Below are positions 1-64,000 of a stretch of 64,000 nucleotides of DNA, piece by piece. Positions within the stretch are counted from its first letter, which is position 1. Each line of letters opens with the position of its first letter. Position numbers and translations under genes: made by a program. The notes under the pieces were generated by a model that was not told where the DNA came from, ran no database searches, and saw only the letters and a list, made by a program, of their open reading frames with translations. The DNA is from Deltaproteobacteria bacterium. Lineage in GTDB: Bacteria; Myxococcota; UBA727; VGSZ01. The stretch spans positions 645,519 through 709,518 of the forward strand of contig JACOUT010000009.1 in NCBI GenBank assembly GCA_016177705.1, written 5' to 3'.

Positions 1-2
1 CC

Positions 3-1073
3 GTGGTGACGTCGAGCAACCCCGGCGGGCTCGCCTGCGCCGACTGCCACACCACCGCCGACTACGCGGCGTTCGATTGCCTCACCTGCCACCGCACCGT
101 CACCGATCCAGGGCAGCCCTCGCGCGAGGTGCACAGCCAGGCGCGGCTCGACCTCAGGCACCAAGGTGTCGGTAGCTACGTCTACGCCTCGCCCGACTGT
201 TACGCCTGCCACCCCAACGGCGAGCCCACCGGCACCTTCGACCATACGGGCTTCCCGGTCGCTGCCGGCAGCGCGCACACGGGCATCGCCTGCGCCGACT
301 GCCACGATGCGGCGCGCGCCAAGACCGACCTCGCCGGGCTCTACTGCGCTCAATGTCACGCCACCGAGAACACCAACCCGACCATCGCGCAGATCCACAA
401 CGGCGTGCCGAACTTCGCCAACACCTCGCCCGACTGCTACGGCTGCCACCCGAACGCCGAGCCTGTCGGGCCGATGGACCACACCGCCTACTTCCCCATC
501 GCCGCCGGCAGCATGCATGCCTCGGCGGCCTACATGGCGAAGGTCGGCGCCACGCAGACCTCATGCTCGGCGTGCCACGCCAGCCGCACCGATCGCGCGA
601 ACGAGCTGTGCGCAACGTGCCACGCGAGCGTTACCCCCATCCCGACGTCGGCGCACACCTCGGTGCGCGGCTTCTCCAACACCTCGCCGCTGTGCAAGGC
701 GTGCCACGCCGAGGCGACCGTCAAACGGCTCACGACGCACCCGCGACGCGGCCTCGGCGGCGTCTCCGGCGAGCGCGGGCCCTCCGGCAACGGGAGTTGG
801 ACCAACCACCACAGCTCGACCTGTCAGAACTGCCACATCGACGAGGCCGCCTGCCTCGCCACTGCCACCTGCTACAACGACGGCACCGGCGGGCAGCCAA
901 ACCCGCAAGCGCGCGCCGCCTACCGCACCGACAAGACGTGGGCCTACGACTTCAAGAAGAGCGGCTGCCTTGGCTGCCACAAGCACAAGAAGAGCTCTGA
1001 GGACAGCCGCCACTTGGGCCAGGTCAACGGCTACATCTCGTACGGAAACCCGAAGTGCAAGTTCTGCCACTGA
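3..1073 (+). CDS. Multihaem cytochrome c, 5'-truncated
   Basis: The visible 356 residues contain twelve CxxCH haem-attachment motifs, the last one (CKFCH) forming the very C terminus. This marks a periplasmic or extracellular multihaem c-type cytochrome for electron transfer. The frame is open to the left edge, so the true start and signal peptide lie outside the window and the haem count is a minimum. A repeated phrase around SPDCYxCHPN-EP with a following 'AAGS-H' occurs twice, suggesting internal duplication of a two-haem unit. Extra histidines between motifs could be distal ligands. The next gene starts only a few bases beyond the stop (or overlaps it if an earlier GTG is used), so the two may be cotranscribed. 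The cytochrome assignment is secure from the motifs; the specific partner or terminal acceptor is unknown. Confidence 0.9.
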   Translation: MVTSSNPGGLACADCHTTADYAAFDCLTCHRTVTDPGQPSREVHSQARLDLRHQGVGSYVYASPDCYACHPNGEPTGTFDHTGFPVAAGSAHTGIACADCHDAARAKTDLAGLYCAQCHATENTNPTIAQIHNGVPNFANTSPDCYGCHPNAEPVGPMDHTAYFPIAAGSMHASAAYMAKVGATQTSCSACHASRTDRANELCATCHASVTPIPTSAHTSVRGFSNTSPLCKACHAEATVKRLTTHPRRGLGGVSGERGPSGNGSWTNHHSSTCQNCHIDEAACLATATCYNDGTGGQPNPQARAAYRTDKTWAYDFKKSGCLGCHKHKKSSEDSRHLGQVNGYISYGNPKCKFCH

Positions 1074-1081
1074 GCGATCGT

Positions 1082-1783
1082 GTGCGTGCCGCCGCGCTGC
1101 TGCTGTCCTTGGTCGGCGCCGTGCTCGGCGGCGGCTGTGTCCCGCCCGAGGAGCGCCCAAGCGAGGGTGAGGGCGAAGGCGAGGGTGAGGGCGAAGGCGA
1201 GGGTGAGGGCGAGGGTGAGGGTGAGGGTGAGGGCGACGGCCTGCTCGACGACGGAGCGAGTTGTCGGGCCGCGGCCGAGTGCAGGAGCGCCTTCTGCTCG
1301 ACGGGCTGCGCGAGCGGCGACGGCTGCGACACCGAGGCGCGCACGTGCGCGGCAACCGGTCTCGGCGCCTTCGGCGATCCCTGCGACGACGTCGTCACGG
1401 GCGCGCAATGCGCGTCGGGCGTGTGCAGCGCGCTCACGCAGGCCTGCGCCGATTGCTCCGCCACCTCACCGTGCGCCGACGCCGCCCGCACCTGCGTCAA
1501 GCTGCGCGACGAGAGCGAGCGCTGCCTGGCGCCCGCCGTTGCCGGCGAGGAGTGCTTCTACGCCAACGACCACGGCGAGAGCCTGAGCCGCGCCTGCGCG
1601 GCGGGCCTCGAGTGCGGGCGCGTCGCCGCGCCGAGCGCCACCGAGGCGAGCGCCGCCTGCGTGGCGCCCGCCGCCCAGGGTGGCGCCTGCGACGACTTCT
1701 CGGGCTGGCAGTTTCCGCCCGAGGACGGCTGCGCTGACGGCCTCGCGTGCGATCCGACCACCGCCACCTGCCAGCCCGGCTGA
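1082..1783 (+). CDS. Cys-rich lipoprotein with Gly-Glu spacer
   Basis: Predicted outer-membrane or surface lipoprotein of about 233 residues. From the GTG at 1082 the N terminus is a short Arg-containing segment, a hydrophobic stretch and the lipobox LGGGC. A spacer of twelve Glu-Gly units follows, then a domain rich in cysteines (pairs such as CRAAAEC, CSTGC, CDPTTATC) that probably forms disulphides. An in-frame GTG at 1055 would overlap the cytochrome stop by 19 bases and put extra residues ahead of the signal, so 1082 is preferred; the ribosome-binding site is weak for both. Cys patterns of this kind are common in myxobacterial surface proteins. Function unknown. Confidence 0.75.
   Translation: MRAAALLLSLVGAVLGGGCVPPEERPSEGEGEGEGEGEGEGEGEGEGEGEGDGLLDDGASCRAAAECRSAFCSTGCASGDGCDTEARTCAATGLGAFGDPCDDVVTGAQCASGVCSALTQACADCSATSPCADAARTCVKLRDESERCLAPAVAGEECFYANDHGESLSRACAAGLECGRVAAPSATEASAACVAPAAQGGACDDFSGWQFPPEDGCADGLACDPTTATCQPG
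1163..1234 (+). repeat. Hexanucleotide repeat encoding (Glu-Gly)12
   Basis: Twelve in-frame 6-base units GARGGY encode alternating Glu-Gly directly behind the lipid-anchor region. A change in unit number would alter only spacer length, not the reading frame. Four further copies of this repeat type occur in the window (near 5.9, 8.2, 22.3 and 24.9 kb). Confidence 0.9.
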
Positions 1784-1843
1784 CGCTGTCGGCTCCTCCG
1801 ACGCACGTGCCAGTCCGTCGCCATTGGCGTAGGAGGAGCGTCG

Positions 1844-2233
1844 ATGATCGAGCGCGAGATCACGCTGTCGCTGCCAAACTGCGCCGACACCTCGGCGACG
1901 GCGACGGTGGTCGAACGATCGCTGGCGGCGCGGCTCGTGCGCGCGGGGGTCGCGCTCGTGAGCCTGTGGGGCGCGGCGGCGGTCTGCGTCTTCGTTCCCC
2001 TGCTCCACTTCGTGCTCGTGCCGGCGCTCTTCGTGCTTGGCCCGGTCGTGGCGGCACTGCGTCTGTTCGAGCGCGTGTCGCTGGTCGCGGTCCGCGGCGC
2101 CTGCCCTCGATGTGCGGTCGAGCGGGTCTTCCATGCCTCGGGCCGTTTTCGCGATGGGCGCACCCTGCACTGCGACGGCTGCGGCAACGATCTGGCGCTC
2201 CGCTCGCGGCCCCCTGCGGACGCCAGCATGTAA
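1844..2233 (+). CDS. Small membrane protein with zinc-ribbon-like tail
   Basis: A 129-residue protein with a strong ribosome-binding site (AGGAGG, about 8 bases before the ATG). Residues about 36-72 are continuously hydrophobic, enough for one long or two short membrane segments. The C-terminal part carries CPRC (87-90) and CDGC (110-113), the spacing of a four-cysteine zinc ribbon facing the cytoplasm or periplasm. I do not recognise the family. It stands alone between a lipoprotein gene and another secreted-protein gene on the same strand. Confidence 0.7.
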   Translation: MIEREITLSLPNCADTSATATVVERSLAARLVRAGVALVSLWGAAAVCVFVPLLHFVLVPALFVLGPVVAALRLFERVSLVAVRGACPRCAVERVFHASGRFRDGRTLHCDGCGNDLALRSRPPADASM

Positions 2234-2234
2234 C

Positions 2235-2249
2235 CTATTAAAAAAATAG
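2235..2249 (+). other. AT-rich patch with small inverted repeat
   Basis: Directly after the TAA stop of the 129-residue gene lies CTATT-AAAAA-AATAG, a 5-bp inverted repeat in an otherwise very GC-rich sequence. It could be part of a weak terminator or an AT-rich (UP-like) element for the next gene. The sequence alone does not decide. Confidence 0.35.
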
Positions 2250-2287
2250 AGACATTCAGCCTGCCGACGCGGTGCGGCAGCGACTGC

Positions 2288-2316
2288 TTGCATCGTGTGG
2301 TTACGTGTGGGATATG
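2288..2316 (+). promoter_or_regulatory. Possible sigma70-type promoter
   Basis: TTGCAT and GATATG are separated by 17 bases and end 22 bases before the ATG of the following lipoprotein gene. Each hexamer matches the E. coli consensus at only about three of six positions, so this is a tentative call helped mainly by spacing and by the AT-rich patch just upstream. Confidence 0.25.
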
Positions 2317-2338
2317 TCCTACATCAGCCCTTTTACCG

Positions 2339-3295
2339 ATGGACGCCCACGTGACCCGCCACTTTCCGACCGCCACCACCACCCTCACCGTGCTCGCCAC
2401 CCTCGCCTGTGGCGAGCCGGCCGAGCGCCTCGCGGCTGTCGAGGGCGCCGCTACCCCGCCTCCCGCCACCCTCTGCGACGCGCGCATCACCGGTATCACC
2501 CCGACCGGCGCGCTGCCGGCCGCGCGGACCACGCCGATCACGATCGCGCTCACGGGCCAGGCGCTTGCCGGTGAGACCAAGGTCCGGGTCAGCGGGTCCG
2601 AGGGCGAGGTGCCCACCGACCTGCTGTTCGCCGACGAGGCCATCATGGTGCGGCCGGACGCGCCGCTTGCGCCGGGCAGCTACCTCGTGGAGGCCAGCGT
2701 GTGCGACAGCCACGCGGTGCGCGCGTTCGAGGTCGGTGCGGTGCACCACGCGCTCGCCGACGACGACTGGGCGTCCCTCGCCGGCAGCCGGATCGGGCTC
2801 GATCTGCGCTACGGCAGGTGGACCGAGCCGGCGCCGCGCGCGGGGCGCGACCTGATCGTGCGTTCGCTGTTCGCCGGCGCCTTGGTGGTCGACGTCATCG
2901 CGGGCGAGGATGGGCAGCTCGTCGCCGCCCTCGCGCCCGGTCAGCTCGGCGACGGCGGCCTCGTGGTGGACGCGCACGGCGAGGCGACGCCTGCACGGGC
3001 GCTCGTCGCCGCCAACCCCTACGCGCTGGCGTCGTTCGAGCGGCTCTCGCTGATGGTCGAGGGCCGCACGCTGGTGCTGCACGACGGCGCGCTCGTGCTC
3101 GGCTTCACCGAGCAGGGGATCGCCGACGCCCGCCTCGCCGCCGAGATCGACCTGCGCGACTTCGGCCCGATCGACGGCACCGGCGCCTGCGAGCTGCTGG
3201 CGCTCCACACCGACGGGACCTGCGCGCCCTGCGCGAGCGACGGCGAGCCGTGGTGCTTCGCGCTCACGCTTGAGGGCCTGAGCGCCGAGCGCTGA
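2339..3295 (+). CDS. Secreted protein with IPT/TIG-like domain
   Basis: The likely start at 2339 gives a 318-residue protein beginning with a signal-like hydrophobic stretch ending in LATLAC, a poor but possible lipobox. Residues about 50-125 read like an IPT/TIG-type immunoglobulin fold ('ITGITPTGALPAA... LTGQALAGETKVRV...'), a fold common in bacterial surface proteins. The remainder is hydrophobic/acidic beta-rich sequence, with a Cys cluster near the end (CELL...CAPCASDGEPWC). An earlier in-frame ATG at 2288 would precede the signal with a non-signal extension and is less likely. Ends 13 bases before the convergent gene. No specific function can be assigned. Confidence 0.65.
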   Translation: MDAHVTRHFPTATTTLTVLATLACGEPAERLAAVEGAATPPPATLCDARITGITPTGALPAARTTPITIALTGQALAGETKVRVSGSEGEVPTDLLFADEAIMVRPDAPLAPGSYLVEASVCDSHAVRAFEVGAVHHALADDDWASLAGSRIGLDLRYGRWTEPAPRAGRDLIVRSLFAGALVVDVIAGEDGQLVAALAPGQLGDGGLVVDAHGEATPARALVAANPYALASFERLSLMVEGRTLVLHDGALVLGFTEQGIADARLAAEIDLRDFGPIDGTGACELLALHTDGTCAPCASDGEPWCFALTLEGLSAER

Positions 3296-3308
3296 GCGCA
3301 GAGCGGCG

Positions 3309-3761
3309 TCACGCAGTAGGCGCGGCCTCGACGGCGGCAGCGAGCCGCCGCTCGAACTCCTCGCGCGACGTCGTTGCCTGAACGAAGCCGCCGAGCCGCA
3401 TGTTGGCGACCTTGATGCTGGTGGCGACGAGCGGCGAGCGGAACAGAATATAGATGAGCGCGAAGTGCTTGCGGCGCGAGAGCACGAAGCTGGTCGACTG
3501 CGTGCGCGCACCCGTGGTGTAGCCGGTCATCTCCGCCCAGTCATAGAAGCCCTGAAACGCGGGCGGCTCGCCGCGCGCCACCAGCTCGTCGAGCATCGCG
3601 ATGTTGCGCGAGCGCCCAAAGTACTCGAGCTCGTCCGACAGAAAGCCGCGCGTTCGAAACTGCGCCAGGCGCAGATGCGGCCGCACGATGAGCGTCGAGC
3701 CGGTCGCGTCGGTCCACTCCTCGCGATCGCCGACGGCGATGGTGCCGGTGGCCAAGAGCAT
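3309..3761 (-). CDS. Conserved-looking hypothetical protein (150 aa)
   Basis: Soluble protein of 150 residues with no signal peptide or membrane segment. The layout (beta-rich N terminus 'GTIAVGDREEWTDATGSTLIVRPH', helix-turn segments, then 'SFVLSRRKHFALIYILFRSPLV' and a charged C-terminal helix) weakly recalls the STAS/SpoIIAA-like fold seen in small myxobacterial proteins, but I see no decisive motif. It follows the diguanylate cyclase gene on the same strand with a 30-base gap, so the two may be cotranscribed. Confidence 0.6.
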   Translation of the reverse strand: MLLATGTIAVGDREEWTDATGSTLIVRPHLRLAQFRTRGFLSDELEYFGRSRNIAMLDELVARGEPPAFQGFYDWAEMTGYTTGARTQSTSFVLSRRKHFALIYILFRSPLVATSIKVANMRLGGFVQATTSREEFERRLAAAVEAAPTA

Positions 3762-3791
3762 GGTCGATTGTCGCGCCCGCAGCGCCGAGGT

Positions 3792-4754
3792 TCAACCGCC
3801 GAGGATGCCGTCGGGGGCAACCACGATACTGCCGCGCTCCCGCTTGGCGGCGTAGAGCGCACGATCGGCCGCTTCGAGGAGCTGTTCCGGAGTGCCGATT
3901 CCATTATCTTCGCTCGAGGCGATACCGGCCGAGAACTCGAGCGCGTGCAAGTGGGCTGCCCACTGTGCGCGCTCGCGGCGCAGGCGGGTGAGCGCCCGCT
4001 CTATGGCGATCTGCGCCTTCTCACGCGGTGTGTGCGGGAACATGACGGCGAACTCGTCGCCGCCGTAGCGCGCGCAGGCGTCCACCTCGCGGATGGCGCC
4101 GGCGACGACCTGTGCGATGCAGCGCAGCGCCTCGTCGCCGGCGGCGTGGCCGCTCTCGTCGTTGATGCGCTTGAAGTGGTCGACGTCGATGAGCGAGCAG
4201 GACACCGAGTGGCCGTAGCGGCGCGCGGTGGCCCACTCACGCCCGAGCAGATCGACGAACCGACGTCGGTTGTAGATACCGGTGACGGCGTCGGTCATGG
4301 CGGCGCGCTCCGAGCGCACCAAGAGCGCCTCCAGCTCGGTGTTGCGCTGGCGCAGCTCATGCTTGGCTTGGCGCGACCGCAGCGCAGCGAAGATGCGCGC
4401 TTCGAGCTCCTCGTCGTCGACCGGCTTGGGCAGGTAGTCGTCGGCGCCGACGTTCAGGCCCTCTACCCGCTCCTTCACCTCGCGCTTGACCGTCAGCATG
4501 ATCACGATGACGTCGCGCGTGCGATCGCCCAGGCGTACCCAGCGGCACACGCTGTAGCCGTCGAGATCGTCGAGCACGACGTCGAGCAAGACCACATCGG
4601 GCGGATCGGAGCGGATCTGCTTGAGCGCATCGAGGCCACCCGCTGCTGTCGTTACGGCGAAGCCGCGCTTCTTCAACACCTCGGCCAGGTGCTCGCGCTG
4701 GGCGCGCGAGTCCTCGACGACAAGGATGCGGGCGGTGGTGGTCTCTGTGCCCAT
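3792..4754 (-). CDS. Response regulator diguanylate cyclase (REC-GGDEF)
   Basis: A 320-residue two-domain signalling protein of the PleD/WspR type that should make cyclic di-GMP from GTP on phosphorylation. The receiver domain (about 8-125) has the acidic pair ED (14-15), the phospho-acceptor Asp58 in LLDVV, Thr88 and Lys110 in KP. A linker helix leads to the GGDEF domain (about 150-315) with an intact active site YGGDEF (231-235) and an RxxD inhibitory site (222-225) exactly five residues upstream, so product feedback inhibition is expected. No sensor kinase is adjacent; the partner must be elsewhere. Confidence 0.95.
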   Translation of the reverse strand: MGTETTTARILVVEDSRAQREHLAEVLKKRGFAVTTAAGGLDALKQIRSDPPDVVLLDVVLDDLDGYSVCRWVRLGDRTRDVIVIMLTVKREVKERVEGLNVGADDYLPKPVDDEELEARIFAALRSRQAKHELRQRNTELEALLVRSERAAMTDAVTGIYNRRRFVDLLGREWATARRYGHSVSCSLIDVDHFKRINDESGHAAGDEALRCIAQVVAGAIREVDACARYGGDEFAVMFPHTPREKAQIAIERALTRLRRERAQWAAHLHALEFSAGIASSEDNGIGTPEQLLEAADRALYAAKRERGSIVVAPDGILGG

Positions 4755-4784
4755 GGCAGCGACAGGCTAGCGCGACGGCAAGGC

Positions 4785-6218
4785 TCAACGACAGTCGATG
4801 GCCGGTGAGGCACGTGCGGCCGGTAGGCCGGCACAGCCGTTCGAGAGCGCGGCGCCGATGCGGCCGGCGCCACCGCCACCGCCACCGGCCCCCGCGCCGC
4901 CCGGCGCCGGGCCGCCCGCGGTCGCCGCCGCGAGCGAACCTGTGCCGGCGCCGCCGGCACCCGAGCCGCCGGTCGACGTCGCGGTGCTCGCGCCCGCGGC
5001 GCGGCTGGCGGGATCGAGCGGGCCGTCGCTGCCGGCGGGCCACACCGCTGTCCCGTTGCCGCCGCCGCCGCCGCCGCCCTGCGCCGTCAGCGACCCCGAG
5101 GGACCGACGATGAGCCGCGCGGCCTGCACGTAGAGATCACCGCCGCTGCCGCCGCCGGCGCCGCCCGCGCCACCGGATGCATCGGTGGGACCGCCCGCGC
5201 CGTTGGCCGAGACGGCGCCGTCGACGGCGATGACGCCACCGGCGGTGAGTTGCAGCGCGCCGCCCGCCCCGCCGCCCGCCGTGCCACCGTAGTTCGCGCC
5301 GCCGCCCGCACAGCCCCGGCGCAACTGCTCATGGATGCTGCCCGACGTCGCCGGTGCCGCCACGCCCCCCTGGTCGCCGCCTGCGTTGGTGCCGCCGTCG
5401 CCGCCGCGGCTGCCGTGGGAGCCACCGGCGCCGCCTCCGTCGTCGACGGAGCCGGCGGGGGCGGCGCAGCCGAGCACGCCCGCGCCTGAGGTGGTGCCGG
5501 CGGCGTCGACGCTCAGGTGCGCGCCGGCGGCGACGGTCAGATCGCCGTACGCGAGCAGCGCCACGTCGCGCGCGCCGACGAAGCGCAGCGTACCCGTGAC
5601 CTCGAGGTTGCGCACGGTGAGCACCAGCCGCCCCGCGGTCTCGGCGTCGACGTGGACTGTGGCGCCGCACAGCGTGACGTCGCCGGTGGTGATGGTATCG
5701 GCGTTGAAGGTGCTGGATGCGCACGCCAGCGTGGCGTCGCGCAGGTAGGGGTGCCCGACCGACGCGCCGCTCGCCGGGGGCGCCGGTTGCTCGGCGAAGC
5801 CGTGCTCCGGCTGCGCGATGTCGAGGTAACAGGCACGGCCCCCACCCGCGACATCGACGCAGACCTGCGTGCCAACCTCCCCTTCACCTTCGCCTTCACC
5901 TTCGCCTTCACCCTCTCCTTCACCCTCTCCTTCACCCTCTCCTTCACCCTCTCCTTCGCCCTCTCCTTCACCCTCTCCTTCACCTTCTCCTTCACCTTCT
6001 CCTTCTCCTTCACCTTCACCTTCACCTTCTCCTTCTCCTTCACCTTCACCCTCACCCTCGCCCTCACCTTCACCCTCGCCGTCCGGCAGCACGCAGACCT
6101 GATTCACGCAGGCGCCGGTTCCACAGTCCGTGTCGTTGCCGCACGCATACGACACGACCACGCTCGGGCAGCTCGTCGCCGCCAGGGCCAGCACGCAGAC
6201 AGTGAGCAGGACGCGAAT
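4785..6218 (-). CDS. Gly-Glu spacer lipoprotein with Gly-rich domain; start unresolved
   Basis: The protein has a signal sequence ending LALAATSC, a Cys-containing segment (CGNDTDC...CVNQVC), 34 Gly-Glu units, a beta-rich region (about 200 residues) and a glycine-rich C-terminal third. It resembles the protein encoded at 23.4-25.1 kb in architecture. The start is odd: the signal peptide has no ATG, GTG or TTG in frame. Position 6218 is an ATT codon. An ATG at 6234 lies one base out of frame, and removing one base between them would give a good signal peptide (MRRL-IRVLLTVCVLALAATSC). So this is a rare ATT start, a sequencing error or a frameshifted gene; upstream in-frame starts would add a long Arg-rich non-signal extension. 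Likely an outer-membrane surface protein; function unknown. Confidence 0.7.
   Translation of the reverse strand: MRVLLTVCVLALAATSCPSVVVSYACGNDTDCGTGACVNQVCVLPDGEGEGEGEGEGEGEGEGEGEGEGEGEGEGEGEGEGEGEGEGEGEGEGEGEGEGEGEGEGEGEGEGEGEVGTQVCVDVAGGGRACYLDIAQPEHGFAEQPAPPASGASVGHPYLRDATLACASSTFNADTITTGDVTLCGATVHVDAETAGRLVLTVRNLEVTGTLRFVGARDVALLAYGDLTVAAGAHLSVDAAGTTSGAGVLGCAAPAGSVDDGGGAGGSHGSRGGDGGTNAGGDQGGVAAPATSGSIHEQLRRGCAGGGANYGGTAGGGAGGALQLTAGGVIAVDGAVSANGAGGPTDASGGAGGAGGGSGGDLYVQAARLIVGPSGSLTAQGGGGGGGNGTAVWPAGSDGPLDPASRAAGASTATSTGGSGAGGAGTGSLAAATAGGPAPGGAGAGGGGGGAGRIGAALSNGCAGLPAARASPAIDCR
5877..6080 (-). repeat. Hexanucleotide repeat encoding (Gly-Glu)34
   Basis: Thirty-four 6-base units on the minus strand, the longest Gly-Glu tract in the window. 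Many units use GAA and GGA/GGT/GGC in mixed order, unlike the cleaner GAG/GGC-GGT pattern at 8.2 kb, which suggests an older or separately expanded array. Confidence 0.9.
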
Positions 6219-6389
6219 AGGCCAATCGTCGCATTCCGACGCCCCGCAGCGCGACCGCGAGACAGGGTGGCGTCGCCTCGCGCCTGCCCGTCGGGCCGAT
6301 GTGCGGCGATCACGCCGCCCTTTGCGATCCCATGGACGAGCGTGTCGGTAGGGCATGACGGCGCGCACCACCGCGCGCAAGGAGACCCC

Positions 6390-7235
6390 ATGAAGCGCCT
6401 GATCCCCTCCCTCTTCCTCCCCGGCCTGGCCCTGCCGCTCGCGTTGGCCGCGTGCGGCGGCGAGATCGACCAGCTCGACGCGGAGGACACCGCGGCGGCG
6501 GCGCAGGCGCTCATCGACGGCGGCGACACGCTCGAGGGCGCCGGCGACGACGGCGTGGCGGGCGAGGACACGCCGGACGACGAGGTCGCGCTCGAAGAGG
6601 CCGATCCGGCAGGTAGCTGCGAGCCGGGCGCGCTGCGCGCCCGCGTGGTCGCGCGCTACGACGCGGACGGCGACGGCGAGCTGAGCGACGACGAGCGCCA
6701 GGATCTTCGCGATGACGTCGAGGGGCACCCGCTGCTGCGGCGCGCCATCGAGCGCCATCGCCTGGTGCGCCGCGCCGTGCTGCACCGCCTGCGCTTCGTC
6801 TACGACGCCAACGAGGACGGCCGCCTCGACGAGACCGAGCGCCAGACCCTCAAGGACGACCTGATCGCCCGCTGCGAGGCGCGCCGCGCCCAGATCCTCG
6901 AGCGCTACGACGTCGATGGCTCAGGCGACCTCTCGGAGACCGAGAAGGACCAGCTCAAGAGCGACGTGCGCGCCCGCCTGATGGCGCTGCGCGCCGAGGT
7001 GCTCGAGCGCTTCGATGCCAACGGCGACGGTCGGCTCGACCTGGCCGAGCGCCAGGCGGTGCGTGAGGCCATCCAAGCGCGCATGGCTACCATCCGCGCC
7101 GAGCTGAAGGCCCGCTTCGACGTCGACGGCGACGGCGAGCTGAACGCGGAGGAGCGCCACGCCCTGCGCGAGCACCTGCGTCAGCGCGTCCGCCTCGAGA
7201 TCCCGACCAACGTCGAGGATCTGCTGCTGCCGTAG
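6390..7235 (+). CDS. EF-hand lipoprotein (five calcium-binding loops)
   Basis: Lipoprotein of 281 residues starting from the ATG at 6390 behind a good AAGGAG site. The signal ends in the lipobox LAAC22. An acidic, disordered-looking stretch (25-75) precedes five EF-hand loops of the DxDxDG-type starting at Asp91, Asp139, Asp174, Asp209 and Asp244, each ending in Glu at loop position 12. The second loop has Glu-Asp in place of Gly-Asp (DANEDGRLDETE) but keeps the ligands. Helices between loops are Arg/Glu rich. Expected to bind calcium at the outer surface or periplasm. It is divergent from the preceding lipoprotein gene and convergent with the next. Confidence 0.9.
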   Translation: MKRLIPSLFLPGLALPLALAACGGEIDQLDAEDTAAAAQALIDGGDTLEGAGDDGVAGEDTPDDEVALEEADPAGSCEPGALRARVVARYDADGDGELSDDERQDLRDDVEGHPLLRRAIERHRLVRRAVLHRLRFVYDANEDGRLDETERQTLKDDLIARCEARRAQILERYDVDGSGDLSETEKDQLKSDVRARLMALRAEVLERFDANGDGRLDLAERQAVREAIQARMATIRAELKARFDVDGDGELNAEERHALREHLRQRVRLEIPTNVEDLLLP

Positions 7236-7254
7236 CTGCCGCCAGCGCTGCAGC

Positions 7255-7287
7255 GTGATGCGCCGGGCCTTGTGCCCGGCGCATCAC
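7255..7287 (+). terminator. Bidirectional terminator hairpin
   Basis: A perfect 14-bp stem (GTGATGCGCCGGGC pairing with its complement, loop CTTGT) sits between two convergent lipoprotein genes. It is followed by GTTT on the plus strand; there is no long T run, but position and stability fit a shared terminator. Confidence 0.75.
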
Positions 7288-7290
7288 GTT

Positions 7291-8460
<1,170 letters not shown>

Positions 8461-8568
8461 ACCCCACGATAGGCCATCGGCGCCACTGGGCCCCCGCCTT
8501 GCCCCAGCGCGAGACGCAGACCACCGAGACGGCGGAATCGCGCCGAGGCGCGGCCGGTTGTCGCATCC

Positions 8569-9555
8569 GTGCTGCTGCTGCCGCTGCTCGTCTCGCTCAC
8601 CGGCGTGGTCGAGCTGCCGCCGTCGGCGATCTCGGCGCTCGACCAGGGCGAGTTCCGCGCGACGCCGGCGGGCTTCCGCATCATCGCGCTGTCACACCTG
8701 GCAGACGGTTGCACGGCGCAATTCGCGGACGACTCCGCCGGCGCACGCTCCTGTGTCGAGCGCGCCTACGCGCGCGCGCTGACGACGCGCCCGAAGGACG
8801 CGCGCCTCGACGACGGCCAACATGGACTCTGGCTCACGCACCTCGCGCTCATCCTCGGCGACGGGGATCGGACCGGGCCCTGTCTCGACGAACGTGTGCA
8901 CCGGCAGGTCGCGAACGGCCTGGCGCGTGCCTCGCTCGCGGACCCGATGGCGCACGCGCCGAGCTACCCGGGCCGCAAGGAGCGCTGGCCCGCGGACCAG
9001 GCGGCGACGCTCGCGGCGCTCGCCCGCTTCGGCACCGCGCACGGCGGGCGCCTGCTGTCGGAACCTCTCTCGCACTACCTGTCGACGGTCGTCCGAACCA
9101 GCGCCGTCGACGACAACCTACCGAGGTCCGAGATCCACGGCTACGGCACGGGCAAGCTGCCGCGTGGCTGCGCGCTATCCTACTCGCTGCGTTATCTCGC
9201 CGAGATCGACCCCATGATCCCGCGGACCTGGTGGGAGCAGTACCAGGAGCGCTACCTGGTCGATCGCGGTCTACTGGTCGGCTTTCGGGAGTGGCCGCCC
9301 GGCGTTGATCGCAAGGCCGACGTCGACTCAGGGCCGATCGTCGCGGGCGTCGGTGCTGCGGCGACCGCGTTCGGCATCGCCACGGCACGCGCCATGGGCG
9401 ACCGCGTGTTGGCAGCGCGCCTCGAGGCCACCGCGGACCTGGTGGCGGTCGCGGCGTCCGCCGACGCCGCGACCGCCCGCGCGGCAGGCTCCACGCTCGC
9501 CGAGGCGATCAGGTTCCAGGCGGCGCACCAACCGAGCTACGCGCGCCCCAACTGA
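8569..9555 (+). CDS. Hypothetical secreted or membrane-anchored protein
   Basis: Protein of about 328 residues beginning at a GTG with a hydrophobic N-terminal stretch (VLLLPLLVSLTGVV) that may be a signal or anchor; the exact start is uncertain and no clear ribosome-binding site is seen. The body is helical, with phrases such as HGLWLTHLALILGDGD, RWPADQAATLAAL and HGYGTGKLPRGCALSYSLRYLAEIDP. These give the impression of an alpha/alpha-toroid fold as in terpene-cyclase-like and other barrel proteins, but I cannot name the family. Transcribed alone, divergent from the previous lipoprotein gene. Confidence 0.65.
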   Translation: MLLLPLLVSLTGVVELPPSAISALDQGEFRATPAGFRIIALSHLADGCTAQFADDSAGARSCVERAYARALTTRPKDARLDDGQHGLWLTHLALILGDGDRTGPCLDERVHRQVANGLARASLADPMAHAPSYPGRKERWPADQAATLAALARFGTAHGGRLLSEPLSHYLSTVVRTSAVDDNLPRSEIHGYGTGKLPRGCALSYSLRYLAEIDPMIPRTWWEQYQERYLVDRGLLVGFREWPPGVDRKADVDSGPIVAGVGAAATAFGIATARAMGDRVLAARLEATADLVAVAASADAATARAAGSTLAEAIRFQAAHQPSYARPN

Positions 9556-9586
9556 CTCTCACCTCGGCGAGCGACCCCTGCCCGGG

Positions 9587-11146
9587 TCAACCGCCCGTGA
9601 TCTCCTCACGCGCGCGCTGCGCCACCCGCGCATACGGCACCTGCTGCAGCTCGGTCATGAAGGCGCGCGCCTCGGGCTGCTCCATCTGGAACTTGACGAC
9701 GTTGAAGCAGGCCCAGGCGGTCTTCTCGTTCGGGTCGGCAGCGAGGCGCTGCTTCAGGAAGGTCACGGCCTCGGGCAGCGGCATCACGCGATCGATGCCG
9801 CCGAGCGCGTTACCGCGCACCTCCTCGTCGGCGTCGCTGACGGCGGAGCGCACGAACAGCTCGCGCAGCTCGGGGTGCTCGCTCATGTTGACGCTCTGCC
9901 ACGCCATCTGCCGGCGCACCTCGATGTCCTTGTCCTGCAGCAGCACGTCGACCAGCTTGGCGGTGCGCGGATCGACCGGCAGCCAGTGCGAGCAGTCGGC
10001 GATCTCCTTGCGCACGCTGCTCTGCGGGCACGTCTGCGCGAAGCCGAGCAGCGTGTCGAGCACCAGGTCCTTCATGCCGTGGTAGTGCGCGTTGGTGATG
10101 GCCGAGATGCAGGCCTTCTGCACGTCGGGCGACGGGTCGCTCTTGGCCGCGGCGATCGCCTTGTCGACGAGCGGACGCTCCTTGTTGAAGTCGGCGAACG
10201 AGCGGAAGGCGGCGGCGCGCACGCCGGCGTCCGTGTCCGCGGTCATGGCGACCAGCTTGTCCTTGCGCTGCGCCAGCTTGCGATCGGCGTCGAAGTAGAG
10301 GCGCGAGGCCATCTCCTCGCGCACCCACGGGTCGCGGTGCGCCGACAGCTTCTCGACGACGGGCCAAGCACCCTCCTCGGCGAACTGCGCGGCCACGCGG
10401 ATGACCTCACGCATCATGTCCTGCGACAGCGTGCTGTCGTTGGCCATGGTCTCGAGCGCCTTGACGTGCTCGGGCGTGGCGCGGTTGTTGAGCACGTTGC
10501 CCCAGGTGGCGAGCGCCTGGGACCGGACGCGCTCGGGGTTCGCCGGCGCCATCTTCTTGGCGAGGAACGGCGCGATCTTGGTGAAGTTGCTGTCGGCGTC
10601 ATAGGCGGCGCACATCAGCTCGTGCATGCCGTTCCACAGCTTGTCCTCGTCGGTCGCCATCAGCGCCGGGAAGCGGCCGAGGATCTCCTCCTCCGAAGGC
10701 TTGCCGCGGAACAGTCCGCCGAAGACGCCCGATGATGCGCCGTCGGCGTTGGGCGCGATGACCTTGAGCTCCTGGTCGGCCGAGGGGTCCTTCACGCCGG
10801 GGATGTCGGCGCTGACGATCACCTTGTAGGTGCCCTTGGGATCGGTGCCGGTGGGCACGGCGAGGCTGAAGGGGAACTCGTTCAAGCTCGCGGGCGCGAG
10901 GTCCTGGTTCGAGATGACCGTGTTGTCGAGCAGGTTCTGCAGCTCGATCTTGGGCAGGCTCTGGCCCGGCACCGTCGAGACCTTGACGTAGACCAGGCGC
11001 ACCTTGAGCGCCGTCAGCTTGAGCGGCTTCTTGCCGCCCGAGAGCGTGATCTTGCCCGCGAGCGTGCCGCCCTCGGGGATCATGTTGGTGTCGAGCTTGA
11101 GGGTGAGGTTGGTGCCGCCGCCGAACATCTTGTCGAGGAAACCCAT
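9587..11146 (-). CDS. Arrestin-like (Spo0M-type) domain fused to HEAT repeats
   Basis: A 519-residue cytoplasmic protein with a GAAGGAG site before the ATG. Residues 1 to about 130 look like the arrestin/Spo0M beta-sandwich: it opens MGFLDKMFGGG and contains IPEGGTLAGKITLSGGKKPLK, a Phe-Pro-Phe-Ser-Leu strand and a KGTYKVIVSADIPG strand. From about residue 170 the rest is helical with HEAT-like pairs (for example 'ERVRSQALATWGNV', 'DTDAGVRAAAFRSFADF', 'DIEVRRQMAWQSVN', 'DEEVRGNALGGIDRV'), a scaffold for protein binding. Bacillus Spo0M has a role in sporulation and cell-cycle control; whether that carries over here is inference. No partner is adjacent. Confidence 0.85.
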   Translation of the reverse strand: MGFLDKMFGGGTNLTLKLDTNMIPEGGTLAGKITLSGGKKPLKLTALKVRLVYVKVSTVPGQSLPKIELQNLLDNTVISNQDLAPASLNEFPFSLAVPTGTDPKGTYKVIVSADIPGVKDPSADQELKVIAPNADGASSGVFGGLFRGKPSEEEILGRFPALMATDEDKLWNGMHELMCAAYDADSNFTKIAPFLAKKMAPANPERVRSQALATWGNVLNNRATPEHVKALETMANDSTLSQDMMREVIRVAAQFAEEGAWPVVEKLSAHRDPWVREEMASRLYFDADRKLAQRKDKLVAMTADTDAGVRAAAFRSFADFNKERPLVDKAIAAAKSDPSPDVQKACISAITNAHYHGMKDLVLDTLLGFAQTCPQSSVRKEIADCSHWLPVDPRTAKLVDVLLQDKDIEVRRQMAWQSVNMSEHPELRELFVRSAVSDADEEVRGNALGGIDRVMPLPEAVTFLKQRLAADPNEKTAWACFNVVKFQMEQPEARAFMTELQQVPYARVAQRAREEITGG

Positions 11147-11269
11147 GGTGCGCTCCTTCAGCGTTGACTGCGTGAACGGAGCGCGCGGTGTACGTCGACC
11201 GGCCGGCGTGGTCGCGTACCGCGGTCACGTCCGCCTGGTCGGCGTGATCGTTGGATGCCAACCGGTGGC

Positions 11270-11313
11270 AAAAAAGCGCGCGGGGCGCGCCCTCGTCGAG
11301 GGTGCGCCCCGCG
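11270..11313 (-). terminator. Rho-independent terminator
   Basis: On the minus strand a 15-bp stem with one G-U pair (arms 11279-11293 and 11299-11313, loop of five) is followed by CGC and six T residues. It lies 34 bases beyond the stop of the 459-residue gene and separates it from the arrestin/HEAT gene. Confidence 0.8.
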
Positions 11314-11347
11314 TTCGTTCGAGCGCTCGCGCGCCCGCGCCCGCTCG

Positions 11348-12727
11348 CTAGTGCTGCTCGTCGAGGTTGCTGCCGCCCCACTCGACGACGACGAAGCCCT
11401 TGCGATCGAGCTGCGCCAGTGTCGGGTTGCCGGTCTTCACCGAGCTGTTGACGCCCTGGAAGATCATGAACAAGCGGTTCACGCAGTCGGGCTTGGGCGT
11501 CACGGTCATCGACGCATAGCGCTCGTACTCGGTGGTCGACAGGAACTGCACCAGCGAGAACTTGTTGTTCTCGAGGGCCGGCAGCCAGTAGGTGACGAAG
11601 TCGGTGCGCTCACGCTCGTTGAGCGCGAACTTGTTGGCCGCGTCCTCGAGGAAGCGCTCGGCGTCCTTGTTCGCGACACAGAAGGCCTGCGCGGTGTCGA
11701 TGGTGAAGGTGGCGCTGCGCTTCGCCTCCCAGAACAGGTAGGGGTAGCGCTTCTCGGTCTTCGGATCGAACAGCTCGCCGGTGGGGCCGGCCTTGACGTT
11801 CCAGCAGTGATCCTTGCCGAGGCGCGGGTAGGTGGTGGTGAGCTGCCCGTCGACGGAGAGCTCGACCGTCACGCTCTGCACCGACTGCGGGTAGAGGTAG
11901 ATGACCGGCTTGCGCACCGTCACGAAGCCGCCGCCCGAGGACGAGCCGTCCTGGTTCTTGAACGGGACGAACTGCACCTCGGAGCAGATGACGGTGACGC
12001 CCTCGCGGTCGCGCCGCAGCCCCGGCGGGAACATGCCGCGCACGCCGCTCGGGGGGCTTGCCCGCCCGGCGCCGCCGATGACCACCATCGGCTCCTTCTG
12101 GCCCTCGACCTTGATCACCATCATGTCCATGGTGGCCTTGAGGTTGATGCCCGCCTGCTCGAGGCGCGCGCGGCGCGAGTCATTCTTCGGCAGGATGGCG
12201 TCGAGCGTGCCCGTGATCTGCGTGGCGCCGACGATGTCCTTGCCGCCGGCCGCGCGCAGGTTCTTGCCGCCCGCGCGGTTGTCGGTCGCGACCACGCCGC
12301 TCCCAGCCCGCATGGTGCGCATCACCGGGCGCGGCGGCGGCGCGGTCCACACGAAGCCCTGGCCGTTCCGGCGCTGGATGGCCATGCGGATGCCGTTCGA
12401 CGCCATCGGGTTCTTCTTGTCCTTGAGTGCCGGGTCGACGGTGGTCGGCGCGGTGAGGCCCCTGAAGCGCTCCGTGCGCGTGCTCGCTTCCAGGCCGCCG
12501 ACGAAGGCCGCCAGACGCTGCTCGGCGCTCTTGCGGAAGTTCATCACCGTCGGGTACTCGCGCGACAGCGGCCCCGTCGCCATGCGCAGCGACGCCTGCG
12601 CCTTGGCGAGGAACTTCGCCGCCGTCTCGAGCTGCGCCTTGGTGGCGCCCTGATCGAGGACGATGGCCTTGGCCTTGTTGATGTTCGCTGCCGTGACTGC
12701 GCTGCGCGCCGTGAGCTTGACCGCCAT
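11348..12727 (-). CDS. Protein with 'KPVIYLYP' domain, family unnamed
   Basis: A 459-residue protein with a clear GGAGG site before the ATG and no signal peptide. The N-terminal third is basic and helical. The centre (about 275-360) contains RKPVIYLYPQ, followed by a strand pattern 'VTVELSVDGQLTTTYPRLG', a Trp-Asn-Val step, 'G-L-F-D' and YPYLFWEA. I recall this phrase set (KPVIYLYP ... LTTTYP ... YLFWE) from conserved uncharacterised bacterial proteins. The C-terminal part continues 'ERTDFVTYWLPALENNKFSLVQF'. It follows a 151-residue gene with a 69-base gap. Function unknown. Confidence 0.8.
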   Translation of the reverse strand: MAVKLTARSAVTAANINKAKAIVLDQGATKAQLETAAKFLAKAQASLRMATGPLSREYPTVMNFRKSAEQRLAAFVGGLEASTRTERFRGLTAPTTVDPALKDKKNPMASNGIRMAIQRRNGQGFVWTAPPPRPVMRTMRAGSGVVATDNRAGGKNLRAAGGKDIVGATQITGTLDAILPKNDSRRARLEQAGINLKATMDMMVIKVEGQKEPMVVIGGAGRASPPSGVRGMFPPGLRRDREGVTVICSEVQFVPFKNQDGSSSGGGFVTVRKPVIYLYPQSVQSVTVELSVDGQLTTTYPRLGKDHCWNVKAGPTGELFDPKTEKRYPYLFWEAKRSATFTIDTAQAFCVANKDAERFLEDAANKFALNERERTDFVTYWLPALENNKFSLVQFLSTTEYERYASMTVTPKPDCVNRLFMIFQGVNSSVKTGNPTLAQLDRKGFVVVEWGGSNLDEQH

Positions 12728-12796
12728 TCGCTGCCTCCGTGGATTGGGCGCCTTGAATAGCGCGAGCGGCGCCCCTTTGGCTCGTCGGGCAGGCGC

Positions 12797-13252
12797 CTAC
12801 TTCTTGTTGCGCTGCGTCACCGTCTGAATCCGGCCAAGCGCTGCCGGAATGGTGCCGGCGGGCCGTTCACCACCGCCGAGCACCCCCGCCTTCTGCTCGG
12901 TGCCGAGCAGCGCCTGCGCGGCCTTGGACGGGCCGTCGGTCGAGCCCTCGAACGCCCGCCGAATCTCTTCGAGCACCGCCGGCGACACGGGGTTGGCGCG
13001 ATACCAGGTGGCCAGGGCCTCCACGACCTCGTCGGGCTCCGCGCCGTCCGCGGCCTCGAGGTCGAGGCCGGCCGCCAACAGCGTCTCGAGCACGAGCTGC
13101 TGCACGCCCTCCGTCTGGGCGGCCAGGTCCAGGCCGTTCATCAGCACGATGAGCGGGATGGCGTGGCGCACGTCGTCGACGGGGAAGACGCGGTTGCCGT
13201 CGTCGTCGAGGCGGGAGAGCGCGCTGGTCAGGTCATCGAGGCGATCGGGCAC
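12797..13252 (-). CDS. Hypothetical soluble protein (151 aa)
   Basis: A 151-residue acidic helical protein starting at GTG, with no signal or membrane segment and no motif I recognise. A hydrophobic patch (HAIPLIVLMNGLDLAA) lies inside an otherwise polar helix-rich sequence, and the C terminus is basic (QRNKK). It is the first gene of a possible two-gene unit with the KPVIYLYP protein. Confidence 0.6.
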   Translation of the reverse strand: MPDRLDDLTSALSRLDDDGNRVFPVDDVRHAIPLIVLMNGLDLAAQTEGVQQLVLETLLAAGLDLEAADGAEPDEVVEALATWYRANPVSPAVLEEIRRAFEGSTDGPSKAAQALLGTEQKAGVLGGGERPAGTIPAALGRIQTVTQRNKK

Positions 13253-13320
13253 GCGTGCACGCTAGCGCACGTCCACGTCCGTGGCGAACAGCCGCCGCGC
13301 CCACCAGCGCCGCCACGTCG

Positions 13321-15858
13321 TCACGGTCGGTCAGTCAGGAAGCGCAGCGCGTCGTCGCGGGCGCGCGCGCCCTCGAAGGACGCCGGGTCGAAGAAGAAGA
13401 TGTGGTTCGAAACGAGGGGCGTGTACTCGTCGGCGATGGTGCCGGTCACCTCCGCCAGGATGTGCGTCGCGGCGTTCGGGATCACGCGATCGGACTCGGC
13501 CGCCTGGATCAACAGGCGCTTCTCGGGCCAGCCGCTCGGCCGCGCCACCGTCGCGCGCGGCGCCAGGTTGAGCGGGTCGACGGGGTCGAGCACCAGGTGC
13601 GCGACGTCCTGGTAATCGCGATAGGCATCGCTGTCGGGCGCGATGCCCATGCGGTCGAGCGAGCCCGTCAGCAGCGGCGAGATGACGCTCGACTGTTCCA
13701 GGATGACGACGAAGTCGGCGCCGGGCACGTTGAGCGCGAACGAGCGCACCGACGGCGTCAGCGCGGCCAGCGTGGCGCCGTAGATGCCGCCAAGCGAGAC
13801 GCCAAACCAGCTCCAGTCGGTGCGCGACAAGGTCATGCCGGGCACGGTCGCGTCGAGCGCGCCGCCTTCGAGCAGGCGCAGCGCCTGCAGCAGGTCGACG
13901 CTGCCCTGGAGCACGTGATCGCGCGACGCCACCAGGTCGTCGATCAGGATGAAGGCGGCGCCGGTCGAGAGCGGGACCTCAGGGCCATCCGGCCACAGCG
14001 AGTCGACGACGGCGAGCGAGCCGGGTCGGTCGTCGCCGTCCCGGCACGTGTGATCGTCGGCGCAGTGCTGCAGGAGCGCGCAGTGCACGTCCTCGGTGCA
14101 GACCGAGCGCGCGCCGTGAAACGGCAGGTCGATGGCGAGCGTGGCCAGGCCGAGGCCGGCGAACGCGTCGGCGATCAGGTAGGCCAGCTCCTTGGTGGTG
14201 GTGAGCCCGTGGCCGAACAACACGACCGGGATCGGCGCGTCGCCGTGCGGCGGCACGGTCAGCACGAACGGCACCTCGGAGTCGACCGGCCCGCCGGGCA
14301 GGCGGCGCAGCGTGCGCTGGTCGATGTGCTCGAGCGAGCGGTAGCTGCCGCTCACCACCGTGTCGACGTGCGGCATGACGGCCCAGACGCCGCGGTCGAA
14401 CGGGTTGGCGACAACGACGTCGGACAGCGTGGGCGCGACGCCGCGCTCAGCGAGCGCCGCCGCGTGGGTCTCGATGAAGGCCGCAGGGTCGAGCGTGTCG
14501 AAGGGCACGGCAAGCGCGACGCTGCCGCGTGGGGTGCCGCGTGCGTCGAGCGCGTCGAGGAGCGGCGCCAAACGCGCGCGCACCGGCTCGAGGCGCCCGG
14601 CAGCCGCGTCGGTCAACAGCGCCGTGGTTGATTGGCCGTCGACGGCGAGCGGGGTGCGCGAGCGCAAGAGCGCGCCGTCGAGCGCGGGCGCCACCGGCGC
14701 GCCCCCGCAGGTCGACGCCGACGACGCCACCAGCGCGAAGCTGCTCGCGGCCGCCAACGCCGGGCGCTTGCGCAAGAAGGCGACCCGCCGGTCGGCGCTG
14801 CGGCTCGGCTCCACGTTCACGTCCGCGAAGCCGGCGCTCGCGTCGAGCGAGTTCAGCGAGGGCATCCCCCCTTCCTCGTCGAGCGCGCACGAGTAGGGCA
14901 CGCGCATGCGCGAGGAGGTGGAGAAGCCGGGCACCGCGGCCACCGCCTCGCCGAGATCGACCAGATCGAGGCCCGGCAGCGACACCGGCGGCAGGGTGGT
15001 CCTGCCCTGCGCATCGGTGGCGAGCGCGCTCGGCCACGGTCCGACGCCCGTTTCAGCGTCGAGCAGCGCGGTCGGGCGATCGGTGACGGTGAAGGTGGCG
15101 AGCGCGATCAGGGTCGCGGCCGGCACGCCGAGCTCTTGCAGGCGGTCGAGGTCGGGCGCGAGCGCCCATCCAAGTGCGCCGAGCGCGCCGAGCGCGTCGG
15201 TGGTGCTCGGGTGCTCGTCGAGGTCGGCGCCCGGCACCTCGGCGCACGCGTCGCCGTAGCCGGCGTCGGCCGGGTCGCGACCGGCGAGCGCGAGCATGCA
15301 GGCGAAGCTCGCCGACGGGCGCGCGGGCTGCTCGGTACCGCGCAGCCCGCCGGCGCCGCCGCGCACGGCCAGCGCATAGCGCCCGCCCACCTCGAGCGGC
15401 CCGCGCGGTGTCAGGCGCGCGCCGCGGCCGCCGAGCGTGATGGCGACGTCGAAGGCGAGCCGCGCGCCGTCGTCGAGCCGCACCAGCTCGACCGCGACCG
15501 GCACGCTCGCCGGGTCGATCTTGCCCGACAACTCGAAGGCGAGCGGCGTGTCGGCGCGCGCGCCGCCGTGCGCCGACACGAAGGACAAGAGCTCGGCGCG
15601 CACGCTGTCCACCGGGGCGCCGGCGCGCGGCAGGCCCTGGATGCGCGCGGGGGCGTCGTCCGGAAACAGCAGCACGCCCTCGGTAGGCGCGTAGGACACC
15701 ACCGGACCGAGCGGCACCGCGTCCTCGTCAGGGGCCCCGACCGCAGGCGACACCGGCTCGACCGGCGCATCGCAGGCCGCGAATGCCAGCAGTGCGGTGG
15801 TCAGGGCGGCGCCCACCGCGGCAGCTCGAAGTGAGAAAGAACAAACGTTTGGGTTCAT
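13321..15858 (-). CDS. Lipase/hydrolase lipoprotein, VolA-like layout
   Basis: An 845-residue lipoprotein. The ATG at 15858 precedes a Lys-free but Arg-containing n-region, a long hydrophobic stretch and lipobox AFAAC. The N-terminal half has Ig-like (SbsA/Big_5-type) regions, including 'LAFELSGKIDPASVPVAVELVRLDDG...'. The C-terminal half is an alpha/beta hydrolase: oxyanion strand VVLFGHGLTTTKEL, nucleophile Ser688 in GVSLGG, likely acid Asp790 (ESDRV) and His819 (SNHIFFF). An internal Cys-rich insert (CTEDVHCALLQHCADDHTC) sits before the nucleophile. The Ig-plus-lipase lipoprotein arrangement resembles Vibrio VolA, a surface lysophospholipase; substrate here is not known. An alternative start at 15951 would bury the signal. 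Confidence 0.8.
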   Translation of the reverse strand: MNPNVCSFSLRAAAVGAALTTALLAFAACDAPVEPVSPAVGAPDEDAVPLGPVVSYAPTEGVLLFPDDAPARIQGLPRAGAPVDSVRAELLSFVSAHGGARADTPLAFELSGKIDPASVPVAVELVRLDDGARLAFDVAITLGGRGARLTPRGPLEVGGRYALAVRGGAGGLRGTEQPARPSASFACMLALAGRDPADAGYGDACAEVPGADLDEHPSTTDALGALGALGWALAPDLDRLQELGVPAATLIALATFTVTDRPTALLDAETGVGPWPSALATDAQGRTTLPPVSLPGLDLVDLGEAVAAVPGFSTSSRMRVPYSCALDEEGGMPSLNSLDASAGFADVNVEPSRSADRRVAFLRKRPALAAASSFALVASSASTCGGAPVAPALDGALLRSRTPLAVDGQSTTALLTDAAAGRLEPVRARLAPLLDALDARGTPRGSVALAVPFDTLDPAAFIETHAAALAERGVAPTLSDVVVANPFDRGVWAVMPHVDTVVSGSYRSLEHIDQRTLRRLPGGPVDSEVPFVLTVPPHGDAPIPVVLFGHGLTTTKELAYLIADAFAGLGLATLAIDLPFHGARSVCTEDVHCALLQHCADDHTCRDGDDRPGSLAVVDSLWPDGPEVPLSTGAAFILIDDLVASRDHVLQGSVDLLQALRLLEGGALDATVPGMTLSRTDWSWFGVSLGGIYGATLAALTPSVRSFALNVPGADFVVILEQSSVISPLLTGSLDRMGIAPDSDAYRDYQDVAHLVLDPVDPLNLAPRATVARPSGWPEKRLLIQAAESDRVIPNAATHILAEVTGTIADEYTPLVSNHIFFFDPASFEGARARDDALRFLTDRP

Positions 15859-15988
15859 GGCGCCTCGGGCGCGGACGCTACTCGGATCCGCCCTGCCGGC
15901 GAAAGGGATCTGCGTCGGCGCCGGCCAATCGAGCGAGCGGACGTCGACCACGGGTTGCGGCCACCCCCCGATGGGCTAGGTGGGAGGC

Positions 15989-16633
15989 ATGAGAACCGTC
16001 GCCCTCGCCGCCGCCGTCCTGCTGGCCGCCGCCTGCGCCACGCCGCTGCCCCACCTCGAGATCCCGCGCGCGCCCACCGACAAGGACGCGTACGAGCTGC
16101 GCGCCGCGTACTTCAAGACCTACGCGCCCGACTCGCGCGAGTACTCCCACATCTTCCTGCACGGCGGCGACCGCGTGTACTGGCCGGAAGACCTGGCCCC
16201 CGCCGTCGACGACGAGTCGCCGACCGCCAAGGCCATCCGCGACTATCTCGAGGCGCGCGACAAGGCGGCGCCGCTGCAGGCGGTGAGCGGCGGGTCCATG
16301 GCCGTGTTCGGCGTCGGCATGCTCGGCTTCCTCGCCTCGCCGTTCCTGTTGTTCATCGACCCGCTGCCATCCGAGGTCGCGTTCGGTTCGATGGCGGTCA
16401 CCGGCACCGTCAGCGGCGTTGCGCTCGTGGTCGGGCTCGGCGCGGCCATGATGAACGGCGACGAGCAGCGCATGGCCGATGCCGCCGACCGCGCCTCACG
16501 CACCTACCCGCAGTCGCTGTCGGACCGCGTCGGCATCCACATCGACGCCAACGGCAACCTGATCGACAGCAATGCCGGTGCGGCGCCGGGTGGCGCGACG
16601 CCGCCAGCGGGACCGACCACCTCCGATCTGTGA
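15989..16633 (+). CDS. Lipoprotein with transmembrane-like core
   Basis: A 214-residue protein with TGGGAGG six bases before the ATG. The signal ends in the lipobox LAAAC. Residues about 95-150 contain two hydrophobic segments (MAVFGVGMLGFLASPFLLFI and a Gly/Val-rich one ending VVGLGAAMM), and the C terminus is Pro/Ala rich. It resembles small envelope lipoproteins of myxobacteria with an internal hairpin. Function unknown. Divergent from the lipase gene and convergent with the three-repeat protein. Confidence 0.75.
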   Translation: MRTVALAAAVLLAAACATPLPHLEIPRAPTDKDAYELRAAYFKTYAPDSREYSHIFLHGGDRVYWPEDLAPAVDDESPTAKAIRDYLEARDKAAPLQAVSGGSMAVFGVGMLGFLASPFLLFIDPLPSEVAFGSMAVTGTVSGVALVVGLGAAMMNGDEQRMADAADRASRTYPQSLSDRVGIHIDANGNLIDSNAGAAPGGATPPAGPTTSDL

Positions 16634-16655
16634 GCCCGGCGCGACCGGACACGCC

Positions 16656-19187
16656 CTAGCGGCGGCGCCTTCGCACCCAGCACGCGAGCAGCAGGAGCGC
16701 GCCGAGGCCGACGTCGGAGCGACCGACCTGCGCGCACGCCCCCATGTCGGGAGCGACGTTGCACGCCCAGCTCGCCGCCATCTGATCGCGGTCGTAGTCG
16801 GGGTTGAGCGCGCCGCCCACCCCGACGACGTCGCCGTCGATGGTGACGGTGCCGGCGATGGTGTTCTCCGACAAGCCGGCCTGACCGTTGACCGCGAACA
16901 GGTCGGTGTCGGCGATGTCGATCTCGAAGGTCATGCCCTGCGCTTGCAGCGTGGCGCGCGCGTTCGACAGGCGCACGCCCTGCAGCGTCGCGACCGGCGT
17001 CGGGATCACGTAGCGCTGTTGCCCCTCGTCCCAGCCCGTGACGGGCTTCAAGAAGGCGTTGAGCGTGCCGTCGTGGATGGTCAGCACGCCGAGCGGCTCC
17101 TGCTGGCCGGGTGCGAGCGCCCAGGAGGCGAACTCGCCGAGCGCGACGTCGGTGAGCCACAGGTCTACCGACTCCGGGCTCTGCGGTGCGATGGAATCAG
17201 CGACGCGGCCGAGCAGGAACACCTCGACGTCCTCGCGCATGCCGCGCACCGTGCGCGTCGAGGCGATGTTCGCGGAGCCGGCCCAGTGCGTGACGCCGCC
17301 CGCGCAGTCGGTCGCGTAGACGGTGGGCGTCGCGCCCGGGCCGAGGTTGCAGCCCTGCACCGCCCAGGTGAGCGAGCCCATCTCGCCCGCCTGTCCCTCG
17401 ACTCGCGTGGGGTTCTTCAGCACGTCCATCTTGTTCGAGAAGCCGCAGGCGTCGTCGGAGTTGATGGCGCTGGCCACCGTGCCCGCGGTCTGGATGACGA
17501 GGCGCGCGACGCCGTCGGCGATCACCTGGTGCATGTTGCAGTCCTGGTCGGACTGCGGCTCGCGCACGGTGTCGCCGCACAGCCAGGAGTCGCGGAACGC
17601 GGCGGCGTCGTAGCTCGGGTCGAGCACCGGCGCGCCGCCGTCGAGCGGAATCGCATAGCTCTCGCCGCCGACCGTGATCTCGCCCGCCAAGTAGTTCTCG
17701 CGCTCGCCTTTCTTGCCGTTTTGCGCCTCCAGGCTCGAGCCGTCGATGGTGATGCCGAGCGCGTTGCCGCCGGCGTGGATGGTCGCCTCGGTGCCGGGCT
17801 CCCACGCGATGTCCTCGAACGCCACCACCGGCGTGTCGATGGCGCAGGCGCCGGTGGCGGTGTCGATCGCCATGCGCGGGCGCATCACGCCGGTGACGGC
17901 GCCATGCGCCACCTCCATCACCTCGGGGCTGCTGCCCTGCACGCTCGCGTCCTCGAGCACCAGGCGGAAGCGCAACGTCGGTGCGTCGCGCACGGTCGGA
18001 ATGATCGGCTCGTCGGCGTTGCCGGTGAGGCGGCCGCGCACCTCGAGGCTGCCGGTGAACGCGGCGCGACCGGAGATGACCGGCCCGGCACCGCCGCAGT
18101 CGCCGGGCAGCTCGCGGCCCTCGCCGAAGTCGATCACGCAAGGCTCATCGATGCGGTAGGTGACGGTGCCGCCGTCGCGCCCCACGGTGCCGGTGACCTC
18201 GCGCGCCGCGCGCACCGCCGCGCTCTTCATGCCGCAGGTGGTGTCCTTGGAGAAGGCCGACACCAGGTTGCCGACCGTGTTGATGGTCAGCTTGGCGGCG
18301 CCCTCGGCGAGGCGAGGCGCCAGCGACTCGCAGGTGTACTCGATGGGCAACTCCAGGTCGTCGACGCAGGCGAAGCTGTCGACGAACGCCTGCGGGTCGT
18401 ACTCCGGGTCGAGCCGGGGATCGTGCGCCAGATCGACGCTGTCGTCCCACACCGTGATGCTGCCGCCGATCTCGTTCTCGCGCTCACGATAGGAGCCCAC
18501 CTGCGCCGTGATGTCGGCGCGCGCGACCGGCACATCGAACACGTGGCCCTCGCCGTCGTCGATCTCGTAGGCCGCGTCGGTGACCACCAGCGACTCGAGC
18601 GTGACCGCGCTGGTCGGGATGGAACAGACGCCGAGCGACGCGCTCCTCGCTAGGTGCACGCCGGCCTGCACGTCGATGACCGCTTGCTTCATCAGCGCGC
18701 TCGCCGCCGACCCCGCCATCTCGGCGCGGTAGCCGAAGGCGACCGCGTGCATCGTGAGCGTGACGGCGTCGGGCGACAGGGGCACCACCGGCGTCGCCGG
18801 GTTACCGGTGAGCAGGCCCTCGATGGTGCGGGTCGCGTCGACGATGACGCGGCCCTTGACGCGCGTCTCGGCGCCGGTGCAGTCGCTGTCGACGGCGACC
18901 GGTTCGGCCGCCGGGTCGGTGCCGAAGTCGATCTCGCAGTCGGCCACCGTCCACGTGACGGTGCCAACCTGGCCCACCTCCCCCTCGACCGTGTAGCCGT
19001 CCACCACCGAGTCGCTGGCGAAGCCGCAGGTGGTGTCGCTGTTGATGACCGAGAGCAGCACGCCCGCGTTGCGCACCGTCAGGCGGGCGGCGCCATCGCC
19101 GACGCGCTCCGGGAACAGGCTCTCGACCTGGCAGCCACACGCAGCCAGCAGGAGAGCCGTCAATCCTGTGCGCGTCAGCACTGCCAC
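16656..19187 (-). CDS. Three-repeat surface protein with MYXO-CTERM-like tail
   Basis: The GTG at 19187, five bases behind GAGGGAGG, gives an 843-residue exported protein with signal and lipobox-like ending LLLAACGC. Three units of roughly 260 residues follow. Each begins with 'G-ARL-I-T-AG-V-SAI/VNSD-CGF', then carries a strand 'GTVTWTV--C-IDFG', an 'R-V-G-LTGN' step and a closing 'DPEYDPQAFVDSFAC' or similar. Paired cysteines recur at the same places. The C terminus has CAQVG, a hydrophobic helix (LGALLLLACW) and RRRRR, the layout of MYXO-CTERM/GlyGly-CTERM sorting tails. The lipid anchor and the C-terminal tail together are unusual. Function unknown. Confidence 0.75.
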   Translation of the reverse strand: MAVLTRTGLTALLLAACGCQVESLFPERVGDGAARLTVRNAGVLLSVINSDTTCGFASDSVVDGYTVEGEVGQVGTVTWTVADCEIDFGTDPAAEPVAVDSDCTGAETRVKGRVIVDATRTIEGLLTGNPATPVVPLSPDAVTLTMHAVAFGYRAEMAGSAASALMKQAVIDVQAGVHLARSASLGVCSIPTSAVTLESLVVTDAAYEIDDGEGHVFDVPVARADITAQVGSYRERENEIGGSITVWDDSVDLAHDPRLDPEYDPQAFVDSFACVDDLELPIEYTCESLAPRLAEGAAKLTINTVGNLVSAFSKDTTCGMKSAAVRAAREVTGTVGRDGGTVTYRIDEPCVIDFGEGRELPGDCGGAGPVISGRAAFTGSLEVRGRLTGNADEPIIPTVRDAPTLRFRLVLEDASVQGSSPEVMEVAHGAVTGVMRPRMAIDTATGACAIDTPVVAFEDIAWEPGTEATIHAGGNALGITIDGSSLEAQNGKKGERENYLAGEITVGGESYAIPLDGGAPVLDPSYDAAAFRDSWLCGDTVREPQSDQDCNMHQVIADGVARLVIQTAGTVASAINSDDACGFSNKMDVLKNPTRVEGQAGEMGSLTWAVQGCNLGPGATPTVYATDCAGGVTHWAGSANIASTRTVRGMREDVEVFLLGRVADSIAPQSPESVDLWLTDVALGEFASWALAPGQQEPLGVLTIHDGTLNAFLKPVTGWDEGQQRYVIPTPVATLQGVRLSNARATLQAQGMTFEIDIADTDLFAVNGQAGLSENTIAGTVTIDGDVVGVGGALNPDYDRDQMAASWACNVAPDMGACAQVGRSDVGLGALLLLACWVRRRRR

Positions 19188-19356
19188 GCACGCCTCCCTC
19201 GACAAGGAGAGGTTCGGCCACGGCGAAGGCGTAGCCCGTCGGTCGATCGCCCCTGTCGGCCGCTCGCCCGATACGCGCGCGCCGGTACCACCATGGACTA
19301 CCGGGTACCGCCGCTCCCCCTCGACGACGCGCACCTGATGGGCGAACACCCGAGGT

Positions 19357-20265
19357 ATGACCTCCACCCACCTCGTCACCAGGGCGGGCGCGGCCCTGCT
19401 CATCGCCACGACGCTCTCCTGCCGCGAACCCACGCCTGAGAACACCTCGTGCGACGGCGACTGGTACGAGCAGTTCCTGCTGCCCGCGCCGGCAGAGCTC
19501 GCCGGCGACGTGTCGTGCTGGACGCCAGGCGAGGAGGTCGCCGACAACGTCGATCCGCGCTGCCAGACAGAGGCGTCGGTGGAGATCCAGGTGACGGACT
19601 ACCAGGACCAGGTACCGGTGCCGGGCGCGTCGGTCACCTTGTTCGCCGACGACAGCTTGCAGGGACAGAGCCGTGAGGTCGCCATGGACGACGACGGCAT
19701 CGTCACCGAGACCGTGCTCCTGTGCACGCCCACCAGCTACCGCGCCACGCGCCCCGAAGGCGCGCTGCCCACCACCGGCGTGCACGAGGTGTTCTCTCCC
19801 GAGGATCCCGTGGAGGCGCACTTCCAGTCGATCTCGGAGGGCAGCAAGAGCCTGCTGCAGCTCACCTTCCAGAAGGACATCGCGCCGGGCAACGGCGCCG
19901 TCGCGGGGCGCGCGCTCGGCTGCGACGGGGAGCCGCTCGAGAACGCGCAGGTGGTGGTGCGCGACGCCGACTGTCACGTGTCGACCGACGCCTACACGGG
20001 CTATTTCACCAACCAGCTCCCGGACCTGTTTCGCACCTCGACCTCGGCCGACGGCGTCTTTGCGGTGCTGAACGTGCCGCCCGGCGACTACACGGTGGAG
20101 CTGTTCGCGCCGGTCCCTGGTCGCACCGCCGAGGATCCGCAGCCGCACGTGCGCGCCGGCAGCGCGACGCTGACGCTCGAAGCCGACGGGGCCACCGTCG
20201 TCGACGTGCAGCTCGGCCACGACGACGGCCTGTTCTACCCGGCCGCCTGCTCGAGCTGCCCCTGA
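19357..20265 (+). CDS. Lipoprotein with carboxypeptidase-regulatory-like domain
   Basis: A 302-residue lipoprotein (lipobox TTLSC22). Two beta-sandwich regions are visible: 'VEIQVTDYQDQVPVPGASVTLFADD...' and 'GAVAGRALGCDGEPLENAQVVVRDADC...DGVFAVLNVPPGDYTVELF'. The second is a textbook carboxypeptidase-regulatory-like (transthyretin-like) fold, which usually serves as a structural or ligand-binding module at the cell surface. The C terminus ends CSSCP. Similar modules occur three times in the 508-residue lipoprotein at 27.4 kb. Confidence 0.8.
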   Translation: MTSTHLVTRAGAALLIATTLSCREPTPENTSCDGDWYEQFLLPAPAELAGDVSCWTPGEEVADNVDPRCQTEASVEIQVTDYQDQVPVPGASVTLFADDSLQGQSREVAMDDDGIVTETVLLCTPTSYRATRPEGALPTTGVHEVFSPEDPVEAHFQSISEGSKSLLQLTFQKDIAPGNGAVAGRALGCDGEPLENAQVVVRDADCHVSTDAYTGYFTNQLPDLFRTSTSADGVFAVLNVPPGDYTVELFAPVPGRTAEDPQPHVRAGSATLTLEADGATVVDVQLGHDDGLFYPAACSSCP

Positions 20266-20281
20266 GCGTTGCGGCCGGCAC

Positions 20282-21163
20282 TCACGTCGGCGGTGCCGGC
20301 GCTGTCGTGCCCTGCGTGGCGTCGAGGAAGCGGCGCAGCACCGCCTGCTCCACCGTGCCCTTCTCGCGCGCCGGCGCCGGCAGGCGGCACCACAGGCGCA
20401 GCGTGTCGGCCGGCTCGACCTGCACCAACACGCGCGGCTGCTGCGGCGGCACGTCGATGTGCTGCTCCTTCGCCACCCGCTCGAAGAAGCGGAGCGCCTC
20501 GTCGGCGTAGCGGTGCATCTCGGCCTCCATGGCACTGAGCAACGCGCGCTCGGCGTCGCGCCAGCGCGCGTCCGCGCGCACGCACACGGCGAAGGAGTGC
20601 AGCAGGAAGACGTCGGTGTACGACTCGTTGGTGATCGGGTGCGTGAAGATCATGCTGTTTGGCACCGTCACCGCGCGCCCGGTGCGCTGATGCCCGACCG
20701 TGCTCGGCCCCACCTCGAGGATGGTGGTGGTGAACAGCGTGGTGTCGACGACGTCGCCACGGACACCGCCGAGCTCGACGCGATCGCCCACCTCGAAGGC
20801 GCGCGACGACGAGCGCAGGAACGAGCCGCCCGCGCACATGATCAGCTCCTTGGTCGCGAGCACCACGGCAGCGGCGACGGCGGCGAGCGAGAGCGCCAAC
20901 AGCTTCAGCTCGTCGAACCAGAGGGCGCCGGTGCCTACGGCCAGCACGGCGAGCATGGCCGAGCGCGTGCTGCCGGTGATGCGGCGCAGCTCGTCGGGGC
21001 GCAGGCCGCGCTTCTTGAGCGCGCGCATCACCAGCCAGCGCGCCGCAAAGACCGCGGCCAGGAGGGCCAAGGTCAGAAGCCCGTTCTTCACCATGGTCGC
21101 CCGATCGAGGGCCGCAAGCAGCTCGGCAGGGGCGGCCGAGACGGGAGGGGTGGCAGGGTCCAT
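20282..21163 (-). CDS. Mechanosensitive channel, MscS family
   Basis: A 293-residue inner-membrane protein with three N-terminal hydrophobic helices. The pore-lining region and beta domain are recognisable by 'RAFEVGDRVELGGVRGDVVDTTLFTTTILEVG' and the downstream 'GRAVTVPNSMI', both diagnostic of MscS. The C-terminal cytoplasmic domain is present, so the channel looks complete. It should open on membrane tension during osmotic downshift. Single gene; an MscS of this short type needs no partner. Confidence 0.93.
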   Translation of the reverse strand: MDPATPPVSAAPAELLAALDRATMVKNGLLTLALLAAVFAARWLVMRALKKRGLRPDELRRITGSTRSAMLAVLAVGTGALWFDELKLLALSLAAVAAAVVLATKELIMCAGGSFLRSSSRAFEVGDRVELGGVRGDVVDTTLFTTTILEVGPSTVGHQRTGRAVTVPNSMIFTHPITNESYTDVFLLHSFAVCVRADARWRDAERALLSAMEAEMHRYADEALRFFERVAKEQHIDVPPQQPRVLVQVEPADTLRLWCRLPAPAREKGTVEQAVLRRFLDATQGTTAPAPPT

Positions 21164-21201
21164 GCGTCACACCCTTCGCGCGGAGCGGAGCGCGCGTCGG
21201 C

Positions 21202-22425
21202 TCACGGCTGCACCGCGATGGTCCAGGGGATGTCCTCGATGCCGTCGCCGAGGTCGAGCTGACCGAGATCGGTGACGCCGCCGGCGCCGATCTGGAGGAG
21301 CTGCACGTTGCCGACGGCGTTGGTGGCGGCCGCGAGCACGAGCCCGCTGGTGACGCCGCGGCGCACCATCGCCAGGTGCTCCGCCAGGCCGACGCCGGTC
21401 ACCTGCCCCGCCGGCGCCAGCGTGTCGCCACTGACGTCGAAGACGTGCACCGCGTCCGCCTCCCAGTCGGACACCAGCAAGAGCGCGCCGTCCGGCGAGA
21501 ACACCACCTCGCTCGGCGTCTGCAGACCGGTGGCGGCGTCCAGCTCGGCGACGACGTCGCCCGCGACCGAAAACAGCCGCACCGAGCCGGCGAGCGTCGA
21601 GAACATCGAGTTGTTCGGCACGGCGACCCTGGTGCCGTCGGGGCTGGCCGCGATGCGGGTCGCGCCCACCGCGTCGCTCCACAGGTCGAACGCGGCCACT
21701 TCGCTCACCGGCGGGCCGAGGTCGATGAGGCGCGTGTCGTCGTTGTCGACGGGGTCGAAGACCGCCTGGCCGCCGAGCAGCACGGCGCGCCCGCCGCCGA
21801 GCGGCGCCATCGAGGCCGAGAGCCGCAAGCCGTAGGTCGCGGTGGTCTCCTGCGTCAGCGTGCCGTCGCACGCGACCTCGACCAGGTAGACGCCGCTGGT
21901 GTCTTCGGTGACGTTGCTGCCGACTACCCAGGCGCGCCGCCCGTCGTCGGCAAGGCGCAGATCGCCGTAGCCGGCGGCGGGCAGCGCCAGCGTGTCGATC
22001 ACCGTGAGGTCATCGACCGCCGCCACCGCGACGCTGACCAGGAGGCCGTCTTCGCCGAGCGCGAGCAGCAGGCTGCCGTCGGGCACGAACTCGATGCGAC
22101 GCACGTCGGTGCCGACGTCGAGGCGGGTGCCGTCGTCGGTCAGCGTGGTGCCGGACAGCGTGAGCGTGCGCACCGTGGTGCCGCCGTTGGTCGCGTGGCT
22201 CACCACCACCACGCGGTCCTTGTCGGCGTTGCCGGCCGAGGAGAAGGCGCACGGTTGCTCACCTTCGCCCTCACCCTCACCCTCGCCCTCACCCTCGCCC
22301 TCGCCCTCTCCTTCACCTTCGCCCTCGCCTTCACCCTCGCCGGGGAGCAGTTGGTCGTCGAGGCAGGCGACGGCGAGCACCACCGCGATCAACGAAAGGA
22401 CGACGGCACCAGGAGCGCGGCTCAT
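21202..22425 (-). CDS. Gly-Glu spacer lipoprotein with beta-propeller
   Basis: The ATG at 22425 gives a 407-residue lipoprotein: lipobox AVAC, fourteen Gly-Glu units, then repeated blades of about 40-50 residues with phrases such as 'IEFVPDGSLLLALGEDG', 'LRLADDGRRAWVVGSN', 'IAASPDGTRVAVPNNS' and 'VVFSPDGALLLVSDWEADAVHVFDVSG'. These are YncE/WD-like propeller blades, so a surface ligand- or protein-binding domain is likely. An earlier in-frame start at 22473 would precede the signal sequence. Ends 38 bases before the MscS gene start on the same strand. Confidence 0.82.
   Translation of the reverse strand: MSRAPGAVVLSLIAVVLAVACLDDQLLPGEGEGEGEGEGEGEGEGEGEGEGEGEGEQPCAFSSAGNADKDRVVVVSHATNGGTTVRTLTLSGTTLTDDGTRLDVGTDVRRIEFVPDGSLLLALGEDGLLVSVAVAAVDDLTVIDTLALPAAGYGDLRLADDGRRAWVVGSNVTEDTSGVYLVEVACDGTLTQETTATYGLRLSASMAPLGGGRAVLLGGQAVFDPVDNDDTRLIDLGPPVSEVAAFDLWSDAVGATRIAASPDGTRVAVPNNSMFSTLAGSVRLFSVAGDVVAELDAATGLQTPSEVVFSPDGALLLVSDWEADAVHVFDVSGDTLAPAGQVTGVGLAEHLAMVRRGVTSGLVLAAATNAVGNVQLLQIGAGGVTDLGQLDLGDGIEDIPWTIAVQP
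22258..22341 (-). repeat. Hexanucleotide repeat encoding (Gly-Glu)14
   Basis: Fourteen 6-base units between the lipid anchor and the propeller domain of the lipoprotein described above. Confidence 0.9.
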
Positions 22426-22508
22426 GGAAGGCGCATCGCATGCCGCTGCCTCGCGTCCAACTCCCGTCGCCATGGCGCCAAAGGCCCCGCGCCGGCGATA
22501 CTTCGATC

Positions 22509-23363
22509 ATGACCGCGGTGTCGGCCGCCCGCCTGCAACAGCTCCGCGCCGTCTTCGGCGCCGAGATCCCGAAGGACGTTGGCCTCGCGCTCGGCATCCT
22601 CGACGCGAGCCCGGCGTCGCCCACCTCCCCTGCCGAGCGCATCGCGCTGCGTGAGGCGGTGGTGGCGCTGGCAGGCCAACGCCTCGACGACGCCAAGGCT
22701 GCCGCCGAGGCGATCGCGGGCGGCCCGCCCTCCTCGACCTCCCAGCGCCCGCTCCCAGCAGGTTTCTCGCTGCGCCTGCGAGAGGCGCTGTTGGCCAAGG
22801 GCGCAGGTGCGCTTCGCGCAGCCGTGCCGCTCGCGGAGGCCGAGCAGCTCTGCAAGGCCGCGGCCTCGGCCGACATCCCCTGGAGCTTCGTCGCCGACGG
22901 CTGCTTCTTTCGTGCGCACACCGTGGCCAAGATGCTCGAGGAGCGGGGTGTCCTCACCGAGAAGCTCTGGGCCATCACCAAGGGCGGCGACCTCGTCATC
23001 GAGCGCGACAAGTCGCGAACCGGCTACTCGGTGGTGGTCAACCACGTCGCGGTCTGCCTGCACGTCGAGGGCAAGGACGGCCCGCGGCGCATGGTGATCG
23101 ATCCGTCGGTGTCCGACCGCCTGCTCACGCCCGAGGAGTGGCTGGCGAACATGCGCTCCGCCGCCGGCACCGGCGTCGAGACGCTGGTGATGCCGCGCTT
23201 CATGATGATGCTGTGGGAGCGCGACAAGCCGCCGTCCACCTGGGTGCAGAGCCAACTCGACGAGGCCAAGGCGTGGCACGCCGGCGGCTGGCAGGAGTCG
23301 GAGAAGGGCTACCAGGAGATGGGCTATTTCGACGACCCGATGAAGTTCATGGCCGGGGGCTGA
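22509..23363 (+). CDS. Protein-glutaminase-like (glutamine deamidase) protein
   Basis: A 284-residue protein without signal peptide. The N-terminal 110 residues are helical. The C-terminal half contains 'ADGCFFRAHTVAKMLEERGV' with Cys132, 'VVVNHVAVCL' with His179, and 'VIDPSVSDRLLTPEEW' with Asp198. This order and spacing matches the Cys-His-Asp triad of protein-glutaminases (Chryseobacterium type) and related deamidating effectors, which convert glutamine side chains to glutamate. Stand-alone: no immunity protein, secretion tag or toxin carrier is adjacent. Target and location unknown; the enzyme class is inferred from the motif set only. Confidence 0.75.
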   Translation: MTAVSAARLQQLRAVFGAEIPKDVGLALGILDASPASPTSPAERIALREAVVALAGQRLDDAKAAAEAIAGGPPSSTSQRPLPAGFSLRLREALLAKGAGALRAAVPLAEAEQLCKAAASADIPWSFVADGCFFRAHTVAKMLEERGVLTEKLWAITKGGDLVIERDKSRTGYSVVVNHVAVCLHVEGKDGPRRMVIDPSVSDRLLTPEEWLANMRSAAGTGVETLVMPRFMMMLWERDKPPSTWVQSQLDEAKAWHAGGWQESEKGYQEMGYFDDPMKFMAGG

Positions 23364-23385
23364 TGTCGACGACCTGACCTGACCG

Positions 23386-25058
<1,673 letters not shown>

Positions 25059-25062
<4 letters not shown>

Positions 25063-25793
25063 GGCAGCACCTCGAGCGCCAGCAGCGCGCCCCCGACGAC
25101 GCCGACCACAGCGCCCCCGAGCAGCAGGCCGGTGCCGAGCTGTCCCTGCCCCTGCGCCGCGACGCGGTCGTTGGGCGACGGTCCCTCGGGTGGAGGGGTC
25201 ACGTCGTAGAAGGTGGGCGCGGCGAGCCCCATCAGCACCACGCCGGCGCCGAGCGTGAGCAACCCCACGCCACCCGCGACGCCACCGACGACGGCCAGGC
25301 CCGAGAACCCAGCGTCGTCTTGCACGGTCATGGCCGGCGCGGCCGGAGCTCCCAACATGCGGGAGCGGACGCGAGCGAGCGCCGAGCGCAGCTCGGGCAA
25401 CAGGTTGTCGGCGCTCTTGGCCTCGGCGGTCTCGCGCGCGACCGAGCGGCTCGCCTCGGTGTCGAACAGGTTGAGGTGGATGATGGTGGTGGTGCCGAGC
25501 AGCGCGACGCTGCCATGCACGATGTAGCGCGCGCCGAGTGCCTGACCCATCTCCGCCAGGCAGGTCTGCTCATCGCAGCCGAGCGCCTTGCGCTCGGCCT
25601 CCACCGACACCACGCGGCGCAGATCCTCGGTGGAGAGGACATCCAGCCGATCGTCGCGGCTCATGTCGACCGCGATCTCGTCGCGCACGATGCGCGCGGT
25701 GGACTCCGGCACGTTCTCGGCCTGGAGGTCGAGCACCAGCACCTTGAGCGGCTCGGCGGCCGCGAGCGAGGACAGCAACAACAGCGACAGCAT
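25059..25793 (-). CDS. CsgG/LpoB-like protein with C-terminal membrane hairpin
   Basis: The ATG at 25793 gives a 244-residue protein with a signal peptide ending near AAAEP. Residues 17-145 read as an alpha/beta domain ('LKVLVLDLQAENVPESTARIVRDEIAVDM...GARYIVHGSVALLGTTTIIHLNLFD') of the CsgG/LpoB-like kind, often found in envelope proteins of myxobacteria. Two Gly-rich hydrophobic segments (about 165-195 and 218-240) follow. It is the first gene of a two-gene unit with the Gly-rich lipoprotein (4-bp overlap), hinting that the two act together at the envelope. Confidence 0.7.
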
Positions 25794-25890
25794 TGGGGCT
25801 CCCGGCTCGACGTCACCGGCACGGTAGCGCGGCGACATCGGGCGCGCGAGCGCGATCGTGTGACGGACACCTTCGCCGCCGCGTGCAGGC

Positions 25891-26601
25891 TCAGCGGGCC
25901 AGGAGAGCGCGCTCGGCCGCGAGCGTCCGTCGCGCCCACGCGTAGAGCACGGGCAGGAGCACGGCGCCGGTGAGCGCCGTCAGGATCGGCGGGATCAGGT
26001 AGAGGAGCGCGCCCGGCACGCCCGCCGTCACCACGGTCCAGAGCAAGGTTCGCTTGGCCGACATCGGGTCGGTGTTGTCCGCCAGCGCGGCGCCGGCCCG
26101 ACCGAGCAGGATGGCAAACACCAGGTGCGCGTGGCCGACGATCAAGAGGCTCGCCATCACCCACTCATCGAAGCCGATGGGGCCAGGCCCGCAGCCGAGC
26201 AAGAGCGAGATGACGCCGTGGATCGACAGCGGGCCGACCAGCGCGACCGCGACCAGCGGCAGCACCAGCGCGTTTCGCTCGGAGGCGCTGCCGGCGCCGA
26301 GCTCGCGCGCCAGGCTCGACGACGGCAGGGGCGACGGCAACAGCCAGCTCGCCACGCCAACGCACAAGGCCAGCGTGAGCGCCGCGCACCAGGTGCCGGC
26401 GAGGATGAACACCGCGGGTGCTTTGTCGGCGGTGATGGCGTCGAGCGTGAGCGCGAGGAAGCCGGCGATCAGCGCCAGCGAGGCGGCGACGCGCGCATGG
26501 CGGCGGGCGCGCACCCGGCGCGGACCGCCGCGGCGATCGGCGCGCACCGGATCCGAGAGCTGCGTCGGCGTGGCGGGGAGGTGGCAGGTCGGCTCGTGCA
26601 T
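25891..26601 (-). CDS. Polytopic membrane protein, unknown family
   Basis: A 236-residue protein from the ATG at 26601 (GGAGGGCGC immediately upstream). After about 45 hydrophilic residues rich in Arg it has five to six hydrophobic segments, including 'LVLPLVAVALVGPLSIHGVISLLL', 'WVMASLLIVGHAHLVFAILLG' and 'GVPGALLYLIPPILTALTGAVLLPVLYAW'. His residues within two helices (SIHG, GHAH) stand out and could bind metal or haem. I do not recognise the family. Confidence 0.7.
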   Translation of the reverse strand: MHEPTCHLPATPTQLSDPVRADRRGGPRRVRARRHARVAASLALIAGFLALTLDAITADKAPAVFILAGTWCAALTLALCVGVASWLLPSPLPSSSLARELGAGSASERNALVLPLVAVALVGPLSIHGVISLLLGCGPGPIGFDEWVMASLLIVGHAHLVFAILLGRAGAALADNTDPMSAKRTLLWTVVTAGVPGALLYLIPPILTALTGAVLLPVLYAWARRTLAAERALLAR

Positions 26602-26752
26602 GCGCCCTCCAAAGCCGGGCCGGGGCCCGGGCACTGCCAGGCTACAACTCGCGACGGTGCGTGATCGTTCCCACGAGGAGGTCCGTGCCGCTCGAGCGCG
26701 CCCCTCCGGAATCCGTCGCGCGCGTCGCAGCGAGGTCGCGTACGGATGCGGC

Positions 26753-27322
26753 ATGCGCGCTGGCACCGATTGTGCGATGGCTTCGCACATGAGCCCTGGT
26801 ACCGAACGCAACGCTCCCCTGAAGGCCACCGAGTCCCCGGCGCTGCTCCCCGTCCTGCCGGCCGTGCTGCTCGCGAGCGTTACCTCGCTCGTCGCCGCGT
26901 GTGGCCCCGCGCCGGGCGATGGCACGCGCCCGCCGAGCTGTGGCGTCGCGCCCTTGGTGTTCGACCCCTCGGGCGACGTGCTGCAAGGCAGCGACGACGA
27001 CGGCGCCTGCGTGCGGATCGAGCGCCGCCCCATCGGCGAGCCCGACGTGATGTACAAAGAGTACCCCTACGAGCCGCTGCGCCTGACAGCCGCGGCGGGC
27101 GACACCTTCCTCGACGTCACGGAGGCGAGCGCGCTTGGCTACACCCCCACCCACCACAACTGGTTGGATCAGATGACCGGCACGGATGACGACGGCACCG
27201 AGGCCACCATCGTCATCCGCTACCGCGTCGCCGAGGGCGACTGGGTGCTCGAGCTGACGCTGACCGATGCCGCCGGTGTCGTGCTGGCCGGGCCGCTGGC
27301 GCTCACACCCGCCAGATCCTGA
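26753..27322 (+). CDS. Small lipoprotein
   Basis: The gene encodes a lipoprotein with hydrophobic stretch LLPVLPAVLLASVTSLVAACG, where VAAC is the lipobox. The start is uncertain: ATGs at 26753, 26777 and 26789 are all in frame and none has a strong ribosome-binding site; 26753 is reported for completeness. The mature part (about 140 residues) is acidic and beta-rich, with a feature 'YTPTHHNWLDQMTGTDDDG' that could bind metal. No family recognised. Confidence 0.65.
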   Translation: MRAGTDCAMASHMSPGTERNAPLKATESPALLPVLPAVLLASVTSLVAACGPAPGDGTRPPSCGVAPLVFDPSGDVLQGSDDDGACVRIERRPIGEPDVMYKEYPYEPLRLTAAAGDTFLDVTEASALGYTPTHHNWLDQMTGTDDDGTEATIVIRYRVAEGDWVLELTLTDAAGVVLAGPLALTPARS

Positions 27323-27394
27323 CACGGTTGACGCGCGTCACGTCGGGCAAACGCCGGCGTTTCCTGCGGCCGCGCGCTCGACTACCGGGCCGCC

Positions 27395-28921
27395 ATGCGC
27401 TGCGTGCTGCTCGTCTCGGCCCTCACGCTCCTCCCATTTGCCGCCTGCGACTGCGATGTCGAGCCGTTGATCGCGCCGCCGGGCTCGGTGACAGGGGTGG
27501 CGTGCCTGCCCGAGAGCGGCGTGCCCGCAGCCGGCGTCACCGTCGAGCTGCGCTTGGAGGGTGACGAGCGCCTCGAGGTCGCCGACCACGACGGCGCCTT
27601 CCTCTTCGAGGACGTGCCCGCCGGCCTCGCCACCGTGGTGCTGCCCGGCGATCGCCGCGAGCGCGTCGACGTGCGGTCGGGCGCGGTCGCCGTGGTCGAC
27701 GACCAGGCATGCCGCGAGCTGCCGGACGACGCGGCCGGCAGCGTCATCGGCCGCGTGTGCAACCGCCACGTCGAGGAGCTGGTGGTCGGCGCCACGGTCA
27801 GCATCCTGCTGGCCGACCAGACGGTGCTCGAGGACACCACGGACGGCGAGGGCCGCTTCGCCTTCGCGTCGGTGCCGGTCGGCACCCACGTCCTGGCGGT
27901 GAGCGCACCAGGCTTCTCGCGGGCAGAGGAGATCACGGTGACCGACGGCGAGCAGACCGACGTCGACGTCGGCGGCGCCTGTGCCATCGCGCCGCCGCTC
28001 GAGGCGGGCGCGGTGCGCGGACGCGTGTGTGCGCCCGACGGCAGCGGGTGGCTCATCGACGCGCGCGCCAGCATCACGCCGGCGGGCGCGGCGGAGATCT
28101 TCCAGCTCACCGACGTCGAGGGTCGCTTCCTGCTCGAAGGCGTGCCTTCCGGCTTGCAGACGCTGGTGATCGCCAAGGGCAGCTTCGTCAGCACGCGAAC
28201 GGTGGCGATCCCACCTGGCGACGTCCTCGAGCTACCCGAGGACGAGTGCGGCCTGGTGCCCGACGAGCTGCGCATCGCGGTGGTGCGCGGCAGCCTGTAC
28301 GACCACGTCGAGGAGGTGCTCGACGACGTCGGTGTCGACCCGGCCGACATCGATCTGTTCGACGCCGACTGGGCTGAGCAATTGCTCGGCCCCGACGAGC
28401 GCGTGCGCGACTACCGCATCCTGTTCCTGAACTGCCGCTCCGCCGAGCCGAGCTACCTGGCGAGCACTGCCATGCAGGATCGTCTTCGCGCCTTCGTCGC
28501 CGACGGCGGCAGCCTGCACGCCTCGGATCAAGCCTACGACCTGATCGAGGTCACCTGGCCAGACGCCGCCGACTTCTACGGCGACGACCTGGTGCGCAGC
28601 GCCGGCGACCGCGGCGCCATCGCCGCCGCGCTGCCTGCGCTGGTGGTGGACACGGGCCTGGTCGCCGGCCTCGGCAGGAGCGACGCGACGTTGCGCTACG
28701 CGCTCGAGACCTGGAGCGTGATGGTGTCGGCCGGCCCCGACGTCGACGTCTATCTGACCGCCGACAGCCCGCTGATGGACGGCACGGTGGTCACCGGCTC
28801 GCCACAGATCATCGGCTTCGACCACGGCGTCGGGCGCGTGGTCTACTCCTCGTTCCACCAGGAGCCAGGCAGCCACCCGGACCAGCTCCAGATCCTGCGC
28901 CTGCTGATGTTCGAGCTCTAG
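27395..28921 (+). CDS. Lipoprotein with three transthyretin-like domains and GATase-like end
   Basis: A 508-residue lipoprotein (lipobox PFAAC18). Three carboxypeptidase-regulatory-like domains follow, each starting with G-V/I-x-G-V/R-x-C and containing a 'DGxFxFxxVPxGxxTxVx' step (roughly 30-105, 110-195 and 205-290). The last 220 residues, from 'LRIAVVRGSLYDHVEEVLDDVGV', form an alpha/beta region like the glutamine-amidotransferase/ThuA fold ('YRILFLNCRSAEPSY', 'RLRAFVADGGSLHASDQAYDLIEV', 'DHGVGRVVYSSFHQEPG'). I see no full catalytic triad. Probably a surface carbohydrate- or protein-binding lipoprotein. Confidence 0.75.
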   Translation: MRCVLLVSALTLLPFAACDCDVEPLIAPPGSVTGVACLPESGVPAAGVTVELRLEGDERLEVADHDGAFLFEDVPAGLATVVLPGDRRERVDVRSGAVAVVDDQACRELPDDAAGSVIGRVCNRHVEELVVGATVSILLADQTVLEDTTDGEGRFAFASVPVGTHVLAVSAPGFSRAEEITVTDGEQTDVDVGGACAIAPPLEAGAVRGRVCAPDGSGWLIDARASITPAGAAEIFQLTDVEGRFLLEGVPSGLQTLVIAKGSFVSTRTVAIPPGDVLELPEDECGLVPDELRIAVVRGSLYDHVEEVLDDVGVDPADIDLFDADWAEQLLGPDERVRDYRILFLNCRSAEPSYLASTAMQDRLRAFVADGGSLHASDQAYDLIEVTWPDAADFYGDDLVRSAGDRGAIAAALPALVVDTGLVAGLGRSDATLRYALETWSVMVSAGPDVDVYLTADSPLMDGTVVTGSPQIIGFDHGVGRVVYSSFHQEPGSHPDQLQILRLLMFEL

Positions 28922-28941
28922 CGCGCCGTCGGAGGCATAGA

Positions 28942-29493
28942 TCAGAAGGCCGCGCCGACCGCCAGGCGCGAGTCGAGCGCGAAGGCGCCATCGCGCACGC
29001 CCGCGCCGAGCTCGACGCGCAACGCGACCACGTGCACGGTCAGCTCGAGGCCAGCGCCCGCGCCGAGCCCCCAAACCGGCAGCAAGCGCAAGCTCTGGTC
29101 GGCGTAGGCGCTCAAGGTCGAGATGGCGCCGCCGGCCTGCAGCGCGCCATAGCCGTACGGCCGTACCCAGACAGTCGCGGTGTGGAAGGCGTTCAACGCT
29201 GCCAGGCCGCGGCCCTCGAGCGTCGCGCCGAAGCGCGAGGCTCTCACCTTGGAGGTGCCCTCGTTCGGGCCGAAGCCGAGCATCGCCGCGGCGTCGCCGC
29301 CGAACACCAGCAGTTGGTCGTTCGGCGCGTCGAGCATGCGCGCCACGCGCACGCCGAGCCACGGCACCACGCGCGTGTCGACGCCTGAAGCGGGCGCCTG
29401 CGCCACCAGCGCCACCGGCAGGTCGAGGCGCCACACCGGGGCCGGCGGCTCGCCGGTGGCTCCTGCGACCAACAGAAGCGCGCTCACAAGCAC
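28942..29493 (-). CDS. Small exported beta-rich protein, end of TonB operon
   Basis: About 183 residues from the GTG at 29493, or 181 from the GTG at 29487 that overlaps the previous stop as GTGA. A signal peptide (LVSALLLVAGATG) precedes alternating strands with many Gly and aromatic residues ('VRPYGYGALQAGGAISTLSAYADQSLRLLPVWGLGAGAGLELTVHVVALRVELGAG') ending in Phe, compatible with a small outer-membrane beta-barrel. It is the last of four genes that share overlaps with their neighbours. Confidence 0.65.
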   Translation of the reverse strand: MLVSALLLVAGATGEPPAPVWRLDLPVALVAQAPASGVDTRVVPWLGVRVARMLDAPNDQLLVFGGDAAAMLGFGPNEGTSKVRASRFGATLEGRGLAALNAFHTATVWVRPYGYGALQAGGAISTLSAYADQSLRLLPVWGLGAGAGLELTVHVVALRVELGAGVRDGAFALDSRLAVGAAF

Positions 29494-30746
29494 GTCGGCA
29501 CCCTCTCTTGGTCCACCAACTCGCCGAACTTGTCGCGGAAGGCGGCGCAGGCGGCGTCGCGCCGGGCGCCAGGCGGCAGCTCGGCGGCGATGGGTTCGAG
29601 CAGCACGTCGAGGTCGAAGTCGCCGCTTTCGCCCATCGCCTCGCCCATGCGTGAGAGCGCGCGGCGCACCGCCGGTTGCACCTCGCCGCGCAGCACCTCG
29701 ACGTCGCGGTCGCTCGCGTCCCACAGCGAGCGCGCCAGCACGGTGCCGAGACAGTAGAAGTTGAAGCTCGCCTGCGCGAACAGGTCGCCGGTCTGCTGCG
29801 CGCCGCAGCCGCCCGACAGCTCGGTGTCGACGGTCTGCTCGCGCAGGCCCGCGTAGGTGGCGGCGTCGGCGAAGGCGCCCTCGAGGTCGCGGCGCGCCGC
29901 CTCGGCGGCAAACACGCTGCCGGCAGCCTCGAAGGTGCGCGGGATGCCGCCCTTGTCGCCCGTGGCGCCGAGCGAGAACAGGTCGGCGAGCCCCTCGTCG
30001 ACGCCCTGCGTGAGTCGGATGGCGCGCGCCTCCGCCTCGGTCCCCTCGCCGAAGCGCTTCTTGTAGAACGCGAACGCCGCGTCGGTGTCGTAGACGTTCT
30101 TGTGAAAGAAGCGGTGGCCGTACTCGTGCGCCAGGATGTGCTCGCTCATTGCGAAGGGCACGCCGTCTTGCAGCGCCACGCGCAAGAGCAGCCAGCCGTC
30201 GAGCGGTGCTGCATAGGCGGCGTTGTCGCTGGTCATGATCGAGATGGGCAAGCCCTCGGACGCGACCGCAGTGGCCTCGAGGCCGACCAGCGCCGCGTCA
30301 CCGGTGGCGCCCGAGTCGTCGCCCACCTCCTCGGCGTAGCGCCAAGCGTTCTCTAAGCCGGCGAAGGCAGAGAACATGGTCAGCGTCTGGAAGTCCTCGG
30401 CCTGCCAGCGGGTGCCGTCAAACGACATGCGCGCGGCGATCGCGTGGCCGATGTCGTCGCCGCGCGCGCGCTCGCGCATGTCCTGGTCGCTGTCGGCGGC
30501 GGCCGCGGCTTCGATGACACGGTCGGAGACCATGCGCAGGCCGCCGACCACGTCGAAGTCGGCGCCCTGGCCGGCGCGCAGGTCGGTGACCGTGGTCAGC
30601 ACTACGTCGTCGAGGCGGGCGCCGCCCTCGGCGTCCGGGTCCGAGACCAGCGCCTCGACGGTGACCGGGCCCTCGATGGGCGCGCACGCTCCGCACAGCG
30701 CGCACAGCGCGGTGGCGAGCGACCGCCAGGTGAGATGGCGCCTCAA
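29484..30746 (-). CDS. Gluzincin-type metalloprotease lipoprotein
   Basis: A 420-residue lipoprotein (lipobox CGAC21) with the zinc motif HEYGH (207-211) and a likely third ligand Glu251 in GVDEGLADLFS, forty residues downstream, as in gluzincins. The start is a TTG whose last base begins the upstream stop region (TTGA, 4-bp overlap), implying translational coupling. The C-terminal part has paired cysteines (CGAQQ...CLGT, CAAF...CL). A secreted zinc protease anchored at the outer membrane is the natural reading; substrate unknown. Overlapped by the small envelope gene behind it. Confidence 0.8.
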   Translation of the reverse strand: MRRHLTWRSLATALCALCGACAPIEGPVTVEALVSDPDAEGGARLDDVVLTTVTDLRAGQGADFDVVGGLRMVSDRVIEAAAAADSDQDMRERARGDDIGHAIAARMSFDGTRWQAEDFQTLTMFSAFAGLENAWRYAEEVGDDSGATGDAALVGLEATAVASEGLPISIMTSDNAAYAAPLDGWLLLRVALQDGVPFAMSEHILAHEYGHRFFHKNVYDTDAAFAFYKKRFGEGTEAEARAIRLTQGVDEGLADLFSLGATGDKGGIPRTFEAAGSVFAAEAARRDLEGAFADAATYAGLREQTVDTELSGGCGAQQTGDLFAQASFNFYCLGTVLARSLWDASDRDVEVLRGEVQPAVRRALSRMGEAMGESGDFDLDVLLEPIAAELPPGARRDAACAAFRDKFGELVDQERVPTCL

Positions 30747-31333
30747 AACGCGACCTCCGCGCTCGGCGCTGCGGCGCCGTCGTTGCCGGGAGCGGCGGCG
30801 CCGGTCGGGGCAGGCAGCGTGACCTCGGCAGGGGGCGCGTCAGCGACCAGGCCGAGGAGCGCGGGCGAGAGCCCGAGCGCCCCACAGCCCGACAGCACCG
30901 GCAGCGTGGCCCATGACGGCGCCACGCAGGAGGCCGTCAGGGCGCCGAGATCGCCGATGCCGACGGCGAGGAGCGCCGGCGCGGCCAGCAGGCCCGGGTT
31001 CGCGATGCAGAAGCCGAGCACGAGCGCGCTCGGCACGCAGCAGGCGACCGCGCCGAGGCCGGCGCCGAGCAGCCATGGGTTCGGTTCGGTGCGCGCGATG
31101 GTACCCGTGGCCACCTGCTCGCCCTGGCGCACCTCGTAGGGAACGGCCGCCAGACCGACCGGCACCTCGACGGGCGCACCCTCGGATGGCACCTGGCCGA
31201 GCGCCACCTCGCCGAGCTTGGCCGCCGTGTGCGGGCCGTCGACGCGCACCTTTACCGTCTGCGCGCACCCAGCAAGCGCGAGCGCCAGGCAGACGGCCCC
31301 GATCGCGAGCAGCCGAACGTGCAGCACCGTCAC
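30743..31333 (-). CDS. Lipoprotein with membrane-like hairpin
   Basis: The GTG at 31333 overlaps the TonB-like stop by four bases (GTGA). The 196-residue product has lipobox LAGC, then 'VKVRVDGPHTAAKLGEVALGQ' (a PEGA-like, short beta region), then hydrophobic Cys/Gly-rich helices (about 95-160) and a Pro/Ala-rich tail. A second in-frame GTG at 31327 is possible. It connects the TonB-like gene with the metalloprotease gene in one transcript. Function unknown. Confidence 0.7.
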   Translation of the reverse strand: MTVLHVRLLAIGAVCLALALAGCAQTVKVRVDGPHTAAKLGEVALGQVPSEGAPVEVPVGLAAVPYEVRQGEQVATGTIARTEPNPWLLGAGLGAVACCVPSALVLGFCIANPGLLAAPALLAVGIGDLGALTASCVAPSWATLPVLSGCGALGLSPALLGLVADAPPAEVTLPAPTGAAAPGNDGAAAPSAEVAF

Positions 31334-32091
31334 GGATCCAGGATGGTGAATTCGATGGGCTGGCGCACACGCACCGGCAGCTCGGTCACCTCGCCGACGA
31401 TGGGCGGGTACTTGACCGACTTGGCCATGCGCAGGCACTCCTCGTCCAGCACCGGATGTCCCGTGCCCTTGCCGAGCAGCTTCGGCGGCTCGGCGAGCGA
31501 GCCGTCGCGGTTGAGCGCCAGGTTGACCACGCAGCGGCCCTGGAGCTGCAGCACCTTGGCCTTGCGCGGGTAGCGCTTCTCGCGGTTCAGGATGTCGAAC
31601 ACGGTCTTGCGATAGGCCGACAGGTCGAAGGCCGGGCCTGTGATCTGCTGGACGTCCTTCGGCTGGACGAACGGCTCCTCGTCCGGGTTGCCGAAGGTGG
31701 TGTTGCCGACCCGCACGTTCATGCCCGAGGTGCTCTCGCCGACCACGCTGTCGGCGGTGACGCCAGTGACCGGCTGCACCTCCGTCGGCGGCGTCTCCGG
31801 CGGCGTGGTCTCGTTCGGCGGCGGTGGCAGCTCGGGCGGCAGCTCCTTGGGCTTGGGCTTGGGCTTGGGCTTCTCGGGCTCCGGCGGCGGTGGCTCCGGC
31901 GGCGGCGGCGGCATGGCGATCGCCATCTCGATGGGCGGGTCGACCCTCTTCGGCGGCGTCTTGGCGGCGCCCATGAACGCGAAGGCATGCACGACGACGG
32001 CGAGCCCGAGCGCCGCGGGCCAGGCCACTTGCCAGCCCTCATCGTTGGTCCAGAAGGACGTCGCTATCGGTGCCAGCTGCTCGTCCGCCAT
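31330..32091 (-). CDS. TonB-like energy-transducing protein
   Basis: A 253-residue inner-membrane protein. A hydrophobic helix (about 20-38) is followed by a Pro-rich periplasmic region with alternating PPP, PEP and KPKPKPK, then a linker and the C-terminal TonB fold ('DILNREKRYPRKAKVLQLQGRCVVNLALNRDGSL... LDEECLRMAKSVKYPPI'). TonB couples the proton-motive force to outer-membrane transporters; no ExbB/ExbD gene and no TonB-dependent receptor is in this window. Instead the gene leads an operon with a lipoprotein, a metalloprotease and a small envelope protein, so it may serve secretion or envelope processing rather than iron uptake. Confidence 0.85.
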   Translation of the reverse strand: MADEQLAPIATSFWTNDEGWQVAWPAALGLAVVVHAFAFMGAAKTPPKRVDPPIEMAIAMPPPPPEPPPPEPEKPKPKPKPKELPPELPPPPNETTPPETPPTEVQPVTGVTADSVVGESTSGMNVRVGNTTFGNPDEEPFVQPKDVQQITGPAFDLSAYRKTVFDILNREKRYPRKAKVLQLQGRCVVNLALNRDGSLAEPPKLLGKGTGHPVLDEECLRMAKSVKYPPIVGEVTELPVRVRQPIEFTILDP

Positions 32092-32126
32092 CCGTGCTGC
32101 GCCCTTCCGCTCGCTCTCGCCCAGGT

Positions 32127-32155
32127 TCCCATGCCCGACCCGGCGTGCCATGGGA
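32127..32155. promoter_or_regulatory. Inverted repeat in divergent TonB/speB region
   Basis: TCCCATG (32127-32133) and CATGGGA (32149-32155) form 7-bp arms with a 15-base spacer, between the oppositely transcribed TonB-like and agmatinase genes. It could be an operator; there is no independent support. Confidence 0.3.
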
Positions 32156-32183
32156 TCGACGGCACACCAACCCCCCTTGCCCC

Positions 32184-32201
32184 TACAAACAGCTTACAAA
32201 C
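32184..32201 (+). promoter_or_regulatory. Direct repeat TACAAAC, 11-base period
   Basis: TACAAAC occurs at 32184 and 32195, one helical turn apart, in the only AT-richer stretch ahead of the agmatinase ATG (32224). On-phase direct repeats of this kind often bind a regulator or form part of an extended promoter. The regulator is unknown. Confidence 0.3.
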
Positions 32202-32223
32202 GTAGCACCTGCGGGAACGATCC

Positions 32224-33303
32224 ATGGCAATCGACGTGAACGGCCCGGCCCCAAAGGGCAGCGGCCTCTTCGGCCTCGACACCCCGGTGGCGGACGCTCG
32301 GGTTGTCGTGGTGCCGGTGCCCTTCCAGGCCACCGTGTCGTTCGCGGCCGGTACCGCGCGCGGCCCGGCCGCGGTCCTTGCTGCGAGCCACCAGGTCGAT
32401 CTGCTCGACGCCGACGTGGGGCGCCCGTTCGAGGGCGGCATCGCGCAGGACGCCGGCTTCCCCTGGCTGCCCGAGCTCGACCGCGCCGCGCGGCAGGCCG
32501 CCTGCCGCTGCATCGACGCCGTCACCTCCGGCGCGGCACCGCCGCCCGCCGACGCCCAATTGGTCGAGGAGGCGTGCCTGCGCGTCAACCGAGAGGTCAC
32601 CGAGCGCTGCACCGCGCTGCTGCGCGACAGCCGCGTGCCGGTGGTGCTCGGCGGCGATCACTCGGTCAGCTACGGCGCCATCGCGGCGGCGGCGGCCGCG
32701 ATGGGCGAGCGGCGCCTTGGCGTGCTGCACATCGACGCGCACGCCGACCTGCGCGAGGCCTACGAGGGCTTCGCCTGGTCGCATGCCTCGGTGATGAGGA
32801 ATGTCGTCGAACGCATGCCGAACGTGCGGCTGGTACAGGTGGGCATCCGCGACTTCTGCGACGCCGAGGTCGACTTCATCAAGGCGCAGCCCGGCCGCGT
32901 CACCACCTACTTCGACGCCCACCTGCGCGGCGCCCGCCTGTCCGGCCAGTGGCCCACGGTGTGCGCGGCCATCATCAACGAGCTGCCCGAGAACGTGTAC
33001 CTGACCGTCGACATCGACGGGCTCGAGCCCTCCCAGTGCCCGAGCACGGGCACGCCGGTGCCCGGCGGGCTGTCGTTCGACGAGCTGGTCGCGCTGTGCG
33101 ACCTGTTGGTACACGCCGGCAAGCGCATCGTTGGCCTCGACGTCGTGGAGGTCGCGCCCGACCCGGCGCTGGCAGACGACGAGCTCGGCTCCTCCTGGGA
33201 CGCCAACGTGGGCGCGCGCCTGCTCTACAAGCTGATCGGCTTCGCGCTCTTGTCGCGCGGCGCGCCGCGGCCGGACCTGCCGAAGGCCCCCGGCATCCGG
33301 TGA
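32224..33303 (+). CDS. speB: Agmatinase (ureohydrolase family)
   Basis: A 359-residue enzyme of the arginase/agmatinase family with all manganese-binding motifs: GGDHS (143-147), DAHAD (171-175), SHAS (186-189) and DIDGLEPS (263-270). Agmatinase hydrolyses agmatine to putrescine and urea. Agmatinase is preferred over arginase because arginine decarboxylase (speA) is encoded 4 kb away on the same strand. The protein is longer than E. coli SpeB, with extra sequence between the N-terminal strands and GGDHS. The ribosome-binding site is weak (GGGAA). Ends 4 bases before the convergent propeller gene. Confidence 0.88.
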   Translation: MAIDVNGPAPKGSGLFGLDTPVADARVVVVPVPFQATVSFAAGTARGPAAVLAASHQVDLLDADVGRPFEGGIAQDAGFPWLPELDRAARQAACRCIDAVTSGAAPPPADAQLVEEACLRVNREVTERCTALLRDSRVPVVLGGDHSVSYGAIAAAAAAMGERRLGVLHIDAHADLREAYEGFAWSHASVMRNVVERMPNVRLVQVGIRDFCDAEVDFIKAQPGRVTTYFDAHLRGARLSGQWPTVCAAIINELPENVYLTVDIDGLEPSQCPSTGTPVPGGLSFDELVALCDLLVHAGKRIVGLDVVEVAPDPALADDELGSSWDANVGARLLYKLIGFALLSRGAPRPDLPKAPGIR

Positions 33304-33307
33304 GGGC

Positions 33308-35481
33308 TTACGAAAGCGGGATGTCGATGCGGCCGAAGTTGAGCGCCTCGTCGTAGACCTCGCACGAGACCGCCTCGATGGCACTGCCCGCCTCGAGCGC
33401 TGCCTCGAAGGACTCCTGCGGGCCGTCAGTGATGCCGTCTTTGGGATCGAGCGGCACCCACTCCTCGGCGCCCGCCGAGCAGCGCACCACCGTCAAGGGC
33501 AGCGTGCCGGCGACGTCGAGCGTCACCTTGACCCTGCCCTTGTCGCGCACCGCCCTCGCGCCGGTCATGCGCGGCACCGCGTGGCTGACGACGAACACCG
33601 GCCCCACGTCGCCATCGGTGAGACGGCGGCTCGGCCCGTTGGTCAGCACGTCGTCGACCTCGACCTTGACGCGGTACTGCCCGTCGGCCAGCCGGCTCGC
33701 CTCGAAGGAGGTGAAGGGCTCCTCCGACCAACCCTTGAGCGGGCTCCAGGCCTTGACCTCGCCGGCTGCGCCAGTGACGCGCCCGAGGAAGAAGCGGTAG
33801 CGCAGAGCGTCGTCGTCCGGGTCTTCCACCCACGCGTAGACGGTGCGGTAGCCGACGTCGAAGCTCTGCTTGGCGAACGGTCGCTCGCCGAGTGTAGGGT
33901 TCTGGCCGCCGCGCCGGTCGAGGAACTTGGCGAACGGCTTTTCGTTCAGCGTCACCGAGCGGGTCTCGGGGGGCTCGCGCAGGTTGGCCACCACCTTCCA
34001 GCCGGGCGCAAGCACGTCGACGCGCTCGACCGACGGAGGGCGGTTGTCGACCAGGTAGCTCAACGACACGCCGGACACGGTCGCGCCGGTCGACAGCTCG
34101 GCGCGCACCTGGGCGTACTGGCCGGGTGGCGCCGACGTCGCCGGGCCCCACGCCGACCAGGTGTCGTTTGGCTCCTTGGTGTTGCCGCTGCGCACGCTCA
34201 GCTTCACCGCGCCGCTCGAGCGCGCGGCGGCCTGGCCGTAGCGCGCGAGCGCCTCGGCGTCGAGCGCCGCGCTCGTGTAGCTCGCGCTCGCGCGTTTGCC
34301 GCCCAGGCGCGCCACGCCGGAGCCGTGCGAGGTGCCGAACAGCAGGTCTTTGCCGTCGAGGAACAGGCTGGTGATCTCGTCGTGGTCGGCGATGCGGGTG
34401 CGCACCCCGGGCGTGCCGTCGCCGCTCGGGTCGAGCTCGAGCAGGCGGCCGAGCGGGCCGGTGCCGGCGAGCAGACGACCATCTTTGAGCGCCAGCGCGT
34501 AGGCGCCGTGCGCCTTCGACTGCCAGAGGATGCTCGCGTGTCCGGCGGCGTCGACGCGCCAGATCTCGGCGCTCTTCACCTTGCGCGCCTTCTTCTTGCC
34601 TGCCTTCTTGTCGTCGTCGCTCTCCTCCTTCTCCTTGCTGGTGGCGCCCTTGCTGAGCTTGCCCTCGCCGTCGACGGCCGCCGCGTAGACGCTGCCATCC
34701 GGCCCGAGCGCGACCGCGGTGATCTCGCCGGCCGCCGCGTCGAGCAGCGCGCGCGCCTTGCCGCCCACGACGTCGTACAGCACGCCCTCCTCGCCCCCAC
34801 CGACGACGATGCGCACGGCGCCGCCGCGCTTGCCGACCGCGACGCTGCGAAGCTGCGGCTCCTTGACCTTGGCCACTACCTCGAAGGCCTTGGCGCCGGG
34901 CGCGAGCTTCAAGAGCACACCCTCCTCGCCGCCGCCGACGGCATAGACCACGTCGTCCAGCACGGCGCCGGCGAGCAGCAGCTTGGCGTCCTTGGCGAGG
35001 ATGGCCTCGTGCTTCTTGCTCGCGAGCTCGATGACCTCGGCGCCGCCATCGGGCGCGGTCAGCGCCACCAGCGTGCCCTTGCCGACCGGCAACAGCGCCA
35101 CCACCAGCGGCTTGTCGACCTCGAGCACCGACTCGGGCGCCTTGCCCTCGACGATGCGCCAAACGCGGCCGGGCGCGGCCGTGGCGGCGTAGAGCTGACC
35201 GTCGCCGGCGCGCGTCACCGCCAGCACTGGGCCGCTCAGGTCGTCCGCTAGAAAGCGCGCGTCGTCGCCGACGCGCACCACGCCGTCCGGCCCAAGCGAG
35301 GCGCCCTCGAGGTCGCCGTCCTGCAAATCGGCCGCTCCTTCGACGACGTGCAGCTGCGCTTGGCTGGCGCGTGCGGGCAAGGCACCCGCCACCGCGAGCG
35401 CGACCAGCGACGTCAGGCCGCCCGCTGCCTGGAGCGCAGCGCGCACCCCTGGACCGATTCCACGTCGACTGCGGGACCTCA

Positions 35482-35482
<1 letters not shown>
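33308..35482 (-). CDS. Exported beta-propeller protein
   Basis: A 724-residue exported protein with a basic N terminus and hydrophobic signal. Residues about 60-410 form repeated propeller-like blades ('LAVTRAGDGQLYAATAAPGRVWRI', 'EGVLLKLAPGAKAFEVV', 'ITAVALGPDGSVYAAAVDG', 'ALALKDGRLLAGTGPLGRLLELD'), interrupted by a Lys/Glu-rich low-complexity insert near 275-300. The rest has fibronectin/Ig-like strands ('YRTVYAWVEDPDDDALRYRFFLG'). Its ATG overlaps the stop of the S55 peptidase gene (TGATG), so the two form an operon and likely act together in the periplasm. Known mainly from myxobacterial genomes as an unnamed family; function inferred only from context. Confidence 0.75.
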
Positions 35483-37347
<1,865 letters not shown>

Positions 37348-37477
37348 GAGGCCTCCGAGCGTCGCACGCTACCAGAGAACGCCCGCGTTTGCGTTCGCGG
37401 GCCGAGTATGAAAGGTGCCTAGCGACGTGCCGCCGTCGGCGCAGGCGCGCCGGGTGTCGGCGGAAGGAGGGCTCGAG

Positions 37478-39421
37478 ATGTCGCTGGAGCGTCGGTGGAC
37501 CGTGCAGGACAGCGCCGAGCTGTACCACACGCAAGCGTGGGGAGCGCCCTACTTCGGCGTCAACGCGCGCGGCAACGTCACCGTGATGCCGCGCGGCAAG
37601 GCCGGCCCGGACGGCGAGGGCGAGATCGACCTGAAGGAGCTGGTCGACGACCTGTGCCGCCGCGGCATCGGTGCGCCCATCCTGTTGCGCTTCAACGACA
37701 TCCTCGAGGCGCGCGTCGACGACCTGGCGGGCGCCTTCGCCACCTCGATCCGCGAGTACGGCTACAAGGGCGCCTATCGCGGCGTCATGCCCATCAAGGT
37801 CAACCAGCAGCGCCACGTCGTCGAGGAGCTGGTGCGCGCCGGCAAGGGCTGGCACCTCGGCCTCGAGGCGGGCTCCAAGGCCGAGCTTCTGATCGCCATC
37901 GCGCTGCTCGAGAGCAACGGTGGGCTGTTGATCCTGAACGGCTACAAGGACAGCGAGTACATCGAGACCGCGCTGCACGCGCAGAAGCTCGGCTTGAACC
38001 CGGTGCTGGTGCTCGACCGCTACGAGGAGCTCGACCTGGTGTTGCAGCTCGCGCGCGTCCACAACGTGCGTCCCAACATCGGCGTGCGCGTGCGCCTGTC
38101 GTCGAAGGGCGCGGGCAAATGGCAGGAGTCGAGCGGCGAGCGCTCCAAGTTCGGGCTGTCGTCGAGCGAGCTGTGCCGCGCTGTCGAGTTGTTGCGCCAG
38201 CGCGACATGCTCGACTGCCTCAAGCTGCAGCACTTCCACATCGGCAGCCAGATCACGGCTATCCGCAGCGTCAAGGACGCGATCCGCGAGGCGACGCGCG
38301 TCTACCACGACCTACGCCGCATGGGCGCCGAGAACCTGTCGCTCATCGACGTCGGTGGCGGCCTGGCCGTCGACTACGACGGCAGCAAGACCAACTTCCA
38401 TTCGTCGAGGAACTACTCGAACCAGGAGTACGCCAACGACATCGTGTCCGCGATCCAGGACGCGTGCGACAAGCCCGCCGACGGCGGGCCGCCATTGCCG
38501 CACCCGACCATCGTCACCGAGGCCGGCCGCGCGCTGGTGGCCCACCACGCGGTGCTGGTGTTCAACGTGCTCGGCACCAACGAGATGGCCTCGCCGCGCG
38601 TGCAGGAGGAGCTGAAGCCGAGTCCCGAAGAGCATGCGTCGGTGCAGTCCATGTGGGAGGCCATGCAGGGCGTCACCAACAAGAACTTCCAGGAGAGCTA
38701 CAACGACGCCCTCACCCTCAAGGACGAGGCCGAGACGCTGTTCGCCGCCGGTGTCATCCACCTGCGCGAGCGCGCGCGCATCGAGGATCTGTTCTGGGCG
38801 GTGTGCGAGCGCGTGGCGCGCACCATCGAGTCGCTCGACTACGTGCCCGAGGACCTGGTGGGTCTGAAGAAGACGCTGTCGGACACGTACTACTGCAACT
38901 TCTCGGTGTTCCAGTCGCTGCCGGATAGCTGGGCGGTCGACCAGCTCTTCCCCATCGTGCCGCTCCACCGCCTCGACCAGGAGCCGACACGCGAGGCCAT
39001 CCTGGCAGACCTCACCTGCGACTCGGACGGTAAGGTCGACATGTTCATCGACCTGCGCGACGTCAAGCCGACCCTGCGGCTCCACCCGCTGAACGGCCAG
39101 CCGTATTTCCTGGGGGCGTTCTTGGTGGGCGCCTACCAAGAGACGCTCGGCGACCTGCACAACCTGTTCGGCGACACCAACGTCGTGCACGTGGCCTTGC
39201 CGGAGAGCGGCCGGGGCTATCGGCTCGAGCACGTGGTCGAGGGCGACCGGGTGTCCGACGTGCTGTCCTACGTTGAGTACGACCGGAACGAGCTGGTGCG
39301 CCGGGTGCGCCAGACCGCCGAGGCCGCTGTGCGCTCCGGCTCGATCTCCTTCGAGGAGTCTGCCGCCTTCATGCGCCGCTACGAAGAAGGCCTGGCCGGC
39401 TACACGTACCTAGAGGACTGA
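37478..39421 (+). CDS. speA: Biosynthetic arginine decarboxylase
   Basis: A 647-residue PLP enzyme converting arginine to agmatine, with GGAAGGAGGG eight bases before the ATG; an earlier in-frame ATG at 37415 lacks this site. The PLP lysine is Lys107 in VMPIKVNQQRHVVE. Other family signatures are LGLEAGSKAEL, KFGLSSSEL, 'HFHIGSQI', IDVGGGLAVDYDG and a CDSDGKVD active-site Cys region. Length agrees with E. coli SpeA. With agmatinase it provides the agmatine route to putrescine. Followed by terminator-like hairpins. Confidence 0.96.
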   Translation: MSLERRWTVQDSAELYHTQAWGAPYFGVNARGNVTVMPRGKAGPDGEGEIDLKELVDDLCRRGIGAPILLRFNDILEARVDDLAGAFATSIREYGYKGAYRGVMPIKVNQQRHVVEELVRAGKGWHLGLEAGSKAELLIAIALLESNGGLLILNGYKDSEYIETALHAQKLGLNPVLVLDRYEELDLVLQLARVHNVRPNIGVRVRLSSKGAGKWQESSGERSKFGLSSSELCRAVELLRQRDMLDCLKLQHFHIGSQITAIRSVKDAIREATRVYHDLRRMGAENLSLIDVGGGLAVDYDGSKTNFHSSRNYSNQEYANDIVSAIQDACDKPADGGPPLPHPTIVTEAGRALVAHHAVLVFNVLGTNEMASPRVQEELKPSPEEHASVQSMWEAMQGVTNKNFQESYNDALTLKDEAETLFAAGVIHLRERARIEDLFWAVCERVARTIESLDYVPEDLVGLKKTLSDTYYCNFSVFQSLPDSWAVDQLFPIVPLHRLDQEPTREAILADLTCDSDGKVDMFIDLRDVKPTLRLHPLNGQPYFLGAFLVGAYQETLGDLHNLFGDTNVVHVALPESGRGYRLEHVVEGDRVSDVLSYVEYDRNELVRRVRQTAEAAVRSGSISFEESAAFMRRYEEGLAGYTYLED

Positions 39422-39427
39422 TTCCCT

Positions 39428-39449
39428 GAGGGTCTGTCGCCAGACCCTC
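39428..39449 (+). terminator. Hairpin terminator after speA
   Basis: A perfect 9-bp stem, GAGGGTCTG with loop TCGC, six bases beyond the speA stop. It is followed at 39450-39477 by a second hairpin (CCCCACG-CCGGC-ACA-GCCGG-A-CGTGGGG). No long T run follows, so the two together may act as a strong structured terminator or a processing signal. Confidence 0.6.
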
Positions 39450-39577
39450 CCCCACGCCGGCACAGCCGGACGTGGGGCCCCCACCCAAGACGGCTCCCTC
39501 CGGTCGCGCGCCTTTGCTTGCGCGCCGGTCGGGTCGTCCCTATGCTTACCCGCCCTTTGCAAGGACGGGAGGCCGCC

Positions 39578-39976
39578 ATGGCCGCGCGCACGCGTGAAAA
39601 AGACCTAACTGCTGCACAGGTGAAAGAGCTGACGCACGCGCTCTCCACCAAGCGCGACGAGCTGCTCGACGCGCTCAAGAGCCGCCGCAGCGACAGCGCC
39701 AAGCAGGAGACGCAGCGCGGTACCGGTGACGAGGCCGACCAGGCGAGCGAGGACGCGGAGACCGCACTCGAGACGCGCCTGATGGACCGCGACGCCAAGC
39801 TGTTGCGCGAGGTCGAGCGCGCGCTCGACAAGGTGAAGAACAACACCTACGGCCTGTGCGAGGGCACCGAGGAGCCGATCGGCTACGCGCGCCTCAAGCT
39901 GCGGCCATGGACGCGCTACAGCGTCACCTACAAGGAAGAGCTGGAGCGCGAGCAGAAGCGCCAGGGCGAGGGGTAG
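39578..39976 (+). CDS. DksA/TraR-family protein lacking zinc cysteines
   Basis: A 132-residue transcription factor of the DksA type, which binds RNA polymerase's secondary channel and helps ppGpp regulate stable-RNA promoters. A long coiled coil (about 10-85) carries the acidic tip D51-x-x-D54-x-A56 (DEADQA), as in working DksA. The zinc-finger region keeps only the first cysteine (Cys94); the other three positions are Thr97, Ser115 and Tyr118. It therefore resembles zinc-independent DksA variants (DksA2-like) that stay active under zinc shortage. An ACGGGAGG site precedes the ATG. Likely monocistronic. Confidence 0.85.
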   Translation: MAARTREKDLTAAQVKELTHALSTKRDELLDALKSRRSDSAKQETQRGTGDEADQASEDAETALETRLMDRDAKLLREVERALDKVKNNTYGLCEGTEEPIGYARLKLRPWTRYSVTYKEELEREQKRQGEG

Positions 39977-39987
39977 CGGCCTGCCCT

Positions 39988-41469
39988 TCAGTGCGTCGGG
40001 GTAACGCAGCGTGCCTTGGCGCGCAGCCGCTTGGGCACCTGTTGCACGCTCTGCACGACGACGTCAGTTCCCTTGTCGTCGGTGTAGACCCAGTAAGCGT
40101 CGCCGCGCCGCTCGCACGGCTCGGCGGTTTCCTGCATCGCCTGCCGCAAACGCTCCGCCTGCTCCTCGAGCTTCCGCTCCGCAGCCGCGGCGCTTGCACG
40201 CGCGTCCGCGTCCGACTGGTAGCGCCACCAGCCATAGGCGCCGGCGACCGCGAGCACGACCAGCAGTACCTTGAGCGCGGTCGCCAGGATCGCCGAGTCC
40301 TTCTTGTACGTCGGCCGGTGCCTCTCAGGGCTGCTGTATTCCTGCTGTGGAACGTGCTGTCTGGTGGAACGCGGCTCGATGGCGAGGTCGAGCGTGCCGT
40401 CGATGCGCTGGGGCTGAAATGCCGACGGGCCCGGCAGTGGCGCACGGGGCGGAGTCAGCATGACCGATGGCGACGGTGCCGGGGGCAGCGGCACCGTGTC
40501 CGACGGGATCGCCGCGCCCGCGCCCGCCTGTGGCGGGTTGATGCCGGTGACCGCCTTCGGCACCGCTGCGGCCGCTGCGAACGGGTTGTCGGCCGCCGCC
40601 GCGGCCGCGGCCGCAGCGTCCGCGATAGAGCGCGCGAGCGGCCCCTGGCCGCCACCGAGCGCCGCCTCGAGCTCGCGCAACGCCCGCGAGGCCTCGTGCG
40701 CCTCATGGAAGCGCTGCTTCGGGTCGCGCGCGCACATGCGCGAGAGTAGCTCCTTGAGGCGCTGCTCGATGCGCCCGGCGGCGGCGCCGGCGAGCGGCCC
40801 CTTGGCGACGATGGCCGCCGCCACCTCGGAGGGCGGCCCAGTGAAGCAGTTCTCGCCGGTGGCGGCCTCGATGAGCACGCAGCCGAGCGAGTAGAAGTCG
40901 GACGCGGGCGAGGCCCGCTCGCCGTCGATGAGCTCGGGCGCCATGTAACGCAGCGTGCCGAGCACCATGCCGGTCTCGGTCTGGGCGCCGCGCAGCTCGT
41001 CGAAGCGCGCGATGCCGAGATCGATGAGCACGGCGTCGCCCGTCGGCGTGACGATGATGTTGCGTGGGCTGACGTCTCGGTGCACCGCCGACAACGGACG
41101 CCCGTCGTCGCCGAGCGCGCCGTGGATGCAGCCGAGCGCCTCGGCGATCTGGCACCCCACGCGCGCGACCGACGCGGGCGGCAACGCGCGCTGCTTTCTG
41201 AGCGCGTCGATGGTCGGGCCCTCGACGAAGCCGAGCGCCAAAACCGGCAGTCCGTCGTGCTCGAAGGCCTCTATGGTCTCGACCAGGTTCGGGTGAAAGA
41301 GCTTGGCGCCAAGACGCCCCTCGTCGCGCAGGCGCGCGATCAGATCGGGGTCGCGCTGGCGCGGGCGCTTGAGCACCACCTGACGGCCCGAGGGCGCGCG
41401 CGCCAACAGCGCCTCGGACATGCCGCCGCTGCCGAGTGACCGAATGACCTCGAAGCGCCCGAGCTGCAT
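39988..41469 (-). CDS. Membrane Ser/Thr protein kinase (Hanks type)
   Basis: A 493-residue kinase. The N-terminal catalytic domain (about 1-270) has the Gly-rich loop GSGGMSEA, Lys34, the catalytic HRDVSPRN (130-137), a metal-binding motif DLG (150-152) where most kinases have DFG, and APE. A Pro/Ala-rich linker (about 290-390) leads to one membrane helix (ILATALKVLLVVLAVAGAYGWW) and a small coiled-coil plus Cys-containing periplasmic part. This is the PknB-like topology frequent in myxobacteria. The ATG at 41469 is preferred over a TTG at 41487. No phosphatase is adjacent. Confidence 0.9.
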   Translation of the reverse strand: MQLGRFEVIRSLGSGGMSEALLARAPSGRQVVLKRPRQRDPDLIARLRDEGRLGAKLFHPNLVETIEAFEHDGLPVLALGFVEGPTIDALRKQRALPPASVARVGCQIAEALGCIHGALGDDGRPLSAVHRDVSPRNIIVTPTGDAVLIDLGIARFDELRGAQTETGMVLGTLRYMAPELIDGERASPASDFYSLGCVLIEAATGENCFTGPPSEVAAAIVAKGPLAGAAAGRIEQRLKELLSRMCARDPKQRFHEAHEASRALRELEAALGGGQGPLARSIADAAAAAAAAADNPFAAAAAVPKAVTGINPPQAGAGAAIPSDTVPLPPAPSPSVMLTPPRAPLPGPSAFQPQRIDGTLDLAIEPRSTRQHVPQQEYSSPERHRPTYKKDSAILATALKVLLVVLAVAGAYGWWRYQSDADARASAAAAERKLEEQAERLRQAMQETAEPCERRGDAYWVYTDDKGTDVVVQSVQQVPKRLRAKARCVTPTH

Positions 41470-41487
41470 CGGAGCGAATCTACCCAA

Positions 41488-42813
41488 TCAGGCCGCGCGG
41501 CGCTCGTCGGCGAACAGCGCGTCGAGGAAGGCCGAAGGGTCGAATGGCCGCAGGTCGCTGAGCTGCTCGCCCACCCCGATCAGACGCACCGGCACCTTGA
41601 GCTCGTCGACGATGCCGAGCACCACGCCGCCCTTGGCGGTGCCGTCGAGCTTGGTGAGCACGATGCCGGTGAGCGGCGCCGCCTCACCGAACTGCTTGGC
41701 TTGGGCGATGGCGTTTTGGCCCACGGTCGCGTCGAGCACCAACAGCACCTCGTGGGGCGCGCCCGGACAGGCTTTGCCGATGCTTCGCGCCACCTTCTTC
41801 AGCTCCTCCATCAAGTTCACCTTGGTGTGCAGGCGCCCGGCGGTGTCGCACAGCACGACGTCGAAGCCCTCGGTGACGCCACGCTTGACCGCGTCGAACA
41901 AGACGCTCGACGGGTCGCCGCCGTCGGGGCCGGTGACGATGGGCACGTCGGCGCGGCCCGCCCACACCTCGAGCTGATCGGCGGCGGCGGCGCGGAAGGT
42001 GTCACCGGCGCCGAGCAGCACCTTCTTGCCCTGCCCCTTGAGCTGCGCCGCCAGCTTGCCGATGGTGGTCGTCTTGCCCGAGCCGTTGACGCCGAGCACC
42101 AGCACCACGCGCGGCGGCGCTCCGGTCACGTCGATCGGCCGGACCACCACCGAGGTGAGGATGGCGTCGGCCTCTGCGCGCAACGCCGCCTCGATCTTGG
42201 CGAAGTCGGTCAGGTCCTTGCCGTCGAGCCTGGTCTTGACCGCCCCGAGAAGGCGCTCCGCGGTACGAGCGCCGATGTCGGCGCCGAACAGCACGTGCTC
42301 GACGTCGTCGAGCACCGCGGCGTCGAGCTGCTTGCCCGACAGCGCCTTCTGCAGGCGGCCGACCAGGCCATCGCGGGTGGCCGACAGCGCCACGCGGAGC
42401 TGTTTGGCGCGCGCCGTCGCCTGTTCCCGCTCGGCGGCCGCGGCTTGCTCGGCGGCGCGCGCCTTGGCGAGCTCGTCGGCGGCCGGCTCCTCGCTGGACG
42501 GCGCGCCGTCAGCCGGCACCTGCTGCTTGGCGCTCAGGCGCTCCACGGCGCGCCGGGCTTCGTCCTCCTTGGCGCGCGCCAGCACGGCCTCGCGCTCGGC
42601 GACGACCAGGTCCTGCGCCTTGGGGACGGGCGCGCCCTCGGGCGCCGGCAGCGCCGCGGGCTCCTCGGTCTCGGCGCCAGGCTCGAGCGGCTTCTCGAGC
42701 TCGCGCGTGAGGTCAGCGATGCGCTCGCGGCGCTTCTTGGCGAGCGCGATGGCGCCGACGACGCCGAACAGCACGAAGAAGCCGATGAACAGCGCGGCGA
42801 CGAGGGTATCCAC
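41488..42813 (-). CDS. ftsY: SRP receptor FtsY with N-terminal membrane helix
   Basis: A 441-residue signal-recognition-particle receptor GTPase. From the GTG at 42813 it begins with a membrane helix ([27 protein letters not shown]), then an acidic/Ala-rich A domain (about 30-140), and the NG domain with P-loop [15 protein letters not shown], and TKLDG. FtsY docks SRP-ribosome complexes at the membrane for cotranslational insertion. E. coli FtsY has no true membrane helix, so the N-terminal anchor is a lineage feature. No ribosome-binding site stands out. The kinase gene follows on the same strand after an 18-base gap. Confidence 0.92.
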
Positions 42814-42876
42814 GTGCGATCTGTCGGCAGAAAGCGCGTGCGTGTCAACCGGCGCCGGCTGTGGCAGGGTGCGCGC

Positions 42877-43710
42877 GTGGCGCGGCGCGAGAGCACCTGG
42901 GCACGGCTGCAAATGAGCCTGTTCGACGTCGTGGGCACGGCGCCGGCCATGGTGCAAGCGCCGCCGCTCGCGCGCCCGGCCGAGGCGGCCGTCGCGCCCA
43001 CAGCTACGCACGAGACCTCGCGCACACGCCTGCTCGTCGACGCCATCCGTCGCCGCCTGCCGGGCGCGCGCGTGCAGCTCACCGACAACAAGACCGTGCT
43101 GTTGTCGCAGTCCGAGCGCGACGGCGTGCGGGTGGTGCGCGTCCACCAGTTGTTCCTCGATGCGCCCACCCCGGTGCGCGACGCGATGGCGACGTTCCTG
43201 GCGCACGGCGACCGTAAGAGCGGCCGCGTCGTCGACACGTTCATCGAGGCGCACGGTCACCTGCTCACGGGCGCGGGCCGTGCGCTGAAGGACGGTGCAC
43301 ACCGCGGCGCGGTCCACGACCTGCTGCCGATGTTCCACCAGATCAACGAGCGCTACTTCGCCGATCGCATCAGCGCCGAGATCGCCTGGGGGCAGTCGCA
43401 GGGGCTGCGGCGACGTCGCACCAGCATCACCTTTGGCAGCTGGGATCAGCGCTCGCGCCGCATCGTCATCCACCCGGTGCTCGATCAGCCGATCGTGCCC
43501 ACGCTGTGCGTGGCCCGTGTGCTCCACCACGAGATGCTTCATGCCCACCACGGCGAGCGGCGGGACGGCAACGGCCGGCGTGTGGTGCACGGTCCGGAGT
43601 TCAAGGCCGACGAGGCGCGCTTCCATGAAGCAGGCCGGGCCGACGCCTGGTTCGACGCCCACCTCGACGCCCTGCTGCGCTGGCGGCCGGGTACCGCGCT
43701 GCGGCTCTGA
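42877..43710 (+). CDS. SprT-like zinc metalloprotein
   Basis: A 266- to 277-residue soluble protein; the start is either the GTG at 42877 or the ATG at 42913, neither with a strong ribosome-binding site. The C-terminal half has HHEMLHAHH with the zinc motif HEMLH, and a downstream [12 protein letters not shown], the SprT/Wss1-type layout. SprT-like proteins in bacteria are mostly uncharacterised; eukaryotic relatives remove DNA-protein crosslinks. The N-terminal half is helical with no known motif. The gene is divergent from ftsY. Confidence 0.82.
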
Positions 43711-43766
43711 GACTCACTTGACGACCCCGCCGCGGGTCGCGTACATCGGTACGGCGCTTGGCACGC

Positions 43767-43841
<75 letters not shown>

Positions 43842-43847
43842 GATTCA

Positions 43848-43883
43848 GTGAAAAAGCCCGGCCATTCGGCCGGGCTTTTTCAC
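43848..43883 (+). terminator. Terminator after tRNA-Gly
   Basis: A perfect 16-bp stem with loop ATTC, beginning seven bases after the tRNA. The 5' arm holds five A residues and the 3' arm five T residues, so termination could work on both strands. Confidence 0.93.
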
Positions 43884-43940
43884 GCGGGGGGAAGGGGCCA
43901 CAGGCCACCTTCCCCCCTGCGCCCCCCAACCCCTGGAGCC

Positions 43941-43999
43941 GCGTGGCACGGCGTTCGCCTTGCGCTTCGCTTCGCTCGCGCGCGAACGCCGCGCCACGC
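43941..43999. other. Large imperfect hairpin ahead of porin gene
   Basis: An 18-bp stem with a single A-C mismatch (arms 43941-43958 and 43982-43999) around a 23-base GC-rich loop. It lies between the tRNA terminator and the porin promoter region, in an otherwise gene-free stretch of 286 bases. It may be a remnant repeat, a second terminator or a structured leader. Confidence 0.5.
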
Positions 44000-44059
44000 T
44001 CCCGTCGTTTGGCTTCGTGCCGCTTGCGCTAGCTGACTGGCACCCTCTCCGTAACCGGA

Positions 44060-44088
44060 AAGTCACGCGCGGCACTTGCGTCTGTCAC
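44060..44088 (+). promoter_or_regulatory. Possible Pho box ahead of porin
   Basis: CTGTCAC (44082-44088) matches the PhoB half-site, and AAGTCAC lies exactly 22 bases upstream, two helical turns in phase; the 7-mer between them fits poorly. The nearest half-site is 39 bases from the porin ATG. Tentative, helped by the phosphate theme of the neighbouring genes. Confidence 0.4.
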
Positions 44089-44127
44089 AGCGGCCACGCA
44101 CCGTGCGCGCGTCTTCCGAGGAGATCC

Positions 44128-45270
44128 ATGCGCGCCACGTTCGCCTTCGTCGCCGTCACGCTGCTGTCGCTGCCCACCCTGGCCGACGAGCCGTCGGCGC
44201 CCGGTGCCGGCTACAAGGACGGCTTCTTCGTGCAATCGCCCGACCAGGCCTTCAAGCTCAAGGTGCGCGGGCTCTTGCAGTTGCGCGGCACGGCGCTGGT
44301 GCCGCTCGACGACGCGAGCGCCAGCACACTGACCGCCGCCGTCCACCGGGCGCAGGTCGACCTCGGCGGCAACGCCTTCACCAAGCAGCTCGGGTTCTTG
44401 CTCAAGATCGAGCACGGCCAGGGCTTCACCTTCGTCAAGGACGCGTTCGTGAACTACGCCTTCGTGCCCGGCGTCCTCGAGCTGCGCGCGGGTCAGTGGA
44501 AGCGGCCGTTCTCACGCCAGGAGCTGACCGGCGACGCGCGCCAAGAGTTGGTGGAGCGCGGCTTGGTCAACTCCTCGTTCGCCGCCGGCCGCGATGTCGG
44601 CGTGGCGCTGCACGACGACCTCGACAAGTCGCCTGGCATCGAGTGGTCGGTGGGCGCGTTCGCCGGCGGCACCGACAAGCCTGCCGTCTCCGCCAAGGTG
44701 ATCGCCGGCGACGACGGTGCGCTCGGGCTCGATGGCGCCAAGATCAGCAGCGTGCCCGGCACGCTCACGCCCACGTTCGTCGGCCGCTTCGGCGTCAACT
44801 TCGGCGACGTCAAGGGCTACGCCGAGGTCGACACCGACGGCGGCGCGCCCCGTGGTGCCGTCGCGGCCAGCGCGCTCGAGGCCGTCGAGCTCGGCGATGG
44901 CGAGCGCGGCGCCAGCCAGGTCGAGGTCGACGGCATGCTCAAGCTGTACGGCGTCGACCTGTCCGGCGCGATGTTCCTGTCGGCGGCGCAGCAGGGCGCC
45001 GGCAGCTTCGACCAGGGCGCGGATCGCCTCGGGCTGCACGCGCAGGCTGGGGTGCTGCTGCTCGACCTGTGGCACCCGGCGCTGCGCTACGACCTGGTCA
45101 CCGAGCTCGACGGCTCCGCTGAGAAGCACGAGATCGCGGCGGCGCTCTCACTGCTGTTCTTCAAGCAGAACGTGCAGCTCCAGCTCGACGGCGGCGCGCT
45201 GGTCACCCGCGACGTCGACGGCCTGCGGACCGACGCGCGGCTGCGCTCGCAGCTCGTGCTCGCGTTCTGA
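44128..45270 (+). CDS. Phosphate-selective porin (OprO/OprP-like)
   Basis: A 380-residue outer-membrane protein with GAGGAGA before the ATG and a signal peptide ending TLADEP. The sequence is made of alternating strands typical of a porin: 'FKLKVRGLLQLRGTALVP', 'RAQVDLGGNAFTKQLGFLLKIEHGQGFTFVKDAFVNYAF', 'LELRAGQWKRPFSRQELT', and a C-terminal strand ending in Phe (RSQLVLAF). The WKRPFSRQEL phrase is typical of the OprO/OprP family. Its stop is 4 bases from the convergent phoU stop, so it ends up directly against the pst-pho cluster and is probably regulated by phosphate. Selectivity for phosphate is inferred. Confidence 0.85.
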   Translation: MRATFAFVAVTLLSLPTLADEPSAPGAGYKDGFFVQSPDQAFKLKVRGLLQLRGTALVPLDDASASTLTAAVHRAQVDLGGNAFTKQLGFLLKIEHGQGFTFVKDAFVNYAFVPGVLELRAGQWKRPFSRQELTGDARQELVERGLVNSSFAAGRDVGVALHDDLDKSPGIEWSVGAFAGGTDKPAVSAKVIAGDDGALGLDGAKISSVPGTLTPTFVGRFGVNFGDVKGYAEVDTDGGAPRGAVAASALEAVELGDGERGASQVEVDGMLKLYGVDLSGAMFLSAAQQGAGSFDQGADRLGLHAQAGVLLLDLWHPALRYDLVTELDGSAEKHEIAAALSLLFFKQNVQLQLDGGALVTRDVDGLRTDARLRSQLVLAF

Positions 45271-45274
45271 CCCG

Positions 45275-45961
45275 TCACGCTGGTGGGCCGCCGCGCTTGC
45301 CGGCGTGGCGGATGTCCTTGCCCTCGACCAGGAACACCACCTCTTCCGCGAGGTTGGTCGCATGGTCGCCGAGGCGCTCGAGGAACTTGGCGACCGCAAG
45401 CGTGTGGATGCCGCGCTGCAGTGCGCTGGCATCCTGGCTCATGCGCGCCAACAGCTCGCGCAGCACGCCGTGGTACAGCTCGTCGACGAGGTCGTCGCGC
45501 CTCACCACCGCGCGCGCGCGGTCCGCGGCGCGCGCGTTGAACGCGTCCATCACGTCCTTCAACATCTCCTGCACCAACGCCGCCATTTGCCCGAGGCCGG
45601 CGATCGGCGACAGCGCGGCCTCACGGGCCAGCTCGATGGCGCGTTCGCACAGGTTGACCGCGATGTCACCGATGCGCTCGAGGTCGGTGACCATCTTGAG
45701 CGCACACGCGATGAAGCGCAGATCGCCGGCGAGCGGCTGGCGTCGTGCCAGGATCGACTGGCACGCCTCGTCGATCTCGACCTCGTCGGTGTTGACGGTC
45801 TCGTCGAGCAGGATGGTGGTGCGCGCCAGCTCGGCGTCGCGCTCGGCGAGCGCGCGTGCGGCCTGGGCGACCATCTCTTCGACGCGCCCGGCCATCTTGA
45901 GCAGGCGGTCGTTGAGCGCGCGTAGCTCGCTCTCGTACTCACGGTCGGTGTGACGCGGCAT
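45275..45961 (-). CDS. phoU: Phosphate-signalling protein PhoU
   Basis: A 228-residue all-helical protein made of two PhoU repeats, each with a metal-binding pattern (ExxxDxxxD-like: 'VTDLERIGDIAVNLCERA' and 'AKFLERLGDHATNLAEEVVFLVEG'). PhoU links the Pst transporter to PhoR and keeps the Pho response off when phosphate is plentiful. Last gene of the pho-pst transcript; the ATG follows the pstB stop by eight bases. Confidence 0.96.
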   Translation of the reverse strand: MPRHTDREYESELRALNDRLLKMAGRVEEMVAQAARALAERDAELARTTILLDETVNTDEVEIDEACQSILARRQPLAGDLRFIACALKMVTDLERIGDIAVNLCERAIELAREAALSPIAGLGQMAALVQEMLKDVMDAFNARAADRARAVVRRDDLVDELYHGVLRELLARMSQDASALQRGIHTLAVAKFLERLGDHATNLAEEVVFLVEGKDIRHAGKRGGPPA

Positions 45962-45969
45962 GCGTGCTC

Positions 45970-46797
45970 CTACCCGAACTTGCCGGTGATGTAGTCCTCG
46001 GTGCGGCGGTCGCTCGGCTGGGTGAACAAGCGCTCCGTCGGCGCGCACTCGATCAGCTCGCCGTGCAGTAGGAACGCCGTCAGGTCGGAAGCGCGCGCCG
46101 CCTGCTGCATGTTGTGGGTGACGAGCACGATGGTGTAGCGCTCGCGCAGCACGTGGATCAGATCCTCGATGCGCGCGGTGGCGATCGGGTCGAGCGCAGA
46201 GCACGGCTCGTCCATCAACAGCACCTCGGGCTCGACTGCGAGCGCGCGGGCGATGCACAGGCGCTGCTGTTGGCCGCCGGAGAGGCTGCCGCCCGCCGCC
46301 GCCAGACGGTCCTTCACCTCGTCCCAGAGCGCCGCGCGCGTGAGCGCCTGCTCGACGATGCCGTCGATAGCAGGCTGTTTGCGCCCGCCGCGCAGTGCGC
46401 CCGTGAGCCGCAGTCCGGCCAGCACGTTCTCCCTGATCGACATGGTAGGGAACGGGTTCGGCTTCTGGAACACCATGCCGATGCGGCGGCGCAACAGCAC
46501 CGGGTCGACGTCGCGCGCGTAGATATCGTGGTCGTCGAGCAGCACCGAGCCGCCGACGGTGGCGCCGGGTACCAGCTCGTGCATGCGGTTGAGGCAGCGC
46601 ACCAGCGTCGACTTGCCGCAGCCCGAAGGGCCGATGATGGCGAGCACGCGGCGCTCGGGGACGTCGAGGGTGAGCTGGCGCACGACCGGTGTTGCCCCGA
46701 AGCCGGCGTCCAAAGCGCGCACCGCGAGCTTGACCGGCGTGGTCGCGTCCGCCGCCGTCGTCGTCGGGGGCGCGCGGGGGGCGGGAGCCGCAATCAT
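45970..46797 (-). CDS. pstB: Phosphate ABC transporter ATP-binding protein
   Basis: A 275-residue ABC ATPase. Walker A is GPSGCGKST; the PstB-typical '[11 protein letters not shown]', '[19 protein letters not shown]', signature [15 protein letters not shown] and '[15 protein letters not shown]' follow. The ATG overlaps the pstA stop (ATGA). It powers high-affinity phosphate import with PstA, PstC and PstS. An extra Ala/Pro/Thr-rich tail of about 25 residues precedes the conserved domain. Confidence 0.97.
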
Positions 46798-47636
46798 CGG
46801 GAGCCTCCGCGCGAAAAACGGTCGCGCACCAACACCGCCGCGGCGTTCAACAGCAAGAGCAGCAGGAGCATCACCACGATGCCGGCGGCAGCGTTGTGCG
46901 CGAACGCGGCCTGCGGGCGCGACACCCAACTGAAGATCTGGATCGGCAGCGCCGTGAACGCCGCGCGCGGGCCGTCGGGTAAGTAGGTGATGTAGGCGAC
47001 CGCGCCAATGACGATGAGCGGCGCGGTCTCGCCGAGCGCGCGCGAGATCGCGAGGATGGCACCCGTGAGGATACCGGGGGCAGCCGCCGGCAGCACCACG
47101 CGCCGAATGGTCTGCCAGCGGGTGGCGCCGAGCGCGAGGCCGGCCTCGCGCAGGCCCATCGGCACCGCGCGCAGCGCCTCGCGCGTCGACACGATGACGA
47201 TGGGCAAGACCAAGAGCGCGAGCGTCGCGGCGCCGGCGATCAGGCTGCGCCCGAGGCCAAGCGTCTTCACGAACACCGCCAACCCCAAGATGCCGTAGAC
47301 CACCGAGGGCACGCCCGCCAGGTTCGCCACGTTGACCTCGATGGCGCGCGCGATGCGGCGGTTGCCGCCGTACTCCTCGAGGTAGATGGCGGCGCCGACG
47401 CCGAACGGCAGCGCCAGGCCCGCGGTCATGACGCCGAGCAGCGCGGTGCCAACCAGGCCCGGCAGCACACCCGCGTGCTCGGCGTGACGCGACGGGTAGG
47501 AGGTGAGGAACGCGGGCGAGAGGCGCTCGAGGCCGAGCAGGAGCACGTCGCCGAACAGGAACACCAGCACGCCGAGCGGCAGGGCGAGCGCCGCGGCGCA
47601 GAGCAGCGTGAACCACAGGTCGCGCCGCGCGCTCAT
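46794..47636 (-). CDS. pstA: Phosphate ABC transporter permease PstA
   Basis: A 280-residue inner-membrane permease with six predicted helices and the PstA sequence '[14 protein letters not shown]...[24 protein letters not shown]'. The EAA-like loop is '[25 protein letters not shown]' contacting PstB. The ATG overlaps the pstC stop by four bases. Pairs with PstC as the transport channel. Confidence 0.96.
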
Positions 47637-48559
47637 GACCCGCCCCCCGGCGCCGTCTTCACCGCGCGGCGTGCCAGCAGGTTGAGCACGAGCGTGAGCA
47701 CGAACAGCGCCGCGCCGACGACGAAGATGGTCCTGCTCGCGAGCGTGCCGGCGGCGACGTCGCCCAGGCTGACCTGCACGATGAAGGCGGTCATGGTCTC
47801 GATCGGGACGCGCGGATCGAGCGTCAGGCGCGGCTCTTGTCCGGCGGCGATGGCGACGATCATGGTCTCGCCGACGGCGCGACCGAGCGCCAGAGTGCCG
47901 GCGGCGACGATGCCCGAGCGCGCCGCCGGCAAGACCACGCGCAGGATGGTCGGCACCCGCCCGGCGCCGAGCGCCCAGGCGCCCTCGCGCTGCGGCATCG
48001 GCACCGCGCGCAGCGCGTCGTCGGAGAGCGAGGCGACCAGCGGCAGGATCATCACGCCCATCACCAAGCCGGGCGAGAGCGCGTTGAAGCCGGCCAGGCC
48101 GGGCACCACGCGCTGGAGCGCCGGCGTGACGACGAGGAGCGCGAAGGCACCGTAGACGAGCGTCGGCACGCCCGCGAGCACCTCGAGCAACGGCTTGAGC
48201 ACGCGGCGCGCCCCATCGGGCGCGAGCTCCGCCAGGAACACGGCCGCGAGCAGGCCCAGCGGCACGGCGACCAACATCGCGATCCCCGAGGTCAGCGCGG
48301 TGCCAGCGATGAGCGGCCAGATGCCGTAACGCGGCGACGAGAACAGCGGCGTCCACTGCGTGTCGAACAGGAAGGCGCGCAGGCCCACCTCACGGAAGAA
48401 CGCGACGCTCTCGCCGGCGAGCACCAGCACGATGCCCACGGTGGTCACGACGCTCACGCCCGCGCACGCGAGCAACGCAAGCTCGACCAGCCGCTCGCGC
48501 ACCGGGGCCGCTCGCAGCGCCCGCCCGTGGACACCCAGGACCAGCTCGCTCGGCACCAC
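47633..48559 (-). CDS. pstC: Phosphate ABC transporter permease PstC
   Basis: A 308-residue permease starting at GTG 48559, five bases behind AAGGAGG. Six membrane helices, with the PstC features '[29 protein letters not shown]' and the cytoplasmic loop '[25 protein letters not shown]'. A longer frame extending to 48688 would run through the pstS tail and lacks a ribosome-binding site. Works with PstA in phosphate import. Confidence 0.95.
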
Positions 48560-48578
48560 GCGGACCTCCTTGGTCCCG

Positions 48579-49598
48579 CTAGCCTTCACCGGAGAGCAAC
48601 TGCAGCACCGTGACGCCGACGCGCGACCCTTGCCCGCCGTAGGCGGAGCCGAGCGTGCGCGCGGTGAAGCGCTTGGAGGCCAGCTCATAGGCGCGCGCCG
48701 GCAACGGCACGTAGCCGACCTCGCTCGACAGCGCCGCGCCCTTGGTGAGGAAGGTCGAGACGAACGCCTGCACCTCGGGCCGGTCGGCCGCGGCGTGCTC
48801 GACGTAGATCAGGAGCGGGCGGGACAGAGGCTGGTAGCTGCCGTCGAGCACCGTCTGCTTGCTCGGCAGCACCGGGCCGGCGCCGTTGTCTGCGCGCCCG
48901 TCGTCGATCGCGACCAGCTTGAGCAGCGCCGCGTTCTCTTCCGCGTAGGCGAGCCCGAAGAAGCCGAGCGCCAGACGATCGCCCGCGACGCCCTTGACCA
49001 GCACGTTGTCGTCTTCACTCGAGGTGTAGTCGCCGCGGCTCTCGTGCTCTTTGCCGACGATCGCCTGGGTGAAGTAGTCGTAGGTACCCGAGTCGACGCC
49101 CGCGCCGAACAGGTGGATCTCGTCGTCGGGCCAACCGGCACGCACCTGGCTCCAGCGCGTGATGGTGCGCTGCGCCGCCGGCTGCCAGAGCTTGTTGAGC
49201 TCCGCGACCGTCATCGACGACGCCCAGGTGTTGCCGGGGTGCACGACCACGGCCAGGCCGTCGTAGGCCACCGGCAGCTCGATGAAGCGGATGCCCTTCC
49301 TCTCGCAGGCCTCCACCTCGACCGACTTGATGGGGCGCGAGGCGTTCGCGATCGCGATCTCACCCGCGCACAGCCTCTTCATGCCGCCGCCGGTCCCCGA
49401 CACACCGACGATGACGCGCGCGCCGGTGGCCTTGCCGGTCTCCTCTGCGACGGCTTCGGCGATCGGCAGCACCGTGCTCGAGCCATCGACGGCGACGGGC
49501 AGCGCCTTGGCCAGCGGGTTGGCGGACGGCGCGGACTTGCTGCACGAGCCGGCGGCGAGTACGAGCGGCAGCAGCAGTGCGAACGACGGGCGGCACAT
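48579..49598 (-). CDS. pstS: Phosphate-binding lipoprotein PstS
   Basis: A 339-residue substrate-binding lipoprotein: signal, lipobox AAGSC, then '[17 protein letters not shown]', the phosphate-binding '[17 protein letters not shown]' and '[18 protein letters not shown]'. The ATG at 49598 follows GGAGGTG. Anchored lipoprotein PstS is usual for some groups, whereas enterobacterial PstS is soluble. It delivers phosphate to PstC/PstA. Follows phoR by 54 bases, so it may also have its own promoter. Confidence 0.95.
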
Positions 49599-49652
49599 AG
49601 GCACCTCCAAGGGGGTGCTGAAACGTACCGACTGCTCCGTGGCGTTTCGGTG

Positions 49653-51431
49653 TCAGCTCGGTGCCGTCTTGGCCGCACCGGCCCTGGGCAGCTCCACCCA
49701 GAACAGCGAGCCGCGCCCGGGCGCCGCGCCGACGCCGACGTGGCCGCCTTGCGCCTCCACCAGGTGCTTGACGATGGCGAGGCCGAGCCCCGTGCCGCCG
49801 GCCTCGCGCGAGCGCCCTGCATCCACTCGGTAGAAGCGCTCGAACAGCCGTGGCCAGTGGTGCGGCTCGATGCCGGGGCCGTCGTCGTGCACCTCGAGGC
49901 GCCAGCCGGCGTCGGTCTGCTGCGCCCGCACGACGATGGTGCCGCCGGGCGGCGTGTACTTGAGGGCGTTGTCGAGCAGGTTGACCAGCACCTGCTCGAG
50001 CGCCGAGGGGTCGCCGTGCGCGATCGCCGCCTGATCGGCCTCGACGACGATGCGCTGGTCGCGGGCCCGCGCGCGATCCTGCAAGGCGGTGCGGACCTTG
50101 TCGCAGAGTGGCCCAAGCGCGACGTCGACCGGCTCGAGCCGCAGCGCACCCGACTCGATGCGCGCGAGATCGAGCAGGTCGGCGAGGATGCGGGCCAAGC
50201 GTTCGGCGTTTCGGTCGATGGCCTCGACGAAGGAGCGGGCGCGCGCGTGGTCGTCGATGGCGCCGAGCAGCAGCGTCTCGGCGTTGGCGCGGATGACCGC
50301 GGCCGGCGTGCGCAGCTCGTGGGACACGTTGGCGACGAAGTCGCGCCGCATGCGCTCGAGGCGGCGCACCTCGGTGACATCGTGCAAGACCAGCACGACG
50401 CCCCCCGCGCCCCTGGTCGGCGCCGCAGACGCCGCCAGCGTGCGACCGGCGCCTCCCGAGGTCGCGACCTCGCCGGTCGCGACCTCGCCCGCGCTCGCCG
50501 CCGTCACCAGGTCGGCGAGCGTAGGGGCGCGCACCAGCGCGAGCAGGCTGTTGCCGGCGGGGTCACCCTCGATGGCGAGCAGCCGACGCGCGGCCGGGTT
50601 GACCAACTTCACCTGCCCATCCCTATCGAGGGCCACCACGCCCTCCTTCATGGCCTCGAGCACGGCGCCGAGCCGGCCCCGCTCCTCGGCGAGCGCCGCG
50701 ACGCTACGGTCGAGCTCGGCGGCCAGTTGCTCGAGCGTGCCGCGCAGGCCGACGATCTCGTCGGCGCCGGGACCATCGGCGCCCTCGGCGGCGCCCCCAG
50801 CGGCCAGCGCGGAGAGCGAGCGCGCGTGCGCGACCAGCTCGCGCAGCGTCCGGGTCATCACCTGGGAGGCCGCGCTGCTCATGGCCACGGCGACGCCGAG
50901 CCCCACCAGACCGGCGAGCACCACCAGCATGCGCAGGCGCGCGCTCGCCTGCTCCACGACCGTGATGGGCAGCGCGACGCGTACCACCCGGACCTGATCG
51001 CCTTCGATCGAGCGCGCCGCGTACATCATCTCCTCGTCGACGGTGGCACTGCGACGCTGGTCGTGGCCCCTGCCCGCGCGCAGCGCCTCCTGCACCTCGG
51101 TGCGATCGGCGTGATTGCTAGCGGCCGGCAGCTCAGTGAGCGTGAGGCGCGAGTCGCCGGCGACCGTGCCGTCAAGCCGGATGAGCGTGACGCGCGCCTG
51201 CAGCGCGGCGCCGAGCTCGTCCGCCAACAGATCAGCGGGGCCTGCGCCCGAAGGCTGCGCGCGCACGACCGCGATGCAGGCGGCGTCGAGCTGTCGCTCG
51301 AGGTCGTCCTGCAAATGCGACAGCAGCCACGCGCGCAGCTCGCGCTCGGCGACCATGCCGGTGACGAGCACGACGAGCGCCACCACCGCGACCGACGCGA
51401 CGAACAGCTTGCCGCGCGCGCGCAGCTTCAC
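49653..51431 (-). CDS. phoR: Phosphate sensor histidine kinase PhoR
   Basis: A membrane histidine kinase of 592 residues from the GTG at 51431; an ATG at 51500 would overlap phoB and add a polar extension. Membrane helix (about 9-27), a periplasmic domain (about 30-165), a second helix with HAMP-like segment, a PAS region ('LEAMKEGVVALDRDGQVKLVNPAARRLL'), HisKA with the phosphorylated His in 'FVANVSHELRTPAAVI' and an HATPase domain ('VLVNLLDNALKYTPPGG', 'DDGPGIEP', 'GGTGLGLAIVKHLVEAQGG'). It phosphorylates PhoB when phosphate is scarce. The large periplasmic domain is unlike E. coli PhoR. Confidence 0.92.
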   Translation of the reverse strand: MKLRARGKLFVASVAVVALVVLVTGMVAERELRAWLLSHLQDDLERQLDAACIAVVRAQPSGAGPADLLADELGAALQARVTLIRLDGTVAGDSRLTLTELPAASNHADRTEVQEALRAGRGHDQRRSATVDEEMMYAARSIEGDQVRVVRVALPITVVEQASARLRMLVVLAGLVGLGVAVAMSSAASQVMTRTLRELVAHARSLSALAAGGAAEGADGPGADEIVGLRGTLEQLAAELDRSVAALAEERGRLGAVLEAMKEGVVALDRDGQVKLVNPAARRLLAIEGDPAGNSLLALVRAPTLADLVTAASAGEVATGEVATSGGAGRTLAASAAPTRGAGGVVLVLHDVTEVRRLERMRRDFVANVSHELRTPAAVIRANAETLLLGAIDDHARARSFVEAIDRNAERLARILADLLDLARIESGALRLEPVDVALGPLCDKVRTALQDRARARDQRIVVEADQAAIAHGDPSALEQVLVNLLDNALKYTPPGGTIVVRAQQTDAGWRLEVHDDGPGIEPHHWPRLFERFYRVDAGRSREAGGTGLGLAIVKHLVEAQGGHVGVGAAPGRGSLFWVELPRAGAAKTAPS

Positions 51432-51456
51432 GACCGGGCCCCGTGTCGGCCCGGGC

Positions 51457-52170
51457 TCACCCTTGCTCCTGCGTCGGGCTGTGCCGAAAGCGATAGCCAA
51501 CCCCGCGCAAGGTCTCGATGTAGTCGGCGGCGGCGCCGAGCTTCTCGCGCAGCCGCTTGACGTGGGTGTCGACGGTGCGGGTGGTGACGTCGGCGGTGAT
51601 GCCCCACACGTCGTCGAGCAGCCGCTCGCGCGTCTGCACGCGGCCGCGCCGCTCGAGCAACAGCGCGAGCAAGCGGAACTCGAGCGCGGTGAGCGCGACC
51701 TCAGCGCCGTCGATCGTCACCCGATGCGCCGCCGCATCGAGCGTGAGCGCGCCGAACCGGATGGCGGCATGGTCGGCCGCAGGCGCCGGTGGCGCGGCGG
51801 CGCTGCGCCGCAGGATCGCTTGCACGCGCAGCAGCAGCTCGCGCACCGAGAACGGCTTGATCAGGTAGTCGTCCGCGCCCACCTCGAAGCCGAGCACCCG
51901 GTCGATCTCCTCGCCGCGCGCGGTCAACATCAGCACTGGTACGTCCCGCAGCGCGGCGTCCTGCCGAAGGCGCCTACACACCTCGAGGCCCGAGACGTCC
52001 GGCAGCATGACGTCGAGCAGCACCAGGTCCGGGCGACGTTGCTGTGCCGTCTCGAGGGCGGCCGCGCCGGTGCAGGCGGTCACCGTGGTGTAGCCCTGAC
52101 CCTCGAGGTTGTAGGCGAGGGTCGCGGCCAAGTCGGCCTCGTCGTCCACGATGAGGAGGTGCGCGCCCAT
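51457..52170 (-). CDS. phoB: Phosphate response regulator PhoB
   Basis: A 237-residue OmpR-family regulator: receiver domain with DDE (9-11), phospho-acceptor Asp53, Thr and KPF; then a winged-helix domain ('LTALEFRLLALLLERRGRVQTRERLLDDVWG', 'VDTHVKRLREKLG', 'ETLRGVGYRF'). First gene of the pho-pst cluster, with a Pho-box-like sequence 23 bases upstream of its ATG, so it is probably autoregulated. Confidence 0.95.
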   Translation of the reverse strand: MGAHLLIVDDEADLAATLAYNLEGQGYTTVTACTGAAALETAQQRRPDLVLLDVMLPDVSGLEVCRRLRQDAALRDVPVLMLTARGEEIDRVLGFEVGADDYLIKPFSVRELLLRVQAILRRSAAAPPAPAADHAAIRFGALTLDAAAHRVTIDGAEVALTALEFRLLALLLERRGRVQTRERLLDDVWGITADVTTRTVDTHVKRLREKLGAAADYIETLRGVGYRFRHSPTQEQG

Positions 52171-52192
52171 GGCGGGATGCTCCGGCGGTCGT

Positions 52193-52210
52193 GTGACAAC
52201 GGCGTGACGG
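52193..52210 (-). promoter_or_regulatory. Pho box upstream of phoB
   Basis: On the minus strand the sequence reads CCGTCAC-GCCG-TTGTCAC, two seven-base half-sites with a four-base spacer and 11-base period, very close to the PhoB consensus CTGTCAT-N4-CTGTCAT. It sits 23 bases before the phoB ATG, close enough to be used by a promoter reading into the cluster. Confidence 0.65.
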
Positions 52211-52222
52211 GTGGCGGCCCGG

Positions 52223-52873
52223 TCAGGCGGGCATGGCGCCGATGGTGCGCCCCTCGGCGTCGACGACCATGAGCCGCTGGCCGCGCTCGCCCGCCACTCG
52301 AGCGCGCACGTCGTCGAGCGGGTCGGTCTCGCGCGCGGTCAGCGCGCCGCGCGTCATGACCTCGCGCACCGGGACCTTGCGCACCTCCTCGGGGATCCAG
52401 GCGGGGTCGAACGGGCGTTGCGGCCCCGCCCCGTCCAAGGCCGCCGGCACCGCGAAGCCACGCGCGCGCACCGCCGCGACCACGTCCGAGGGGTAGAGGA
52501 CGCCGATCGGGCGATCGGCGTGGTCGATGACCGGCACACCGCGCTGCCGCTGGTCTGCCAGCAGCTCGAGCGCGGCGCCGAGCGGCAGCTCCGCGGCCGC
52601 GCACATCACGTCGCGCGCCATCGCCGCCCCCACCGTGCCCGCCGTGGCGCCGCGCGGCGCCTCATCGGCCGGCAACGAGCAGACGATGGTCGAGCCCTCG
52701 ACGTTGCGCAGCGTGTAGCCGCGGCAATCGGGGCAGCGACCGCAGTCGGTCAGGTCCATCGAGCGCCCGCGCGGGCAGTCGACCACGAAACGACGCAGCC
52801 GGCGCGCACCCGGTTCTTCGGCGAGCACGCGGTGGATGGCCCGTTCGACGTCGACGCGCCCGGCAGCCGCCAC
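52223..52873 (-). CDS. CBS-domain protein with four-cysteine N terminus
   Basis: A 216-residue protein with a pair of CBS domains (about 80-140 and 165-216: 'DVMCAAAELPLGAALELLADQRQRGVPVIDHADRPIGVLYPSDVV' and 'REVMTRGALTARETDPLDDVRA... RLMVVDAEGRTIGAMPA'), which usually bind adenosine nucleotides. Its N terminus has Cys33, Cys44, Cys47 and Cys50, a likely zinc or iron-sulphur site. It starts at a GTG immediately after the stop of a universal stress protein gene. The pairing of CBS with UspA proteins recalls hypoxia/energy-stress regulons; the ligand is unknown. Confidence 0.85.
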   Translation of the reverse strand: MAAAGRVDVERAIHRVLAEEPGARRLRRFVVDCPRGRSMDLTDCGRCPDCRGYTLRNVEGSTIVCSLPADEAPRGATAGTVGAAMARDVMCAAAELPLGAALELLADQRQRGVPVIDHADRPIGVLYPSDVVAAVRARGFAVPAALDGAGPQRPFDPAWIPEEVRKVPVREVMTRGALTARETDPLDDVRARVAGERGQRLMVVDAEGRTIGAMPA

Positions 52874-53368
52874 TCAGGCACCCGCCGGGATCAGCAGCAC
52901 CGCAGGGCCACCATTCTTCGACGCGAGGTGTGCGGTGCGCTCGGCGACGCTGCCGAGCACCAGCCGCGAGACGCCGCGCCGGCCGTGGGTGGCGAGCACG
53001 ATCAGGTCGGCGCCCCGCTCTGCGGCGGCGTCGACGATGCGCTCGGGCACGGAGCCGCCACGCGTAATCAGCATGGTCTCGGTGGCGACGCCGCGTTGAC
53101 CGCAGCGCTCCATCAACGACGCGAGCGCTCGGCTCGCCGAGGCATTCCTGGCCTCGAGTACGTCGTTCATCGCTCGATAGGCGACGCTGTAGCCGTCCAC
53201 GGGCAGCACACCGGGCTCGACCACGGGTAACGCCACGTGCGCGAGCGTCACCTTGGCCCCGAGCGCCTTGGCGACATCCGCAGCGGCGTCGACCAGGTGC
53301 TCGGCGAGCGGCCGATCGCCGGTGACATCGGTATCGACGGGGACGAGCAGGTGCTTGAAGGTCGCCAT
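52874..53368 (-). CDS. Universal stress protein (UspA family)
   Basis: A 164-residue UspA-fold protein with the ATP-binding motif THGRRGVSRLVLGSVAE and the opening strand 'KHLLVPVDTDVTGDRPLAEHL'. UspA proteins with this motif bind ATP and support survival in starvation or low oxygen. Abuts the CBS gene with no gap and follows a second Usp gene by ten bases. Confidence 0.93.
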   Translation of the reverse strand: MATFKHLLVPVDTDVTGDRPLAEHLVDAAADVAKALGAKVTLAHVALPVVEPGVLPVDGYSVAYRAMNDVLEARNASASRALASLMERCGQRGVATETMLITRGGSVPERIVDAAAERGADLIVLATHGRRGVSRLVLGSVAERTAHLASKNGGPAVLLIPAGA

Positions 53369-53378
53369 GGTTCTCCCC

Positions 53379-53870
53379 TCAGCGATCGGCCTTGACGATG
53401 GTGACCGGTGCCTTGGCGAGGCGCGCGATCCGCTCCGCCACGCTGCCGAGCAACAGGTGCGTGACGCCGGTGCGCCCGTGGGTGCCGACATAGATGCGCT
53501 CGGCGCCCCGCGCCGCCGCCTCCGCCACCACTCCCTCGGCCGGCGCGTCCTGGCGCACGGCCGACACCACCGTCACCTCGGGCGACGTCGGTCGCTCGGA
53601 GCGCAGCGCCGCGATGTCCGCGCGCAGCGCGGCCGCCGCAGCCTCGAGGCGCTTGTGCGACTCCGTCGAGACTGCGCGCTCGAGCTCCACCAGGCCCGCG
53701 CCGACACCGGCGGCGCCGTCGAGCCCGAGCGGCAGCGGCATGATGGTGTAGACGTGGCACAGCACGATCGTCGCCGGCCCCATGCCGGCGAGCAGGTCGC
53801 GCGCCGCCAGGCGCGCCGCCGCGTCGGCGCAGGGCGAGAAGTCGTGAGCGACCAGCCAGGTTCGAGTCAT
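53379..53870 (-). CDS. Universal stress protein (UspA family)
   Basis: A 163-residue second UspA-like protein with GTHGRTGVTHLLLGSVAE and the N-terminal 'TWLVAHDFSPCADAAARLA'. GGGGAGG precedes its ATG. Only moderately similar to the neighbouring Usp, so they are not a very recent duplication. Follows the sigma54 activator gene by 28 bases, so it may be its nearest target or part of the same transcript. Confidence 0.93.
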   Translation of the reverse strand: MTRTWLVAHDFSPCADAAARLAARDLLAGMGPATIVLCHVYTIMPLPLGLDGAAGVGAGLVELERAVSTESHKRLEAAAAALRADIAALRSERPTSPEVTVVSAVRQDAPAEGVVAEAAARGAERIYVGTHGRTGVTHLLLGSVAERIARLAKAPVTIVKADR

Positions 53871-53898
53871 CGGATCCTCCCCGCGGGCACGGCCCGGC

Positions 53899-55350
<1,452 letters not shown>

Positions 55351-55435
55351 CGCTATCCTCCCCCCCTACAGCTCGCACCCACTCGCATCAGACCGCTCGC
55401 ATTTGCGCAGGTCACCTTGTCGCCGTGGGCGAACC

Positions 55436-55462
55436 GGCACGCCTTGATACATGAGACGTGCC
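55436..55462. promoter_or_regulatory. Inverted repeat between regulator and kinase genes
   Basis: GGCACG and CGTGCC, 15 bases apart, lie in the 270-base divergent region between the NtrC-type regulator and the kinase. It could be an operator for autoregulation. No clear sigma54 promoter (GG-N10-GC) was found in the part I scanned, and the rest of this gap contains nothing I can name. Confidence 0.25.
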
Positions 55463-55620
55463 AACAACAGAGGACGTCCGGCCGCCCCTTGCCGCGATAT
55501 CTGGCAGCGGGCCTGTGCGCAATGCCACTCCCTCGCCGCGAGCCTGGGCGAAGGGCAACAGCGATGATGCTGCGTTCGTCGCCCGCTTGTGTCGACGACG
55601 ACAAACCACCATGAGGAGGC

Positions 55621-57114
55621 ATGCGCGCCGACGACGAACGCGACCGCGAAGCCGAGCTGCGCGGGTGGTGCGACCTGTCCGACGACGACGTGGCCTGCCT
55701 GCAACGCTGCGGGCCCGTGCTCGCCCGATCCTTCCCCCTGCTCGTCGAGCGGGTGCTCGCCGCCTTGCCCTCCGGGCAATCGGACCGGCCCGCCCCCGAC
55801 GCAGCACCCTCTGCTGACCTGCGGGCCGCTCTGGGCGCTGCGCTCGCCCTCTTTCTCGCTCGGCGGTTCGCCTCGGCGCCACCGGGCCGACACGAGCAAG
55901 ATGGCGCCGATCCGTTCGCGAGCGTGCCTCTTGGGCCTGCCGGGCTGGTCGCCGTGCTGGCGCGGCTGCGCGAGGAGCTGCAGCGCGAGGTCCGACGGGT
56001 GTGCGACGCCGACACGGCTGACGCGGCGGCGGTCGCGGTCGGCCACGCGTGCGATGTGCAAGCGGCCCTCTCGGTCGCCGCGGTGGCGGAGGCGCGCCAG
56101 CAAGCGCGCCTGACCGCCCTGCGCGACGTCATCGTCGCTCACCTGCCGACCGGCGTGGTGCTGCTCGACGCCGATGGGCGCGTCACCACGTCAGCGCGCC
56201 CGAACCCGCGCGTGTTTGGTGATGCGATCCCGAACGGCCGGCATTGGCGCGAGGTGCTGCGGCCGGCGCTGGTCGAAGCAGCCAGCCTCGCTAGCCGCAT
56301 CGAGCGCGCGCGCAAGCTCCGTCGCGAGATCATCCTGCCGCGGCTCGACGTCGCGCTGCCAAGTGGGGTCGGCTCCTTCCGTGTGGCGCTGACGCCGCTC
56401 CATCACCCGCTGGCCGAGGTGTTGCTGCACGTCGAGGATCTGACCGACACGCTTGCGTCGGAGGCGCGCGCAACGCGCGCCGAGCAGCTCACCAAGCTCG
56501 CCTCCATGGCGGCCACGGTGGCGCACGAGATCAGAAACCCGTTGGCGGGCGTGTCGGCCGCCGTGCAAGTGGTCGCCGCCACGCTGCCCCACGACGACCA
56601 GCGCCGCGGCGCGCTCACCAAGGTGCAGGAGCAGGTGCAGCGCCTGGGCAACTTGGTGGGCGATCTGCTGTCGTTGAGCAAGCCGATCGCGCTGACACCG
56701 CGGGAGGTCGACCTGGCGGCGGTCGCAGGTGCCATCGCGACCAGCGATCACGGCACGGTCGAGGTCCGAGGTAAAGGCTCGGCGCTGGCCGACGTCGCAC
56801 TGCTCACCCAAGTGCTGTTCAACCTGGTGCAGAACGCCTGGCAGGCGGGGGCGCGCACCGTTCGTGTCGACGTCGAGGGCGCCGCCCTACGCGTGGTCGA
56901 CGACGGCCCGGGCGTCGCCGACGACCTGCGCGAGCAGATCTTCGAGCCGTTTTTCACCACCAAGACCCGCGGCACCGGCCTTGGCCTACCGACCGCGCGC
57001 AAGATCGTCGAGGCGATGGGCGGCACGCTCACGATCTGCCCGTCGCCGCTCGGCGGCGCTGGCTTCGAGGTGCGCCTGCCGTCCCAGGAGGAGCGCTCGG
57101 CCCCTGACGAGTAG
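55621..57114 (+). CDS. Histidine kinase with globin-sensor-like N terminus
   Basis: A 497-residue soluble histidine kinase; AGGAGGC precedes the ATG. Residues about 12-160 start LRGWCDLSDDDVACLQRCGPVLARSF, close to the protoglobin/globin-coupled-sensor opening, with helix-rich continuation; a clear proximal haem histidine is not obvious, so haem binding is uncertain. Then a PAS-like region (about 170-260), HisKA with the phospho-His in MAATVAHEIRNPLAG, and HATPase ('VLFNLVQNAWQAGA', 'DDGPGV', 'TGLGLPTARKIVEAMGG'). No membrane helix. Likely the partner of the divergent NtrC-type regulator, sensing oxygen or redox. Confidence 0.85.
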   Translation: MRADDERDREAELRGWCDLSDDDVACLQRCGPVLARSFPLLVERVLAALPSGQSDRPAPDAAPSADLRAALGAALALFLARRFASAPPGRHEQDGADPFASVPLGPAGLVAVLARLREELQREVRRVCDADTADAAAVAVGHACDVQAALSVAAVAEARQQARLTALRDVIVAHLPTGVVLLDADGRVTTSARPNPRVFGDAIPNGRHWREVLRPALVEAASLASRIERARKLRREIILPRLDVALPSGVGSFRVALTPLHHPLAEVLLHVEDLTDTLASEARATRAEQLTKLASMAATVAHEIRNPLAGVSAAVQVVAATLPHDDQRRGALTKVQEQVQRLGNLVGDLLSLSKPIALTPREVDLAAVAGAIATSDHGTVEVRGKGSALADVALLTQVLFNLVQNAWQAGARTVRVDVEGAALRVVDDGPGVADDLREQIFEPFFTTKTRGTGLGLPTARKIVEAMGGTLTICPSPLGGAGFEVRLPSQEERSAPDE

Positions 57115-57152
57115 CGCAATGCACTGGGCACGGCGATTGCGTGCAGTGACCC

Positions 57153-57380
57153 GTGGGACGCGATCTCGACGTGGCAGTCGCCGAAGCGCTCGAGCTGGCC
57201 GCTCAGCGCGGCAGCACGTTGAGCGCGATCACGCTGGCAGTGCCGTTTCCGTCGGCAGCGATAGTAGGGCGCGTGCGGCGTCAGCTTGCGCGCGCCGGCC
57301 TGCGGGAGGTCGAGGTCGTGCTCGAAGCAGCGTCGGGGCCCGCGCGCATTGTCGCCATCGAGCTTGGTCCTCGCAGCTAA
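57153..57380 (+). CDS. Small hypothetical protein (75 aa)
   Basis: A 75-residue product from a GTG at 57153, composed of helix-strand units ('LDVAVAEALELAAQRGSTLSAITLAV', 'LREVEVVLEAASGPARIVAIELG') consistent with a small alpha/beta fold. Weak similarity in feel to HypA-like small proteins, but with no metal motif. It follows the kinase gene closely. Modest confidence that it is translated. Confidence 0.5.
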   Translation: MGRDLDVAVAEALELAAQRGSTLSAITLAVPFPSAAIVGRVRRQLARAGLREVEVVLEAASGPARIVAIELGPRS

Positions 57381-57441
57381 CGCTGGGCTCGGCCACACGC
57401 TCCCTGTGTCAACCAGCCCACCCGACCGCCGTTGCCCCAGG

Positions 57442-58629
57442 TCATTGCAGGGTGTCGACGCAGGTTCGGTCATCCGCCGGCTTGCAGTTCTTGCCGAGCA
57501 GGCAACCGCCCTGCACGCAGGTGATGACGTCGCACTCGAAGTCGAGGGTGCAGGGGTGCCCGGACAGCTCGCACGCGCCGTAGATCGGGTTCGCCGGATC
57601 GCTGGTGTCGGCGCCGACGCAGCGGTCGCGCGGGCAGTCCGTGTCTTTGGTGCAGGAGCAGACGCCGAACCCCGCACCCTCGCGGGTGCGGCACTGCTGC
57701 TTGAGGCAAGCGCCGATGCCCGAGCACTCGGCCTCGACCGAGCACGGCACGTTGGTGTCGAGCTCGCAGTTGCCGACATCCGCACGCGGGCAGGTGCTGC
57801 CGGGCGGCCCCTCGGGGCAGTCCTCGTCGACCAGGCAGGAGCCCCCGGTACGCCCGCAGCTCCCCTCGACGCATGCCTCGGGCAGCGCGCACACCGGCAG
57901 CGTCGACGCCGGCAGGATGATGACGTCTTTGCACTCGTAGCCGTTCGGGCACGCCTGACCGCGCGAGCAGTCGACGCCGCAATAGGCGCCGCCGTTCACG
58001 GTGTCGAGCAGGCAGTAATTGCCGTCAGCGCCGCAGTCGTCGCTCTGCACGCCGCCCGAGCAGCCTCGGCAGTAGGGCCCGCGCGTGTCGCGCTCGCAGA
58101 TGCCCAGCGAGAGGTTACACAGCTCGCCGGGTCGACAGAGCGCGTCGCTCGTACAGGCCGCGTCGCACGAGCCGAGGCGGCCGCCGCCGGCGCCGATGCA
58201 CCCCTGCCCGATCAGGCAGTCGGCCTCGTCGCGGCACCCCGGGACGCACGACCAGGTCAGCACGTCGCAAATCTGCTTGTAGGGGCAGGCGGCGTCGGTG
58301 GAGCAGCAGCGCTCGGCGCCGCAGCCGGCACGCGCGTCGCAGTTGCCGGAGCGGCAGAACAGGCCCTCGCCGCAGTCGTCGTTGTCGTGGCAACCGGCGA
58401 CCACCTGGCAGCGCCCGATCGCATTGCAGGTCTCGTTGACGCCGCAGCCGCGGTTGTCGGTGCACAGGCAGCGACCGCTCGCTACGTCGCAGCGGTGGTA
58501 GGCATCGGTCGCGGTCTGGCACTGGGTGTCGAGGGTGCAGCGCGTCGTCACCGTCGGTGGGCAGGCGCCGACGACGGCGAGCGCGCCGACGACGAGGACG
58601 GCGCCGGCAGACGCAGCGGCCCGGCTCAC
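57442..58629 (-). CDS. Cys-rich surface lipoprotein, tandem paralogue
   Basis: A 395-residue lipoprotein (lipobox VGAC) consisting almost entirely of short Cys-rich modules of the C-x-Tyr/x-x-x-C and 'C--D-DCPxGxxC' type, including CCSTDAACPYKQICD, CDAACTSDALCRPGELCN and CSCTKDTDCPRDRC. Disulphide-stabilised repeats of this kind suggest an extended surface protein. The GTG overlaps the stop of the preceding gene (GTGA). It is clearly paralogous to the next gene upstream (shared phrases CPYKQICD/CPYRQICD, DTRGPYCRGCSGGVQSDDCG/DTRGPYCQGCSGGVASDDCG, 'DTDCPRDRC'). Confidence 0.82.
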   Translation of the reverse strand: MSRAAASAGAVLVVGALAVVGACPPTVTTRCTLDTQCQTATDAYHRCDVASGRCLCTDNRGCGVNETCNAIGRCQVVAGCHDNDDCGEGLFCRSGNCDARAGCGAERCCSTDAACPYKQICDVLTWSCVPGCRDEADCLIGQGCIGAGGGRLGSCDAACTSDALCRPGELCNLSLGICERDTRGPYCRGCSGGVQSDDCGADGNYCLLDTVNGGAYCGVDCSRGQACPNGYECKDVIILPASTLPVCALPEACVEGSCGRTGGSCLVDEDCPEGPPGSTCPRADVGNCELDTNVPCSVEAECSGIGACLKQQCRTREGAGFGVCSCTKDTDCPRDRCVGADTSDPANPIYGACELSGHPCTLDFECDVITCVQGGCLLGKNCKPADDRTCVDTLQ

Positions 58630-59864
58630 GGCAGCGGGACCGGCGTGGTCAGGAAGTCGTTGCAGTTGCGCCCGTCGGCCGGCGCGCAGTTCTGCCCGAT
58701 CAGGCAGCCGCCCTCGACGCAGGCGATGACGTCGCACTCGAAGTCGGCCAGGCACTCGTGGCCCGATAGCTCGCAGTGACCGCGCACCGGCGGCACGGCG
58801 GTGTTGTCCGCGCCCTCGCAGCGGTCGCGCGGGCAGTCGGTGTCGCGCGTGCAGGAGCAAAAGCCAGTGTTGTCACCCTCGCTGCCGAGGCACGCGATGC
58901 GGTTGCAGGTGCCTTCGGCGCAGTCGGTGTCGACCTCGCAGTCGATGCTCGGGTCGAGGTCGCAACTGCCGGCGCGCCCCGCGCGCTCCTTGCAGTCGCC
59001 AAAGGGCGGCCCCTGCGGGCAGTCCTCGTCCACCGCGCAGGGCCCACCGGTGCGCGCGCAGTTGCCCTGGGGCTGGCCGTCGGGCACCACGCACGCCTCG
59101 GGGAACAGGCAGATGTAGGTGCTCGGGATGATGACGACGTCGGTGCAGGAGTAGCCGTTCGGGCACGCCTGCTGGCGCGCGCAGTCGACGCCGCAGAACT
59201 CGCCGCCGTTGACGCTGTCGACCAGGCAGTAGTTGCCGAAGCCGCCGCAGTCGTCGCTGGCGACGCCGCCCGAGCAGCCCTGGCAGTAGGGCCCGCGTGT
59301 GTCGTGCTCGCAGACGCCCTCGCCGAGGTTGCAGATGGAGCCGAGCGGGCACAGGCTGTCGTCGGTGCACTGGTCGGCGCACACGCCGAGCCGGCCGAAG
59401 CCCGCGCCCACGCAGCCCTCGCCCTGCAGCACCAGGCAGTCGGCGTTGTCGCGGCAGCCGGTGACGCAGGAGAGCGTCAGGCTGTCGCAGATCTGCCGAT
59501 AGGGGCACTGGTCGTCGAGCGTGCAGCACGCTTGGCCCTCGGCCGGGTTGCACTCGGCGACGCTCAGGCACTGGCTGGTCGTGACGTCACAAAACAGCCC
59601 GCCGGTGCCGCCCTCGCCGCAGTCATCGTTGCTCTGGCAGCCGGCGATGGTCTGGCAGCGGCCGAGCGCGTTGCACACCTCGTTGTCGCCGCAGCCGCGA
59701 TCGTCCTTGCAGATGCAGTAGCCGGTCTCGAGGTTGCAGCCGGTGAAGCCCTCGCCAGTGGCGTCGCACTGCGCGTCCAGGGTGCAGGGGCCCTCTTGCA
59801 CGCACTGACCGCCCGCGAGCAGCGCGCACGAGCAAAGCGCCAGGGCGACGAGCGCGCGCGTCAC
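58626..59864 (-). CDS. Cys-rich surface lipoprotein, tandem paralogue
   Basis: A 412-residue protein with signal ending near LLAGGQC. Same module order as its neighbour: CTLDAQC, CGDNEVCNALGRC, CQSNDDCGEGG, CCTLDDQCPYRQICD, CADQCTDDSLCPLGSICN, 'DTRGPYCQGCSGG...', CGVDCARQQACPNGYSC and CSCTRDTDCPRDRC. The paralogy indicates a tandem duplication. The GTG starts one base after the preceding stop. Probably a cell-surface, disulphide-rich, calcium- or ligand-binding protein; no function is known. Confidence 0.82.
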   Translation of the reverse strand: MTRALVALALCSCALLAGGQCVQEGPCTLDAQCDATGEGFTGCNLETGYCICKDDRGCGDNEVCNALGRCQTIAGCQSNDDCGEGGTGGLFCDVTTSQCLSVAECNPAEGQACCTLDDQCPYRQICDSLTLSCVTGCRDNADCLVLQGEGCVGAGFGRLGVCADQCTDDSLCPLGSICNLGEGVCEHDTRGPYCQGCSGGVASDDCGGFGNYCLVDSVNGGEFCGVDCARQQACPNGYSCTDVVIIPSTYICLFPEACVVPDGQPQGNCARTGGPCAVDEDCPQGPPFGDCKERAGRAGSCDLDPSIDCEVDTDCAEGTCNRIACLGSEGDNTGFCSCTRDTDCPRDRCEGADNTAVPPVRGHCELSGHECLADFECDVIACVEGGCLIGQNCAPADGRNCNDFLTTPVPLP

Positions 59865-59865
59865 G

Positions 59866-60960
59866 TCAGAGCACGTCCTGGCACAACAGGCCGTCTTGCG
59901 GGCCGCAGGTCGAGCCGATCAGGCAGCCGCCGTCGACGCAGTCGCGCCCGGCCGGACAGCCGACGTCGGGGCCACAACTGCAAAACCCGGTCTCCTGGTT
60001 CTCGCCGGGCGCGTCCGCGCTGCACGCGCTCGTGCCCGGGCACTCGCCGCCGCCGCGGGTGCACGACACGTCGCTGGTCGAGACCAGCAGGAAGCACGAG
60101 TAGCCGCGCGGGCATGGGTTGGCGACGTCGTCGCAGTCGGTGGAACCGCAGAAGAAGTCGCCGCAGTAGGGCGTGCACTCGCCGGGCAGGAAGCTGGCGC
60201 CCACGCAGGTCCCCACTGGGCACTCGGCGTCGGTGTAGCAGGGCAAGCGCACGCAAATGCCGCGCTCGCAGTCGGTGTCGGCGTCGCACGACGACGGTGC
60301 GATCGAGTTGTCGATCAGGCATGCGTCGGAGCACTGGTTACCGAGCGAAGTCGGGTCGCAGCGCTGGCACAGCACCGCGGCGTCGGCGTGCGGGCGGCAG
60401 ACGTTGCCCTGGCAGATCTCGCCGTACTCACAGAAGCCGTTGCCGTTGCACGCGCCCGGCGTCGGGTCGCAGCTGCCGTTGATGCAGGGGTCGCCCATCG
60501 GGCAGTCGCCGTCATCCTTGCAGCCGGGGGTGCACTGGCTGCCTTGGCAGAAGAAGCCGTACGGGCAGTGGCTGTCCATCAAGCACGACACCTGCGCCGA
60601 CAAGGTCACGCACTGGCCGGCAGAGGCCGAGTAGACGTTGTCGTCGGTGCCGCCGCCGCCCGGGTGGGGCGAGCGCGTGTCGCAGATGGCGGCTGGGTTG
60701 TCGGCCGTGCGGCAGTCGGCGTCGGTCAGACACTCGGTTTTCGCCTGGCAGGAGCCGGCGAGGTTGCAGAACTCGGAGGCGTCGCAGGCGCCGTCGTCGG
60801 TGCAGCGACAGACGCCGTTGGCGGTGTCGCAGCGGCGGAAGTCGCCGCAGTCGAGGTCGCTGGCGCAGCCGGTCTCCTCGATGTTGCCGCGCGGACAGGC
60901 GGTGAGGAGGGGCGCCGCCGCGAGCAGGGCTGCGACGAACAGGTGACGCGCGTGCATCAT
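59866..60960 (-). CDS. Cys-rich surface lipoprotein
   Basis: A 364-residue lipoprotein (lipobox LLTAC) with Cys-rich modules similar in style but more divergent than the following pair ('CASDLDCGDFRRCDTANGVC', 'CLMDSHCPYGFFCQGSQCTPGCKDDGDCPMGDPCINGSC', 'CGPDVGCPAGRDC'). The ATG overlaps the stop of the vWA gene by one base (TGATG), so it is the second gene of the operon. A Gly-rich turn (HPGGGGTDDN) interrupts the repeats. Confidence 0.82.
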   Translation of the reverse strand: MMHARHLFVAALLAAAPLLTACPRGNIEETGCASDLDCGDFRRCDTANGVCRCTDDGACDASEFCNLAGSCQAKTECLTDADCRTADNPAAICDTRSPHPGGGGTDDNVYSASAGQCVTLSAQVSCLMDSHCPYGFFCQGSQCTPGCKDDGDCPMGDPCINGSCDPTPGACNGNGFCEYGEICQGNVCRPHADAAVLCQRCDPTSLGNQCSDACLIDNSIAPSSCDADTDCERGICVRLPCYTDAECPVGTCVGASFLPGECTPYCGDFFCGSTDCDDVANPCPRGYSCFLLVSTSDVSCTRGGGECPGTSACSADAPGENQETGFCSCGPDVGCPAGRDCVDGGCLIGSTCGPQDGLLCQDVL

Positions 60961-62336
60961 CAGCCCCCGCACCGATCCCGCTTCGCGAGCAGGTAGCGGA
61001 TCTGCACGGCGCTGCCGGGCGCTGGCAGGTAGGCGTTGTCGAAGCGGATGCTGTTGGTGCCCGGTTCGTACTGCCAGTTCTCGGTCGCGTCCTCGTTGAC
61101 GCGCGGCACCAGCGCCTCGCCGCCGTCGCCCGAACCGAGGCCGCGCGCGGTCACGCACACCGGCCCGTCGATCGGGTCCGAGGTGTCGCCGTTGTCGTCG
61201 CAGTCGATGGCGATGTCGTCGGCGGTGAACAGCGTGGTGTCGGTGCCGGCCTCGATGGCGCAGAAGGGACGAGACAGGGTGAACTTGCGCAACAGGCCCG
61301 CGGCGTTGGCGCCGAGCGCGTCGAGCGCGGTCGAGTAGTCGGCGGCGCACATGTTGGCGATGACGCCGCCGGTGCGGCACGCCAGCTCGATGTAGCGGCC
61401 GCCGGTCTCGGCGTGCGAGGCGCCGTCGTTCGGGTCGTCGGCCTCCTCGTCGGTGCAGCCATTCCTGAAGTTGCGCAGCGCCTCGATGAGCGCGGCGGCG
61501 CGCGCGTCGTCGTTGGCGACGCTCGAGTCGAAGGTGGTCTCGAGGATGCCGCACACGTCGGTGACGTCGGCCGGCGGGTCAGTGGCGGGGTAGCCGGTGA
61601 TGGCCGCGATCGCGACCTTGTTCTCGTTGCCGGCGCCCTTCAGGCCCTCGAACAGGCGCTGGAAGTAGCGCACCGGCGGCCCGTCTTGCTTGGCGCCCTC
61701 CTCCTCGTCGGAGACGAAGATGACGTAGAGCGAGGCCTCGGTGCGCAAGAAGCCGGCGTTCTCGGCGGGGATGGTCGCGGGGTCGGGCAGCGAGGTCGCC
61801 GGGTCGATGTCCCACGCGCCGAGCGCGCGCGCCGCCTGCTCGAAGCCCTCCTCGAGCGAGGAGCCGTCGATGCCGACGCTGACGAGCTTCCTGAACACGA
61901 GCTGCGCCGGGCACGCGTCCAACAGGGCCGCCTCGGCCTCGCTGTCGGTCATGCCAGTGACGTCGACGGTCGGGTCGCCGCACGGCACCGTGTTGTCGAT
62001 GAAGCGGCAGCCGGCGCAGCCGGCGACGTCGGGGCCGACATAGGTGCGCAACACGCCCATCTCGGCGTCATCGGAGGTGACGATGCCGATGTGGTAGTCG
62101 ACCTGGCTGGTGATGAGCTGATTGAAGAACTGGTTGAAGCGCGTTGCGATCTTGAACTGCTCGGCCGCCATCGACTCCGAGTTGTCGATGATCCAGAGGA
62201 TGTCGACCTGGGCCGCGGCTTTTTGGTCGAAGACGTCGACCTGATCGACGGCTTCGGGCACCTGGTACACGATCTCGGTGCAACGGCAGCCCGAGAGGGG
62301 GAGGGTGGCAAGCAACGCGAGCGCGAGCAGCCGCAT
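60960..62336 (-). CDS. von Willebrand A-domain lipoprotein
   Basis: A 458-residue lipoprotein: lipobox LSGC, then a vWA domain whose metal-ion-dependent adhesion site begins DILWIIDNSESM (D-x-S-x-S), followed by 'IGIVTSDDAEMGVLRTYVG', 'CGDPTVDVTGM' and 'LYVIFVSDEEEGAKQDGPP'. vWA domains mediate protein-protein contacts at surfaces. AAGGAG lies before the ATG at 62336. First of four genes, followed by three Cys-rich lipoproteins, suggesting they assemble at the outer surface. The promoter should lie in the 138-base gap before the divergent helicase gene. Confidence 0.87.
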   Translation of the reverse strand: MRLLALALLATLPLSGCRCTEIVYQVPEAVDQVDVFDQKAAAQVDILWIIDNSESMAAEQFKIATRFNQFFNQLITSQVDYHIGIVTSDDAEMGVLRTYVGPDVAGCAGCRFIDNTVPCGDPTVDVTGMTDSEAEAALLDACPAQLVFRKLVSVGIDGSSLEEGFEQAARALGAWDIDPATSLPDPATIPAENAGFLRTEASLYVIFVSDEEEGAKQDGPPVRYFQRLFEGLKGAGNENKVAIAAITGYPATDPPADVTDVCGILETTFDSSVANDDARAAALIEALRNFRNGCTDEEADDPNDGASHAETGGRYIELACRTGGVIANMCAADYSTALDALGANAAGLLRKFTLSRPFCAIEAGTDTTLFTADDIAIDCDDNGDTSDPIDGPVCVTARGLGSGDGGEALVPRVNEDATENWQYEPGTNSIRFDNAYLPAPGSAVQIRYLLAKRDRCGG

Positions 62337-62474
62337 GGAAGCTCCTTGGTACCCTGGGTGTTTGCCGCTCCGATGGCGTCGGCACAAGCCCCGGGGCCCT
62401 GACGGATCCTCGGATTTTCGATGCTCGATGGTGGTTTACATCCGGCCGCGGATCGCTAGGGTCCGCGCGCCCTC

Positions 62475-64000
62475 ATGAGCGACGCACCCGTGACCGACCC
62501 AGCCCCGCCGCCCGACCCCCCGGTGACCGATGAGATGGCCGCCGAGGCCGCGGCGGCCCAGGCTGCCATCCAGTTCGTCGGCACCTTCGACGACTTCGCC
62601 CTGCCCGAGGTCTTCAACGTCGGCCTTCGTGACCTCGGCTACAAGCAGCCCACCATCGTGCAGGCGGCGGTCTTCAAGGCCGTGCGCGAGGGCAAGGACG
62701 TGCTGGTGCAGTCGCGCACCGGCAGCGGCAAGACCACCGCCTTCGCCCTGCCCCTGCTCGCCGGCATCGACGCGAGCAAGCGCCGCCCGCAGGCGCTGGT
62801 GCTGGCGCCCACGCGCGAGCTGGCGCTGCAGGTCTCGGCCGAGACGGCCCGCCTGGGCCACCACGCGGGGATCCGCGTGGTCACCATCTACGGCGGCGCC
62901 TCCATGCGCGCCCAGATCGACGCCTTGCAGGCGGGCGCCCACTTCGTCGTCGGCACGCCGGGGCGCGTCAAGGATCTCTACCGCCAGGGCTACCTGCGCT
63001 TCGAGCACATCAAGGCCGCCGTGCTCGACGAGGCGGACGAGATGCTGTCGCGTGGCTTCTGGGACGAGGTGACGAGCATCCTCGACACCCTGCCCACCGC
63101 GCGCCAGACCGCGCTGTTCTCGGCCACGCTGCCGCCGGCCATCGAGCGCGCCGCCTCCAAGTATTTGAAGACGCCCGCGCGCATCGACCTGTCGCGCGAC
63201 ACGGTCAACGTCTCCACCATCCGGCACATCCTGCACAACGAGAGCGAGAAGTGGAGCAAGCCGAGGAACTTCCTCTACGTGCTCGAGTTCCACCGGCCGC
63301 GCAGCGCCATCGTCTTCTGCAACCGGCGCGACGAGACCGAGATGATCTGCCAGTATCTGCGCCGCTTCGGCTTTCGTGCCGAGGCCTTGAACGGCGACAT
63401 GCCGCAGAAGGCGCGCGAGCGCACGCTCGAGCGCGTCAAGGCCGGTGAGCTCGACCTGATGGTCGCCACCGACATCGCGGCGCGCGGCATCGACATCTCC
63501 GACCTCGGCCACGTGTTCAACTACGACCTGCCCGAGCACGACGAGGTCTACGTGCACCGCGTCGGCCGCACCGGTCGCATCGGCAAGAAGGGCGTCGCGG
63601 TCAGCCTGGTGCGCGGCAAGTACCTGGCGCACCTGGCGGCGCTCAAGAAGCAGTTCAAGGTCCCGTTCGACGAGATCGTGCTCCCCGACGAGAAAGAGGT
63701 CCTCTGGATGCAAGCCGAACGACTCGCCGTGCAGATCCTCGAGGCCGCCGAAGGCGTCGAGATGGAGCAGTACCGCCCGGTCGCCGAGGCGATGATGGAG
63801 CGCGGCGACGTCAAGGAGATCCTGGCGTTCCTGCTGCGCACGCACTTCTCCGCCAACCGCCCGGCGCCCTCGCGGGAGCTCGAGGCCGACGGTGGCGGCG
63901 AGCGCGCGCCCCGCGCCGATCGCCCGCCGCGCGATCGCGGCGAGCGGCGCCCGCGCTTCGACCGCCCGCGCGACGAGCGCCCCGAGGGCGCGCCCCCGGT
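62475..64000 (+). CDS. DEAD-box RNA helicase, 3'-truncated by window end
   Basis: The frame from the ATG at 62475 runs open to the right edge (508 visible residues). Motifs in order: Q-motif region ('GYKQPTIVQAAVF'), Walker A SRTGSGKTT, PTRELALQ, TPGR, DEAD in VLDEADEML, SAT in LFSATLPP, 'IVFCNRRDETE', 'ATDIAARGIDI' and HRVGRTGRIG. The C terminus is Arg/Asp/Pro rich ('RPPRDRGERRPRFDRPRDERP'), as in RNA-binding tails of DeaD/RhlE-like helicases. Likely cold-shock or ribosome-assembly role. No ribosome-binding site is obvious (TAGGG only), and the tail is incomplete. Confidence 0.95.
   Translation, partial: MSDAPVTDPAPPPDPPVTDEMAAEAAAAQAAIQFVGTFDDFALPEVFNVGLRDLGYKQPTIVQAAVFKAVREGKDVLVQSRTGSGKTTAFALPLLAGIDASKRRPQALVLAPTRELALQVSAETARLGHHAGIRVVTIYGGASMRAQIDALQAGAHFVVGTPGRVKDLYRQGYLRFEHIKAAVLDEADEMLSRGFWDEVTSILDTLPTARQTALFSATLPPAIERAASKYLKTPARIDLSRDTVNVSTIRHILHNESEKWSKPRNFLYVLEFHRPRSAIVFCNRRDETEMICQYLRRFGFRAEALNGDMPQKARERTLERVKAGELDLMVATDIAARGIDISDLGHVFNYDLPEHDEVYVHRVGRTGRIGKKGVAVSLVRGKYLAHLAALKKQFKVPFDEIVLPDEKEVLWMQAERLAVQILEAAEGVEMEQYRPVAEAMMERGDVKEILAFLLRTHFSANRPAPSRELEADGGGERAPRADRPPRDRGERRPRFDRPRDERPEGAPP

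Follow-up and report, generated by a model that had tools for sequence, protein, structure and literature searches.

Four minus-strand genes (57442–62336) in the window, the 64,000-nucleotide stretch of Myxococcota DNA analysed here, appear to encode one outer-membrane, metal-dependent adhesion complex, analogous to the gliding lipoprotein CglD but made of several chains, a reading to which we give a probability of roughly 0.6. The order of the genes is vWA lipoprotein, Cys-rich a, Cys-rich b1 and Cys-rich b2. That they constitute a functional unit is well supported by the conserved pairing of vWA and Cys genes, by the co-diversification of the partners and by the fact that this genome has Cys-family genes in the operon alone. 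The sequence-only reading had proposed that the set builds a surface assembly; the surface placement is likely: lipoboxes are present, the MIDAS residues are intact, the domains are arranged as in adhesins, and a long form of the operon includes partners with adhesive domains. The vWA-Cys set is probably an unnamed surface-adhesion complex of Myxococcota, and a literature search for the pairing found no description of it.

Layout of the Operon and Its Flanks

The features of the locus are as follows.

Gene 1, 60960..62336, minus strand: 458-aa lipoprotein, lipobox PLSGC, with a predicted vWA/MIDAS domain inserted in a small β domain built from N- and C-terminal parts.
Gene 2 (a), 59866..60960, minus strand: 364-aa Cys-rich lipoprotein, lipobox LTAC, 51 Cys.
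Gene 3 (b1), 58626..59864, minus strand: Cys-rich protein of 412 aa with 59 Cys, secreted and probably a lipoprotein; its lipobox, LLAGGQC, is irregular; GTG start.
Gene 4 (b2), 57442..58629, minus strand: 395-aa Cys-rich lipoprotein, lipobox VGAC, 57 Cys, GTG start.
Intergenic stretch of 138 bp, 62337..62474, no strand: lies between gene 1 and a divergent DEAD-box helicase gene (62475, plus strand) and contains the gene 1 Shine-Dalgarno sequence.

Base 60960 is common to genes 1 and 2 (1-bp overlap), base 59865 forms the gap between genes 2 and 3, and bases 58626–58629 are common to genes 3 and 4 (4-bp overlap), where the start of gene 4 and the stop of gene 3 together read GTGA. The four minus-strand genes, the two overlaps and the 1-base gap given in the sequence-only reading were exact to the base. 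The Shine-Dalgarno sequence 5' of gene 1, AAGGAG, is rated good, and the promoter of the operon presumably lies in the 138-bp stretch; a consensus scan found no sigma-70-type promoter and a scan for terminators found none, results that say little in this phylum. The neighbors, a divergent DEAD-box helicase upstream and a convergent histidine kinase downstream, are not part of the set, and no sorting or secretion gene is present inside the operon. That the genes are coding is supported by orthologues within the same taxonomic family (60–62% identity for gene 1) and by a Ka lower than Ks in comparisons of genes 1, 2, and 3 with orthologues of the sister genus; Ka is also lower than Ks between genes 3 and 4. 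Elsewhere in the window, a 1066-aa open frame on the plus strand (48360–51560) has no Pfam match at 0.001.

Gene 1 and Its Metal Site

The AlphaFold2 model of gene 1 is confident (pLDDT 87.3, pTM 0.84) and places strands 31–37 and 393–450 on either side of the inserted vWA domain, where they form the small β domain. According to this model and to comparison with PDB structures, the fold is vWA-like despite a score against Pfam PF00092 (14.5 bits) that is below the gathering score of 23.8. The best NCBIfam match, to NF052240 (E = 4.4e-15, 55.7 bits), covers residues 40–92 only and does not reach the curated cut-off of 700 bits, and the CglD profile NF033765 gives 25.1 bits at the operon locus, short of its cut-off of 400 bits. 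When the model of gene 1 was used in a PDB fold search, the top matches were the pilus adhesin PitA and many integrin β headpieces (E about 2e-5); because the TM-score is about 0.3, these represent a likeness of arrangement and not a close likeness, and there is no match to them in sequence. A Cys-containing insert at about residues 103–146 is confined to gene 1 and its near relatives.

The D-x-S-x-S metal site that had been recognized in the first gene corresponds to D51-x-S53-x-S55. Residues D51, S53, S/T55, E162, D210, and E211 are present in all 38 aligned sequences; in MIDAS loop 2 of this alignment E162 is invariant and there is no conserved Thr. The MIDAS sites of integrin β subunits have Glu in place of the usual Thr. 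E162 of gene 1 may coordinate the metal.

The Cys-rich Family

Cys accounts for about 14% of the residues in each of the other three products (51/364 in gene 2, 59/412 in gene 3, and 57/395 in gene 4). Pfam, NCBIfam, and PDB sequence searches gave genes 2–4 no name, and no Pfam or NCBIfam family was matched at its cut-off; gene 2 has weak matches to DUF7107 (E = 0.0033) and TIGR04201 (15 bits, cut-off 25). As judged from their sequences, genes 2–4 belong to one homologous family. Genes 2 and 3 are 36% identical and have a common C-terminal signature, C-x-I-G-x-x-C-x-P-x-x-G-x-x-C. When 27 proteins of the gene 3/4 type were aligned, the family proved to extend over the full length, with almost 60 columns that are invariant and mostly Cys, and with the fixed motifs GPYC..C, NxCL...FCGVDC..G..CP.GY.C, and, at the C terminus, C.IG.NCAP..G..C. 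The proteins had previously been seen as Cys modules almost throughout; they are indeed Cys-rich, but their modules are not just generic ones.

In the tree, genes 3 and 4 group together (support 100/97) to the exclusion of the one 'b' gene that the sister genus has, which indicates that their tandem duplication is recent; nucleotide repeats of 73–82% recur at a spacing of ~1.2 kb, and 57 of 59 Cys columns are held in common. The orthologues of gene 2 are the 'a' genes, the first Cys genes of related operons (support 99/98). The tree therefore suggests that the ancestral operon in this lineage was vWA-a-b. The view of the last two genes as tandem paralogues thus stands, but the homology is not limited to them and includes gene 2. 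Likewise, the three Cys-rich lipoproteins counted earlier comprise two that are sure, genes 2 and 4 with lipoboxes as ordinary as that of gene 1, and one that is likely, because gene 3 has Gln at −1 in an irregular lipobox, LLAGGQC. A structural model of the Cys modules, suggested in the sequence-only reading, was obtained for gene 3 with low overall confidence (pLDDT 76.5, pTM 0.46), and a PDB fold search with it gave nothing below E = 0.3, so that no known fold was matched.

Conservation of the vWA-Cys Pairing

Full-length orthologues of gene 1 were found in eleven relatives (39–64% identity), with Cys genes adjoining where the contig allows, and in a wider set the vWA and Cys genes are directly adjacent in many Myxococcota families, so the pairing recurs in the phylum, where the earlier reading had suggested looking for the same gene order. 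Among 144 vWA genes, a redundant set over two collections, 59 have a Cys-family gene directly next downstream and 54 more have one within 9 kb on the same strand, the Cys genes being assigned from tblastn and HMM matches in GC-rich DNA, where antisense frames stay open. The other 31 have no detected downstream Cys partner; some of these lie at contig ends, and in others a different Cys-rich gene lies on the upstream side. Of the genomes sampled, 103 of 193 carry the Cys family, as do 62 of 90 genera, and the Cys profile search placed it in this genome solely in the operon.

The linkage was also examined in reverse, by reading about 9 kb on either side of each locus chosen by the Cys profile alone. 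A same-strand vWA gene is present at 18 of 20 such loci; because 9 of the 20 contigs had already served to find the Cys family, the independent figure is 9 of 11, with the vWA gene within about 6 kb. The Cys homologues are therefore not scattered apart from vWA genes, the pattern that had been named as speaking against the operon. In one family whose genomes contain several operons each, the distances among vWA paralogues and among their Cys partners correlate (r = 0.91), and permutation of the Cys partners within genomes gave p = 0.0009, with 768 arrangements possible. Because partners were permuted only inside genomes, the co-diversification does not simply reflect shared species history.

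The operon has two forms. (i) The compact form consists of a vWA gene followed by one to three Cys genes. (ii) In the long form, three genes come between the vWA gene and the one or two Cys-family genes. Their products are, in order, a protein of 480 aa that has HYDIN-type Ig and PKD domains, a Cys-rich protein of 490 aa similar to the TraA stalk, and a TIG-repeat protein of 1000 aa; the first Cys-family gene starts about 6.0 kb past the vWA stop. The carriers of the long form include, by record name, several Archangium and Myxococcaceae MAGs, and in the long operon of one Archangium MAG all five genes encode lipoboxes (5/5).

Proposed Function

In the adhesion complex that we propose, gene 1 would supply the head that binds the ligand: its vWA domain has a complete metal site, with an invariant Glu where Thr is usual, and the small β domain around it could pass on ligand binding. 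The products of genes 2–4 would be partners rich in disulphides and rod-like in shape, tethered to the same membrane, that hold, shield or extend the head. Exposed at the surface as a physical complex, the proteins would bind a surface, matrix or another cell via a divalent cation. The combination present in CglD, a vWA head and a Cys-rich tail, would thus be distributed over separate lipoproteins. If this is correct, the Myxococcota possess, beside TraA, CglB/CglD, and pili, a widespread system for surface adhesion that has no name, with its Cys family in 103/193 sampled genomes. The Cys-rich protein family described here is without a name in the libraries searched, and the vWA-Cys pair and the MIDAS residues provide defined targets in cultured relatives such as Archangium.

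A more far-reaching version, which we regard as doubtful, is a phylum-wide multi-lipoprotein receptor resembling a dismantled integrin β, with a Glu-type MIDAS head, a hybrid-like β domain, Cys-rich lipoproteins as legs or ligand partners and, in some families, several specialized copies per genome. Gene 1 resembles the integrin β headpiece and the Gram-positive pilus adhesins PitA and SpaC in having a vWA-type domain inserted in a β domain, and its invariant E162 may be the counterpart of the Glu that integrin β has at the metal site. It differs from all three in that no sequence similarity was found, the TM-score is about 0.3, and the Cys-rich part is on separate proteins.

Comparison with Known Systems and Alternative Functions

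In the Bdellovibrio proteins Bd0875 and Bd1483, a β domain formed from both termini contains an inserted vWA domain (PMC11003981). Gene 1 is similar to these NF052240 adhesins in its lipobox, two-termini β domain, inserted vWA domain, and DxSxS motif with acidic residues in loop 3. It differs from them in scoring below the family cut-off and in having its own Cys-containing insert (~103–146), and no Cys-rich partner has been described for these adhesins; the cap over the MIDAS site has been described for Bd0875 only (PMC11003981). Bd0875 is needed for prey invasion (PMC11003981), and a prey-contact adhesin complex that acts in predation as Bd0875 does would fit the shared architecture and MIDAS motif and NF052240 being the top NCBIfam match of gene 1 (E = 4.4e-15). 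That match is partial, however (residues 40–92; 55.7 bits where 700 are required), and Bd1483, with the same architecture, had no role in prey invasion in the same study (PMC11003981). We consider predation an unlikely function.

CglD (NF033765, adventurous gliding motility lipoprotein) resembles the operon in having a vWA domain, homologous to that of gene 1, with its β region and then a Cys-rich part. Three CglD-type loci in this genome are over the cut-off (G000:C4:29266-33537, C15:146652-149498, and C17:363076-369312); the vWA regions of their products are homologous to gene 1 (E 1e-18 to 7e-35), and their C-terminal tails contain up to 19 Cys per 100 aa. CglD is, however, one chain of 1000–2000 aa, whereas the vWA and Cys-rich parts are on separate genes here. 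The CglD tail and genes 2–4 were compared and are not the same family. Gliding of Myxococcus is reported to involve CglB, a vWA adhesin at the cell surface (Islam et al. 2023, cited in PMC12282271 and PMC13104615). Gene 1, as a predicted vWA surface lipoprotein, resembles it by description alone, and no CglB model was among the profile matches. We know of no Cys-rich partner for CglB. The make-up shared with CglD, its three loci in this genome and the gliding role of CglB would be consistent with a part of the gliding-motility focal adhesion that does the work of CglB or CglD, but the CglD score of gene 1 (25 bits) falls far short of the 400-bit cut-off and, because CglD-type genes exist in the genome besides the operon, the latter would be redundant as a gliding part; we judge this role improbable.

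The Cys-rich repeats of TraA, the outer-membrane exchange receptor, have been proposed to form a rigid stalk (PMC3325183). A Cys gene of the long operon matches the stalk stretch of TraA (NF033759; TIGR04201 repeats). Unlike TraA, genes 1–4 have neither a PA14 domain nor MYXO-CTERM, and the TIGR04201 match in gene 2 is under the cut-off (15 versus 25 bits). A profile search did not find TraA in this genome, and control genomes gave no match either. A relationship of genes 2–4 to TraA was dropped, as there was no TraA match in genes 1–4 and none in the genome.

The lipoproteins could instead face the periplasm, with the vWA protein as a chaperone or assembly factor and the Cys-rich proteins as disulphide-rich scaffolds in envelope building. 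Lipoboxes alone are no proof of surface display, the operon is without a sorting or secretion gene, and vWA domains also act in intracellular and assembly roles. On the other hand, the domains carried by the partner proteins of the long form (TIG, PKD, HYDIN-type Ig, and TraA-like Cys repeats) all typify extracellular proteins, and we assign a periplasmic role a low probability. If unrelated lipoproteins were simply co-transcribed, with no function in common, the vWA relatives in which no Cys partner was detected (31/144) might be explained, but this is very improbable given that the pairing is kept across many families and in both operon forms and that the paralogues co-diversify.

Variant Arrangements

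Several further arrangements were observed. Hyalangium versicolor has a 987-aa lipoprotein (L157:5991-8951) in which six choice-of-anchor D domains are fused to a vWA domain of the gene 1 family; it looks as though the first two long-operon genes had been joined. A third arrangement, in Archangium and Myxococcaceae MAGs, places a Cys-rich gene of roughly 600 aa immediately upstream of the gene for a 480-aa vWA lipoprotein (L139, L137, L142-L146, L165, L170-L175, and L179). A matrixin-type metalloprotease is encoded directly upstream of vWA-Cys operons at L098:10293-11102 and L099:4251-5279, that of L099 being related to the myxosortase-dependent MXAN_2677/2678 family. Tandem vWA-Cys-vWA-Cys arrays are present at L098, L100, and L085.
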